From the NCBI GenBank assembly GCA_004764695.1, contig SMSO01000004.1, positions 270,501 through 334,500 on the forward strand: a stretch of DNA of 64,000 bases, given 5' to 3'. This DNA is from Schizochytrium sp. TIO01 (lineage: Eukaryota; Sar; Bigyra; Thraustochytrida; Thraustochytriidae). The notes below the pieces were generated by a model that saw only the letters and a list, made by a program, of their open reading frames with translations, did not search any database and was not told the DNA's origin. Shown here one piece after another: positions 1-64,000 of this stretch; the stretch's first letter is position 1; the number at the start of each line of letters is the position of its first letter. The position numbers were made by a program, and so were the translations under genes.

Positions 1-400
1 AAAGTATCCTCAATTGTGACTTACTTACTGAGCACACTTCTATAGTTAAGACTAATACACCTCATAGGAGAAAAAATTGCATCTATGATTAAGCCACGAA
101 AACTTGTTACTTACAAATGAGCAGTCTCCTTCGCATTTAGTGATGCTTAAAAGGCTTAGTTTAGGTTGCTTAAAAACTTCAACTTTGCTCTGACAGAAAA
201 CAGCGGAATACATTTTGTTGATTAGAGTAAATTCTACATACATATTTGATTTCCCTCCAAATATGCTGTTGTTAATCACCGGTGTATATTATAACAGCTT
301 GATGACATATAAGGACATAGGCATTTGGGGAGGGTGATAGTACTCGAGCATAGAGACTTGTGACTCATCTTGCATTCTTCATTGAGCCAAAATCCGCGTA
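1..400. other. Intergenic, 3' flank of CABLES-like gene
   Basis: AT-rich sequence downstream of the minus-strand CABLES-like gene. A 75-codon minus-strand frame at 52-279 opens only with GTG and has no recognisable domain, so I do not call it a gene. Confidence 0.4.
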
Positions 401-2524
401 TCACTGATTACCTTTCGGCAATTTGAGATGCTGTTTAAATGCCTTAGCAGCCTTTCGAGCTCGTTCTTGACCCTTGCGATGTTGTGGTTTGGGGACAGGA
501 ACAGGCAATGGTACAATGAGACGTCGAAGCCTGGTATTGTTGTCTTGACGCGTGTTTTCTGACATAATAGCTGATGGAATGTGAGTGACAGATTCGTCAT
601 CACTGTCTACGCTGCTGTCTGTCTCTGGAAAGTAGAACTGTGCAAGGTCTTCACCAAGATACTCAGTTGGTGTACTTTCAATACTTTTCAGGAGGCGAGT
701 AAAGTGTGTTAGGATATGATCTGTTTTTGTATTGAGGTGGAAGAGCAGGTGCCCAAAGACGTTAAATTCAGCTTCGAGGACTTGCCTTGGCGCTAAAGAC
801 TGCACGCGTTCAATATCAGCGAGGACATCGGCAACTGTAGCCGTTCCAGGTAGCTTTGGTTCGTTGAATTTATATGCCAACAACAAGCATACAGACATCA
901 CAAGCTTACGATTACGCTTATCCACAACACCCTTAAAAACCAGCTTTTCGAAATAGATTATAGCAAGAGCAGCTGTGGAAAGCTCAAGTTTGAGCGTGCG
1001 GGTATGCTCCAGAACCTCGCGCTTAAGGTTTCGGATTTTACTCAGCGTAAGCTCTGCAGGTAGCTCAGGATGCTGCTCACGGAATACCTCGTTAAGCTCT
1101 TGTTTTAGGACTTTCTTTTTAGTGTAGGGTAGCACACTGAGATACATTCCATCAAGGCTTTGAACAATACGATGTTTGCCAAGGCGAACCTCTGGATCAT
1201 CTAGCGCATTTGGTTGATACTCTCGGTCCCATGCTTCTTCACGTGCAGCGCGAGCTGGATCGACTTGATCGCCACTTACTGCCGCCCACTCTTGGTTGAA
1301 GTATCGTGCATATGAAGTACCCTCTCGCTGCAGCCAGTCTGTATCTGAGAGAATTTTTGGTACCTCTTGACGCCTGCGTGGTACATCCATCATGACAGCA
1401 CCGAGGCGCATTTTCTTACCACGTCGCGATTCTACAGTTTCGCTGTACTTGACAACAGAGAGTACCATGCCAGGGTAACCTTTATTCCAAGACAAGAACA
1501 ATCTTGCGCTATCGTGAATGCCTTCATTAAGCAACATTTGTTCTTGCGCTGCGCGAGGCACCCGTTGCCCTGTCATACGGGCTTCGCGATCTGAAACATA
1601 TCGAAAGTTTGTGGGGCCACGGACATGGTAACCAATAGGAGCGCCAGCAGCTCCTGCAGCTGTTCCTGTCTCGTCAGTAGCTACTGTTGGCGTTGACGGG
1701 TGTACGCCGGCCATTGTTTCTTTAACTCCATGTTCTGTCACGTCACCACCATGAGCTATTTCGATGCCGCCTTGGTCTACACCGCGTACCGCATTGTCAG
1801 TGTTTGTAAGCAAAGAATCGGGTAAGCCGCTCGGATCTTGCTGGTGGGCTTTAGTTCCTTGTGCGGCATCTCCAGAAAGCGTCGCCGTAGATCCATTGGT
1901 TGCATTAGTCCCATGCTTATCGCCAGTTATAGTACCATTGACCCCCGGCTGTGCTGCGTTTTGACTTCGTGCTAAGTGCGATTTAGCTCCAGCCAAGACC
2001 TCAGCTTCATTGTCCATTGGAATGTGTAGCAGGAAGTCTAAAGCCCTCATTTTCATACGTCCTGTCTTAACTGCTTTCATGGTATTCACTACTGGTTTGC
2101 GATTCACCACTGGTTGTTGTGCGTCTGGCGCATTCACAAACCGTACGCGTTTTCCAGATCGTTGTTGGATAAGTTGTTGCTGATGCTGCTGTTTATGGTG
2201 CTGTTGAAAATGCTGATGTTGGTTCTGTGCCTGCGATAACACTGATGAAGACCTTGCCAGGGAATTTACAGCTACTGACGCCCCGCTTCCAGATGTTGTT
2301 GCGTTTGTCATTGAGTGGTAGTACGAACCTCCGCTCGACTCCAGAGCATCGTCTTCGTCATCATATTTATCCCAAGGGTGCTGTTGCGGTTCTGAATTAC
2401 TACTGATATGCGGAATCGAGTTTGTGAGCAAACTTACGTGAGCTCCTGTATTCTGGTTTGCCGCTCGACGAGCGACAGTGGCCCTGTGCTCGCGGAGAAG
2501 CTCCCAGCGACCCCACGTCTCCAT
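401..2524 (-). CDS. CABLES-like cyclin-box protein
   Basis: A 707-residue protein whose C-terminal third (about residues 460-630) strongly resembles the cyclin-box region of CABLES1/2 (Cdk5 and Abl enzyme substrate). Visible signatures are LTLSKIRNLKREVL, then LSTAALAIIYFEKLVFKG, then NRKLVMSVCLLLAYKFNEP. In animals CABLES proteins link cyclin-dependent kinases to tyrosine kinases and growth control; a regulatory, probably CDK-binding role is inferred here. An upstream conserved-looking patch, MRALDFLLHIPMD (near residue 160), matches the RRxAxxFLxxISLD-like segment of animal CABLES. A His/Gln-rich low-complexity stretch lies near residues 97-128, and Ser/Thr/Gly-rich disorder fills the rest of the N-terminal half. 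The frame opens 16 codons earlier with GTG; I chose the first ATG. A possible acceptor (TTAG) lies just upstream, so an additional 5' exon cannot be excluded. Confidence 0.85.
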   Translation of the reverse strand: METWGRWELLREHRATVARRAANQNTGAHVSLLTNSIPHISSNSEPQQHPWDKYDDEDDALESSGGSYYHSMTNATTSGSGASVAVNSLARSSSVLSQAQNQHQHFQQHHKQQHQQQLIQQRSGKRVRFVNAPDAQQPVVNRKPVVNTMKAVKTGRMKMRALDFLLHIPMDNEAEVLAGAKSHLARSQNAAQPGVNGTITGDKHGTNATNGSTATLSGDAAQGTKAHQQDPSGLPDSLLTNTDNAVRGVDQGGIEIAHGGDVTEHGVKETMAGVHPSTPTVATDETGTAAGAAGAPIGYHVRGPTNFRYVSDREARMTGQRVPRAAQEQMLLNEGIHDSARLFLSWNKGYPGMVLSVVKYSETVESRRGKKMRLGAVMMDVPRRRQEVPKILSDTDWLQREGTSYARYFNQEWAAVSGDQVDPARAAREEAWDREYQPNALDDPEVRLGKHRIVQSLDGMYLSVLPYTKKKVLKQELNEVFREQHPELPAELTLSKIRNLKREVLEHTRTLKLELSTAALAIIYFEKLVFKGVVDKRNRKLVMSVCLLLAYKFNEPKLPGTATVADVLADIERVQSLAPRQVLEAEFNVFGHLLFHLNTKTDHILTHFTRLLKSIESTPTEYLGEDLAQFYFPETDSSVDSDDESVTHIPSAIMSENTRQDNNTRLRRLIVPLPVPVPKPQHRKGQERARKAAKAFKQHLKLPKGNQ

Positions 2525-3543
2525 TCCAAGCAAAGCGAGGGCGGCACTCTGCGCGTTTTGAAAGCCTAACACACAATGAAACAGGTTTTAACGTAGACTT
2601 CGAAGTACCCCCACGCACTTCAAAGGCCGAGCCCACTCTATCTGAGGCTTTTGCATAGAATTTGGCCAAGTGCCGGTCTGCCTAAGTTTTGCTCGTTTAT
2701 GAATGTACATTTGATTATTATTACTTTTCTATGTGGTACATATTTGTTTTGCTTGTTTTTACTAGGTAGGCCCTACTAGTGGTTTTTTAGCTCAACTTCT
2801 TTTTATTTCTTTTTCATGTGTAATTATGGAAACTTGGAAACTTGCATGGCTAATGAGCGTAGATTTTCTGCAAAGGATACAGTTTTGCCTTGAATACCTT
2901 CGTGATTAGGGTAAACGTTGATATTGGCAATTTAAGTCGAAAAACATCATTCTACATTTATTTCTCAGTATTTTTAATTTGTTTTTCTTCTGAGATGCAC
3001 TAATATAAATTCATGCAAAGCAGATTCTTGTGCCGCATGAAGAGAAGTAACAATTTGTCTGGCTGATGTTTTTGATTATTTTTTTAAAAGCATGGGAGCG
3101 AAGGTAAATAAGATACCGTCAGTCATGCCACAACGCAATGAAGCATTGCAGGTGATTTTTAATTTTCTATGATTTGCCTCCAAGCAACGAAGTGACGAAG
3201 TGCCACAAGACCAGATGCAATAATCACGATCCGTAAAGCCCTGAAGTCCACCCTAAAGTTAACAAGGCCATATGACTATTCCTAAGAAATAAAAAAGACA
3301 ACTAATCTCATCATGTCACTTCCTAAAAGCAAAGATCACTTCTATTTGTCCCAAGAGGTTAGTACTGATATGAATAAACTTGGGAGTTCTGATAACACAA
3401 ACGTTGCCCGGTGATAGCTTTCTCTACTTAATCGAGACGGTTGGGAAAATGTAACCACCTCCATTAATGGAGATTTTACTCTCATTAAAGTTGTCAATCC
3501 GGACGCGCTACGCACTAATCTTATTTTGAGATAAGCATATACA
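2525..3543. other. Intergenic between CABLES-like and CENP-S-like genes
   Basis: About 1 kb, AT-rich, holding the promoter of the CABLES-like gene and the 3' flank of the CENP-S-like gene, both on the minus strand. A TTAG acceptor-like site sits about 40 nt upstream of the chosen CABLES ATG. No credible coding frame seen. Confidence 0.4.
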
Positions 3544-4388
3544 TTAATCGTCCTCACTATCTGACGAGAGGGCAGCAATCCTAGCCATGACAGATTGCGG
3601 TTTGTCTTGGCGGGCAGACTTTGGCCCTCGTTTCCGGGACAAATCCAAATCGGAGTCCAAACTTGAATCAGACTCTTCTTCCTGTTCTTCATCACTGCTA
3701 TCTAGCGCAGGTCGTCCAGAGCGGCGTTGAAGCATTTTAGGTTCTGAGGCAACAGATGATTTAGAGGACGATATGCTAGGCTTTTTCCTTTTGCCAGGTT
3801 TTCTTGACTCTTCTTCAACCTCGGATTCCTTTGACTTTGCTGCTTTCGAGGAAGCCTTTGCCATTTTCTTATTGCGACGTTCCTCGACGTCCTTTTTCCT
3901 CCGTTCCTTTACGATACCAATTTCCTCGACTTCATATTTTTCGAGCTCTCGCAGTAATTTCGGTGACTTTCGCGCACACAGTTTTACATCATCACTTGAG
4001 ATAACAGCTCGCTTACCATGGTTCGCGAACATAATGAGATCTTCGCTCATGATGCCTGCGATCTCCATGACCACCTTGGCAATCGTCTGCACTGCACCAC
4101 GAGATATTTTTACTTCATCATGATGTTTCTGCTCTGACACTTTGCACGTTTTGTCCACGACAAGAGCCACTTTTGCCTGTGAAGCCAAGACCAGTTGTTA
4201 TCATCATCGACTGTGTTAGTCAGTCCTCTATTCCATTCATTCATCCTCCACTTCAACAACGTTCGACACTTCAGGGTTTCGAACAGTGCCCATCTCAGCT
4301 TGTTTCCCCAGAACTGTCGCCACAGCTTTGATTCGCAAATTCGTCAACCTACCTGCAACAGCGAAGCGTCTGTCTCTGCGTTCTCCAT
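3544..4388 (-). CDS. CENP-S / MHF1-like histone-fold protein, two exons
   Basis: A 222-residue protein encoded by exon 1 (4353-4388, 12 codons from ATG) and exon 2 (3544-4176), joined in phase 0. Residues about 8-90 form a histone fold with clear CENP-S/MHF1 features: EDLIMFANHGKRAVISSDD followed by VKLCARKSPKLLREL, matching the family pattern LEMFARHAKRTTINTEDVKLLARRS. CENP-S pairs with CENP-X in the constitutive centromere network and in the FANCM-associated DNA-repair complex. The continuous frame of exon 2 has no usable ATG at its start; the upstream exon supplies one, and the joined N-terminus fits the first helix of the family. Animal homologues are about 140 residues. This one adds about 125 residues of Lys/Ser-rich then Asp/Glu/Ser-rich tail ending SDSEDD. 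The gene is head to head with the coiled-coil gene at 5580. Confidence 0.85.
4177..4352 (-). other. Spliceosomal intron in CENP-S-like gene
   Basis: A 176-nt intron read on the minus strand, with donor CAG|GTAGGT, acceptor TTCACAG, and a CTAAC branch-point-like sequence about 40 nt before the acceptor. Phase 0. It is supported by homology continuity across the junction, so it serves as the reference for splice signals elsewhere in the window. Confidence 0.8.
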
Positions 4389-5579
4389 GGTATGAATTTC
4401 TCAATACCAGTCACGCCTCCCGGAGCGCTCCGTTGCAACTTGATTGTGGTTCTGCGTCTCGGTGTCTCGAAAGCATCATATTGTTCATATTCAGGCGTGG
4501 TTAGAGCTCTGACCCGGGAGTTGCTTTTAGTGAATGATTGTAGACTCTTCATCGTATATGGAGCAATAATTAAGTTTCATGTATCAAGCTATTTGGGAAA
4601 GCTCAAGTAAAATCAGGTTGGAATCTAAGTAGCCATGATAGGAGCTTGATACCGGCTTCGTTGGAATGGTTGTGTGCAGGATTTCTCACACCCAATGACT
4701 GCAATTTCTTTCATAGTTTTCTTGGTATCTAAATAATGAAATAAAGATCGCAAGTCCCACAGAAGCAGAGTGGCCTTGTGATGACACATTATTTTCTCTA
4801 CACATTTACCCACTGTACCAAGCACACAAACACATTCGGTCAGGACTTTCCTCGATTGCATGATTCAATTTGTAATCAAGACAACATCTCAACAACTTCC
4901 TCGCCCCAACATGTTGATCATTTCACATCCATCTGACACAAATGGTAGAACCCTTGGATCATTTGTAGCGTTCTATATTGTTGTTCTGTTCTCTGCAAAG
5001 TCTTTCTTTTACCTCTGTTTTCTTTTTTTTTTCTTCGCAGGCCCAAACCGAAAACACGCTCGAGCTCGGCGCGCAGTGGCTGGTCGCCTAGCTGGGCCAC
5101 CATTGGCAGCATCAAGCATTGGCACGATATATATGCTGCTGGGGCGGTGCTTTGGTTTCAATTTTCGGGTTGACTACTTGTGCAGGCTCCTGGCTGCTCG
5201 TGACCTGCACTTACCGGATCCGATCTTGTTTACTCAACGTCTCTGCAAAAGTGATATACAGAGAGTAGAAGTAAAAAAACTCTGTGGCAACAAGTACTTT
5301 GAAGGAAATTACCGTGCACAAAGCAAGGGCTTGAAGGGAGGCATTGCCTATAGCGCAGCTTCGATTGGTTTGTACTGAGGCTTCTCAAGAACTTTAGGAT
5401 TTGGGGAACTGGTTGCGCTAAAAGGCTAGGTTTCCTTTGCTTTTTAGAGCAAGCCCCCATTTGCAGATCAAGCACAAGGCATCTGTGGAGCTGTAGATTT
5501 ATCAATCTACGATAGCCCAAAGTTGAGAGGTCTCCCTAATTAATCGTTGATACATTCCACAAAGGTCTCGTAAGCCAGC
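4389..5579. promoter_or_regulatory. Divergent intergenic region, possible leader intron
   Basis: About 1.2 kb between the CENP-S-like ATG (-) and the coiled-coil protein ATG (+). It holds a very strong 3' splice-site-like signal on the plus strand, a run of T with C ending CTTCGCAG at about 5040. The following 500 bases have a long frame but no recognisable domain. The simplest reading is a 5' untranslated intron of the 5580 gene; a short undetected plus-strand gene is possible. Confidence 0.35.
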
Positions 5580-7739
5580 ATGAATTTGAACGAACGTATC
5601 AGCGAAGAACGTGCAAGACTGGCGCAGGCTAAGCAGCGTCTGAGGGGTCGTCGCCAGGAACTGGGCCTTGGTGGCTACGCTTTGCAAAGCCAGCAGGAGG
5701 TTTCAAGCGTATCCTCTGCATGTACTGGCATGGCAAGGGCTCATGTTGAGGATTCGCATACCCGCAAATCAAATTTGCAAAACCACTATTATGAGGAAAG
5801 GGCTAACGCAAGTGCACAGCGTCAGCGTCTAGATTTAAGCGATTTTGCAGCAAATCGAAGGTTTGACTATCGTAGTCCCAAGAGTAGATCTGCACGGGGC
5901 GTTTCAGTAAGAGTGACTAGCAGGTCCACAACACCAACCTCCAGTCACTCGAGATCGTTTGGTTATGGAGGCCACCAAACCCCTCGATCAGTGGCGGGCA
6001 GTGCAGCTGGGACTCCACGAGCAAGATCTCTCGCTCCCGGAGCCGGTTCGAGTTCTGTGTGTCTCCCTGATGCACATGGTGAAATTTTGCGTCAGGCTTC
6101 AACTCGAGAGGCCGCGCTGGCAGCCAAGGCTTCTTTGCACGAGCGGAAGCTGGCATATGCGGAAAAGGAGCTGACAGCCCAGGCAGACTTATTGGAGGAG
6201 GTTAAACTAAAACATCTTGAGCTTACAGAAGAGCTCACAGAAGCTCGTTCCAACAACTCCAAGCTTCGTAAGGAGAAACAGGATTGCGTGACGGAACGCG
6301 ATGTAGCTCGTCAGCGAGTGTATTCCTTGTCAGAGAGGGTAAGCGATTTGGAGAAAGAGCTAAAGGCCACACGAGAGGAGCTCAAAAGCAAGATTGGAGA
6401 GACCACGACGGAAGCTGCGGATGCCAAAGAAAAGGTTGGCTCTCTAGAACATGAGCTCGCAAATGTTCGAGCTTCTCTTGTGCAGACGCGCCAGCGCCTG
6501 GAAAGAACAAGTACTCTATTGGAGGATATGGAAGCTCGCGCGTTAGAAGCCGAAGCTCGTGCGGATAAGCTTGAAGAGGAAAATATCGAAATCAAGCAAG
6601 CCTTTACTGCTGAAAAGGAAGGACGCGAGGAATATAGCGACAAGTGTAAATTACTTGAGCAAGAGCTCAAACATCTTCGCGCAGCTTTAAGCGATGAAAG
6701 TGGTAGTGCGGAACAACATGAGGCGGCCATCGCAGAGGTGACAAATCAGCTGGCCGCAGAGAGGGAACGGGCTAGTTCTCTGGAAGCGAGCTTGAAGACA
6801 AGCTTGATGGAAGCACGAGAAAGTCTTGAAAAAGCACGAAAAGAAGCTAAGGAGGCTTTTGACCGAGCAGCCACAGCCGAGCAGCACGCTAAGATTGCGG
6901 AAGAAAACCGTAAAGCCTCAATGTCTCACTTTCAAGAGCAATATCAGGTGATGCACGAGCAGATGGCTCGCAACACCTTGGCAACAAATGCACAAACAGA
7001 TGCTTTGCGACTTGAAATGGAAACATTACGAGCTCAAATGAGTGTTACTGAGGCAACATCCTTGAAAGCGCCTTTTTCTTCGAACGCAAGCGTGAATTCC
7101 GCCACATCGAGTGTGATAAATTATGGTTTAACAAAAACGACCTATATGACTGCAGGTGATGAAGATAAAAATGAAGATTATGAGATAGGCACCAAGGGGT
7201 CGGTGCCTGCTTTACCAAGTCCGACTTACTCAGAGGTGTCTGAAAAGGCTATGTTGACTGAAATTGAAGAGCTTTTGGTCGATGTTGATCTGCCAGATGG
7301 AAGCTGCGCAGAGCTTATCGTACGTTCAACAGATGACCCTGCTGAAGCTATAGCCCGATTTAGTACACTTCATTCTTTGTCGCCACGTGTTGCAGCCCAC
7401 CTGGAAGAGTATGTATGCGCACAGCTACAACGAACGTGTGTCCGGTTACCTAAATCCCCTTCTGCTCGCCCAACCTCACCCCCGCCTCCACCTCCTCCTG
7501 TGGCCAAGGAACCTGAATATGCTACCAGAAGAAATCAAGCACTTAGATCTCCGTATGTGGATACCAGTACAGAGGAGTACAAAGATGATGGTTTGCGTGG
7601 CATGAGGGCAAGTCAAGGTTCGTCGTCTTCACCCAGAATTCCCCGAAGTGCAGGGTTAAGCACACAAGTACAAAAGCAACAAACGTTGGGGTCACGTGAG
7701 CCATCTCGAATGCGAAGACTGTCCCAATTGCGTAAATGA
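5580..7739 (+). CDS. Long coiled-coil protein, unknown function
   Basis: A 719-residue single-exon protein starting at ATG 5580. Residues 1-165 are Arg/Ser-rich and basic. Residues about 170-500 are an almost continuous coiled coil of heptads rich in Glu, Leu, Ala and Lys. Residues about 558-618 form a compact segment beginning LLVDVDLPDGSCAELIVRS, with a DDPAEAIARFSTLHSL motif. This resembles a short ubiquitin-like or beta-grasp-type module I have seen attached to cytoskeletal coiled-coil proteins of protists; that assignment is weak. A proline run (PPPPPPP) and a basic tail ending RRLSQLRK follow. A structural, cytoskeletal or basal-body-associated role is plausible but inferred only from architecture. 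Confidence 0.8.
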   Translation: MNLNERISEERARLAQAKQRLRGRRQELGLGGYALQSQQEVSSVSSACTGMARAHVEDSHTRKSNLQNHYYEERANASAQRQRLDLSDFAANRRFDYRSPKSRSARGVSVRVTSRSTTPTSSHSRSFGYGGHQTPRSVAGSAAGTPRARSLAPGAGSSSVCLPDAHGEILRQASTREAALAAKASLHERKLAYAEKELTAQADLLEEVKLKHLELTEELTEARSNNSKLRKEKQDCVTERDVARQRVYSLSERVSDLEKELKATREELKSKIGETTTEAADAKEKVGSLEHELANVRASLVQTRQRLERTSTLLEDMEARALEAEARADKLEEENIEIKQAFTAEKEGREEYSDKCKLLEQELKHLRAALSDESGSAEQHEAAIAEVTNQLAAERERASSLEASLKTSLMEARESLEKARKEAKEAFDRAATAEQHAKIAEENRKASMSHFQEQYQVMHEQMARNTLATNAQTDALRLEMETLRAQMSVTEATSLKAPFSSNASVNSATSSVINYGLTKTTYMTAGDEDKNEDYEIGTKGSVPALPSPTYSEVSEKAMLTEIEELLVDVDLPDGSCAELIVRSTDDPAEAIARFSTLHSLSPRVAAHLEEYVCAQLQRTCVRLPKSPSARPTSPPPPPPPVAKEPEYATRRNQALRSPYVDTSTEEYKDDGLRGMRASQGSSSSPRIPRSAGLSTQVQKQQTLGSREPSRMRRLSQLRK

Positions 7740-8154
7740 AATTAGTGTGATTTCTAGTAGACCTGTTGCAAAGATAAACATCACAGTACCTTTCACAACA
7801 GACAAGAGACTGAACACTTATTGATGTTATTCATGAAATAGGTCTATTGCTGGTGGATTTTTGAATGTCCATTTTAAATAACCACTTTAAGTTCTTTATT
7901 ATTTTGCTCGCCATTGCTAGCTAGTTTAGGAAATAGAATCGTACGAAAAATGCCCAACCTGTGAGCACAGTAAAGACATATAGATATTGTTTGCCCTAAA
8001 GCACGCTTACATGGAAAAGATTGATTTCAAGGTGTAAGAAGGCAAAGCGGAGGATGGAATTATATCGAAAGGTATAGAGAACAGGAGGAATACAAAGAAG
8101 AAGAAAATTAAAGAAAAAGAAGAAGGAGTTAACGATGAGTTGGAGAAACCTTTT
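7740..8154. other. Convergent intergenic region
   Basis: Short AT-rich spacer between the 3' end of the plus-strand coiled-coil gene and the 3' end of the minus-strand CXorf65-like gene. It ends in a purine-rich GAAGAAGAAA stretch. No coding frame. Confidence 0.5.
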
Positions 8155-8754
8155 CTACTCCTCAACGCGAGCAAGAGTGTCTTCTGAAGGAATATTAAAC
8201 GTCAGAACCGAATGTGATTTGTTGCCATCCTCCTCTGTTTTTATGATGGCTAATTCAAATGTTGACATCGGGGTTAATGTTTCAAGTGCCCGGTCAGTTC
8301 CAGCATCAGCTAGACCTTTTGGTGATCCATCTTGGACGAGGTCAAAGATAGCATCCGGAGCTTCCAAAGCACCCCACTGCTCTAATGCGCCCTTTAAACT
8401 CACAAGCTGTTTCTCTCGGGCTTGAATGGCCTCATCAAGCTTTCTCAGCAGTGATTCGTGTGCTTCATCTTCATGGTCTGGCGAGGCTGGTTCAGAGCCG
8501 GGTGACACGGGAGACTCGCTTTCGCTAGCATGGGCGCGTCCATGTCGCTTGTGAGGCCCTACTGCCATCATGGCTGCTTTACGCCGGTTATACGCATCGA
8601 GGTCACTGGTAAGGGCTGTAATTCGTTTTGTGAGAGCTTGTCGTGACTTTTCTGCACAGGTTTTGCGTACGTGATTCAAAAGAACGTCTGCCGCAACATC
8701 TGCATTAACAAGGAGGCGCTGATCACATCCAAAGCGTATTTGAACTAATGCCAT
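8155..8754 (-). CDS. CXorf65-like small protein
   Basis: A 199-residue protein with a true ATG. The N-terminus, ALVQIRFGCDQRLLVNADVA followed by ADVLLNHVRKTC, resembles the CXorf65 family pattern (a short beta strand, a conserved QxLVN, then VLLxYIR), a small protein family of unknown function found in animals and many flagellated protists. The centre has a Ser/Glu/Pro-rich linker and a helical segment (about residues 100-125) predicted to coil. The C-terminus contains a second beta-like region (STFELAIIKTEEDGN). Longer than the typical animal member because of the linker. Single exon; 3' ends converge with the coiled-coil gene. The family assignment rests on the N-terminal 35 residues only. 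Confidence 0.6.
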   Translation of the reverse strand: MALVQIRFGCDQRLLVNADVAADVLLNHVRKTCAEKSRQALTKRITALTSDLDAYNRRKAAMMAVGPHKRHGRAHASESESPVSPGSEPASPDHEDEAHESLLRKLDEAIQAREKQLVSLKGALEQWGALEAPDAIFDLVQDGSPKGLADAGTDRALETLTPMSTFELAIIKTEEDGNKSHSVLTFNIPSEDTLARVEE

Positions 8755-9697
8755 TGCGTCGAAATAAGCTTTCTCGAAAGAACGGAGTTACCAAGCCAAG
8801 ACTCAAAACAATCTGACTAGCTGTTGCTATCGAAGCTCCAAAGACTTTCGATATCGAGCACAATCAAGAGCTCGACCGTCTTTTACTCTCTATTCCTCGC
8901 TCAAAAAAGCAATATAAGATTACCACGTAGTTGTAATTGCACGAGCACTAGAGTATATTAACAAAGATATGTAACATTCTAAACTGTCTCAAACGAAGAT
9001 TTTATCAACAATAAGCAAGACATGCTGACAAATTGTAACGGTCACATGAATTGTTTATAAGTGCAATAGGTCTACTAAGTGTTTACTAGAATTACCTACA
9101 TCCTTACCTATACGTACCTACCTAATGAATGAGGACAAGAAACAAAGATAGAAAGAAAGGGACGAGTGTATTTGGTCTTTCTATCTCACACAAAAGGTCC
9201 ATGGACTGCTTGATGCATGCACTTCATGAAACCCTGTCAGGAGTATTTTGAAGCAGTGAAGGAAAGAATTAAAGAAAACAAAGGGAGTAGTAATGTGTCA
9301 TCATGAATAGAGAAAAGAAAAATGAAGAATGTAAACAGTTCAGAGGCGCTAAGGTAAGTAAAGAAGAGATGAAAGGCGCTTATAGTAGGAAACAGTTGTA
9401 CAGTGAATGCGCGCGCTAATGTAGGTCTTGTATGTGATGATAAATCTCTAGTTCAACTCTTGCTTTGCTAGATTTCTTGGTTTTAATTTTCTTTCTTAAG
9501 ACAAACAAAAAGTACAATACAGCAAGGCGCATTGCTGCGTCACTTGGCGAGTAGTCTAAAGAAGTACTTTTATATTGAAATGCTTTTTGCAATGTCGTTG
9601 TTGGTTGGTGTGACTTTTTCAAACACAAACCAAATTTTGACAAGATGAAATGTGATGTGTCAAAATAAGTGTTGCGCTGTAATCGATAGAAGAGAAC
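8755..9697. other. Intergenic, no gene seen
   Basis: AT-rich spacer of about 940 bases between two minus-strand genes. It has purine-rich stretches (AAAGAAAGGGA, AGAAAAGAAAA). The minus-strand frame at 9416-9643 is low in coding character and not supported. Confidence 0.4.
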
Positions 9698-11629
9698 TTA
9701 TTTCTTCTTGCCGAGCACCAGCTTACGAGACACCGCTTTGGCGGCAGCCTCAGAGTACGTATCAGCGATCTTCTTCATCTGATGCTTGTAGACTTCAATA
9801 GGGGTGAGAGATGTCTGGTCCCAAAATTCGCAGCGGAGTGCTTCGGGGCCAGAAATTTTACTGAAGCGCTTGCGAATGAAAGAAACGGTGGGCACCACGC
9901 GGGTGGAGCGGCCAGCAGGAGGAACAATGCAAAAGTCGAGACTGGAAACTGCAGCAGGACTGCGAGCAAAACTAGAGAGCGGTCTCACATCAGTGAAACG
10001 CAGGCCGTTTGCGGACTCGATGACTGGAGCCTCAAGAATAGGAAGGTTGTCCAGCTCAACCTTTTCGCATTTGGAGACACTCAGCAAGAGAATGCGTACA
10101 CCTGAAACCCATCCCCATGTGTCAAGGATAGCAGAGACACCAAGCTCGTCAACGCCATCATAGAGAATAACGCCGATAATGCGCTCGCGGACAAGAGCTT
10201 TCATCTTGTGAGAAAAGAGAGCGAGCTTGTCCCGTGTGGCAAGTTGAAAACGTTCAGGTGCGCCGAAGAAATGGCGGTAGAAACCGAGTTCCTCAGCCAC
10301 CTGGTCGCCAGGAGGTCCATCTTGACTGCTCACCTCAGAAATCGTGTCTGAGAAGATATCATATTCAGGAGACTCAGCAATGTCCTTGTCAAGTCGGATA
10401 CGCGTGGAGCCAGGGATGCTGCTAATGTTTGTGCTAGCGATAGAAGGTGTAGTCTCATCTTCGTGTGGGGAAGAGGACGAGGCAGAAGACGCTGAGGATA
10501 GCTCTGAGGCAGTGTGAGGGCGTCCAGACTCGAAGTTAGCCAGATTGTTAGCGCTGCTACTCGGAGTGAGAGTGCGGAGCGAGGCGCTGCTGCTGCTTGG
10601 TTTGAGGGAGTTCAGGTTTTTGTTGCTGTGGGTGTTGCCAGAGATAGCTGGGAATGGGGGGATTGCGACGGATGCGTTTGAGTCAACTGGTGAGACAGGT
10701 GACGTAATGGTTGGAGAGAATGACTCGGAAGTCTGCGAGGTGGGCGAGAAAGGGTCGTGTCCAGACGATTTACCAGCCGCCTCGTTATACAATGCGTCGA
10801 GCAGGTCGAGACTGGCGTCTACGTCGGTATTAGAGTTCAAGTGTTGCGTGGTTTTGGTCTTCATCTTGTCGGTGTACCGGGTGAGCCTGGCGCCCTTGAT
10901 TCGAATTACCACAGGCTCATCGGAGAATTTTTTGAGCCACTTCCGTACCGATGCCCGCATGTTGCCGAGCACGACGACCATATCTGCATCAAGAGGTGCA
11001 TTCGAGAAGGTGAATTCCGGCTGCATATTGACGTCCATTTTGTGTTCCTTAAAGATACCTCCAATGGTCTGATGCGCCGCCACAGTATGAACTTCACATC
11101 TCCGTGCAAAGACGTTCAAAGGAGCTGTGATGGTCGTGAGCCGCTGTACATCGTTCGGGATGACCACATAAACGAGAAGTTGGTCCACAAGGGCTCTTCT
11201 AGATTTAACGCTCAAGCTGCGGATTCTCTCTGCTCTCGACCCGCGTCTAGAGCCAAAGCTGGAGGACAAGCTCGATCTGGTCGATCTTGCAGACCTTGAT
11301 GATTCCGCAGACCCGTGCCTGTTGGACCTGAATGCCTCTGCTCTCTTCGCGATCTCGTCATCGCTTTTGGATGCAAGCTCCTCTGTCCCAATGTGAAGGA
11401 ACCCTCCCGAGGGTACTTCGATTTCGTTTTCGTCAGCGTTTGCCGGGTCGCCATGCTTTGCCTCACTGTCGTCAAGGACCTCTGACTCCTCAAAATCGCG
11501 GCACGCATCTACGCGTTCGTCCTCTAGGACCTCCTCGCTCCTCTGGGGCGAAGGAGGCGGTGCTACGGGCATCCTTCCTCCTCCTTCTGAGGACCCGTAC
11601 CTTTGCTGTAGCTGCTGCGTCGCGAGCAT
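9698..11629 (-). CDS. Unrecognised 643-residue protein
   Basis: The continuous frame opens at a GTG; the first ATG gives 643 residues. Two ordered regions flank a Ser/Thr/Pro-rich linker. Region one (about residues 140-260) alternates beta-like and helical segments and includes LLVYVVIPNDVQRL and DADMVVVLGNMRASVRKWLKK. Region two (about 443-643) includes ERIIGVILYDGVDELGVSAI and a C-terminus rich in Lys (GKKK). The alternation of hydrophobic strands and helices suggests an alpha/beta fold in each, possibly one domain interrupted by the disordered insert. No signal peptide, no membrane segment. I do not recognise the family. An acceptor-like CAG lies about 40 nt upstream of the ATG on the minus strand, so a leader intron is possible. 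Confidence 0.7.
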   Translation of the reverse strand: MLATQQLQQRYGSSEGGGRMPVAPPPSPQRSEEVLEDERVDACRDFEESEVLDDSEAKHGDPANADENEIEVPSGGFLHIGTEELASKSDDEIAKRAEAFRSNRHGSAESSRSARSTRSSLSSSFGSRRGSRAERIRSLSVKSRRALVDQLLVYVVIPNDVQRLTTITAPLNVFARRCEVHTVAAHQTIGGIFKEHKMDVNMQPEFTFSNAPLDADMVVVLGNMRASVRKWLKKFSDEPVVIRIKGARLTRYTDKMKTKTTQHLNSNTDVDASLDLLDALYNEAAGKSSGHDPFSPTSQTSESFSPTITSPVSPVDSNASVAIPPFPAISGNTHSNKNLNSLKPSSSSASLRTLTPSSSANNLANFESGRPHTASELSSASSASSSSPHEDETTPSIASTNISSIPGSTRIRLDKDIAESPEYDIFSDTISEVSSQDGPPGDQVAEELGFYRHFFGAPERFQLATRDKLALFSHKMKALVRERIIGVILYDGVDELGVSAILDTWGWVSGVRILLLSVSKCEKVELDNLPILEAPVIESANGLRFTDVRPLSSFARSPAAVSSLDFCIVPPAGRSTRVVPTVSFIRKRFSKISGPEALRCEFWDQTSLTPIEVYKHQMKKIADTYSEAAAKAVSRKLVLGKKK

Positions 11630-12154
11630 CTTCGCCTGCTCTGCCACGCTTTCCGTCGACGGCGATTCCTGTCAATCGAATTGGTTTCTGCTCGCTCTTC
11701 GCTCTCTCCTTTCTTTCTCGTTCTCTTTTTTTTCTTTCTTTTCTGACTTCTTTCTAACATTTTATTGTGTTCCTTCAAAACTAACTATTTCACTCCAAAA
11801 TTGGAAGCAACAACTTTAAAACTTCTTACACCTGAAAAAGAGAAAAGAGAAAAGAAACTTTCATGAAGAAGGCGATGACAACCTTTTCGACACTTTGATA
11901 ATTATTATTTTAAATTTAAATTGTAATTATAATACTCACCACCTCTCCAACTGAATACTATAATTAAAAAAAATTAAAAAATTATAGTACATCCCGAGTC
12001 ATGAGTCATTCAACAATAAAGTTAGTCAGTCACCATGTTCGGTGAGTTAGTCAGTTGCGTAGCCATTCGGTATGTATGAAGTCCTTCTATCGTAAATCAC
12101 CCTTTCAGCTCTGGCATTCTTTCTTTCGTTCGCTCTTGCCTCATATTAATATAG
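11630..12154. other. Promoter side of 9698-11629 gene, AT-rich
   Basis: Contains a C/T-rich tract (11,700-11,760) followed by A/T-only stretches (11,900-11,990). On the minus strand a GGTG|GTGAGT donor-like site near 11,930 could start a 5' leader intron for the neighbouring gene. No coding frame. Confidence 0.3.
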
Positions 12155-12361
12155 CTAGCTAGATAATGAAAAAACAAACCAAGCATTCTTAAGAATAAAA
12201 TAGCACTTGAACAAATAAAGTGCAACATTGACCACCAATAAAGAGCAGAAACTAAACAATATCCACCATTTCAAAGATAGCATATCGTCCTCGAAGGCAT
12301 GCCTTTCGCTTTCCGATGATCGTGCTGCAAGTTTTCTGCTACTACCTAGGGTACTAGGCAC
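12155..12361 (-). CDS. Possible terminal exon encoding a membrane segment
   Basis: An open minus-strand stretch of about 68 codons with no ATG at its start but acceptor-like AG sites (GTGTAG, TGCCTAG) just upstream. The encoded segment has a polar Ser/Arg/Glu-rich first half followed by a clear hydrophobic helix WWILFSFCSLLVVNVALYLF, then a short tail and stop. If real it is the last exon of a spliced gene for a tail-anchored or single-pass protein. No upstream exon could be fixed. Chance occurrence cannot be excluded. Confidence 0.25.
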   Translation of the reverse strand: MPSTLGSSRKLAARSSESERHAFEDDMLSLKWWILFSFCSLLVVNVALYLFKCYFILKNAWFVFSLSS

Positions 12362-12611
12362 CTACACCTTCTTAGAGGAGGTCGTCATCACCCGTCTATG
12401 AATGATGATGATAAACACACTCCTCATTAATGCACATCTATTACTTTTATACTTCCTTTGTTTGTTTGTTTGTTTATTAATTTACGTTGTTCATACGGCT
12501 GTTTACTTTACTTTACTGACAAACAAACAACTCTGAGAGAGAAAAAAGTTTCCTGGAATGGAGAGCAAAGACAGAGGCGTAAGAGAGCAGACACAGAGTG
12601 AGTAGAACACT

Positions 12612-12657
12612 AAACAAACAAATAAACAAACAAACAAACAAACAAACAAACAAACAA
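12612..12657. repeat. (AAAC)n microsatellite
   Basis: About eleven tandem AAAC units with one imperfect unit (AAAT) near the 5' end. Confidence 0.95.
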
Positions 12658-12664
12658 TCAAACC

Positions 12665-13766
12665 ATGAAGATTGAGGCGAAGGTCTCATCGAGTGCACAG
12701 ATTAGCTCTCCTCTGCTGATCATGACCAGCTTCTGCTCTGAAAGTCACCTCGGGACGGTCTGCCATGGAGGTGAGCGAAGTGCGGCTTGAGTGAGCTTGA
12801 GTGAGCTTGAGCTCGAACGCGAAAGAAGAAGAAGAGAGCTCAAAAACCCGAGGGAGAGAGCACTCAAGACAGACCGACATGCACACACTCTTTCTCTCTC
12901 TCTTTCTCTCTCTCTTTGCATAAGTCTTTGAGTTACATCATAATCCTGAGTAGTGAGGAGACGGAAAAGTTCATCGTTCTTTTTCGTTTCTTATCGCGCT
13001 TCTTTAACTCGCGTGCTTTATTCCCTTCTTTCCCAAAGTAGCAGCCTTTAGGACCTACCTACCTGTCTCTTCACTTTTGTTTTCTCAGTTTATTTTGTTG
13101 CTATGTAGTTTAGTTTTCATTTCGTTTTCTTTTGATGAAGAAGTAGTAAAGCACTGAACGAAAGGAATAAGAGACTTCTGTTTCTCCAAATATGTGTTTG
13201 TCTGTCTAATGACTGAACTGCTCCGTGCTATCTCGCCTTAGCTGAGTGCTACAGGGAGCTTGACGGCGCTGTCTTTAATTAGACTTCGAAAAGAAAAAAA
13301 CTTAAAAAACTATAATGATTCTGAAAAGAAGAAAGGGTATGCAATCGCTGCGAATTGACATTCCGACATTCATTGCCAAGCCCGCTCTCTTCAGCGGCGC
13401 TAGAGAGAGAGGCGCTTGCTTCAAAGAGCAGTCAGCTCGAGGCCCTAGCGGCGCTCCTTCAGCGCTCTGAGGATCTAAAACGACGGCAGGTTAGGTTATG
13501 CCTTTTTGGCCCATCCATCTTCAAGATCAGTAGTACAAGAGACAGTTATTTAGTCCGAAGTTAGTTTGGATAGACAGCGTGCGGCGGCAGGAAGAGTCAC
13601 AGAGGAAGGTACCTAACCTGCAGAGCCACCATTCGATGGTCTTGGCGTCGCTTCTGCTGCTTTTCAGGTTGAAGAAAGTGCTGCCATAAGCCCCACGCTC
13701 AGAATACCCCAGCAGCCAAAGCTTACGTCATGCGACCAGCTATTCGAGTATATTGATGGCTCCTAG
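12665..13766 (+). CDS. Candidate three-exon gene for a 99-residue protein
   Basis: Three short exons join without a stop: 12665-12770 (ATG, ends phase 1 at GGAG|GTGAGC), 13395-13489 (after CTCTCTTCAG, ends CAG|GTTAGG in phase 0) and 13668-13766 (after GCTGCTTTTCAG, ends TAG). The middle exon is heptad-like (EREALASKSSQLEALAALLQ); the last encodes VEESAAISPTLRIPQQPK and a short tail. The 178-nt second intron has a CTAAC branch-like sequence 50 nt before its acceptor, matching the CENP-S-like intron. The exon 2-3 junction is better supported than the exon 1-2 junction, whose intron would be 624 nt. No homology recognised. Confidence 0.4.
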
Positions 13767-14925
13767 TATACTATACACCGACCTAGGCACGGAATGGGCG
13801 GCGGTTCTGCCGCTCAAGCTTTTCTGGCTTTCGCCCAAAGTCTTTCCCAGGTAGGCTTTACTGATGCTTTCGCCCTGATTCGCCGGTTTCCCCGGCGTCT
13901 GGTGCTCCCTCGGGACCAAGGTCGGCGCCTCCTCCTCGGCTGGCCGGTTGTTTGTCTGGTCTTTCCCGCTTCTCGCCCGCTCGCTCGCTCGCTCGCCCAC
14001 CCGCTTCAGGGACCTCGGCATCTTGATGAGCGCGTGAACGAGCGGTTGCCTCAGCGATGGCTGCCTGCTCAGTGGCTGTCTCGCATGCCCGTGGCTGATG
14101 ACCCGTGGAGGCGCCAGAGGGCGTGAGTGACCATGCATGGTGTGCTCGTTCCTGATTCCAGGTTCTTCTTTCCCGGTCTCTGTAGCCTCTGTCTCCTTCT
14201 TCCTCTGTCTTCTTCTTCTTCTTCGTGTAAATTCAAGTTGAGCTTGAACAACAAGTTCCTGCATTCAACTTGCACAGCCAGCGAGCGAAGCGTGGCCCCA
14301 TTCATCATCGAGCACAATGATCACGATGATCACGATGAGAGCTTGAAATTCGAGAAGAGCTTCGAATGCTAGCAGGAACTGCTGAGATGGAGGCAGACAG
14401 ACGGACAGTCGAACACACTGGCAGCCAGGCAGAGCGCGAGCAAGCTGGCAGTTCTCGAGGCAAGTCTCTTCTGAGTCGTTTGATTCTTCTTCTTCTCCTT
14501 CTTCTCGCTTCTCACCTCCACGGTTTTTGTTCTCCTGCCGCCGCCCGACCCCGGCGGTGACCCTAGTTTTCCCCGAGCCTGACTTAATTTAGCACACATC
14601 CCGCGTTCGCTTCGGCGCCCTCAAGCCAAGCGCCAGGGTCCCGAGCCTAGCCGTCTGCCCGCCTGCCTGCACGTCTCCACGCTGGCGTTGTCCATCTCCA
14701 CGTTCTCCAAAACTGTTTTGCGCCTGAACAATCCAAACAAATTCAAATCCAAATCCAAATCCAAATTCAAATTCAAATTCAAATAATTCAAGTAATTCAA
14801 ATTCAGCTTTCGACCTGTAAAACTTTTTCTAAAGAAATCATTTCCTAGCTTGTAAAGAGATCATATATTAATCTACTTGAAAATAAAATAAAGCTTTTTC
14901 AAAACTTACAATCTCGTTTAGGTAG
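13767..14925. other. GC-rich island then AT-rich spacer
   Basis: 13.78-14.70 kb is GC-rich with overlapping open frames on both strands (for example minus 13740-14264 and plus 13794-14126) and short CTCG and CTT repeats, so frame length is not evidence of coding here. 14.73-14.80 kb is an AAATCC/AAATTC hexamer array. The remainder is AT-rich. Confidence 0.35.
14733..14803. repeat. AAATCC/AAATTC hexanucleotide array
   Basis: Imperfect tandem hexamers drifting from AAATCC to AAATTC, then AATTCAAGT-like remnants. Confidence 0.85.
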
Positions 14926-15126
14926 TCAGCTGCTAGCACGTCCTAGCGGTTCATCGACTGTTCCAAAGAGAAGAACCGATTTCAAACAATGCTCAACAGA
15001 CACAGAACAAGAGGAGCAGGAAGGGCCATCGACACCTAACTTACCTTCTTCAAGCCGCGCTTCTTCCTTCCGGGCCTCTTCGGGAGGCCTTCGAACGGGG
15101 CCCGTGGCGCTGCCTACCCGCGCTCT
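14926..15126 (-). CDS. Candidate 3' exons of a spliced gene
   Basis: Read on the minus strand: an exon ending at 15045 with an ideal donor (GAAG|GTAAGT), an 87-nt intron, an acceptor with a strong pyrimidine tract (TTCTTCTCTTTGGAACAG), and a last exon 14926-14957 ending TGA. The phase (1) matches. The exon encodes a charged helix-like segment, PPEEARKEEARLEE, and the last exon a short DEPLGRASS tail. The 5' limit at about 15,126 is the nearest in-frame stop; upstream exons at 15.13-15.6 kb are likely but unresolved. No homology recognised. Confidence 0.35.
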   Translation of the reverse strand, partial: RARVGSATGPVRRPPEEARKEEARLEEGKLGVDGPSCSSCSVSVEHCLKSVLLFGTVDEPLGRASS

Positions 15127-17212
15127 TCAGCGCTCGAAACGAAACCTAACCCGCTGGCCTCCAGAGCTGCGGCGCAACTTGCAACTGATTCTCATCTTCT
15201 TCTTCTTCTTCTTCTTCTTCTCAAATGCGCGTCTAATTTCTCGCTGCATACTATCCCTTGTTGGCATCATCATCGTCATCGTCATCGTGAACGTGCGAGA
15301 TCTGATGTACTCCAAACTTCGAGCGGCCTCACGAAGTTCTGCGCAACGCATTTCTATGCGCGCCGCCAAAGATTGGCCTTCGCTTCTTTCGTATTACCCT
15401 TGAGCTGCTTCTGCCCGTGGCCGCACATGCTTTCGCTTTTCTGGGGCCCGTTCTGGGAGAGAAGTTGGCATGTTCGAGGCGACTTTGACGGAGAACTTGG
15501 GAGAACTTGTTGCACGAGTTAGGTACTCGAAGAAATTGAAGATCGAGCGCATGGAAAGCGGCAAGAACAGCAGCAACCCCAGACTCACAAGGATTCGCCT
15601 TATAGATCAATCAATCGATCATTATCGCAATGGTGGTGTTTTCCACAGCTGGCTAGCTTCAATGCATAAGGGGTCCTACAGTATCGGTTATAAGGCCTCG
15701 CTCGATTTACTATCCAGGTGCTTTCGAGATATGGTAGGTACTGCTTAGGGTTCTTTCTTTGTGCGCGCTTACTACTTATGGCATCAGAGCAAGAACTCGT
15801 ATATCTTCGGTGATCCAGAGATGGCCATGATCATGGTGACGGTCATGACGAAAACTCGCGGGTGTCGAGCGAAGAAAGCTGTGGACTGACTGTAGCTGCA
15901 TTCGAGCGATTCCGGCTCAAGGGCGTTCCTTCCGCTTGGCAATTCAGAGGGGCATAATTAACGAAGGAAAGCAGAGGAAAAAGAGAGCAATGACGCTCTT
16001 CTTCGTTTTTCCTGGCCCTTGTGCACACTTGCACTGTACACCCTCCAATGGCAAGACCTCCTCATGCTTATATGGGGACCTGTGGGATCGTGGGGGTCTC
16101 CGGGAGAAAGACAGAGCTCATTCGTCCCAGTCTGCACTTCGTTCGGTGTATTGTTTGGTAGTGCCTTCCTAGTGATAACACCGCTGGCCTCAAGTGAAAC
16201 TAAACACAATGTTATAAATTGTATTTAAAAAACAAAACATTTTTATTTTTTAAAACATTGAATTAATGACAACACGAAATGCAAAGTAGAAAGGAGGAAA
16301 AGAGAATTGAAGAAAGGGAGGTTGCTAAAAATAAAAACAAAACAAAATAAAACAAAAAGACACAGTGTGAAGTGCCAAAGTTGTGTTGAGCGAAGGCCGA
16401 TGAACTTGAAAAACGTAAACTTCGATCGAATCAAAGCTCTCGAGTCCTCAAGGACTCTTTAGGTCAAGCCTTCAGATCCCAGGTTTCCACGGCCGTGGTT
16501 CGCGGTATGATTGATCACCGTGATGGGACAGTTCTTTCGCTGCTGACTCTTCACGCTCCTGCGATGAACTCTCTTCTCGCCCCATAGTAGTTCAAAGATG
16601 GACGAAGGACCTGAACTTTTCCTTTCCTTTCCTTTCACTTTAGTCTTACTTTTATTTTGAGTTTCTCTCTAAAAGAAACATAAATTTGATTTTAAAAAAT
16701 AATAATTAATAAAAAAGAGAAGAAAAACAAGTGGTAAATTACCTACCTAGGTACAAGTAAATCATGTCTTCAAAATCAAGGTTGCTAGTCTCGTCATTTC
16801 CGTGAATACACTTGGATCCAGACGATCACGATGGGTGAAATAGTGTTCATTCTTCGAGCTCGCAGACCAGTTTAAAGCCATCTCAACGGACTGACAGTGC
16901 CAACGGCTGAGAAGCTAAGCCCGAAAAAACCACCATGTATGTATTCCTTCGGGCTATTCATCTGAGCAGATGCCAGTACTTTTAGAACACACTATTTTAA
17001 ATTTAAAAAGAGAAAAAATCAAAATGAATGAAATTCTTCATTGCTAAATACTAGCATATTTACCGTGACTCCAACTACTTCTTTTCCGGTTTATAGTCCT
17101 TCGAAATCTTCACACAGTATTCATATTTTAAAATTCAACTTTTTAAAATCTACTTATTATGTATACAGATGTATAAATCGTGTATAGTATACAGATTGGC
17201 ATTATAATGGCA
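15127..17212. other. Mixed GC islands and AT spacers, gene content unresolved
   Basis: 15.1-15.6 and 15.85-16.2 kb are GC-richer with overlapping frames on both strands. On the minus strand, MRCAELREAARSLEYIRSRT and MQREIRRAFE followed by a poly-Lys run look like exon remnants. 16.2-17.2 kb is AT-rich with C/T tracts and A/T-only blocks. Nothing firm. Confidence 0.3.
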
Positions 17213-17238
17213 TAGCTAGCTAGCTAGCTAGCTAGCTA
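17213..17238. repeat. (TAGC)n palindromic microsatellite
   Basis: Six and a half TAGC units. The repeat is self-complementary (CTAG/GCTAGC), so it could extrude as a hairpin. Confidence 0.95.
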
Positions 17239-17286
17239 TTCATACATAATACAGAGCAGAGAGGCCCCTATAAATAACAAACTATC

Positions 17287-17287
<1 letters not shown>

Positions 17288-17361
<74 letters not shown>
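17288..17361. repeat. (ACTA)n microsatellite
   Basis: About 18 tandem ACTA/CTAA units, the longest uninterrupted array in the 12-37 kb region. Confidence 0.95.
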
Positions 17362-17559
17362 GTGACGAACTAAACTTCAAACGAGAGCGCTTTGGATTTG
17401 AAATTCAAATCTCTGTCCAAATTGGCGAAAGGTCTCAGTTCTCGCTCAGCAATCTAGATTGCTCGGGCCCGCCAGCGCAGCCCACGCAGACCGGCCCGCG
17501 CTGCGAGCGTGGCGGTGGGAGGGAGAGGGACACGCACCCACGCACACACGCACACACGC

Positions 17560-17590
<31 letters not shown>

Positions 17591-19988
17591 CTCGTTCGGC
17601 AGCTAGCTGCTGCTCGAGCAGCCCGCTTTCGGCGCCGCGCTTCGAAAAGTCGAACTTGCCGCCGCCAAAGCTCGCTCTCGCGCACGGCTGCAGACAGGCC
17701 ACGCCAAGCGAGGACCTCGAGGCTGGCTGGGCGACCGGCTGAGCGACCGCAAGGCAGACACGGCGGCGGCCGATCCGTCTGCGCGGTCGGAGAACTCGAG
17801 GAGGAGGACGAGGTCGAACGCTTGCTCGCCGATGGGATTCAAGAGCCTTGAAATGGTTTGAGGTGCGTATCATCCCGGTCGAATTTCCGCCTCGATCGAT
17901 GATCGAAAGCTAGCTTCGAGCTGGCCGGCATACCCGAGGGCCCGGCCCGTGGGTTTCGTTCGAGGCGGTCCATCGCCCGCTGGTTGTTCGTGATTCTTTC
18001 AGGACCGTCCATGATATGATTGATGTGATTCCCCAGGTTTCTTCGGTCCATAATCAAATCCGAGTTCATGGCTCGCGAGTTGTGATTCATGATACCGGTG
18101 CACTCACAAAGTACAAAGTAGAAGAGGGTTACCTCCTGCCAGGAAATGTGCTCCAGCGGCGTCTCGACATTGAGGCGAAGGGGCTGTCGAATGCTGCTGT
18201 CGAAGGGAGGCCTCCAGCTGGGGCGGAGTAACCCGAAGGCCGTTTCTTCATTCTCTGATCGTACCTACAAGAGGTTTTGGTCTTCGAAATATCATCATCG
18301 GGCAGCAGGAAGAAGTGGCCGCCTCAATTCTGAAGAAAATCGATCGCTGTTGTAAAATCGCTTGTTTGAAGCCGCATCTCATGATGGTCTCGCGGTGGGC
18401 GTGTTTTCATGCCTGCTTTGAGAGCACACGCGCTTCAAATTCGCCCTAAGACTTGAGTGATTAAGCAATCCTACGGGAGGACCGCCGGGATGAGCAGCAG
18501 AGGGCTTTCTTTGGATATCGTCTTTCTTCGTCTACTTTAGACCCTCGTTTCTTTGCGTCGAATCTTCTTCGCTTTCACGCATTTCACTGCTCTATTCAAT
18601 TTCCATTTTATCCTGGTATTTATCAACCTGTGTGTTTCTCTCAAGTTTTTTGTTTTAGGACGATTCTTTTTCTTTTTTCCCCCTTTTTTTCCCTTTTTTT
18701 TCTTTATTAAATAAAGGAAATTGAAAATAGAAGATGAAGAGACTCCTTTTCATCACTTTCCAAGGAAAACAAATAAGGAAACGTGCCGCTTCTTTGCTAC
18801 TTAGTTTGCCATTCATTCTCTCTTTTTTTTTTTCCCCTGTTTTTCTTCCTATTACCTTACTGACTAGTAGTACCCCTTATTAAAGAGAAGGAAGTTCGGA
18901 GTCTTCCCTCCTTCCTTCCAAAAGTTAAACAGAACAGAACAAATTGTGAGAAAACTCTTTTTGAATTTTAAGGTATAAATATTTTAAAAACTGAAAAAGA
19001 ACTCTTCTTCTTTTGCTTCTATTTCTGAAGAATACCTCAACAAGCGCTCAAGAAGTCCTCGCGCGGCTTTACGCAGAGGACCGTCGTGCTTTGCACCACC
19101 CGGGGTGTCTTCATTTATCATGCCAAGCTGGTTCTAATTTCTTGAAGGCATACCCCTCCTGTCGATTGTCTCGCCTTCTCTTCGTTCCTTCGTTTCATCG
19201 TTTCTTCGATTCGTCTCCTCCGATCACTTGAGTCCGCATTGATTGCTTAATAGATAGTTCCGTTCGAAGGTCATCTTCTTCCACTCTAATATGAATATGT
19301 AAACCTCCTTCCTATATATATTCATACATACAGCTGTTTAAATTTTTTATTTATTTTTTAAATATATATATAGATTAATTGAATTCATTGGGGTCAAAAC
19401 ACAATCATGATTCATGATAAACCAGAATCAGGACTTACTTATCCCCTCGAGGATCATGAGCCATGGATCACGAACCATGGTGCTCCGATCCCTCGAGCTC
19501 TTCGAGCGACTTCAGGCACCTGCCTGCCAAGGCCTGGGAGATACCTAGAGAGGTGTTCACAGCCTGGTAGTAGGTGCGTCAGGGAAGAAGACAGCAAAGT
19601 TGGCAGCTGATTGCCTCAACTTAGCTGGAAAGCTCAGCCGAGAACTCTTCAGCTCGTGGAGGGCTCTCTCTCTCGCAGCCGAGGCTGAATGCGGCTGCGT
19701 CAGCTCCGCCAGCGGCTTCCTGCGTGCCTCGCGGGACATGAGCTTGGACGCCTCCAAGTTCTTAGCGACCTTTACTCAGCGAGCTCTGCCTCGAGATCTT
19801 CTCCAAAACCACGGTTTTCATGACCATCCTCGAGCGCTGACCCAATGAAAGTGGATCTAATTCGATGCACAAGGTAGTCAATTCGATGAGCTTTTGATCA
19901 ACTGCGAGTCGCGAGGTGCCAAACAGAGATATCCCAGCTGCGAGCGACTCGCTACCTTCGACCCATGTTCTGCCTCATCTTGAACTTC

Positions 19989-20041
19989 AACCTCAACTCC
20001 AACTCCAACTCTAACTCCAACTCCAACTCCAACTCCAACTC
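19989..20041. repeat. (AACTCC)n hexamer array
   Basis: About nine tandem hexamers with one AACTCT variant. Confidence 0.9.
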
Positions 20042-21552
20042 CACTTTTGACAAACTTCGAACTTGTGTCTCTTATTAATTTCCTCGCGTTCTAGTTTTCT
20101 TTATTTCTTTCATTTTCATTTTCGTTTCATCCTTATTATTGCTATTATTATTCATTTATTAAATAAACATATATCATATATTAAAATTAAAATTAAAACT
20201 TTAAAAATAAGTGGAATCGTTGGACTAGTTAGCTATTCATGAGATCAATCAATCAGAAGTACTGCCAACAATCCATCAGCTTACCATCAATCCATCCATC
20301 AATCCGTCAATCACAGTCTTCCAAAGATAAGATCAGCGAGCTCCTCTGCGTTTACGAGGTCGGGTTGAACCCGCAAGAACGGCCATTTCCGCCCTCCGTC
20401 CGCTGCCTTTCTCCCTGAGGAAGCCCTCACGATCAACGAGTCGCCTTATAAGTAAGTAACCTCTTAATTAATAAATAATCTCTGACCCAGCTCAACCTTT
20501 TCACCTTTTCATTCAATCAATGTTCGTTTGTTCTTCCTTCCACACCTCTTTTCTTAGCCTGCACCTTCTAGTTGCTACCTTACTACCCGCCATGGAGGGA
20601 TCGAGTGAGAACGCCACTGCTAGGTAGATAGGTAGACACCTCCTACCCGCCCGTGCTTTGGAACACCTCCTCTTTAGAACACCTTCGCTTTCACTGCGAG
20701 CCACCGACTATGATCCATCCATTGGTGGTTCGAAGTTGCCCACCATGTCATCGTCGGGGTTGATGAGCATCTTTGCCGTTTGCCATCCCGCGGCCGTCTT
20801 GGGCGGCTGGAGGAGATGATTAAAGACACGCTGGAAGAAGCACGGGCCGCGTTGAAGAACGACAATTCGAGGTTCAATCTTGGTTTGTCCGAGCCCTGAT
20901 GATGCAAATGACCACCATCGTTTCCGCCTTTCGACCTGATGATAAATGGAACAGACAGAACTGATCAGAAAAGCGAAGAAATAACAGAAAATAGAAAACT
21001 AGAATAGATGTCAGAAGAACTTGGACAAAGCACTCGGCGGCAGATATTCATGCTCGTGTACGCATTGTGATGGAAGGAGCAGAGTACAGCAAATCCAGCT
21101 CCTTCGAGCGTTATAATCGCAAACGAGGGTGGCCTATTCTTCGCTATCGTCGTCGTGGAGAATGAACTAACTAACTAACATTCAATGAGCACTTATCATC
21201 ATAGAGGAGATTATAAACATGCTAGGCTGCTTATGCTTACGTAATACAGCGCGCTGCATGAAGCACAAGGAATCGAAAGCGATTGTCGCACGAGCGAAAG
21301 GACAGTCCGTTGCTCGAAAGGCTCGTGCACGAAGGGCGACGCAGTTCATATTCAGCTCGAGCGTAGGCCCGGACAGAGCAAGATCTGCGATCTGAAGATC
21401 TCAAGTCCATTTTGCAGGCTACGACACATCCACAGACTTGAGGTCAGGATTCTTGTGGCCTTATTGCCTTATAAAAAATACACAAACTACATTTGCAACA
21501 TAAGGGCAAATGAGCTGTCGTTCAACATATTGGTAGGTATACCTTGGTATAT

Positions 21553-21600
21553 ATGAATGAATGAATGAATGAATGAATGAATGAATGAATGAATGAATGA
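21553..21600. repeat. (ATGA)n microsatellite
   Basis: About twelve perfect ATGA units, followed by TTGC/TTGA variants. Confidence 0.95.
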
Positions 21601-22316
21601 TTGCTTGATTGCTTGATTGATTGGGCATTTGAGAGACGACGCTTTAAGTTCTGTAAACAAAGGCCGTCAGATTCGGAGTCTGCGCTTTCGACAGGAAACG
21701 ATCCATCTTTCAAGATTGAACACACACCCAAAGTTGACAAATCGTCGATCTTCAAAGAAAACTTTAATGTTGTTTTGAATTTTTATAAATAAGATTAAAA
21801 ATTGAAAGAATGATGAGGATGAGAAAATCGTTATTTCTGAAGGTTGAACACACAATCAAGCGGCGAGCGGACCATGCAATTACAGGGCTCATTGCTTCAA
21901 ATTCGCTTCAAATGTCCGTGCCGTCAGTGCCGTTATGGTGTGGTGATGAATGGTGTTCTCTCGTATCAATGACCTCCTGTTCATTTGTCAACCCAACTCG
22001 AGGTGCAAGTTTAAAAAAAAAAATTTATAAAAAATATTCGCAATTTTTTTTCAAGTGATTTTATTTATATTTAAAAAATAAAATAAAAATATCAACGTTT
22101 GATTTTTAACCTTTAATTTACTTTTAACTTTGAAAATTAAATACTAAGAATTCATACATTCTCCTAAGAAAGGCGGCTCATTGCAGGGAGGTACTTTATG
22201 AGAATTTTTCTAATTAATAAATATATAAATAGGATTAAAATTTAATTTTAAATTTAAAAATAATTAATGAAAATATAGAGCTGCCTAAGCAGGAAGAAAT
22301 TGGTTCTGCTGACTGA

Positions 22317-22589
22317 GAACAACGAACTTCGGTATCTTCTTCGGTTCTGAAGATCGCTAAACCGCCCAAAGTCACTCTGAGTTCGCTGCTCGTGGCCAAG
22401 CCGGAGAACCTTGAGCAGGACGCCTTCAAGGCGGTCCCTAGACCGACTAGCCTCGTGGGCGATGTGGCCTGGCTTGCGAAAATGAGGGTTATTTGCATAC
22501 GCTGGGAGCGAATGGTGGTCCCGGATCATTCACTTAACTTGACTGACGAGACCAAGAATTTGCATGAAAGACTGTATTGGTTGAATTAA
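22317..22589 (+). CDS. Candidate terminal exon (91-codon open stretch)
   Basis: Open on the plus strand from just after a TGA to TAA with no ATG near its start, so it would have to be a downstream exon. The encoded sequence has ordinary protein composition, including LKIAKPPKVTLSSLLVAKPE, WLAKMRVICIRWERMVVP and a charged C-terminus TDETKNLHERLYWLN. Acceptor-like AG sites with pyrimidine content lie at its 5' edge. The opposite strand is also open for part of this span. No homology recognised. Confidence 0.3.
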   Translation, partial: EQRTSVSSSVLKIAKPPKVTLSSLLVAKPENLEQDAFKAVPRPTSLVGDVAWLAKMRVICIRWERMVVPDHSLNLTDETKNLHERLYWLN

Positions 22590-25500
22590 TCGATCGAACT
22601 AAGTTCCCGTTCAAAGAGAGAGGATCTAATTCGCACTGCAGATTACCTCGAATGTGCATTTCAATGCCACGAAGAACCTTGAAAAAGGAACCAAGCAAAT
22701 GACCAAATTCATTGAATACACGACATTTTCCACAAATTTGAGCGAAGTCTCTTCATGATCGTCTCAAAAGCGAAATTGGACGCTGCGGCAAAGAGGACGT
22801 ACGTATCTTGAATTGGAGATGCAAAGAACAGCGTTCGGACAGAGATTATATCTGACAGAGTTCTCTGTTCTTGGCTACTGCCTAAGTTAAGTATGCATAG
22901 GCACCTATGTACTAAACATATAGATTACAAGAGAGCGCGCACCCTTTGGGGACTCTGCGCGCACCCTCTGGGGACCCTCGACGGTTCTCAAGCGAGTATG
23001 GAATTGCGATCAGCGAAACTCAAGATGAGTCGAGATTGAGCATCACAGCGGAGGAGCTGAGAATTGATACCTACATGGCGGTTGGCCATGCAGCCACCCG
23101 ATGGCTAGCACGGGACTCTGGAGAACTCATGCGCTGAGATTACAGTGTTTTGCAAGCTGGTGGATGCCAGTGGCTGGTAGCTGGCGTGGTAATTTTAGCA
23201 GTTATACGAAGCAGAGAGCCCTCATCCAAAATTACAGTTCTGCGTCATCCAGGTGGGTGTCAATCATGATTTGTGGAACCATGGTATTTGCAGAAAGCTC
23301 AAGCTCGTGATCGACGGATATTCGGTTTCTTGAATAACGCAGCGCACCTTCTTGCAAAACTGTTAATATATATTGATTGCATACCAGACGTCGGTTGTTG
23401 GAGCTATGATCTACGTTGGAGATTACCCCTGAGCAATCCTGCCATGATGTACACACGTACATTAGCAAGGCTGCGCTGCTCTGCCAGTCTCTTCAAGCCG
23501 AGGAAGCAATGGAATCGCCCGCCAGCCATCAACTCCCGCTCGCTCTTCGCAGTCCAGAGTGGAAGAAAGCAAAGGCGCGTGGCGGCACCCATGGGATCTG
23601 TGGTTTACCTGTCAAAGACGATGGGTGCCGCCAACTAGATTAACTCTTTCAGATTATGCTTTACCCCCTTGCTGTGTGGGAATTGCTCACGCTCCGGCGA
23701 GGGATCGTGGCGCCTGGGTGCATACCTTGTGGGTGCCATGAGCATCTCGGCTCTCTTTCGTCAGCGCTTGAACTTTGGCCCACATTTGATCATATTCTGT
23801 AACTTCACTTAGATGCACGTGCCTGCTCTGAGTGCAGGATGATGGAGCAGAGATTCCTTCCTTTGAGGTGGCTCACAAGCGGTTCGACGTGAGCGTCGTG
23901 CAGCACATGACACCGCCGTTGACGCCACGCATGCCATCTTCAAGTTCATTCGAAGACTTCTCCTGCTCATCTTGAGCTCGAATGGCAATGTTATGAAGTA
24001 AGTGGGTGGGTACCTGCGCTTCTGCACTTTTGTGTGATGTGCACAAACAAAAAAAAGAAACAGCCAACCTACGTGGATTGGCCCAATCAAACAAACTCTG
24101 CAGCGTCGAGCGTCGCGTCATCAACAAGCGAGGCAGCCTCACTCTCCGCCTTCGCGGTCATCACCATCGTCAGCGTAAGAATCGAACTCCAAGTTGTGTG
24201 TGCAGTCAACCAGTTTTCTTTGGTCTCTGGCACGTGCACGCTTAACTGCGCAACGTATGTTGGCTTCAGCTTTTTACTTCTTTCTTTATTAATAGGCACT
24301 ATAATTGTATGTAAAGGCAGAAGGTAATTAGCACTTTCACCATTCAGCTTGGGCCGCCAGGACTTCAGGGACCCGGAAAGTGTACTTATGTATGTACGTA
24401 TGTATGTATGTGTATATGTATGTTGGCTTGCCGAAAGTTGGCCTTGAAAGAGGTGGGAGCACGAGGTTACGGCCAGAGGGTCCGGAGATACACAACCTAA
24501 GCATTGTTCTGGGCGTTCAACGTGGCCTTTTCTACTTGAATTTGTAATCATTATTTTAATTAGTTCGTGCTGTAAAATGTAAATGCAAAAGAAAACAAAT
24601 GGTCCCTCGACAGAAGTTTTATTGTTGTTGTTGCTCATTTTTCTTCATTTTCGATACTTTATAATTATAAATAATAACAATCATAGTTTTTTAGTTTTTT
24701 TTAACATTGAAAAAGGAAAATGATAAACTTCTTTGAGGGCCTTTTAGAAAAACAGCTCTGCCATCTAGCTAGAGCAACTCGGGCGAGATAATGCACAACT
24801 TTAGGCCTCGTTTTGGTTCCTGCCAGGTCTACCAGTAGGTTATGATGACGCTCCTCAGGATTTCCATCTATTCGTGTTTGGCTTGAAGGTACCTCCTTTT
24901 TACATCTTGAACCTGGTACTTCCTTCCCAGAAAGAGAGCTTTCCGAGGTCGGTTCCATTCACTAATTCACTGATTCTCTAGTTCACTAATCCACTAATTC
25001 ACTAATTCACCAGTGGTCCGAACGAAGAAAGCCGGCGAAAGACAAGGTCGCAGCTATCGATTATGATTCGGAAACGGAGAAGCGAAGGTACCGAAGGAGG
25101 AGGGCGCTTTAACGAAATTGGCCACAGCTTCTTGAGCTGAGACGGGGAAACTTTGCCCCAAAGTTTCCCCGAGGGCAGGGTAAATCTTTTTGATGCACTT
25201 GAGAAACTTGCGCGAGCTACACTGCTCCTGTGGACAATGGCAATGAATGAAGTGCAGAAACTCGCAGTAACCTGAACAAGTCGCCCAATGCGGCACCTTC
25301 TCTTATCGTGGCCTCGAAACTTCTCGGGAATGACGCTCGCGAGCTCATACATACATACATTCATACCTACAGTGGTTCTAAGCCCTCCTCGCTCTCGAGA
25401 TGATATGAATTGGAGTCCATCAGACCACGGCTGCCCTCAAAGCTGATACTCCGCATGAAAACATCGTTGATCTAGACGTAGCAGCTGGCAGCGAAACGTA

Positions 25501-26699
25501 AACGATGTCACGGCGATGCACCAATGTCCCTGAAGCATTATAGAGATTGGTTGAGCTCTGAGGCTCAATGTAGAAGACGGGTACGTGCCAAAAAGCCGTT
25601 GCTTACTGTATACCTGTGTAAAAATGCAGTGATGTGGCTGTCCGAAGTTTTTCATTCTAGCTTTACTCTGTTTGAGACGCTGGTTCTGGTGGATGCAAAG
25701 CGAAATGGGGATGTTTTCAACACCAAATGAAACATGCCCCCTCGAAACGTCAACCTTGGCTTGGACCGTGACAAGGAGCTCCGGGATCACTTTTTTGATT
25801 TCTTCTCTTGGGGTATGAAACCACTTTTGCTGCAGTCCCCCGAAAAAGAAGGTCGCACCGGCCGCCTTCGACAACCCAAGCAACCAGCACATTACTTGAA
25901 AGGGCAATGCTCGACCCACTTGCTTAATAGTTTGTAGTGCAATGGTAAAGTGAGCCCGGAGCATCACGCTTACAAGTTTTTTTGACAGCGAAGGCAACTA
26001 CAAGCGTACTTTCATCCACTTTGGTTATTCATATACAATACGTTTATTTAGAGGTTCTTACATGCCACCTCGTACAATGAGTCATATGTTTCTTTGGATG
26101 AGATAAGTCTGTCATAGACTTAATTGTTGTAGCGATGGATGGAAAAAGCTCAGAAATGGGTTTCAAATAATTAGTCTTAGCAAGCTAAATGGCCAACCAA
26201 GAAATAATATTTGGGATACAGAAAAACAATCATCCTTATATAGATAGGAACTCGGAAAGATTCTCTAATGAAACGGATTACGTTCCGGACAGACCTTGGT
26301 TTCGTAAAAAGAAATTGAAGATCAATCGAATTTCGCTACAGTTGGCGTAAGTATGGACGGAAAATATCTTTTAAAGTAAAGTGTTATAATTCTGAGACTC
26401 TATGGAGCCGACAAGATATTTGCGAGAGCATTTTATTCTTGAAATTTGTCAGAGCAGGGGTATTACACATTGCACATCTCCAAACTGACAAACTGACAAA
26501 CCCCATATCAGCCTTAATTAACTTTCTAAATATAGTTCACGAAGTTCTTGGCTCAAGTTGTCGTAAAAGGGGTATTATTTTTATTACACATTGCAGGATT
26601 CCAAACTGACAGTTTTTCGTATTAAACCGGAATTACTTACTTTTGGGTGGAAATGCATAGGAGTGATAAACACAACGAGGTTGACTTTAGTTATTTGTT
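22590..26699. other. Gene-poor stretch with small open islands
   Basis: Open but unsupported stretches include plus 23416-23643 (with ISKAALLCQSLQAEEAMESP), minus 25002-25364 (true ATG, 120 residues, basic and Ser-rich) and plus 25.0-25.1 kb (KDKVAAIDYDSETEKR just before a GTAC donor-like site). Minus 25437-25997 is open for 186 codons without recognisable features. 24.39-24.42 kb is a TGTA-rich repeat; 24.65-24.72 kb is A/T-rich. Confidence 0.3.
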
Positions 26700-28631
26700 G
26701 TGTAACTCTTTAAAATTCCAGATGGCCGGTCTGTCAAAAGTCTAAACAATGTGTTGAAGTCTCGCACGTCTTTATTCATTTCATCCTTAGATGCATCTAT
26801 TTCTGGCATGTCAAAGTCAATAATACGAACTTCACCCACATGATTCAGTGATTCAGCACAAAATTTCTCAGTGCGTTATCCCTATGAGCTACCTTGAGTG
26901 AATGCACGGCATCAAGGGTAGCACGAGCTTTGTCATCATTTCAACACTAATATCCTCCATCGATAACTCATCAAGACACCTACCTTCAAAGGTAAGTGCG
27001 ATAATGAAGTCATTAAACATATGATAACCACCGGACAGGTAAAACGGGACAAAGGCTCCCCAGATGGGATGCAAAACCTCGTACACAGCCCTCTCATTTC
27101 GAAAGAGTTGAATCCCAAGAGCAGCATTCTTCGCTTCAGTCTCTTCCCTACTTAGATATTCATCCCTAACAAATTTTTGCGGATTTAGAACCTTGACGAG
27201 AGTATATACGCCGTTCGTCGTCACCTGCATCATGCCGCCAAAATGGCCATGTGAAGACTGGCAAATATTGTCATGAATGCCTCCGTAGTACTCGAATTGA
27301 TCTTGAGGGAAAGGCAGCGATTCACGAAGTTTTCGAAGAGGATCGGTGCTCCTGCAAAATCCTCTCTGAGAATGAACCCCAGTTACCATATTATCAGAAC
27401 CATCTAATGTATCAGAAACATCATCATCACAATCTTCATTTTCACCTTGCGTACTGTCAGCATCACGGCCAGATCTCCTGTCTTCGAGTTTGACATAGCA
27501 TTGTCTGAGCCCGCCGCATCAATACCGTACCCTTCTGCTAGTTCATATTGTACAGGTCTCGTCAAGATTGAAGCATTTTATCTGAAGGAATCTGCCCTGC
27601 TTTGAGAAGCATCTCCTTCGATAATTGCAGCCGAGAATCATTTTCCAGCACTGTTTCAAGAAGGCAAGCATGCTTTCTACTGGCCCAACTCTGTTGTACT
27701 TTAAACACCTTGAGATATGCAACTTTGTTCTACTTGTCGAGTTTCAGAAACCAAGTATGGTCGAAAGTACTTAGTACGTCATAAATGGTCATCGTACGAA
27801 TCATGTGCATATAAATCTGTATAATCGGATACCGAAGGTCGTCGGTGCGATTGTCGCGTGTATCTCCTTCTGCATCCTCCCAAAACTTGATCAAATCTTC
27901 ATAGGCCACTTTCAGATTAGTCCTACTGTAGTTCACCTGCTTTACCCATTTCATTGTGACAACTCAATCTTAACTTCAGAGTCCTTAAGAGGCCTCGTTA
28001 ACCTCTTTCTCTGTTAAAAATGCGTCGAGATCTTCAAACTACTGGGCAAGAAAAGGAAATGTGCGTGGGTTCTTGTGTTCGTGGGGTAGCACTGGATACA
28101 TCTGTAGCGGTAGCACAACCAAACAATTCAGACACTTTGAAAGGGCTTGATTTTTTAACATTCATTGTCCACAAATCATCGATGCGCAAAGCAGAGAGAC
28201 CATACTGTTGGGAACAATCCAGTGTTTGCCTAGGATCTTCACCTAATGTAAGCTATTGTAAAGTTTGTTACGAACGTCTTCATGAACAAGTTAACTGATG
28301 TGCTTTCCAAGGATCGTGTAGTAGAAACTCGTTGAGCTCTAAATGCGTGTTTTTGCACCTCGAGTTGGAGAGTGAGAGAACTCATTCTGGTTGCTAGTCC
28401 AACATCTTCGTCGAAAGTACTCCATTCAACAAGACGTTCAGGTCTCGTATGAATTTCAAATCGCACGCCTTCTTTGGCAGGAGGCTGCCCATTTGGTGCG
28501 TAGGATCGAAGAAGCTTCTCCGACATACCATATTCCTCTGCACCCTGATTTTTCATAAAGGAGCGCAGAGATGATAGCTTGTTTAGGTAGGTTGGTGGTG
28601 CCACCCCATCTTCCAATATAGGATTCTTCAA
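26700..28631 (-). pseudogene. Broken protein-kinase-like gene
   Basis: Fragments in order on the minus strand: an N-terminal open piece (28239-28631), a middle piece (27730-27954) containing YDVLSTFDHTWFLKL that runs into a stop, and a C-terminal piece (26889-27389) with a kinase N-lobe-like VYTLVKVL and a long helical lobe. It is followed, in shifted frames, by a catalytic-loop-like HRDNALRNFVL (near 26,853-26,895) and a DFD metal-site-like motif (near 26,811-26,828). The order and the TWFL segment resemble the kinase-like proteins that proliferate in oomycetes, fungi and other protists, including Crinkler-type kinase domains. At least two frameshifts and internal stops make it non-functional as written. 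Some gaps might instead be introns, but stops inside conserved segments argue for decay. Confidence 0.55.
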
Positions 28632-31600
28632 TAGAGCATCAACTCATTTGATATTCACAGATTCGTCCTGTTTGCGCTTGTCAAGTTCCATCAATGCCTT
28701 CATTTCTCTCAATTAAGGACTAACTCCAGATGGAGATTGCTGTTTGCAAGAAATATATTTCACTATGCATGGGAAGAAGTAGTGCTAGATACCTCGCTTT
28801 GTTAACTGCTTGCTCGGCTTCCCGGTAATACTGCTTCATTTCATTAGATGACATAATTTGCTAAGAACTATGATAATTTCATAGTATCTACGCTTCCATT
28901 CAATCAATAGTCTCAACACATAGGGCTTGACCTGTTGTAATGGTGAACTCTGATTCGTAGACCGTAGTTGTAAGAACGTCGAATATGTTTCACGTCGAAT
29001 CAAAAATTTATGTGGTTGTAGCTATTCCACCTTGAATGAGAAACTCTTATTCGAGATCTAGTGATAAGGTTAAGCAAAAATGCTTCAAGCAGATTAGAGG
29101 CTGCTACTCACAACTCTTAGCAAGCAATTGATCTTACAGTTAGATTCTATTCCTCATCTTGATCTTCGATAAATTTTGTCAAGCACGATAGATCAGTCAT
29201 AATATATATACTTTGTCAGGTGTATGGAAGCCCATACACATATACGACCATCAGTTCTAATCTCGCAATTCGTTGAATGTTTAAGAAGGCGAGACACCCA
29301 GTCCTCGCCTTGGGACGTGGCGTTCACCAGTGTGATGTCCCATTAAGCTCACAGACGCCCGCAATAGAATATAAATAGGGATAATGCAGACGATGGTTAG
29401 AGAGACAAGGAAAACTTAAGTCGCCGGTTCTGTAAAATAAAGACGATGCTTTTGTCTTAGTTTTCTAATTTAATACGAATCGCACCACCCTGAAGATTTC
29501 CCCTGGAGAACAGTATGTTGCATACTCTATAAGTGCTAGATTCAAAAACTTTTTCAACTAAACTCTAATCCTTCAAGCAACTTACTGGTTCATTGATTGC
29601 TGATCAGACCGCAATCTTCAGTAGGCCACACGATTCTTCAAACTTTGATCTCTGTTGCATCGTTTAATTTCTGCTGAGATCTCCAATCGAAAGAACTAGT
29701 GAGCAAGACATTGCTAGAGTTATTGGCGTCCCTTTGTGAAGCCCTCGTAGACACAGGGCTTACAATAGAGCAAGAGTAGGCAGACAAATTCATGTGGCTG
29801 TCAGGGTCAAGAATCAAAATAATGACTAAACATTACCTACATCCAAGTATGATGTAAGTTGAATCAATGGTTGAAGAAGTTGAATTAACCTAACCCCATC
29901 GATTATCTCTAACCACTTTCAAGAATGTCTTAACCTCCTTAATTACTACATGAATCCATCTGACCTGGGATTTATTCTCCACTACAGCAGTTTGCTAACT
30001 CTTGAATCAACCTTCTTAAAAAGACTTCATTAAGACCCTTGCCTTCATCTTTACAGTCAACCTCAAGCTGACCACAATCATCTTTCAGCAGTTTCTAAGA
30101 TAAAATTGTGTCCTGTGCAAAAGTGCAAAAACTTGTTGTCTTTGACTTGGGCATGTTTGTTTTGGTATTGGCATTATACAGCAAAGAGGAAGTAGATAAG
30201 AAAACAAGCTCATACCTCAATCCCATTGTCCCTGACAAATGGAAATTTGACAGGCTATTCTTCTACTTTTGTATCTTTATGGCGATTAATACTATCTTGC
30301 TTTCTTGTATAAGAGAGGCCATCTTCATCTTGCGATTCTTTTGAGTCTCTATAATTCCTTGTAAAGAAAGTACATGGTTTTAGAAACAAGTGATCTATGT
30401 ACACTTATATCTGGAAAAGGGAGTAGCAACACTGCAGGTAGAATGTCCCAATCTAAGGAGAAAGAGATTCTCCAGGCAATAGCTACAATGCATTGTTCTC
30501 CTTCTCACCTATCTTCAGATAAGCTGTAGATTTCCCTTAGAAATGTTGAAATTGCAAATTAATTTCCTGTATTTTGCGACAAGGAAATTTATCTATATAA
30601 TCAGGTCTACAGAGCTACTAAGAATATTGTAATTGACGTGGAATGTAAATATGGGACTTTAAGGTTATCTTGTTTCATACAGCATCGTATGAGAAAGATG
30701 ACGAATTTAGTCAAATGAACTTAGTTTGATAGATAATCTTACTGATTAAAGGATGAAAGAAACATGTGAACAAAGCAATACCATAATCTTTGCACACTAT
30801 TATAGTGCGTAAACTATTAAGAGTTGTATACGACAAGAGCTCCTCTTTCAGATACAAAGGCGAAAGGAGCTCGGAATTCTAGAGTGGAAGTGCACTATAT
30901 AATCATGGGAGTATGTAGGGATAAACGTGTCTAAATCAGTGGTTGAGAACGCAAATTAATCTGATTTCTTGCGTTTATGCAATACGGATACAATTTCTGT
31001 TAACTAGAGTATGAACCAGCCCACCTTGGTGTTCATCTCCAAGGTCGGCAGATCGACGACTCTATAAGCATAAGTAAACAATGTCCTCTTCAAAAAGAAT
31101 TATCGTGCATTACAAGTTCCTCGTCAACCTCTGACTGATCAGGTATCAGCTTTCAGCATTTACTAATAAAGTTAATCTTATGTTATGGATGAAATCTATC
31201 AATGTCGGGCTGCTATCTCTCTCTCCAGAACTTTACTATCGCCGCCCCTCGTAAGCAGGACATGATCTTCTTTTTGTGTCGCTTCGTTTTGTGCGTGCTG
31301 GCTTAGAATACAAACGTCTCAGATATCTATTGTTTTTCCTCACACAAGAACCCCTTAGGATTTGTCCGCAGGCTCCAAAGCTTGAAATACATCTCAACCT
31401 AACCATCCACCATACTTGTTCTGATCGAATATCATAAGGTTGAAGGTAAAGCAATCATTTTGTAAGTTACCCGATGCTATAATCATTCTATTCTGATTTG
31501 TACATTTCTTTCGTTGACCTTGAAAGTAATTGTTTGCTTGAGTTAGAGGTATCATATTAAAGCTTGAATCAAAGTCTCTCCTGAAGCTGCTATTTATAAT

Positions 31601-32205
31601 GATCAGGTATCCGTTTTTTTGGTATCAAACTCAGAAATGCGCTGAAAGCTTTCTGAAAAAGAGGTTCAAGGACCATCGCGGACAGTGAAACCATTAATTG
31701 CATTGCACGACCGTGCAGCGAGAAAACAGATCTGTACTCTCAGATCGATCCGCCCATGAAGTGCTATTTTTGCACTACTAGCAAGAACTACAGTGAAATG
31801 AGAGCCCACCAAATTCTTCAACATCTATGCCAGCCTGCACCACGGGAACTTGAACCACCTGAAATGGTCAAACGACTATTAACACCTAGCTCTTTGCACG
31901 CGACCCACCCCTTCTTGAGTTTAACTTGGCAATCGCATGGGTAAGCAGGTACTCGAATTGCAAGTCCGAAGTTCGCAATCCACTTTGAACACTTTTGAGC
32001 GAAAGTTTCCATCGCAAGTACGCATCGTCGGGGACTACATTGTGTTCCTCGCAAGCCAAGGGCGTGCCAGATTTTACGCAGTAGGTACGCATTGCCGCAA
32101 GGCTATCTCTCGACATTTTCCTCAGGCTTTCGTCGCGCGTTTCGCTGGGCTTCATAATTCCACCGCGCGTGTTTCTTGCGCTACTTACCAGATATTGCTA
32201 GTAGC
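28632..32205. other. Gene-poor AT-rich stretch with LTR-like fragment
   Basis: Mostly AT-rich with no frame above about 90 codons. It contains the LTR-like segment at about 29.2-29.5 kb (separate entry). A plus-strand frame at 31756-31944 begins with a true ATG and a C2H2-spaced Cys/His pattern (CYFC ... H-x4-H), but it is short and lacks other support. Confidence 0.3.
29220..29495 (+). mobile_element. Possible solo LTR or retroelement fragment
   Basis: A perfect 8-bp inverted repeat (29286-29293 with 29304-29311), a second GGGAC/GTCCC hairpin (29312-29341), a TATA-like TATAAATAGG at about 29,371 and an AATAAA signal at about 29,440 follow one another as in an LTR U3-R region. No matching second copy, target-site duplication or polymerase frame was identified, so the call is tentative. 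Confidence 0.25.
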
Positions 32206-32247
32206 AGCACGTGTTCTTTAGCACGCGTTCTCTAGCACGTGTTCTTT
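32206..32247. repeat. Three tandem 14-bp units
   Basis: AGCACGTGTTCTTT, AGCACGCGTTCTCT, AGCACGTGTTCTTT in tandem. The first and third contain CACGTG, a canonical E-box. Confidence 0.9.
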
Positions 32248-35200
32248 CGAAAGTTTCGTTCATCTCGCCACTCGAAGTTTTATGTCCTTTCTATACGCAG
32301 CTTCGTCGCATCATGGGCTCATCACGCATGGAAAGACGTCTCCGTCGAGTGAGTATGATGCAAACGCCATCGTCGTCGTTCATCGGACTCCGTGGCAATT
32401 TCGCAGCGCCTTGGAGTTCGAGCTTGGCGTCGGGATAGACCCAATCCGAGCCTTTCCGTAGCCAAGGTACAGGAACTGGCCGCCAAGAACTTCAAAACGT
32501 TCTTAATCCTGAAAAACCAAAGAGTAATGAGTCTTTATCTGAAATACCTGTAACTTCAGATTTTACGAAAAAAACAAACGAACAAACAAACAAACATACA
32601 TACATACAAGCAAGCGTCCTGCTACCACGAGTCCAGCATTTCAAGCCGCGTTGATTTCCATTCCGGCTCGGCTGGCTCTGATTGGCGCACCACTTCGAAT
32701 TGATCAAACATATAAAACTCAAGCAGGTGCGCCCAGCTCCGGCGATCCATAATTCGTTGCGCCTCCCCTTCTGGTCACGCCTGACCCTTGGCCGGGCAAG
32801 CGGAAGAACGGGCTTCTGGAGAGCCCAGCTACTCCGAGCGAACTTGAGCTGCATCCCGCCAACCGCCAAGGACAAGCCTGGATTGAGCCCCACTCAAGAC
32901 CTTAGGCCACTGGCTCGATTTGGCATAGCTTTGGTTTCAATTTGGGTGAGGGTGCAGTCAGGTAGTTTTAAGGCTGAAGCTTGAAATGATCACTCCAGAT
33001 CCAATATTTTATATTTTTAGTTTTAAAAATAAAACTGATATGGGTTTTTATAAGTTTTTATAATAAGTTATTTTTAAGGGAAAAGTCGAGAAAGAGGTAA
33101 AAAGATGAAACTCGCGTCCTTTCACAGAGCGGGAAGGGTTCTGGCATCGAGGGTTGAGCTCAAGCCTCATTCGCTATTTACGCGCGGTCTGGGCTGCCTC
33201 AAGACAATGCCCTCAGGAGTGAAGCCCTTCTTTATCGCTTCACTCTCGGGTTCTCCAAGTTCTTTCTTGGTCATGGATACTTGATCTGCAACCAACCGAC
33301 GATAACGAACTCCTTTGCCCAAGAACCCTCAGAGAACCCTCAGGGAACCATTGGAACCCTCAGAGCCCCGTTCGTTTCCTGCAGAATCTCGAGCGCCTTC
33401 AAGATATCCTCAACCTGAAGACACCAAATGCCTTCTCTCGGTCCGTGACAGTGCGTGGAGACTCGAGAGCACCACGCGAGAGCATCGCTCGGTTCGACGG
33501 CCTAAACCAACACTCATCTCGAGCCTCCGGCTTTGACTCGAACTTCTGGGTCAACTTTATCATACTCTTCGCATACTTTGCAGCAGCGCGTGCAAAGCTA
33601 TAAATAAACCTGCAACGCGTAAAATCCATCCACAAGCCTGAAGGTGAATGAATCAGTGAACCAGTTCAAGCTTGAGGAATCAATCAATCGATCGATCGAT
33701 CAAGCAATCAATCGATAGCCGGATGTCAAGTTTATAGTTCTACTTCATCTTGGTTCTTCAGTTTCGATCGATGGGGAAGTCGCAGCGGCTGTAAATAGTA
33801 TCGATCTGTCCTAGTTTGTTCTATTTTATTCCGTTTGTTTATTTTTCTTTTTTCTATAGTACAAATTCTGTTCTTCTTCTATTCTGTAAAGTTCTGTTGG
33901 CATATTCTATTCTGTAAAGCTCTGTTTACAGTATTCTATCCACAATATCTTATTCGGGCTGGAAGAGGCCGAGCCGCTTGATCCGCTTGATCGGGTCGGC
34001 TTCCGAACGCCTCGTTGCTGCTGGGATAAGATACGCAGTGAGCTTTAACTCGAATCTTCGACGGCTTTGAAGGTCCTTACTTCAAGATCTTTGGCGGAAT
34101 TCCACGGCACCAAAAGGGTTTTCACGTTTCGACTTAAGATCTTCTTCGAGCAATGAACGATTTTCAGAAATTCGAGTTCTTCATTTCTCCACTCCGACGA
34201 CCCAAATCGCATCCAAGCGACGCGAATCTAGGCCGCCTCTTTGGGGACACTCTGCACCTTCCGGCACTTCGGCTTTTCTTTCTCCATCGTAATATAATAT
34301 CGGACCATCTCACGCTGATGCCTCAAGTGGCATTTAAGTCCCTTGAGAACCCCCTCCCGGTGCTCCCCAAGAGGGGGCGTACTGCGAGTGTTGGTGAACA
34401 ACGCATAAAAGGTCCTTATCTTGCGAAACTAAGCCTGCGTCCCAGCTCCTCATTAAGTCCCTGAACACCCCCCACCTGCGGCGCTCACTTTTACGCTGTC
34501 CGCTTTTTCTTCTTCTTCCTTTTCCCTTCTTCCTCTGTTTTCCTCCAACATAAGTTTAAAAATAAATAAAAAGAAACCAAAACAAAAAAGCAATGAAGAG
34601 TCAATGATTCATGTCAATCTTGAGAAACTCGAAGTTGTTATCCGCTCGAAACCTGTTTCTTCGAGGCACTCCTTTGCGGTCCAAGACGAAACTCCGACTC
34701 TCTTCTGAGCCGTCGGCCCTGTTTCGACGCAGAATCTTGATACGCTTTCTTCACGATGAATGCATTCATTCGTTCGTTGATTGACTCCGCACGTGACTCG
34801 AAAGAAGAGTGAGTTTGTTGTCATTGTATTTTATAATTCTTTATACCCATAATTACAGCTATTTTTAGTTTTTGTTTTAACTTTATTGTTAATATAAAGC
34901 AAACAAGTAAAAATAGTGATAATTCCTCGTAACTTCAATCAACCAGAGGAAGACTCGAAGAGTTGAAGTTGTCCTTAATCCCGAGCCTGAAGAATAAACA
35001 CCTCTTTTGCTTGTTTCTTCATCCGTGGACAAAATTGTACACGTCAACCATCGCAGTCTGTGCCTTATTAGGTGGAAAATTAAAGTAAAGCGAACAGGAA
35101 AGAGAAGGAAAAAGAGAGGAAACTAGAAACTGCCCACTACGGCGGGAGCCTTATGAGTAAAGGATAAGAGGCACATAGGACCCCCCATAATACACCTGGT

Positions 35201-35780
35201 CCGCCGGGGAAGCACCACGAGTGGTTCATTTCAAGGTCGTTTCGGATGAATGAAAGAATGAAAGAATGAAAGAATGAACCAATGAGAGAATGCATCAATG
35301 AATCATCCCCTCGAAGCCGCGGAGAGCCGGGTCTGCCTGCCTCGAGCCTGCCGCGGGGTTCCTTCGAGCCTACCTCCCTCGCCGCCTCTTCGGCCGGGCC
35401 CGAGCTTTGCCAAGGCCCTGCGAACTTTGCTTTGGACTTTGGCCTCGAAACTCCGCTTAGGCACAGAGAGAGAGAGAGCCATCGGGACAACCCGCACCCC
35501 GGGTAAACTTTGCGCGCAATTATTAATAGTACTAACCGACTGTGTCCCTAGCTTGAAGATTTGCCGGGTAAAGGGGGACAAGCAGGGGAAGTTTCCCCGA
35601 TCCCATCTCGAGCGAAGGACTCCAAAGCAAAATCGCAATTTGGAGAAGAAGGACCTCAGCGCAGAAGAAGAGACGCGGGCAGGCAAACCGGCAGGCAGGC
35701 AGGCAGGCAGAGGACCGCAGCGCCACCCGCCCAGAGGGGCTCCGGGAGCTCGAAAAGAACTGGGTTCGGGAGGACTCATA
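32248..35780. other. GC islands with open frames, unresolved
   Basis: From ATG 32,312 a plus frame encodes ERRLRRVSMMQTPSSSF and stops at a single TAG near 32,437; the same frame then stays open to about 32,660. At 33,315-33,536 and 34,153-34,464 (true ATG, 103 codons) there are further plus frames without recognisable features. 33.68-33.72 kb is a CAAT/CGAT repeat, 35.25-35.28 kb an AATGAAAG repeat. 35.1-35.8 kb is GC-rich and open on both strands. Confidence 0.3.
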
Positions 35781-35810
35781 GTATCTTCATAGTACCGAGT
35801 TTCGCTTTTT

Positions 35811-38047
35811 TTGAAAAAAGCGGAACAGAATCGATCCCTCATCCTCGCTCAGCAAAGCCTGAAAGCCGCGTTGAGCGAAGACGCCCACGCACGCAAGCAC
35901 GCACGCACGCACGCAGAGGGACTCGCACGCAGAGAGAAAGGCAGGCAGGAAGACCACCAACCGACCAGCCCCGCCGGCAGCAGCCTGAGCGGTCTCTTCG
36001 GAACGCCGCCTCGACCGCCACTTCGCTCGATTGGCGCTCTCCAAAACGGAGGGAGAGCCTTGGTAGGGTCCAGGTAAGGTAAACGGTAGGAGGTCGTAGG
36101 TCGCATTGGTGTCACTTCTTCGAGTTGAGCCGAGTTGAAGTTGAAGATCGATCGGCAAATCTGAAATCTGAACAGCTCGAGTTGGTCGATCTTCGCAGCG
36201 ACCTGAGGAGAGTTCGTGGAGCTTGTGTCTGGGCTGCATTGGGGAGAGATAGAGGGATTTTAGGCACAGAGGCAGCCGGCCAGGTGGTTGGTTGGTTGGT
36301 TGATTGCGTATTCTGCATCTGGGATTGATTGCTGCGAGGCAGAAGCAGAGAGTGCCGCGATTGATCAGCGGTCGACGCTGGTGGATCTGCGCGAGCTTGG
36401 AGCTTGAAGAAAAGTCCCCTCGCTGCTCGCGGTGACTGAGCGGCGGAAGGAGGCTTAAGTTGAAGTTCACTTTGACCCTGGGATCGATTGTAAATTTTAT
36501 TGCAAATTGGAAACCCCTATTCTCGAGAGGAAATTGACCATCCCTCCATCCCGCGGGACCTGGGCTCCCCTCTTTGAGGAAGCCACAACAAGCTGTAAAG
36601 CACACAAGGACCATTCTTTGGCACGCGACTGCCAGCTGCAAAGGAAGAGTAACGCCGCAGACGGTGTGGAGGCAGGAAATCAGAATTGGTAACCGTGGCT
36701 GAGCAGCCCAGCTCGCCTCAGGGTACTACCATCTTGCATCGCCATCAGCAGTTTCCTATAACCAGCATTGCCAAGATTGATCGTGGCTATCGCAGGACTC
36801 GACAAATACTTTCAACTCCAGAAATCTCTGTGAGTATTTATTTGCCCATCCCTCATTTTCTATTTGGGAGGGGGTCGGGTGGAGTTCCAGTTGTACTGTT
36901 CATCGTCTCGTAGTTGAGTGGCTAAGTGCTCTGAGGGTTGTGGGCTCTCGCTGCACGTGCTACTCACGCAGCCGCCTCTACGAAGGAACAACCGTTGAGA
37001 GCTAGTACGTGGAAAAAGGAGCGAGAGTGCATATTTTGAGCTCAAAGTGGAATACCTGCCATCATCTCAAGGGCACTTGGTAAAGCGCAGAGAAGCACGT
37101 CGACCAGCACGCCCCCAAGTGCGGATACTCTCTCTATTGAGAAGTAGCTGACTCGTACAGGTCATACACAGGGTCTGATAGAAGTGCACGCCTACCGCAT
37201 AGTTGGCACGTTAAAAAAAGAAAAGGAAAACAGAAAAAGAAAAAGAAAAAAGAACAGCCCAAGAGAACTGGGTAGTTACCAAACACAGTAGGAAGCTAAT
37301 CAAAAGTTTTCTCTGACGAAACAAACCCATAATCAAAAGGCAACCGCAAGGTTGATCTCAGAGGCAAACACCAACATATACATTTTAGGCGACGAGAAGC
37401 GGACAGTCATGTTGCTCGTGAACTCTTTCCCAGATTCAAGCTTGAGCTTCGGCCCGCTGAGAAAGAAATCAAAAAACGCGTACTCTGGGACAAGGTCTGA
37501 AAGCAAGGGGAAAAACACAGAACTTGCGAACTCTGGGGGCATCTATTTGGGAGAAAAGCAGCCTTCGTCATCGCGCAGTCTTCGCAGTGTGCGAAATGCC
37601 GCAAGCGCTCTGGGAGATGCGGCCAAAACATCCATGAAACGCTTTGGAGGTAGTTCATCAAACACAGACCGCGCCATGAGGGCACGCACCTTTTCCAATT
37701 CATCAAGTTGCTCAACATCGTCTAACTCTGTTCTTGTGCTTCCAAAGCTCTCGACCACCTTTGAAAAGTCACGCCGCATGAATCGCCCAAGACGTAATGC
37801 AGTACATGAACGGATGAGTCCGAACCTAGTGCGTGCATTAAATGTTGATTTTCATTTTGAAGATGCTGACAATGACGACAATGATGACGACAACGATTAT
37901 GACCTCGTCGATGGCTTTTCACCTGTAACTTCTGCTTCTTCAGCTAGCACCGCTGAATCCTTTTCAGATTTGACCAGTGAAGCTACCGACCTTGGTAGTG
38001 GTCGTTTCGACGATGATGGTTTTGTTTCATACAGCGCGCAGTGGTAA
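35811..38047 (+). CDS. Spliced Ser- and Asp-rich protein gene, 5' end unresolved
   Basis: Exons with compatible phases: an exon ending at 36073 (CAG|GTAAGG, phase 2; open from 35,811), 36676-36829 (ends TCT|GTGAGT, phase 0) and 37340-38047 (after ATCAAAAG, ends TAA). The 510-nt last intron has a CTGAC branch-like element about 27 nt before its acceptor. The second exon encodes QQFPITSIAKIDRGYRRTRQ. The last exon encodes a small ordered start (EANTNIYILGDEKRTVMLLV), long Ser/Arg-rich disorder and an acidic run of Asp/Asn near the C-terminus ending FVSYSAQW. The first of these exons lies in a GC-rich low-complexity area and is least certain; the last is most certain. No initiator ATG was fixed and no family recognised. 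Confidence 0.5.
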
Positions 38048-38369
38048 AGTAGTTCTCAACTTGTTATTCTCATACTGTACATTGCTCCATGGCGTAAACT
38101 CATGTTCTTGAGCTGGAAGTTCAATCTACTCTTATGCATAATTTTGACTTGCAGCGACCGTTACTATTCCTCGATTTGATTTCTTTGGTGGGCCATTGAT
38201 AGCAATTTATCGCGAATGGCAGCGGCTGCGCAATTTAATCATATCGTGTACATAAATTTAATTCTATATCTTACATCTATTTACTCACCTTGATTCACTC
38301 AATTACTCGCCGCCTTGTGAGTATAAGGTCTTGTTATCCTACACAAGATTCTACCATTTTCTTGACCAG
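38048..38369. other. Intergenic, possible small first exon
   Basis: Short gap. A donor-like GTGAGT at 38,317 and a strong acceptor (CATTTTCTTGACCAG, ending 38,369) could bound a 53-nt intron leading into the Asn-rich frame. A preceding ATG at about 38,215 (MAAAAQFNHI) is in reach but its phase is not established. Confidence 0.25.
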
Positions 38370-38534
38370 TACTGGACAGCCAACGCTAGTGGCAGAGACA
38401 CCATCGAAACTCAATTGAATAAAGCACAAATTGTTCAGGATATGAGGAATGCATGGCTTGCCCTTCAACAAGCCCAACAGCAAGCAGCCAACAATGACAA
38501 CAATGACAACAATGACAACAACAACAACAACAGC

Positions 38535-38622
<88 letters not shown>

Positions 38623-39279
38623 GAAGGGGTGGCGCTACTGGTATAAATGGTCAAGGTCCAGGAAACGGCGGTCAACAGACGCCACCGCCTGCACCTGGAG
38701 GGGCTGGCGCTGGTGGAGGGGCTGGCGCTGGTGGAGGGGCTGGCGCTGGTGGAGGTGGACGTGGAGACGGAATCCATAACGATGCCGCGCTAGCTCCTGG
38801 GAACATTATCAGCAATCTGAAAGATACTTTTATTTCAGTTGATGAAAACATCTTCGCAAACAAGCAGTCCGGTGGAGATTCTTTACGCCATGATGTGGTT
38901 GGCATGCTTCCCCTTAAGCATATTTGCATTGGTTTCCCTTGGGCTTCACGAAACACATCCCAGTGCAAGCACTCTAACTCCATAAATCAAAATGGCTATA
39001 AGCGGTATTGCTCTCGTGCTAAGAACCCTGGATAAGGAGAATCAATATGCCAAGGGGTATTTCAAAGATGAAATGAAGATGTACAGAGGCCCTCTTCGCA
39101 GTTTGCAAGGGCGTGTGCGCGCCCGACCTCTTTTACGCCAGGGATTTTACCAACGATCCGCCAATCCTTGTGACTTCTCGGGAGGAATCGCCACTGGCAA
39201 CCATGCCAGGAGCTGCATTGAAGCAAGCCTTTATCCACGAGGAGATGCGTAAGACGCTTCCACCCTGCACAAGAACGTG
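38370..39279 (+). pseudogene. Decayed gene with Asn-rich tract
   Basis: Begins YWTANASGRDTIETQLNKAQ after a strong acceptor, passes through a long Asn run encoded by AAC repeats and a Gly/Ala-rich tract (AGAGGG units), then an ordered region (NIISNLKDTFISVDENIF, VGMLPLKHICIGF). Protein-like sequence then continues in a second frame (LVLRTLDKENQYAKGYFKDE) and a third frame (LFYARDFTNDPPILVTSREE ... LPPCTRT, stop at 39,279). The pieces read as one protein broken by at least two frameshifts and a stop. Sequencing error in the repeat-rich region is an alternative for some breaks. Family not recognised. Confidence 0.45.
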
Positions 39280-39417
39280 ATCACACACAACAAAATATGT
39301 CTCACTGCTCTCCATGTAGCCAATTGCGATGCTGAGATGCAAATGCTTGAAGCTGTAATTGAAGAAATCGTGGAGGACGTTTGTTAAGCACAAAGAAAGA
39401 AAAGGTAAAGAAAGCAC

Positions 39418-39550
39418 AAACAAACAAACAAACAAACAAACAAACAAACAAACAAACAAACAAACAAACAAACAAACAAACAAACAAACAAACAAACAAA
39501 CAAACAAACAAACAAACAAACAAACAAACAAACAAACAAACAAACAAACA
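39418..39550. repeat. (CAAA)n microsatellite, about 33 copies
   Basis: A 133-bp uninterrupted tetranucleotide array just downstream of the decayed Asn-rich gene. Confidence 0.98.
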
Positions 39551-42193
39551 TTCAGAAAATGGGAAAAGAAAAAATGAATTCTACCTTTTACAAAGAATGT
39601 ACGGAATAAATGACATCAAAAAGTCACTACTACGAAGTAGTAACTTGAGTAATAATAATACTAACAATAGTATTTTTTAAAACATCATTTATATTTTATT
39701 TAATAACTTGAATCGTGGTTTAGTTGCAAGGTCAAAGCAACTTGTGAATTAAGCCTGACTATACTTGGTTGTCCGAAAGAGGAAGGCGAGTAAAGATACA
39801 CACCGTCACTTTTCCATTATCTTTATTAGTTATCGCAGTCCGATTTAATGTGAGAGTATTAGTACTTGGGTGCGAACAATCGAAATAGACCATATGCAAA
39901 ACCTTACTACTGATTTCAAACTTTTGAGAAGGTACAGTACGGAGAGTATAAAACAAGGCACGTGCAAATAAGCGCACGGCCTGAATCCTATAACTTGTTC
40001 CATTGTCCATGGTCAGTTAGATTTAGCAACAGCATTTTGGAAGGTGAATGATACATGGCAAACGAGCAGGAACATCTGAAAACAGTCGCAACATGTGCGC
40101 GCAGCCTTTTGGCTTTTGCACTAGCTACGCAACGAGCCAGTTGTCCTTCGCTGAGTTTTCCTTTTCAAAGGATTTGGCCGGTATCGATGTCTTACTTAGA
40201 ATCACCAATTCTATGGGGCTTAAATCGAAATGTGCGTCTATTTCAAAAAGAAAGGAAAAGTGCAAGGTCCTTTATGATGGTATCTTCGTACCTACTCCGA
40301 AACATCGTAATTTGACGCAGCTCAGTCAGAGTAACTTAAGAATGAGACTTTCAATATTTGACGCTTCATTTTAAGTTCTGCCCCTCACAATGGGGATCTC
40401 AAAGCTGGGTTGCATAATTAGTTTTGCAGGGAGCGTCAATAGCGATCGTTTGATGCTCTATTTCCTACTTAATTACTAAGAGGGCTCCTTTATGTTGTTG
40501 CTTGCCCCTGCCTGGACAGAACTCAACGCTGTCCATGTTCATTGTCTAACTCAGAGCAGTTGCGTTGAACTTGCTTGTAATGATAACTTGCCGCAAATCT
40601 TCCAACTTAAGCACTTCGCTACACGAACCAAAGAGGGAGCCATAAAAGACAGAGCCCTAAAGAAAATCATGACTCCTGTCTTTATTGTCAACTTCTGGGC
40701 AATTCAATCCGTGGCCTCGTGGCCAAACTACAGCACCCAGCAATGCATGAATGGAATCTTGGAACAATAAGCAAATTGAGCGTGTGCTTATTACTGGGCA
40801 TGTGCTTCTTGCTGGGCGTGTGCTTCTTGCTGGGCGTGTGCTTCTTGCTGGGCGTGTGCTTCTTGCTGGGCGTGCGCTTCCTACTGGGCATGTGCATTCT
40901 TGAATTCATGCGCGCTCAGAAAGAGAACCCAAAGTAAATAAGACAATACACTTCTAAATGTGCGTGAGCTTTTTCTTACAATGATGGCCATCGTTGTTTT
41001 TTCCTTTTTCTATTTCGAATATATATCAATTTATGATCTTCATTTATAGTGAAATATCACTCACAACGCAAATTATCAGATGGAGGAGAGGTCATCTATT
41101 GTACCAAGCAGAACCGTACTTTCGACTACGGAAAGTGTCGCTCTGAATATTTGATAGTAAATGTTTCTCTTGTTTAAATGGAAAGAATAAAACAAAGTGT
41201 GTATAGCCTGACCTAGGTACTAGCTAGGTACTAGCTAGCGTACCTACTACGTGCATAAGAGTGCATAAGAGTGCATCAGCAATTGTTTTCCCTCTAGGGA
41301 TTTTACCAATGCACAAGGTTTATGCAGAAAGAGAGAACTCTTCGTGTCTGTGTTAACCTTGGAATGATAACACTATGGTTCTATTACTTCAAAGAATCCT
41401 TTCACTTAGTATATCGCGCATATCCCTTCGGATAAGTAAGTAGTACACCACGAATCCGAGATTAAAGAAAGAGAAAAACCGATATTATGGTGCATAGCTG
41501 CTCTGCAACGTGAATGGCACAAGGTCTTACCGCCTTGCTAGGAGCCATTAACACCAAACCGTGTTGCATTTGGCGAGTGTTCCGCTTATACTCACAATTC
41601 AATTAAAGACCAAACAAAGCCAACTTGAAATATCATCAATTTGCTTCCTTTCTTCCTTTCTTTCTTTCTTATAAACACACAAAAAATACATTTCCAAGGA
41701 GGGCATTTTTAATTTACTCTTTCAACATTATATAAATAATTTGGAAATATACCTAATAATTCAGGATCCACACGTGGCTCAATTTATAAATCACATTTGT
41801 AAGATGCTACTTCTATATGCTCTTCGCTTACATTGCAAGCAAATTAAACAACACCTACCCCAACCTTCATCTATTCGGAACATATTTTGAAGATTCTATT
41901 ATATCTCTCAAGTTTCTATATTTATATATAAATATTTATTTTAAAAGTAACATTTTTAATTTGAACCATTTGTGTTTAAATTGAAATGATGATTAAAAGT
42001 TCAAAGTATCGCCAACAATTGTAAATCAGCAAGAACTAGTTACACATTGTCCGCAATACTTCCAACTAAACATCAACAAATTGATCAACAGCTATTCCTG
42101 ACGGCCTAAGCTACACAAAACGAAATCTTAAAAAAAAAAAATCAAAATCAAAATCCAGATTTATGCTTCACACAAAACCATCTGATTTCATAA
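39551..42193. other. Intergenic with minisatellite; upstream of first giant gene
   Basis: Includes small ATG frames at 40048-40374 and 40492-40770 with no recognisable features, an 18-bp minisatellite (separate entry), C/T tracts at 41.64-41.67 kb and A/T-only blocks at 41.7-42.15 kb that form the upstream flank of the first giant membrane-protein gene. Confidence 0.4.
40781..40906. repeat. 18-bp minisatellite, about 7 copies
   Basis: Tandem units of the form GTGTGCTTCTTGCTGGGC with diverged copies at both ends. In frame it would encode LGVCFL repeats on the plus strand or SKKHTP repeats on the minus strand; neither is supported as a gene. Confidence 0.9.
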
Positions 42194-42309
42194 CAGATCC
42201 AGCAAACCTAAAGTAGACAACTGCAGAGATTGACAGCAAAGACCTAACTCATTCTCCCTCAATCATCGACAAGGATAAAGGACTGCTAATAAACTGGTGA
42301 GTGCTCAAC
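42194..42309 (+). promoter_or_regulatory. 5' leader shared by both giant genes (copy 1)
   Basis: About 115 bp immediately upstream of the ATG closely match the leader of the second copy, including TCATTCTCCCTCAATCATCG and the ATG context. Upstream of 42,194 similarity is lost, marking the 5' edge of the duplication. No TATA-like element at the position where copy 2 has one. Confidence 0.7.
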
Positions 42310-45300
42310 ATGAGTACAAACCAAACATATAGAATCATACGACTGCTCCTTGTGAGCATTGCACTGCTGCTTTCGTGTTATGATTCATATGCCATAAACA
42401 TCAATCTTCCCAATCTCGTCAACGACTATATGAACGCTACGATCGGCTGTGTCTACCAAGGTTCCATTGGTAACAGGGGTAGTGCGATTCAACTTGGCAC
42501 AGCAAGCAATGCAAGTGAGTGCTCTCAAAGTTGTACTTCGCGGTGGCTTAGCTCGCAACTTCGAGGTGTCATTGTGACAGGTATTCGAGATGGCGAAACA
42601 TTTACAGCGTCCTTTGGATCCACCTTTCAATCTGACTCCAGTGTCGACGACATTTTTACAACATGTGTCAGCCTAGTTGGAGACGAGTCATGCACCACAA
42701 CCTATGATGTTTTTGTATCAAATGGCAACGTTCTCACAGACGTTGTGATCAATAAAGCTGAGATCACCGCAGTCACTCTGTCACCGTGTCCCGAATACAC
42801 GATCACAGATGGCTCTGGGGTGATCTTTCAGGATCTCAGTGGGGCAACCATCCCATACCTTCGTCAGCTTGATATGGGTGTGCTAGAAAATGCTACAACA
42901 TTCACAATCTCGGGGGGCTTTTCAAGCTACGCTTGTACCGCATATACCAATGGTCAGTCCTCTGAGTCTTACAAAGGATGCTTATCTTGGGTTTATGACC
43001 CATCGGCCAACACCTGTACCTTGTACAATGACGCAGTCGATGGTGCAGACACTTGGACATATGCCACCGATACAGAACAACCCATATTTGGTAATGCAGT
43101 ATGCGAAAGCCTTGAAAAGGATGTGCAAGGCTTCGTTGCCACAATGGAAGCTACCAAAGGATGCGTTCTCCCAAACGCCAATATTCCTTATGAAGACGTC
43201 GCTACACCTACTACAACATCTGACTTCCATGAATGTCGCCGCATTTGTCAACAGACCGATGACTGTGTAGCATTTGTATTCAATGAAGAAACAAGCCTAT
43301 GTTGGCCTAAAAGTCCAGAAGCAATGAACAATTATGCTGAAAAGTCTGTTACAGCTACAGGAACAGCTTATTGCTCTACATGTCAAACGGGTTACTACTT
43401 TAGATTTATCGCATCATTAACAGATAGTTGCTATCCATGCGAACGAGGCTATTACTGCTCAAACAATGTGCGCTATCAATGCACGGCTGGCGACTACTGC
43501 ATTGAAAGGCTGCTCGAGCAGCCTGAAACGTATGGTGGAAACAATGTTTGTCCTGACAGTCGTACAGGCGTAGCTTGTCAGCATCATGTGTGCCAGATGT
43601 CTAGCACGGGCCAAGCCTTGCTACAGCAAAGCTTTCAAGAGCCAGAAGACTTCGACTATGCCACATATCAAGCAGATTCCATTGTATCTACTCAAGTACT
43701 CGATGAGGAATCTTGGACACTGTCTTTTGACACTGTCATCAAGACCGGAGTCCTTCCAGACACAATGGAATACATGGTAGTTGAGGCACGCCAGACTCAG
43801 GGTACCTCATATAGCGTTCTAGACAGCATGCGTACGCCTGTTCCCAATAGTCTTGAATGTCCCACCATCACTTATGAAGTCACAGGACTTGCTCAGAACG
43901 AACTCCAACCCGGCACCGAAGTTGTCGTGTGTGCAACCGCTTCATGGACGTCGAATGCGAAGCCTACATCCTGGTTTAACCTTACCTCAGAGACGACCGA
44001 TACGAAAGAAGTGGCTTCCTCATGCTATACTCTTGACATCCAGCTCGTGACCAAGCTCAGCATCGACTTAAGCAATATTCATGGATCTATCAGTGTAGGC
44101 GCAGTCGTGGTCACCTACTCTCTTGATGATAGCTCTGAAATCAAGTCTTTGACACTCGACGCAGATGGAGAGTACGAAACGATACTACAGGGTCATTCAA
44201 CAATTACAATCCACAGTGCTACAAAGAGTGGAGTGAATACTAATATTACCTACTGTGCTCTCGGAGATACTTGTTCCGAAAGTCAGGTCAGCGTGTTTCC
44301 TCAAACCATCTCTCTCAATCACCTGGAAAATACAAATATCTACCTCAAAGACGTTAACGGCAGAGTCATCTCTGGAACTATCGATTATCCAAACCTAATG
44401 CAGAAGACGAATGTGACAAACTGCCCTGTGTATAACGCAACCGTTTCTGTTGTCACTACAAGTGCAGGAATTGTTATCGATACGACCACTACAGATGAAT
44501 ATGGAAACTTTCAATTGGCTGTGCAAAACGGAACAACTACTAGCCTGGTGATTGACTACTACGAGCACAGCTTTACAGGAAATGACGCCAACTCCAAGAG
44601 CTTGCTCACAGGCGTATTGGTACAAGATGATATATCTGGAATCTCATTCAGTGACTCCGCGGTGCCTGTAGTAACATTTAATACTGGTGCAACCTTGTGT
44701 AACTATGATATTGGAGATGTCAAAATTTCGATTTCGTCGTCTTCCCCAAACTGTCCTGGAGAAACAAGTGTTACCGCGGAGTCAGCCACGACCGAATTTC
44801 AACTGAGCGGAGATTCATTCACATACTCACTTGAATACATTGACAACCCAGATTTCCAAGAGAGCTTTGATGCGATCTCGATGCATACGTTCAGCGTCTT
44901 GGATGGCGACATAGAGATCAATGCGCAGTACCAGCCAGTACCAGAGCTCACTGTCAGCTTTCCCGACGCTGCTCTTGATTTCGATGATTGTGGCTCTACA
45001 CTTCCTTTTGATGTGATGCTGGAAGGGAGACAAAACACTAGCGTCACAGTCAGGGGCTTTCAAACTTTCAACAAGCAAACCTGCTATTCTCTACCGAGTA
45101 ATACGACGCTCCATGTAGTGAGCGACTTGGCACTTGAATGGGGTGAGTATGGATGTATTGAAGACGCAGATTGCACTGCGTCATTCAACCGCGTGGCAGA
45201 TACGTATTCTTCAAGAAGTTCCATAGCTACGATGTACTTAATGGTTGGCGACCCAAAGGCTCCTCAGCAAACAGGTACAGGCATCGACCCTACCTCGATT

Positions 45301-47982
45301 ACTCGAACAGTCACATTCCGTGTTGAAAATGATCAGATTTGGAATTCAGATGATGAAGCTACTGCAAAGGCTTTGACTACGGAGACTGGGGTGCTTGTGA
45401 TTGGGATCACATCGTTAGAAAGTAACGGCGGAGTGAGTTTTCCAAGTGAGGACTCTGTGCCATTGTATTATCTGTATGCGCCGCCGATGACCTCTGAAGA
45501 CTCTGTAGCAAGTGTAAGTTTTACGGGTTCGTTCTCTACAGAAACTACCACATATGCGGAAGTTGTCAACGAGAACGATGTTGGCGCATCTGTTGAGGTT
45601 TCAGCTGAAGCTGGGTTCTGGTTTGTCCATACATCTGTAACAACGTCAACCAGCGTTGACTCCGTTTCTACTAATGTTGAGTCTCTGGATGACCGGGTCT
45701 CTACAAGCACAGATGAAACAACGTATACATTTGAGACCACCAGTGCTGGAGAGGATCTAGTTCTCTTCATGGGTACTGTCGCTGATTTGACAGAGGCTGT
45801 TGATCTCTCGTTCGATCAGAGTACATGCACTGTAGCCGCAGAGAACACAATGACCTGGGGTGCAGAAGTGAGTACACTCACAGTGTATTCGCGCTCCGCT
45901 TGTGAGCGTGATCTTGCTACCGCAAACAGATTCATCCGCCTGTACAAAAACGACGTATCCAGAGCTGATCAGGTGCAGAATATGCGATTTCAGCGAGACA
46001 ACTGGCAGAGTTTACTTTCTCACTGGGATAATGACAAGCGTGCAGCGCAAAACTATCCTGTTGATTTGTCGAGTGCAGGCGGTTCTGGGGCATCTGGAAA
46101 TACGCTCACCGTGAGCGGGGCATCTGTGTCGTTTTCCGAAACGCTGTCGAATGAGAACTCCGCGGTGACTGATTATGACTGTGCATCTGGCAGCGACACA
46201 TACTCAGCGAGCGTCACTGCATCCGCTAATGTGGATGCTTTCTTCGTCAAGGCGTCTGGATCAGCAACTGTATCAGGGTCGTTCTCTAGGTCATATACCA
46301 GAGAACTAAAGACCACCGAGGGAAATGCAGTCGATGTCACTCGTTCAGTCACCTTCAACACTGGTAACGAGCTGAACCAGCTAACTATGAATGCGTATCG
46401 GTCTCCACATTCTCAATCGTACGTCTTTGATGTAACAAGTGGCCAGACCATGTGCCCACACGTTCCTGGCACCACTCAGATTGAGAACTTTTCTCTGGAC
46501 TATAAGGAAAAGCCTGCAAGTTTATTAAGCAGCGACAGCGGTTCCTTTGCATTTGATATCATTCCGTTGATTCCCAGTGGGCTTGATTTAGATTTGGATC
46601 TGGTCATCTCAGTCGATTCGGCCAGTGCAACTGGAAATATTGCTTATACAATTGGATCTGCCACAGTAAATCAACCCTTCTATGTTAGTGTAGGGGACAC
46701 GCAGACAGTATATGTCTATTTTGAACGTCTTGATTCGCGCATTCGCTCCTCAACTGTGCTTATGCAGGTTGCATCGCAGTGTGATGATAATATTGTCAAA
46801 ACAATCTCATTCAAATTAACATGGGACTCGCCATGTGTTGATGTCGAGTGGGATGGTGATTTGACCAATTTGACATCTTCGTGGTTTTTAACCAATGAAT
46901 CGCCTGAGCTGACACTAGCATACACCCAGGAAGGCTCGTCTGAGACAGGCGATGATAACAAGATAGAGTCTACTGTTGAAGTGTGGGGTCTCCCTTATGA
47001 AGACAGCGTTACTGTGGCAACTACAGAATGGATAAATCTGGGGACATTTGCTAGTGGTTCTCGTGAGCTGACCCTAAATGCTGGAACTGCAAGCTTTCCT
47101 GACGATGGGCGCTATGTCTTGGAGCTCCGTCGCAGTTGCAGTGGTGGGTCCATGGGTTTTCTTGGAGCAACAAAATCAAGTCAACGTTTGGGTATTTTTG
47201 ATACAGCAAGTCCTGAAGTCTTGTCTTGGATCTCTCCCAAAACTGTTTCGACAGCTGTCTCTGCACTACAAGCGATGACATTTCGATTTAATGAGCCTAT
47301 TGACTGTTCTTCCTCGGATCTTTCTGCAAACATTTCAAGGACGAGTGGTAATACAGTAGTTCTTGGGGAAGTTGGGATCTCATGTTCATCCAGTCTCACG
47401 GACGTTTCTGTGGTTCTGATGCTGTCGTCAGAGGCGGAGATGACGGCATGGAGCATGTCACAGGTTACCATTGGGCTATATGGCGTTGAAGATCTTCATG
47501 GAAATGCTTACAAGAGCTCTGCGGGAGATCCGTATCTGGAGCGGACCTTTGTGTTGCCTTCTTTACCACTTCCGGCTTCGGGTAGTACTGCAGTAGGTTC
47601 TGGTGTTCCGAGCGCGACAAAGATGGCATCCATGGTAAGCTCTGTGCGGGAGGCTCTTATTCCAAGTGGGCAAGCCATAAAGTCAACATACATTGAGACT
47701 GGAGATGAGAGCGATGACAACAGTGGTCTTAGTAAAGGTGCAAAAGCAGGCATTGCTGTTGGTGTGATAGTTGGCTCTCTTCTTGTGATTGGCGCAGCAG
47801 TGTTTGCTTGGAAGCGCTACCAAGTTAACTCTGGTTTAGGAAATAGCAGCTTCGGGTCTGGTGGAATGGCTAGCAAACCTGCAGGGTGGGCACGGGCTGC
47901 GAAAGAAAAGGTAAAAGGTATGAGTAACCGTACTAACAAGAAGAATGAGATCTCCCCGACAAGGGTAGAAGATATGTTGTAA
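42310..47982 (+). CDS. Giant type-I membrane protein, tandem copy 1
   Basis: An 1890-residue protein, one exon, ATG at 42310 (a GTG three codons earlier is ignored). Order of parts: signal peptide (residues 1-28, ending DSYA); PAN/Apple- or WSC-like Cys-containing segments (about 46-78, 208-238, 282-335); a Cys-rich module like ephrin-receptor/GCC2 repeats (about 356-430, CYPCERGYYC); an FnIII-like region; a carboxypeptidase-regulatory-like beta domain (about 680-765); Thr/Ser-rich beta regions; then SYVFDVTSGQTMCPHVPGT (about 1380-1397), VASQCDDN (about 1487-1494) and a closing FDTASPEVLSW ... FRFNEPIDC segment, a set I associate with very large extracellular proteins of Bacteroidota and algae. 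One transmembrane helix (about 1813-1834) precedes a 53-residue basic tail ending VEDML. Likely a cell-surface adhesion or recognition protein; ligand unknown. Confidence 0.85.
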   Translation: MSTNQTYRIIRLLLVSIALLLSCYDSYAININLPNLVNDYMNATIGCVYQGSIGNRGSAIQLGTASNASECSQSCTSRWLSSQLRGVIVTGIRDGETFTASFGSTFQSDSSVDDIFTTCVSLVGDESCTTTYDVFVSNGNVLTDVVINKAEITAVTLSPCPEYTITDGSGVIFQDLSGATIPYLRQLDMGVLENATTFTISGGFSSYACTAYTNGQSSESYKGCLSWVYDPSANTCTLYNDAVDGADTWTYATDTEQPIFGNAVCESLEKDVQGFVATMEATKGCVLPNANIPYEDVATPTTTSDFHECRRICQQTDDCVAFVFNEETSLCWPKSPEAMNNYAEKSVTATGTAYCSTCQTGYYFRFIASLTDSCYPCERGYYCSNNVRYQCTAGDYCIERLLEQPETYGGNNVCPDSRTGVACQHHVCQMSSTGQALLQQSFQEPEDFDYATYQADSIVSTQVLDEESWTLSFDTVIKTGVLPDTMEYMVVEARQTQGTSYSVLDSMRTPVPNSLECPTITYEVTGLAQNELQPGTEVVVCATASWTSNAKPTSWFNLTSETTDTKEVASSCYTLDIQLVTKLSIDLSNIHGSISVGAVVVTYSLDDSSEIKSLTLDADGEYETILQGHSTITIHSATKSGVNTNITYCALGDTCSESQVSVFPQTISLNHLENTNIYLKDVNGRVISGTIDYPNLMQKTNVTNCPVYNATVSVVTTSAGIVIDTTTTDEYGNFQLAVQNGTTTSLVIDYYEHSFTGNDANSKSLLTGVLVQDDISGISFSDSAVPVVTFNTGATLCNYDIGDVKISISSSSPNCPGETSVTAESATTEFQLSGDSFTYSLEYIDNPDFQESFDAISMHTFSVLDGDIEINAQYQPVPELTVSFPDAALDFDDCGSTLPFDVMLEGRQNTSVTVRGFQTFNKQTCYSLPSNTTLHVVSDLALEWGEYGCIEDADCTASFNRVADTYSSRSSIATMYLMVGDPKAPQQTGTGIDPTSITRTVTFRVENDQIWNSDDEATAKALTTETGVLVIGITSLESNGGVSFPSEDSVPLYYLYAPPMTSEDSVASVSFTGSFSTETTTYAEVVNENDVGASVEVSAEAGFWFVHTSVTTSTSVDSVSTNVESLDDRVSTSTDETTYTFETTSAGEDLVLFMGTVADLTEAVDLSFDQSTCTVAAENTMTWGAEVSTLTVYSRSACERDLATANRFIRLYKNDVSRADQVQNMRFQRDNWQSLLSHWDNDKRAAQNYPVDLSSAGGSGASGNTLTVSGASVSFSETLSNENSAVTDYDCASGSDTYSASVTASANVDAFFVKASGSATVSGSFSRSYTRELKTTEGNAVDVTRSVTFNTGNELNQLTMNAYRSPHSQSYVFDVTSGQTMCPHVPGTTQIENFSLDYKEKPASLLSSDSGSFAFDIIPLIPSGLDLDLDLVISVDSASATGNIAYTIGSATVNQPFYVSVGDTQTVYVYFERLDSRIRSSTVLMQVASQCDDNIVKTISFKLTWDSPCVDVEWDGDLTNLTSSWFLTNESPELTLAYTQEGSSETGDDNKIESTVEVWGLPYEDSVTVATTEWINLGTFASGSRELTLNAGTASFPDDGRYVLELRRSCSGGSMGFLGATKSSQRLGIFDTASPEVLSWISPKTVSTAVSALQAMTFRFNEPIDCSSSDLSANISRTSGNTVVLGEVGISCSSSLTDVSVVLMLSSEAEMTAWSMSQVTIGLYGVEDLHGNAYKSSAGDPYLERTFVLPSLPLPASGSTAVGSGVPSATKMASMVSSVREALIPSGQAIKSTYIETGDESDDNSGLSKGAKAGIAVGVIVGSLLVIGAAVFAWKRYQVNSGLGNSSFGSGGMASKPAGWARAAKEKVKGMSNRTNKKNEISPTRVEDML

Positions 47983-48785
47983 CGAAGTTTCTCAAATTGA
48001 CGCAACTAAAGTATAAAAGAAATTATTGAAGTAAGATACATCTAAATGTTTAATCTGCCTAACCGAAGCTAACCTAGCTCTCCTTCCACACTAATGAGAT
48101 GTGGTTCTGATTCTTTAGAGGTAATTGAGGAAATGTCTGTATCTGTATTGCTTCTCGGTACACACTTTCATCCTGCCCTTATACAGAACAATCATCCTCT
48201 TTCTCTTTCTCCTGAGTTCACCAGACCCGTCAGACTACCTCTGCATGTTTCACTGCACAAGCTCGTTCCCAATAGAATTATATCTCTCAGAATAAAATGA
48301 GGTTGTGTGGTGTACGGGATCGGAATGGCACGCGAATGTGAATTTGTTGGGAAGGTTTATGTTACCTTTTTTAATCTTATCGTATTTGTCCACGTTACAT
48401 TTATGCTGTATCATGGTTATGCGTACTTTTAGAAGTTGTACTCGTTTTCGGGTGAAGTAGTGCAGATACAGAGCATGAGGCTTAGATATGATTCTAATTG
48501 ACAAACAAACACATAGAAATGGTTTTACTAGTGAGCGTTTTCAGAATTTTTAACTATATTATTAGATTTTTTCTGATATAGTGTTTATATGTTTTGAGAG
48601 GGGTTTTAGCGATTGTTCTGACGGCGTAGTAGCTGTCTGTACCTGGTTTTTTGGCATCCTTTCTTTATTCAACTGAATCGGGGCCTACCTTTTAATACTA
48701 CCTACAACTATTCGATTTCCATTGAAGTTATAGCTACGGTTGTTTGAAAGACTATTAAAGCTGCCGATTGCCTGTATGACAAATT
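47983..48785. other. 3' flank of copy 1
   Basis: AT-rich 3' flank unrelated to the 3' flank of copy 2. Small frames (48094-48300 plus, 48250-48504 minus) show no features. Confidence 0.4.
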
Positions 48786-49424
48786 GTGTGTCACATAACA
48801 CGATTAAAGGCCGTGTTTTCTGGTCCCAACTTGGCTTCATCTTCGAATGCTACCACAAATGTGGTTATGAAACCACTTCATAGTTTGCGCAAATACCACG
48901 AACGTGTAACTGAACTCGAGAAGCAACATTTGGAGGTTCTAATCAACGGGGCTCATAATTGCGATGATTATCAGTCAGAGCTCAATACAGTGGACGATCG
49001 CGATTGTGCTCAGAAATCGCCCAATTTATGCTCCGGATGGGTAATCCACGATTCCATGAGCTTACACTGAAATTATCAACAAAAGAAAGGTTGATCTTTC
49101 TGAACGGAAATGAACGTTACGAGGAGATATTAGAAATCCTCAATACTGTTGTGGGCAACGTATCTACTTATTTTCTATAAATCCTCAGAAGTCTTAAGTT
49201 GCGTTTTTGTATGTTTCAGTCCCGGCATCGAAAGCTATCCAGACAGATTGAATGCTGTTATTGAAAAGAAAAGAAATATTTCAATAAGAAGGCTTTTACA
49301 GTTTGCGATCAAAGGCTTTTACAGTTTGCGATCACTGAAAGAACGGTGACTCCAAATTGGGTCTTCAAGAGGATTGAGACAAATCTAGATGTCGTTAGCT
49401 TGAGCTTACTTAGTTACGATTAAT
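48786..49424 (+). pseudogene. Decayed gene remnant with 23-bp tandem duplication
   Basis: Protein-like sequence in successive frames: HSLRKYHERVTELEKQHLEV, then a shifted frame FMLRMGNPRFHELTLKLSTK and LNGNERYEEILEILNTVV, then after a strong acceptor-like TTTTTGTATGTTTCAG a stretch PGIESYPDRLNAVIEKKRN interrupted by a 23-bp direct duplication (49291-49313 repeated at 49314-49333). Without that duplication the frame continues ERTVTPNWVFKRIETNLDV. Family not recognised; a mobile-element origin is possible. Confidence 0.35.
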
Positions 49425-50117
49425 TTGGGTGTCAACTTAGGACTTTAACAGTTATCACATTACTTTGGCCGCCTGGTCAAGGTGAAGGTGCCTTGCTGCT
49501 TATTTCCTCGCTGGAGAGCATAGTTGGTGTGGTGAAGGGGAAAGTACACCAATGCGTACTCCACGTGCTGACCCAGCTGTAGTGACTTTGTCTATTAGAT
49601 TGGAGGAAGTTCATGATCAGTTAATTGGAAGGAGTGTGAAGTCTTTAGTGATATTCATGTTAACCCAACTTATCGATTAGCAAGTCTAGAAACAGAAGTG
49701 AGAAGTTCTTTGGATGAAAGACTAAAAGATCAAGTAGACTTCGTTGATGAACGTTGAACCAATTTGTTTCAAGACGTGGGTCATAAGCAGATGTGGAGAG
49801 GAACGTCGAATACAGCGATTATAATTCTGACTTGATTCCACCAAAATAGATATTAATCAAAAACAACCTTGAGGTAAGCCACAAAAGATTGTAGCATCAG
49901 TCTACATTAGTCTCTTCCTCATAAGTTAGAAGAAGCTCTTCCAGAATGCATTATAAACAAATTCAAAATTATAAACTCTTGCGAATAAGTTCTGTCTAAA
50001 ATGAAAATATGCTTTTGTTGCAACTGACGAAACCCGCTTGTAAGATCTATCTTGGACGTGGAGGATTTATGAATCGAGGACAGGTTGTTAGTCCTTTCGA
50101 ACATCCTTGGAGAAATG
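49425..50117. other. Degenerate, possibly retroelement-derived stretch
   Basis: On the plus strand 49.5-49.8 kb has broken protein-like pieces (RLEEVHDQLIG; ETEVRSSLDERLKDQVDFVD). On the minus strand at 50024-50056 a SKIDLTSGFRQ motif resembles the first conserved block of Ty3-type reverse transcriptase (family form about SKIDLKSGYHQ), followed by a degenerate segment. No intact polymerase. Confidence 0.3.
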
Positions 50118-50876
50118 TTAACGTTGCGCCCAATCGTTAACACCAATGACGCATTCTTGAAAGTATGGAAGTGTTTGAGCAGCCTGACCTTGAACGTGCT
50201 CGCGCACATTTTGCTGATTTGAGTTCAAAGCAAGGTGGACAACTTGTTTTTGGAATAATGGTCCACTCACAATTGTCATCCGAATGTAACCAGATCTACC
50301 GCTTCGAGATGCTCGATTGTCCATATAGCTATGTAAATTGAAGATCTGGGCAATGGTCAAAGACTGCACTTGCCAACATTCGTACCTTCCGTCATTGAAC
50401 CCAATGCTCTCTTTCAGGGTATCTATGTCTCCACTTCGGTCTACAATATCTGCAGGATATTCATCACATACCCGTGGGTTGAATGGGTTCATTGTGGTCA
50501 GGTGGGGTTCAAAGTGTGCCGTATCCAACTGTTGTGGACGATTCCGTGGAGGATTTATAACTTCGCGAAAGTGATTGATTTCTCTCTCACCAAGATTATA
50601 GGTAGTAGCCACCCAATCGATGAGAGCATAGCCCATAGCAGTAGAGAAGTATCTCGCGCCTCCTACCCGACGTAGATCAATAAAGATGATGCAAGGACCA
50701 TCACAAGGGGTGAACAACGCCGCATCATTTCTTGGCCCAACTTTGTTGACTTCTTCTTTCACTTCTCCCTTAGGTTCCTCCTTCAGTTGAACTCCTTCAA
50801 GAAGCTTGTAGACATCGTCCATGCTAGGAACTGGCACCGAGTTGTTTATGCCTGCTTGTGTAGTGCGTGCAGCCAT
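50118..50876 (-). CDS. Orphan 252-residue protein, possibly mobile-element related
   Basis: A true ATG frame of 252 residues. The N-terminal 60 residues are charged and disordered (EEPKGEVKEEVNK). An ordered region follows, with CIIFIDLRRVGGARYFSTAM, AMGYALIDWVATTYNLGERE and GYIRMTIVSGPLFQKQVVHL. Cys are few and no zinc knuckle, signal peptide or membrane helix is visible. It sits between decayed fragments, and a reverse-transcriptase-like motif lies just downstream on the same strand, which would fit a gag-like capsid gene of a relic retroelement, but I see no diagnostic gag motif. It could equally be a host orphan gene. Confidence 0.45.
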   Translation of the reverse strand: MAARTTQAGINNSVPVPSMDDVYKLLEGVQLKEEPKGEVKEEVNKVGPRNDAALFTPCDGPCIIFIDLRRVGGARYFSTAMGYALIDWVATTYNLGEREINHFREVINPPRNRPQQLDTAHFEPHLTTMNPFNPRVCDEYPADIVDRSGDIDTLKESIGFNDGRYECWQVQSLTIAQIFNLHSYMDNRASRSGRSGYIRMTIVSGPLFQKQVVHLALNSNQQNVREHVQGQAAQTLPYFQECVIGVNDWAQR

Positions 50877-53800
50877 GATTAGGTAGTATAGCTGATTGAA
50901 TAATTCTTTGGCCTTGAATTGCAGTTTTGCTCATGGGGGAGCTAGAGGTCGAAGGAATTTCGTCTATACCACTCGAAGTTACTATGGGGTAGGCATCACG
51001 ATAGTACTTTCATTAGGATAGATCTTGCTAAAGAGTTGACTTACCTGGCCAAAATCAAGAAAAGTTTAAGCTTTGAGCCAGGACCTAAATTAAGGTCTGC
51101 GATTTTATTCGGCCTTTTTGTCGACTAGTGCTACCTACCTTATTCTACTACTTAACACCCACACACTCGATCTTTCGACTCGTAATACTAAGAGGTGTGT
51201 ATTAATTATCATTGCGTAAACTGAATTTTCCCCTCTGAAGCGTCTTTTCTGATTTCCATCAGGAGCCTCCTGTGACAAATAGATACCTTCGTAAGCTTTA
51301 GACAGATCATCAAAATGGCATTGTGCAAGGTCCCCTTTCGAGAGGGTAGTGTACTCTGATTAGTCCTCTTGTGTATCTTGGTGACTGGCAGGTTTAATCG
51401 AGAGGAATCAGAGTGTTCACAATTTGATGAGGTCTACCTAGGTACACAGTTTGAAGTTCTTTGTATGTATCCTATTTGGTGCATTTCTATTTTTGTTGTT
51501 ATTGTTGTTGAAGGCAGACAGAACTACTTGGCGTAAAAGCCCGCCTAGTAGGAATCGCCTTCTACCATACTCTCATTCCTCCAAAGTCACTCCTATCAAT
51601 TCTTTGACTTCAGTAAAGCTCAAGCTAAACCAATTTCTCATGACCTTCTACTACACCTCATCATGAAGGTTAGGGTGAGGCGATCACCAAAAGATAGCGT
51701 AGGTAGAGAGATGAAGGGAAATAATAGTTAGCATTAACATTTGGGAACTGCTGACATGGTCCATTGTCCAGGTCTAGGAATTGTGCACGTTCTACTTGGG
51801 TGTTCTCATAAATACACACCTATGTACACACTTAGCTGTTATGCTTCAATATAACACAAGACTGCGAACGCTATAGTTTTTACCAAATGAAACATGATAC
51901 CCTGATGTTGAAAGATAAGTCTGGATGTATGAAAGTCGATTCTAATGATGGAGGCTTAGAAATGCTTATAAGTTAAATTTGTCATTAAAACCTAGCGATC
52001 TACAGTTCTTGAAGTTGAATTCTAGACCTGTCAATTAATGTTAAATTTGGAGACTAAACCATGCTTTCACAAATGTTACTTTATCTCTTCAAGATTCTAA
52101 AAACATTATTTTGAATGCATATCTAGGATCTTCTTTTAATCTTAAATACCTTGGGTTCACAATTGCACTTCTGGTTGCAAAGTATAATCACATGTAAATC
52201 TTAGTTCTTTTGAGGACGTATAAATCCACGCCATAATTCTAGCTATGTGTTTTATTTCATTTATTCCTTGAATTATATGTATTTGTATATGTGTTCGTAT
52301 ATTATTTTTCTCTTGTCAAGATATTTGTTCTATCAGAGATTACGGTACATGGTATACGAGAACATCTCTATTTACTTAAAAGTCTTTTTTGAGATTCCCA
52401 GTTTTAGGTCCATGAGAACAAGCCATGGCCAGAATCCTGACAAACTTTTATGAGTCTTATGCTGTTAGGAATAAAAATTAGAAGAGTTTAACTATCAAAT
52501 ACAAAGGTGTGAGACCAAGAAAATCCAAGACTGAAAGTGCGCTAAATAATAAACCTATTATTGACTGAGGAAACAAGTTAATGGTTAAGTAATACAAATT
52601 AAGTATGGCTTAATCTCCTAATTACAATATTAACCGATTGACTTTGATGTTCATCTTCAAGGTAAGAGTATGAGATAACTAACTTTACAAGCCTACTTAT
52701 ACGAGCTCGTGTTTATGATCTAACAATTCAGAAACATGTTATATAAAAGTTGATGTACTCATTAGCCTACTTACACAGAAATGATATATGCACGAATCAG
52801 TTTTCACAGTGATTACTGAGAAAGAATACAGATACAACACTACGGGATGACTTTGCAAAGCTTAAAAGAACACCTCTTTGAGATCATGACATGATCACTG
52901 ATGTGTAACACCGCATGAGATGCATTCATACTAAGGAACGAAGGGAACAAAACAAGCTTCGAGAGCAGCTTACAAAGCAAATCCGACAGCAGATCCAAAA
53001 TACTGCAAGCGACCCAAAGCATTTGGATCAACTCAAGCGCACATTCAATAAGACAATTGACAACCCTAGTCTCAGTACTAAGTAACTACTACCATCTTAG
53101 ACCTTTCCTCAAATACCTCTAAATAATCATATCCGCGTTACAATAGTGATCATCAAAACCAACACAACTCAAGCTTCATACTTACAGCTTTCTAACGTGC
53201 TCATGGCACTCCTCTCATAATTTTTAGCACGATAGAACACCAACTGAATATTGACCATGGTCTTCATTTCCCTGTAGAACCTTCTGTGTTTAAGCTATTG
53301 GCAAAGAAAATCTCTCTTTAAATTAAAGATGCTGCTGATCTCCGATAAGTGGCACTTTCTACAAAGCTTCATGGGTGATCTCATAATGGGCTTCATAACT
53401 TGCGTTATTTCTGAGAGACGGACGATATTATTAAGCAGCATTGTTTTAAGAATAATTTAGGATGAGGATATTGTGAAATGAGATCACTTCCTTTTAATAA
53501 TTTAATTGTGTAACATATGTTGTCCTAAATTAGCACAGTGTTCTTTACGATTCTAAATATACTTTATATTTACAATTATGTGTACATATCCTTGAACGAT
53601 TCACTTTCCACTTATTGTTGTCAATCATTCTTTAGAAAGGATGGGTATAACAGCTTGGAACTCGTAGCTAGTTTGTTGGCAAGCACATACCTGCACATGC
53701 TAAAGTGCACGACAAGCCACACGCTCAAGCAACTTGAAACCATGCAAAATAATTTGGAAGCAACATAGATATTTAATATCTAGGTACTACCAGCTATAAC

Positions 53801-55287
53801 ACCCTCTTTCACACTGGTCGTTTGAGTTGCTCATAGCCAGTGTGAACTTTAAAAATAAAATTAAAAAATGCACCTTTAATAATATTTTTAAGTTAAATAA
53901 AAATAACTATCACATGTACCTTTAAAATGAAGAAAAGACGCAGTATTCCACAGATTAATCACTTGCGTCATTCAGATTAGTTCTGAGCACAGAACTCAAC
54001 CGAACGTTGTAATCATACAATTGGTACTGCATGAGCTTTATGTGCTGTGAAAGGTCTCAGCTGCATTGAACGTCAACGAAACCAACTTTATGACAGAGGG
54101 GGCACAACAATGAATTTAAACGTAGGTACGCAAAATACCAGTTCAACATGCTCTAGTTGAAACATGCACATACCTTCAATAGTTCACTGACTTGGAACCT
54201 TAACACGCTCACCCCATGACTTGTGTATAAATTGTGGTGCTGGAACTATCATATCTCTTGAATCGTCCTACTTTTTTTTTTTTCTTTCTTAACTTTTTTA
54301 AAATTAAATTTCAAATATAACAAATTATAAAAATCAGGAAGGGAAAACAACTTATCAATGGGGCAACTTTTCATAGCTGGTCGTGAATCAGAAGCCGAAG
54401 CGGGGTTTATAGACAGGCTCTTAGAGCCTAGATAGATTCTGAATATGCATAAAAATCTCCCTAAACCAGCGCGGCTGAGAAATATGTAAGGTGTTTAGGA
54501 AGAATTGCAACCTTGTGCGAGGGAATCAACGCAGTTTTGAAAGTGCATGGAATCATCTTCAAGCACACACTGAAAAGTCGAAGGGTGCCTGCGTGCATTT
54601 TTGACTAGAGAGTTTAGCACTCATCTTTGACTAGTAACCTAGTCTCGGCGCGCGCAAAAATAGCTTACGCCTCTTTTTGCATTCTTGGAAATAAAAATAT
54701 TATAAAATAAAATAAAATAAAATAGTAAAAATAGTAAAAATATGTTTCTGAGGACGTGGGAATCTGCTTTATAGCATCCAAAACTTGTATTTTGGCCTTA
54801 CTTTTTTTCTATTCGAGAATTTTGTCCAGATCGGCCGTAGTAGTCCAATGACACTATGTGCAATTAGCATGTCTAAAAGCCGACAAAACACCACAACCAT
54901 CATTTCACAGTATTCTACGTCCATGCGTAGCATATGACCAATCTCCAACTATCGATTTTCACTCGCTCGCATTGGTTTGTGCAGTACACCAATGTGCTTT
55001 GCTGAAAATATCCCTCCTTGGCGGTTCCTTTTAGTTTTATTCTTTCTTCTTTGAATCTCACAAAAAAAATAGTATCCTGATTTTAATTTCAAATAAATAA
55101 AAAACGTTTTTAAATAATTAATACATAAGCAGGCCCAACAAACTATTCACCTCCCACCCACATAATCTAATTTAATAAGATTTTCAAAAAGGAATTCAAA
55201 ATCTCCTGTCAGTAGCAGCTTTAAAGCCCATATATAAATTAGGTTCCTATGTCACTTTCCATTCAAGGAATCACATCAGCGATCAAG
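50877..55287. other. Gene-poor spacer between the tandem copies
   Basis: AT-rich. Small remnants: plus 51451-51666 with a hydrophobic start (ILFGAFLFLLLLLL) but no ATG, and plus 52915-53085, a 56-codon ATG frame of charged helix-like sequence (RREQNKLREQLTKQIRQQIQ) that looks like the tail of a larger lost gene. 53.85-53.93, 54.28-54.33, 54.69-54.73 and 55.07-55.12 kb are A/T-only blocks. A TATA-like TATATAAATT lies at 55231-55240, about 165 bp before the second giant gene. Confidence 0.35.
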
Positions 55288-55402
55288 CAGATCCAACAAA
55301 CCTCAATTAGACAATTGCAGAGATTGACAACAAACACCTAACTCATTCTCCCTCAATCATCGACAAGGATAAAGACTGCTAATAAACTGGTGAGTGCTCA
55401 AC
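55288..55402 (+). promoter_or_regulatory. 5' leader shared by both giant genes (copy 2)
   Basis: Matches the copy-1 leader with scattered substitutions and a 1-bp indel (AAAGACT versus AAAGGACT). It is preceded by a TATA-like element at 55231-55240 that copy 1 lacks at the same distance, so the two genes have different upstream promoters. Confidence 0.7.
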
Positions 55403-58400
55403 ATGAGTACAAACCAAACATATAGAATCATACGACTGCTCCTTGTGAGCATTGCACTGCTGCTTTCGTGTTATGATTCATATGCCATAAACATCAATCT
55501 TCCCAATCTCGTCAACGACTATATGAACGCTACGATCGGCTGTGTCTACCAAGGTTCCATTGGTAACAGGGGTAGTGCGATTCAACTTGGCACAGCAAGC
55601 AATGCAAGTGAGTGCTCTCAAAGTTGTACTTCGCGGTGGCTTAGCTCGCAACTTCGAGGTGTCATTGTGACAGGTATTCGAGATGGCGAAACATTTACAG
55701 CGTCCTTTGGATCCACCTTTCAATCTGACTCCAGTGTCGACGACATTTTTACAACATGTGTCAGCCTAGTTGGAGACGAGTCATGCACCACAACCTATGA
55801 TGTTTTTGTATCAAATGGCAACGTTCTCACAGACGTTGTGATCAATAAAGCTGAGATCACCGCAGTCACTCTGTCACCGTGTCCCGAATACACGATCACA
55901 GATGGCTCTGGGGTGATCTTTCAGGATCTCAGTGGGGCAACTATCCCATACCTTCGTCAGCTTGATATGGGTGTGCTGGAAAATGCTACAACATTCACAA
56001 TCTCGGGGGGCTTTTCAAGCTACGCTTGTACCGCATATACCAATGGTCAGTCCTCTGAGTCTTACAAAGGATGCTTATCTTGGGTTTATGACCCATCGGC
56101 CAACACCTGTACCTTGTACAATGACGCAGTCGATGGTGCAGACACTTGGACATATGCCACCGATACAGAACAACCCATATTTGGTAATGCAGTATGCGAA
56201 AGCCTTGAAAAGGATGTGCAAGGCTTCGTTGCCACAATGGAAGCTACCAAAGGATGCGTTCTCCCAAACGTCAATATTCCTTATGAAGAGGTCGCTACAC
56301 CAACTACTACATCTGACTTCCATGAATGTCGCCGCATTTGTCAACAGACCGATGACTGTGTAGCATTTGTATTCAATGAAGAAACAAGCCTATGTTCTCC
56401 CCAAAGCGCAGAAGCAATGAACAATTATGCTGAAAAGTCTAATACAGCTACAGGAACAGCTTATTGCTCTACATGTCAAACGGGTTACTACTTTAGATTT
56501 ATCGCATCATCAACAGATAGTTGCTATCCATGCGAACGAGGCTATTACTGCTCAAACAATCTGCGCTATAAATGCACGGCTGGCGACTACTGCATTGAAA
56601 GGCTGCTCGAGCAGCCTGAAACGTATGGTGGAAACAATGTTTGTCCTGACAGTCGTACAGGCGTAGCTTGTCAGCATCATGTGTGCCAGATGTCTAGCAC
56701 GGGCCAAGCCTTGCTACAGCAAAGCTTTCAAGAGCCAGAAGACTTCGACTATACCTCATATCAAGCAGATTCCATTGTATCTACTCAAGTACTCGATGAG
56801 GAATCTTGGACACTGTCTTTTGACACTGTCATCAAGACCGGAGTCCTTCCGGACACAATGGAATACATGGTAGTTGAGGCACGCCAGACTCAGGGTACCT
56901 CATATAGTGTTCTAGACAGCATGCGTACGCCTGTTCCCGATAGTCTTGAATGTCCCACCATCACTTATGAAGTCACAGGACTTGCTCAGAACGAACTCCA
57001 ACCCGGCACCGAAGTTGTCGTGTGTGCAACCGCTTCATGGACGTCGAATGCGAAGCCTACATCCTGGTTTAACCTTACCTCAGAGACGACCGATACGAAA
57101 GAAGTGGCTTCCTCATGCTATACTCTTGACATCCAGCTCGTGACCAAGCTCAGCATCGACTTAAGCAATATTCATGGATCTATCAGTGTAGGCGCAGTCG
57201 TGGTCACCTACTCTCTTGATGATAGCTCTGAAATCAAGTCTTTGACACTCGACGCAGATGGAGAGTACGAAACGATACTACAGGGTCATTCAACAATTAC
57301 AATCCACAGTGCTACAAAGAGTGGAGTGAGTACTAATATTACCTACTGTGCTCTCGGAGATACTTGTTCCGAAAGTCAGGTCAGCGTGTTTCCTCAAACC
57401 ATCTCTCTCAATCACCTGGAAAATACAAATATCTACCTCAAAGACGTTAACGGCAGAGTCATCTCTGGAACTATCGATTATCCAAACCTAATGCAGAAGA
57501 CGAATGTGACAAACTGCCCTGTGTATAACGCAACCGTTTCTGTTGTCACTACAAGTGCAGGAATTGTTATCGATACGACCACTACAGATGAATATGGAAA
57601 CTTTCAATTGGCTGTGCAAAAAGGAACAACTACTAGCCTGGTGATTGACTACTATGAGCACAGCTTTACAGGAAATGACGCCAACTCCAAGAGCTTGCTC
57701 ACAGGCGTATTGGTACAAGATGATATATCTGGAATCTCATTCAGTGACTCCACGGTGCCTGTAGTAACATTTAATACTGGTGCAACCTTGTGTAACTATG
57801 ATATTGGAGATGTCAAAATTTCGATTTCGTCGTCTTCCCCAAACTGTCCTGGAGAAACAAGTGTTACCGCGGAGTCAGCCACGACCGAATTTCAACTGAG
57901 CGGAGATTCATTCACATACTCACTTGAATACATTGACAACCCAGATTTCCAAGAGAGCTTTGATGCGATCTCGATGCATACGTTCAGCGTCTTGGATGGC
58001 GACATAGAGATCAATGCGCAGTACCAGCCAGTACCAGAGCTCACTGTCAGCTTTCCCGACGCTGCTCTTGATTTCGATGATTGTGGCTCTACACTTCCTT
58101 TTGATGTGATGCTGGAAGGGAGACAAAACACTAGCGTCGCAGTCAGGGGCTTTCAAACTTTCAACAAGCAAACCTGCTATTCTCTACCGAGTAATACGAC
58201 GCTCCATGTAGTGAGCGACTTGGCACTTGAATGGGGTGAGTATGGATGTATTGAAGACGCAGATTGCACTGCGTCATTCAACCGCGTGGCAAATACGTAT
58301 TCTTCAAGAAGTTCCATAGCTACGATGTACTTAATGGTCGGCGACCCAAAGGCTCCTCAGCAAACAGGTACAGGCATCGACCCTACCTCGATTACTCGAA

Positions 58401-61018
58401 CAGTCACATTTCGTGTTGAAAATGATCAGATTTGGAATTCAGATGATGAAGCTACTGCAAAGGCTTTGACTACGGAGACTGGGGTGCTTGTGATTGGGAT
58501 CACATCGTTAGAAAGTAACGGCGGAGTGAGTTTTCCAAGTGAGGACTCTGTGCCATTGTATTATCTGTATGCGCCGCCGATGACCTCTGAAGACTCTGTA
58601 GCAAGTGTAAGTTTTACGGGTTCGTTCTCTACAGAAACTACCACATATGCGGAAGTTGTCAACGAGAACGATGTTGGCGCATCTGTTGAGGTTTCAGCTG
58701 AAGCTGGGTTCTGGTTTGTCCATACATCTGTAACAACGTCAACCAGCGTTGACTCCGTTTCTACTAATGTTGAGTCTCTGGATGACCGGGTCTCTACAAG
58801 CACAGATGAAACAACGTATACATTTGAGACCACCAGTGCTGGAGAGGATCTAGTTCTCTTCATGGGTACTGTCGCTGATTTGACAGAGGCTGTTGATCTC
58901 TCGTTCGATCAGAGTACATGCACTGTAGCCGCAGAGAACACAATGACCTGGGGTGCAGAAGTGAGTACACTCACAGTGTATTCGCGCTCCGCTTGTGAGC
59001 GTGATCTTGCTACCGCAAACAGATTCATCCGCCTGTACAAAAACGACGTATCCAGAGCTGATCAGGTGCAGAATATGCGATTTCAGCGAGACAACTGGCA
59101 GAGTTTACTTTCTCACTGGGATAATGACAAGCGTGCAGCGCAAAACTATCCTGTTGATTTGTCGAGTGCAGGCGGTTCTGGGGCATCTGGAAATACGCTC
59201 ACCGTGAGCGGGGCATCTGTGTCGTTTTCCGAAACGCTGTCGAATGAGAACTCCGCGGTGACTGATTATGACTGTGCATCTGGCAGCGACACATACTCAG
59301 CGAGCGTCACTGCATCCGCTAATGTGGATGCTTTCTTCGTCAAGGCGTCTGGATCAGCAACTGTATCAGGGTCGTTCTCTAGGTCATATACCAGAGAACT
59401 AAAGACCACCGAGGGAAATGCAGTCGATGTCACTCGTTCAGTCACCTTCAACACTGGTAACGAGCTGAACCAGCTAACTATGAATGCGTATCGGTCTCCA
59501 CATTCTCAATCGTACGTCTTTGATGTAACAAGTGGCCAGACCATGTGCCCACACGTTCCTGGCACCACTCAGATTGAGAACTTTTCTCTGGACTATAAGG
59601 AAAAGCCTGCAAGTTTATTAAGCAGCGACAGCGGTTCCTTTGCATTTGATATCATTCCGTTGATTCCCAGTGGGCTTGATTTAGATCTAGATCTGGTTAT
59701 CTCAGTCGATCCAGGCAGTGCAAGCGAGAACATTTCATATACAATTGGATCTGCCACAGTAAATCAACCCTTCAATGTGAGTGTAGGGGACACGCAGACA
59801 ATATATGTTTATTTTGAACGTCTTGATTCGCGCATTCGCTCCTCAACTGTGCTGATGCAGGTTGCATCGCAGTGTGATGATAATATTGTCAAAACAATCT
59901 CATTCAAATTAACATGGGACTCGCCATGTGTTGATGTCGAGTGGGATGGTGATTTGACCAATTTGACATCTTCGTGGTTTTTAACCAATGAATCGCCTGA
60001 GCTGACACTAGCATACACCCAGGAAGGCTCGTCTGAGACAGGCGATGATAACAAGATAGAGTCTACTGTTGAAGTGTGGGGTCTCCCTTATGAAGACAGC
60101 GTTACTGTGGCAACTACAGAATGGATAAATCTGGGGACATTTGCTAGTGGTTCTCGTGAGCTGACCCTAAATGCTGGAACTGCAAGCTTTCCTGACGATG
60201 GGCGCTATGTCTTAGAGCTCCGTCGCAGTTGCAGTGGTGGGTCCATGGGTTTTCTTGGAGCAACAAAATCAAGTCAACGTTTGGGTATTTTTGATACAGC
60301 AAGTCCTGAAGTCTTGTCTTGGATCTCTCCCAAAACTGTTTCGACAGCTGTCTCTGCACTACAAGCAATGACGTTTCGATTTAATGAGCCTATTGACTGT
60401 TCCTCCTCGGATCTTTCTGCAAACATTTCAAGGACGAGTGGTAATACAGTAGTTCTTGGGGAAGTTGGGATCTCATGTTCATCCAGTCTCACGGACGTTT
60501 CTGTGGTTCTGATGCTGTCGTCAGAGGCGGAGATGACGGCATGGAGCATGTCACAGGTTACCATCGGGCTGTTTGGCGTTGAAGATCTTCATGGAAATGC
60601 TTACAAGAGCTCTGCGGGAGATTCGTATCTGGAGCGGACCTTTGTGTTGCCTTCTTTACCACTTCCGGCTTCGGGTAGTACTGCAGTGGGTTCTGGTGTT
60701 CCGAGCGCAACAAAGATGGCATCCATGGTAAGCTCTGTGCGGGAGGCTCTTATTCCAAGTGGGCAAGCCATAAAGTCAACATACATTGAGACTGGAGATG
60801 AGAGCGATGACAACAGTGGTCTTAGTAAAGGTGCAAAAGCAGGCATTGCTGTTGGTGTGATAGTTGGCTCTCTTCTTGTGATTGGCGCAGCAGTGTTTGC
60901 CTGGAAACGCTACCGGGATCGGAGTCAGCTATCAGATTTTACTTTGAGTTCTAACAGCCATGGTGTTAATACAATGACATCTGGGAAAAAAAGTAAACAT
61001 GTTGAAGACATGTTATAA
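55403..61018 (+). CDS. Giant type-I membrane protein, tandem copy 2
   Basis: An 1871-residue paralogue of the 42310 gene, offset by 13,093 bp with no indel visible through residue 1837. Same signal peptide, Cys-rich N-terminal modules, beta-rich ectodomain and transmembrane helix (about 1813-1834). Amino-acid differences are few and clustered: one group at about residues 287-455 (for example SLCSPQSAEAMN versus SLCWPKSPEAMN), one at about 1438-1470 (VDPGSASENISY versus VDSASATGNIAY), and isolated changes elsewhere. From residue 1838 the 34-residue cytoplasmic tail is entirely different from copy 1 (RDRSQLSDFTLSSNSHGVNT ...) except for the terminal VEDML, and the 3' flank is unrelated. Likely a surface recognition or adhesion protein acting beside or instead of copy 1. 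Confidence 0.85.
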   Translation: MSTNQTYRIIRLLLVSIALLLSCYDSYAININLPNLVNDYMNATIGCVYQGSIGNRGSAIQLGTASNASECSQSCTSRWLSSQLRGVIVTGIRDGETFTASFGSTFQSDSSVDDIFTTCVSLVGDESCTTTYDVFVSNGNVLTDVVINKAEITAVTLSPCPEYTITDGSGVIFQDLSGATIPYLRQLDMGVLENATTFTISGGFSSYACTAYTNGQSSESYKGCLSWVYDPSANTCTLYNDAVDGADTWTYATDTEQPIFGNAVCESLEKDVQGFVATMEATKGCVLPNVNIPYEEVATPTTTSDFHECRRICQQTDDCVAFVFNEETSLCSPQSAEAMNNYAEKSNTATGTAYCSTCQTGYYFRFIASSTDSCYPCERGYYCSNNLRYKCTAGDYCIERLLEQPETYGGNNVCPDSRTGVACQHHVCQMSSTGQALLQQSFQEPEDFDYTSYQADSIVSTQVLDEESWTLSFDTVIKTGVLPDTMEYMVVEARQTQGTSYSVLDSMRTPVPDSLECPTITYEVTGLAQNELQPGTEVVVCATASWTSNAKPTSWFNLTSETTDTKEVASSCYTLDIQLVTKLSIDLSNIHGSISVGAVVVTYSLDDSSEIKSLTLDADGEYETILQGHSTITIHSATKSGVSTNITYCALGDTCSESQVSVFPQTISLNHLENTNIYLKDVNGRVISGTIDYPNLMQKTNVTNCPVYNATVSVVTTSAGIVIDTTTTDEYGNFQLAVQKGTTTSLVIDYYEHSFTGNDANSKSLLTGVLVQDDISGISFSDSTVPVVTFNTGATLCNYDIGDVKISISSSSPNCPGETSVTAESATTEFQLSGDSFTYSLEYIDNPDFQESFDAISMHTFSVLDGDIEINAQYQPVPELTVSFPDAALDFDDCGSTLPFDVMLEGRQNTSVAVRGFQTFNKQTCYSLPSNTTLHVVSDLALEWGEYGCIEDADCTASFNRVANTYSSRSSIATMYLMVGDPKAPQQTGTGIDPTSITRTVTFRVENDQIWNSDDEATAKALTTETGVLVIGITSLESNGGVSFPSEDSVPLYYLYAPPMTSEDSVASVSFTGSFSTETTTYAEVVNENDVGASVEVSAEAGFWFVHTSVTTSTSVDSVSTNVESLDDRVSTSTDETTYTFETTSAGEDLVLFMGTVADLTEAVDLSFDQSTCTVAAENTMTWGAEVSTLTVYSRSACERDLATANRFIRLYKNDVSRADQVQNMRFQRDNWQSLLSHWDNDKRAAQNYPVDLSSAGGSGASGNTLTVSGASVSFSETLSNENSAVTDYDCASGSDTYSASVTASANVDAFFVKASGSATVSGSFSRSYTRELKTTEGNAVDVTRSVTFNTGNELNQLTMNAYRSPHSQSYVFDVTSGQTMCPHVPGTTQIENFSLDYKEKPASLLSSDSGSFAFDIIPLIPSGLDLDLDLVISVDPGSASENISYTIGSATVNQPFNVSVGDTQTIYVYFERLDSRIRSSTVLMQVASQCDDNIVKTISFKLTWDSPCVDVEWDGDLTNLTSSWFLTNESPELTLAYTQEGSSETGDDNKIESTVEVWGLPYEDSVTVATTEWINLGTFASGSRELTLNAGTASFPDDGRYVLELRRSCSGGSMGFLGATKSSQRLGIFDTASPEVLSWISPKTVSTAVSALQAMTFRFNEPIDCSSSDLSANISRTSGNTVVLGEVGISCSSSLTDVSVVLMLSSEAEMTAWSMSQVTIGLFGVEDLHGNAYKSSAGDSYLERTFVLPSLPLPASGSTAVGSGVPSATKMASMVSSVREALIPSGQAIKSTYIETGDESDDNSGLSKGAKAGIAVGVIVGSLLVIGAAVFAWKRYRDRSQLSDFTLSSNSHGVNTMTSGKKSKHVEDML

Positions 61019-62069
61019 AATTGATGATGGTGTTCCTTCAATTCAAGGTTCGCGCATTTATTTTTAAAGGAAGAAAACGATTGAGATATTTTTTAGCATT
61101 TGATAAACTTGATTTCAGAATATTAATGTCTACAAAGAAGCATTGAAGCTTTTGCCTTATTTAGGTAATCTATTTCAAGTTTATTTTATCTACGTTTAGC
61201 CAATGAAAGGTTGATGATTCTTGTTTGAGAGGAGTTTAATTGAAAGACATAGTGAAGTTGTGTGAGGTGTCAATGCATGTACTTCGGCCAAGGTGAGGTT
61301 ACTATCAATGTCATGAGACAGTCTTTAGTTTATCTGTGATACTATATGCAAAAAAAAATCAAAAAATCGAGAGGTTGAAGACGCTTTCATAATCTGTTAT
61401 AATGCTGTTGTAGATCATAAACAACATGAGGCAATATTTTAATCCTTGATATGGATGGTTTGTGGCATAGTTTTGTTGTTGTCTTTGTTTTATATGCGCA
61501 CAGCTTTCCACTAAAAAATAATTCCTCTTGGACACTATTGCAGAATAGCTTGTGCTGTGAAGTGTGCAGAGGTAGTCTGACAAGGATAGCGAAGGAGAAA
61601 GAGGGTGGTATTTGAGTGATTGGGGTTTCGGGTCTGCAGACAGGCAGGATACATGTATGAACAGAAAAGTTTGTTAGATTAGGTTGTATATTACTTCAAT
61701 AGATACATTGCGCAGCACTTGTAAGTTTGAAGTTTATAATTTGGTGTTTTATTTTTTAATTAAAAAAGGTCACAGGTAAAATGAGCCATAGTGGAGAGTA
61801 AGCCACCACCGGGCCTACAATGCCGGAAAGAGGGCCTGCCGAGAAGAATTGAGCATGGGCGCCAACGGGGACTGCCCTGATGTTCCTTAAGATTTGACAA
61901 CCTTGGTACTCTTTTCTCAATATAAAATTAAAAGAAGAGAATAGCAAAGCGCAGTTGATTGAAGACAATCACATTGCAACCAAGTATGTGTCTCCTCACT
62001 ATTGTTTCGTTTTGCTTCTGCGTTGGACACAGGGTTGGAGATTCAAACATGATTGACATAGAAAGTTTC
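61019..62069. other. Intergenic between copy 2 and transporter
   Basis: AT-rich 3' flank of copy 2 and 3' flank of the minus-strand transporter (convergent). Only short frames without ATG or features. Confidence 0.4.
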
Positions 62070-63098
62070 TTATTTTGGCGAGGAAGCAGCATAGTCCTTT
62101 GCCTTGGCATACAAAACGACACCAGCGATTGCCAAAGTAATACCGAAGGCATTTATGGTCGAAACATGGTTTCCAAAGTACCACACGGAAAATAGGATTG
62201 TCACAACACGACGAAAGGCATTCGCAACGCCGTGAGTCACCATGCGAACCCGCGAGAGCACATAGAAGGAAGTCTGATTGTAGATTACGTAAGTCACACC
62301 GTTCAAGATTGCCAGCTTAAACATGTTGGCATTTACGAGCATATCGAGGTTGGAGCGGACCGTATAATGATGTTGCACCTTTGGTGCACTTGAAAGATTC
62401 TCCTCAACTACCCAGAAAAACTCTGCCACTGTCCCAAGCACCTCCAGCACGACAAGAAGCGCCACTAGCAGCACCATGCCCATGCTTGAAACTCGGTAGA
62501 AGACATTGAAGGCGTCGCCATCATACACTTGCTTAAGTTTCTTGGTGTACATGGACCTTAGACTAAAGCTCAAGTTAGAAATGCACACAAAAAGTAGGCC
62601 CAAGCCACTAAACGAGCTATCGCCAAGACTTGAAAGTGCGCCTCCTAGCACGATCGGAGCCATGCTATACATTTCAAGCTTGGACACAGGCTCTGATTTC
62701 AAGAAGAAGAGCGCAAGAACCACGGTCACAAGCGGTTCTGCGGAACGAAGGGTTTCTGCAAGCGAGACATTGACAACGACATAGCCAGCGTTCACAAAAA
62801 GAAAACCAAGAGTGTAGACCACAGTCAGCTTCAGCAGCGGTTCACGAGCTTCCGCAGGGACCTCACGAATAGGTTTGAGCTTGAGGATTTGTAACGACAC
62901 GAAGCCAAATATGGTCGCGGTAACAAACTGAGATAAAGTTAGCAGTACCGGCATGGGCACTGCAGTAAGTAGCTTGCGAGCTGTCGTGTTAGCCACGGCT
63001 GAGCTCGAGTACCAGATCAAGATGGACACCAGGATCTCCATCACGAAGGCAGCACCGCTGCTGCTCTTTGGACCATCGTCCTTGCCGGTGTCCAGCAT
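62070..63098 (-). CDS. Triose-phosphate-type sugar-phosphate transporter
   Basis: A 342-residue polytopic membrane protein of the drug/metabolite transporter superfamily, triose-phosphate transporter branch (TPT/SLC35E-like), starting at ATG 63098; an in-frame TTG 17 codons earlier is ignored. About ten hydrophobic helices. Family signatures: NTTARKLLTAVPMPVLLTLS, then MAPIVLGGALSSLGDSSF, SLRSMYTKK, and TYVIYNQTSFYVLSRVRMVT followed by HGVANAFRRVVTILFS and GIALAIAG-like GITLAIAGVVLYAKAK. It should exchange a phosphorylated C3, C5 or C6 compound, or a nucleotide sugar, across an organelle membrane. In plant-type members a Lys-Arg pair in the helix after the HxVxN motif contacts the substrate phosphate; here it is Arg296-Arg297. 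No obvious transit peptide. Head to head with the 63.4 kb gene. Confidence 0.9.
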   Translation of the reverse strand: MLDTGKDDGPKSSSGAAFVMEILVSILIWYSSSAVANTTARKLLTAVPMPVLLTLSQFVTATIFGFVSLQILKLKPIREVPAEAREPLLKLTVVYTLGFLFVNAGYVVVNVSLAETLRSAEPLVTVVLALFFLKSEPVSKLEMYSMAPIVLGGALSSLGDSSFSGLGLLFVCISNLSFSLRSMYTKKLKQVYDGDAFNVFYRVSSMGMVLLVALLVVLEVLGTVAEFFWVVEENLSSAPKVQHHYTVRSNLDMLVNANMFKLAILNGVTYVIYNQTSFYVLSRVRMVTHGVANAFRRVVTILFSVWYFGNHVSTINAFGITLAIAGVVLYAKAKDYAASSPK

Positions 63099-63227
63099 AG
63101 TTCCCAACAAAAAGTTCCACGTTCCTCCTAGCCACAGACTGTGTTCCAATCCGGCCCGAAGCTACTTGAGGTTTGCTGCACCCCGCAAGCAAAATCCTCC
63201 TTGCTTGCTCTCTCTCCCAAAATCGAA

Positions 63228-63747
63228 ATGATTTTTTGCGCTGCGATTCGATCGTTTGTTTACTCTGATTTCTTCTTTAACTTGTGTTACTAGTAAGCGC
63301 CTATAACTACCTACTGCAATTCAGGCTTTACAACAACTAGTTAGTCATAAGGCCAAAAACGTGTAGGCAAGCTATGTTGTTGATTATCAGTTCCAAAACC
63401 GGAGCATTCTCCCCGTCTCTCCAATATCTGTCCAAATCAATTTGCTCTCTGAAGAGCAGACGACAGCTAAAAGTACAAGTTCTGCAGCACGAATAAATTA
63501 AGTTTTTCTCTTTTCAGGACTCATTATAGGCAGGCGTGAAAGGACTCCTATTGTAACACATAGCACGGGGTCTACAGGAGACTATCGCGATCGTCTTTAT
63601 TATTCCTGGTGCTACATTCGTCATTCTTACACGAAGCCGTCCCTTGCACGGAAAGCAGCCAGTCGTAGAGCTCCAAAAGCTGTAGACATCATGAATAAAA
63701 CGGAAAATTTACGAGCCTTTGAGACCCTTTGGGAGCCCCACGTATAA
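63228..63747 (+). CDS. Spliced gene of unknown function with 45-nt intron
   Basis: Two terminal exons are well supported: up to 63472 (ending AAA A|GTACAAG, phase 1) and 63518-63747 (after TTTTTCTCTTTTCAG, ending TAA). The joined reading contains SILPVSPISVQINLLSEEQT and, in the last exon, IGRRERTPIVTHSTGSTGDY, LYYSWCYIRHSY and NKTENLRAFETLWEPHV. A possible first exon starts at ATG 63228 and ends at a GTAAGC donor near 63,294 in phase 2, which would fit an acceptor at 63,371; this step is less certain because a better acceptor lies nearby (GCAATTCAG). Rich in Tyr, Arg and Ser; no domain recognised. Shares a 130-bp divergent promoter with the transporter. Confidence 0.5.
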
Positions 63748-63973
63748 ACAAAACTAGAAACGTGTTAATTAGGAGTCTACCTGGTTTAGTTTTCTCGATT
63801 CACGCCTTTGCAAGATGATAATTCTAGCGGAGGCATGCCAACTAAGGTACCCAGCGCATGTTTTTCTTCATGTTGTAGGCTCCAAAGTCAGCTATCTCCC
63901 GTCGCTCTCTTCCCGAAAGCCGTCCCTGCCAAGCCTCGATTCGCCTTGAACACCCGTCGATCGATAGACAGTG
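63748..63973 (+). other. Possible start of next exon, truncated by window
   Basis: A strong acceptor (GTTTTTCTTCATGTTGTAG, near 63,880) is followed by an open stretch APKSAISRRSLPESRPCQAS to the window edge. It could be a further exon of a plus-strand gene. Confidence 0.25.
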
Positions 63974-64000
63974 TCATTCATTCATTCATTCATTCATTCA
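63974..64000. repeat. (TCAT)n microsatellite at window edge
   Basis: At least six TCAT units, cut by the end of the window. Confidence 0.9.

Follow-up and report, generated by a model that had tools for sequence, protein, structure and literature searches.

Why would two neighboring genes encode giant surface proteins that are nearly the same outside the cell and diverge as soon as they have crossed the membrane? The pair lies in a 64,000-nucleotide stretch of the Schizochytrium sp. TIO01 genome (the window), and an initial annotation had described near-identical 1837-residue units, 13,093 bp apart, whose identity ended abruptly at 47,821 and 60,914 and gave way to unrelated tails, one extracellular sensor thus being coupled to two different intracellular outputs. 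Its overall observation is partly confirmed, as the anatomy is real and the claim about the tails has to be amended. Two uninterrupted frames are found where the genes had been placed, gene A (42310..47982; 1890 aa), which encodes a type I membrane protein, and gene B (55403..61018; 1871 aa), and the offset of 13,093 bp is recovered (both genes, and the parts of them given below, lie on the forward strand). The genes have 1837 codons in common (5511 bp) with 60 nucleotide differences; 27 of the codons differ synonymously and 26 change a residue, and dN/dS over the whole block is about 0.26. The likeness breaks at the codon after KRY, which follows the membrane helix, just where the identity had been said to stop. 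Upstream, it extends beyond the coding sequence: a single repeat block (42194-47821 and 55288-60914; 98.8% identity across 5630 columns) opens about 115 bp before the ATG and takes in a common leader (42194..42309 in A, 55288..55402 in B) that is 93% identical in its first 87 bp and 100% identical after that.

Both proteins would be adhesin-like, with a PAN domain, a long stalk and one membrane helix. The A protein starts with a probable signal peptide (residues 1–28, 42310..42393), read from the sequence with the cleavage site inferred, and its PAN (apple) domain (Pfam PF00024; residues 288–346, 43171..43347) scores 23.9 bits against a cut-off of 21.4 (E 3.9e-05), with PF00024 present in B as well. 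Toward the C-terminus, a Big_5-like (Ig-like) stretch that falls under Pfam's cut-off (residues 1631–1735, 47200..47514) is followed by a transmembrane helix (residues 1813–1834, 47746..47811, mean hydropathy 2.49), the counterpart of which in B spans 60839..60904. AlphaFold2, run without relatives on two pieces of the window, returned mean pLDDT values of 37.1 and 34.7, and the helix of A contains the only 10-residue block with a mean pLDDT above 70 in an otherwise poor model. Among solved structures, the best relative is Micronemal protein 4 through its apple domain (PDB 2ll3; profile E 9.4e-05), to which the PAN domain of A and B is related in sequence; Micronemal protein 4 is listed with six apple domains (PMC12221091), whereas A and B each have one above the cut-off within about 1,800 residues.

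The differences between the genes are strongly clustered. The densest 120 bp holds 16 of them, a cluster reached in none of 2000 shuffles, and a stretch of 1,275 bp (45319..46593) is identical to B, a run of a length that was also seen in 0 of 2000 shuffles. Two islands of divergence stand out, with bounds that were picked after the differences had been seen: island 1 (residues 281–392, 43150..43485; dS 0.064, dN 0.041), which covers the PAN domain, and island 2 (135 bp, residues 1426–1470; 46585..46719 in A and 59678..59812 in B; dS 0.40, dN 0.07). Synonymous divergence goes from 0.003 in residues 1001–1425 to about 0.40 in residues 1426–1470, and since 10 of the changes in island 2 are synonymous and 7 are not, this island reflects age and not protein selection alone. 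It is probably an unconverted remnant of an older divergence and not a selected patch; in island 1, where dN/dS is about 0.64, selection for difference over the PAN domain could contribute. An outside donor for island 2 was not seen, as residues 1401–1490 of either copy have no nucleotide match in the 12 paralogous loci described below (word size 7, E up to 0.01). The mosaic is judged from the two copies without an outgroup, and the age of the duplication is read from one 135-bp island and the tails, which tempers the conclusion; an old duplication combined with gene conversion is still quite probably the origin of the pair. A gene for a large type I surface protein would have been duplicated in tandem long ago to give A and B, and gene conversion would then have overwritten leader, ectodomain and membrane helix in several tracts. 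As conversion would halt where the partners cease to match, the upstream regions, tails and 3' ends would have drifted over the full age of the duplication.

The tails have the lengths first reported, with 53 residues in A (47821..47979; basic, net charge +5) and 34 in B (60914..61015; serine/threonine-rich, net charge +1). They cannot be called unrelated, however, since both close in VEDML followed by a stop codon (47965..47982 in A, 61001..61018 in B), with three of the five VEDML codons differing between the genes, all in the third base and all synonymously. A scan of the 64,063,054-base genome with the VEDML-stop pattern returns four matches, against one in the reversed control; two are true VEDML-stop ends, those of A and B, one reads VEDMF and one carries TGG at the position of the stop. 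The shorter EDML-stop pattern is matched 23 times (11 in the reversed control), and 9 of these 23 encode EDML with a stop, A and B included. Without the last five residues, the two tails align no better than chance (the score is equalled in 648 of 1000 shuffles), and protein searches of the genome with the tail of A and with that of B each returned only the query itself. Scored by codon usage, the tails reach 2.8 and -0.9, values that intergenic stretches free of stops also cover (maxima 4.7 and 6.2); tail codon usage alone is no proof of coding constraint. That the tails are merely decayed ends is nonetheless unlikely, because VEDML has been retained despite three synonymous changes.

This retention suggests, with somewhat better than even confidence, that VEDML has been under selection as a peptide for docking or sorting. 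Most likely, the two ends descend from one ancestral VEDML, and the linker joining it to the helix lost its likeness through drift and insertions and deletions; VEDML may also have been gained convergently after a tail replacement, since the tails are unalignable beyond the five residues. Its final D-M-L fits the class III PDZ ligand rule of a C-terminal D/E-x-hydrophobic (PMC2891790), a pattern that is weak and common. The genome does contain PDZ domains, the 35 candidates scored having yielded 18 matches, each above the cut-off, and the same profile matches 12 of 14 prokaryote controls; the genome's matches may belong largely to proteases, and their presence does not show binding to VEDML. 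We regard a PDZ-type partner as doubtful; this end could equally well be a signal for trafficking.

Joining these parts, we favor, with moderate confidence, an explanation in which A and B go back to an old tandem duplication, after which the outside was homogenized, the tails drifted and a docking end was kept in common. The two proteins would bind the same outside ligand, and the conserved VEDML would dock both onto one partner, which may be a scaffold of the PDZ type or a receptor in trafficking. The two copies could still vary in expression, in position or in turnover through linkers that are unlike in length and charge and through upstream regions that differ as well. The likeliest setting for their action would be the ectoplasmic network, and a role in adhesion there is conceivable, if somewhat short of probable. 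In Aurantiochytrium limacinum, an ectoplasmic-network candidate similar to Micronemal protein 4, A0A6S8AHQ2, is predicted to be extracellular with a signal peptide and rises at settlement; it comes from a study that lists 18 candidate ectoplasmic-network proteins (PMC12221091). This would tie the domain type, and not genes A and B themselves, to adhesion.

The strongest competitor holds that A and B are paired receptors, in which conversion keeps the ectodomains identical for one ligand while the tails give different or even opposite outputs. The closest layout that we found belongs to such a pair: Siglec-11 and Siglec-16 are neighboring genes, with converted regions about 9 kb apart, whose ectodomains are kept alike by fragmented gene conversion (PMC5701461), much as we infer for A and B, and the resemblance in layout, spacing and patchy conversion speaks for the idea, as do ectodomains that are constrained by the dN/dS given above and tails that are unlike in length and charge. 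The Siglecs, however, are Ig-like lectins, inhibitory and activating, encoded in several exons, whereas A and B are single-frame giant PAN proteins with a common terminal peptide. It is this common VEDML end that counts against two outputs, together with the tails themselves, in neither of which a known signaling motif was recognized by eye (motifs of protists could differ). Furthermore, conversion between tandem duplicates yields the same layout without selection for paired signaling, which weakens the step from different tails to different outputs; the paired-receptor account is accordingly unlikely in our estimate. The original interpretation is thus partly supported: the same ectodomain on different tails stands, the two outputs are weakened, and opposite signaling or allorecognition by A and B is unsupported. 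We would describe the genes as laid out like a paired-receptor locus without classing them as paired receptors. A bolder version, in which a locus of paired surface receptors arose in a protist independently of the vertebrate ones, with one ectodomain held nearly identical by conversion, two different linkers and one private docking peptide, perhaps working the ectoplasmic network, is likewise improbable.

The flanks bear on two further accounts. Within the window, the 7.3-kb spacer between the genes (47983..55287) was not copied along with them, and neither the tails, the 3' ends nor the sequence preceding the leader has a matching duplicate; the sole notable match between flanks is 48 bp long, 83% identical and inverted, and joins the 3' flanks of A and B. 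Directly past the stop codon of A are two blocks of a dispersed repeat (48020-48091 and 48191-48263), which has at least 54 further matches in the genome at 78–92% identity, counted from the 40 candidates that were scored out of 108; past B there is a partial copy in inverted orientation (61535-61581). Sharp block ends, unlike flanks and repeats at these places would suit a recent partial duplication, in which a copy of the 5.63-kb block, made in one event, acquired its tail from sequence at the landing site. Such an end would hardly read VEDML-stop by chance, though, with no third occurrence in 64 Mb, and a single event would leave even divergence in place of a dS of 0.003 adjoining one of 0.40, making this origin very unlikely. 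An assembly artefact, in which one copy would stem from a misjoin or from a haplotype entered twice, is more remote still: near-identical 5-kb repeats can mislead an assembly, but a haplotype entered twice should also have doubled its flanks, whereas flanks and spacer in the window are not copied along with the genes, and each copy has its own in-frame tail and synonymous differences in the common end.

Old duplicates kept alike by conversion, our preferred account, can be compared with the wider family to which A and B belong. Queried with one N-terminal and one C-terminal piece, the genome yielded 12 further loci (L026–L037), 26–46% identical in the matched pieces, giving a family of at least 14 loci with A and B; these counts are lower bounds. 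Seven of the paralogs have one long frame, 24–31% identical to A across the alignment, and interrupted frames in five others (L027, L030, L032, L034 and L035) could be due to introns, errors or pseudogenes. Pfam searches of the nine members with intact frames, A and B among them, find PAN in six, a carboxypeptidase-regulatory-like stretch in three and Big_5 in two (E up to 0.01). Local pairs hold 8 of the 14 loci (A/B, L026/L036, L027/L028 and L030/L031). L027/L028 and L030/L031 retain their tails, the partners matching at 66 of 81 tail residues in the first pair and at 50 of 51 in the second, which we count in favor of our account; identity inside these genes also seems uneven, at about 86–100% per 200 columns. 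The L027/L028 tandem pair was apparently copied together with a neighboring gene that bears a RING-like C-terminus, as judged by eye. In a tree built from the C-terminal rows of all 14, A is grouped with B (95/88) and 6 of the 11 inner branches are left open. Outside this genome, no relatives were confirmed among 27 pattern-matching stretches in viral contigs or 54 in prokaryote genomes.

The C-terminal frames of the 12 other loci repeat the general arrangement of A and B without their end. A clear hydrophobic stretch followed by a tail of 33–93 residues is present in 11 of the 12, that of L034 being unconvincing (hydropathy 0.72), and none of the 12 closes in VEDML, a point against our account. 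Half of them (L030, L031, L033, L035, L036 and L037) carry NPx[FY], an endocytic signal, near the C-terminus, in the context S-[LM]-N-P-[SG]-F in four of the six tails; two of the six, L030 and L031, are near-copies, and L032 has NPSS. The motif is absent from the tails of A and B. Domains of the PTB/PID type, which read NPx[FY], had no match in the genome, and the controls gave none either.

Tandem surface genes that evolve in concert while their ends escape are already known, and A and B would add an instance. CEACAM1 and its ruminant paralogs show concerted evolution by gene conversion from which part of the gene escapes (PMC7042247), and in this the family resembles A and B. The escaping part differs: the leader exon and introns of CEACAM32 convert and the Ig-domain exons escape, whereas in A and B it is the tail that escapes a conversion seemingly affecting both leader and ectodomain. 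The interest of the pair lies in the private end common to both and in the protist setting. Among the matches listed in one literature library, which is not proof of novelty, no description of the pair appeared in the titles and abstract openings on thraustochytrids and labyrinthulomycetes or on PAN domains in oomycetes; nothing in that library joins protist gene conversion with an ectodomain and a cytoplasmic tail, and the thraustochytrid gene-conversion work in it concerns P-type ATPases. If our explanation is true, the locus would be a clear protist case in which the homogenizing effect of concerted evolution is confined to the outer part of a surface protein, and the private C-terminal peptide could be used as bait. 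The family would also offer an adhesion candidate in thraustochytrids, whose ectoplasmic-network proteins remain to be found.

Several minor features were noted in the surroundings and elsewhere in the genome. The spacer contains a 252-residue frame on the reverse strand (50118-50876), for which a genome search returned the query alone and Pfam gave nothing at E up to 0.01. No tRNA was found anywhere in the window, and Rfam at gathering score gave no match in 40000-64000. The genome also has a PfaA-like polyunsaturated fatty acid synthase gene, which matches the model's middle part repeatedly and exceeds the family cut-off, a level that none of the 14 control genomes reaches; eukaryotic PfaA-like genes are known from thraustochytrids. 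The G+C content of the window is 44%, and the genome of Schizochytrium limacinum SR21 is listed at 63 Mb with 49.99% G+C (PMC7179369). Finally, upstream of gene A lies a short tandem repeat (39416-39550), the minus strand of which reads repeated MFVCLFVCLFVC.
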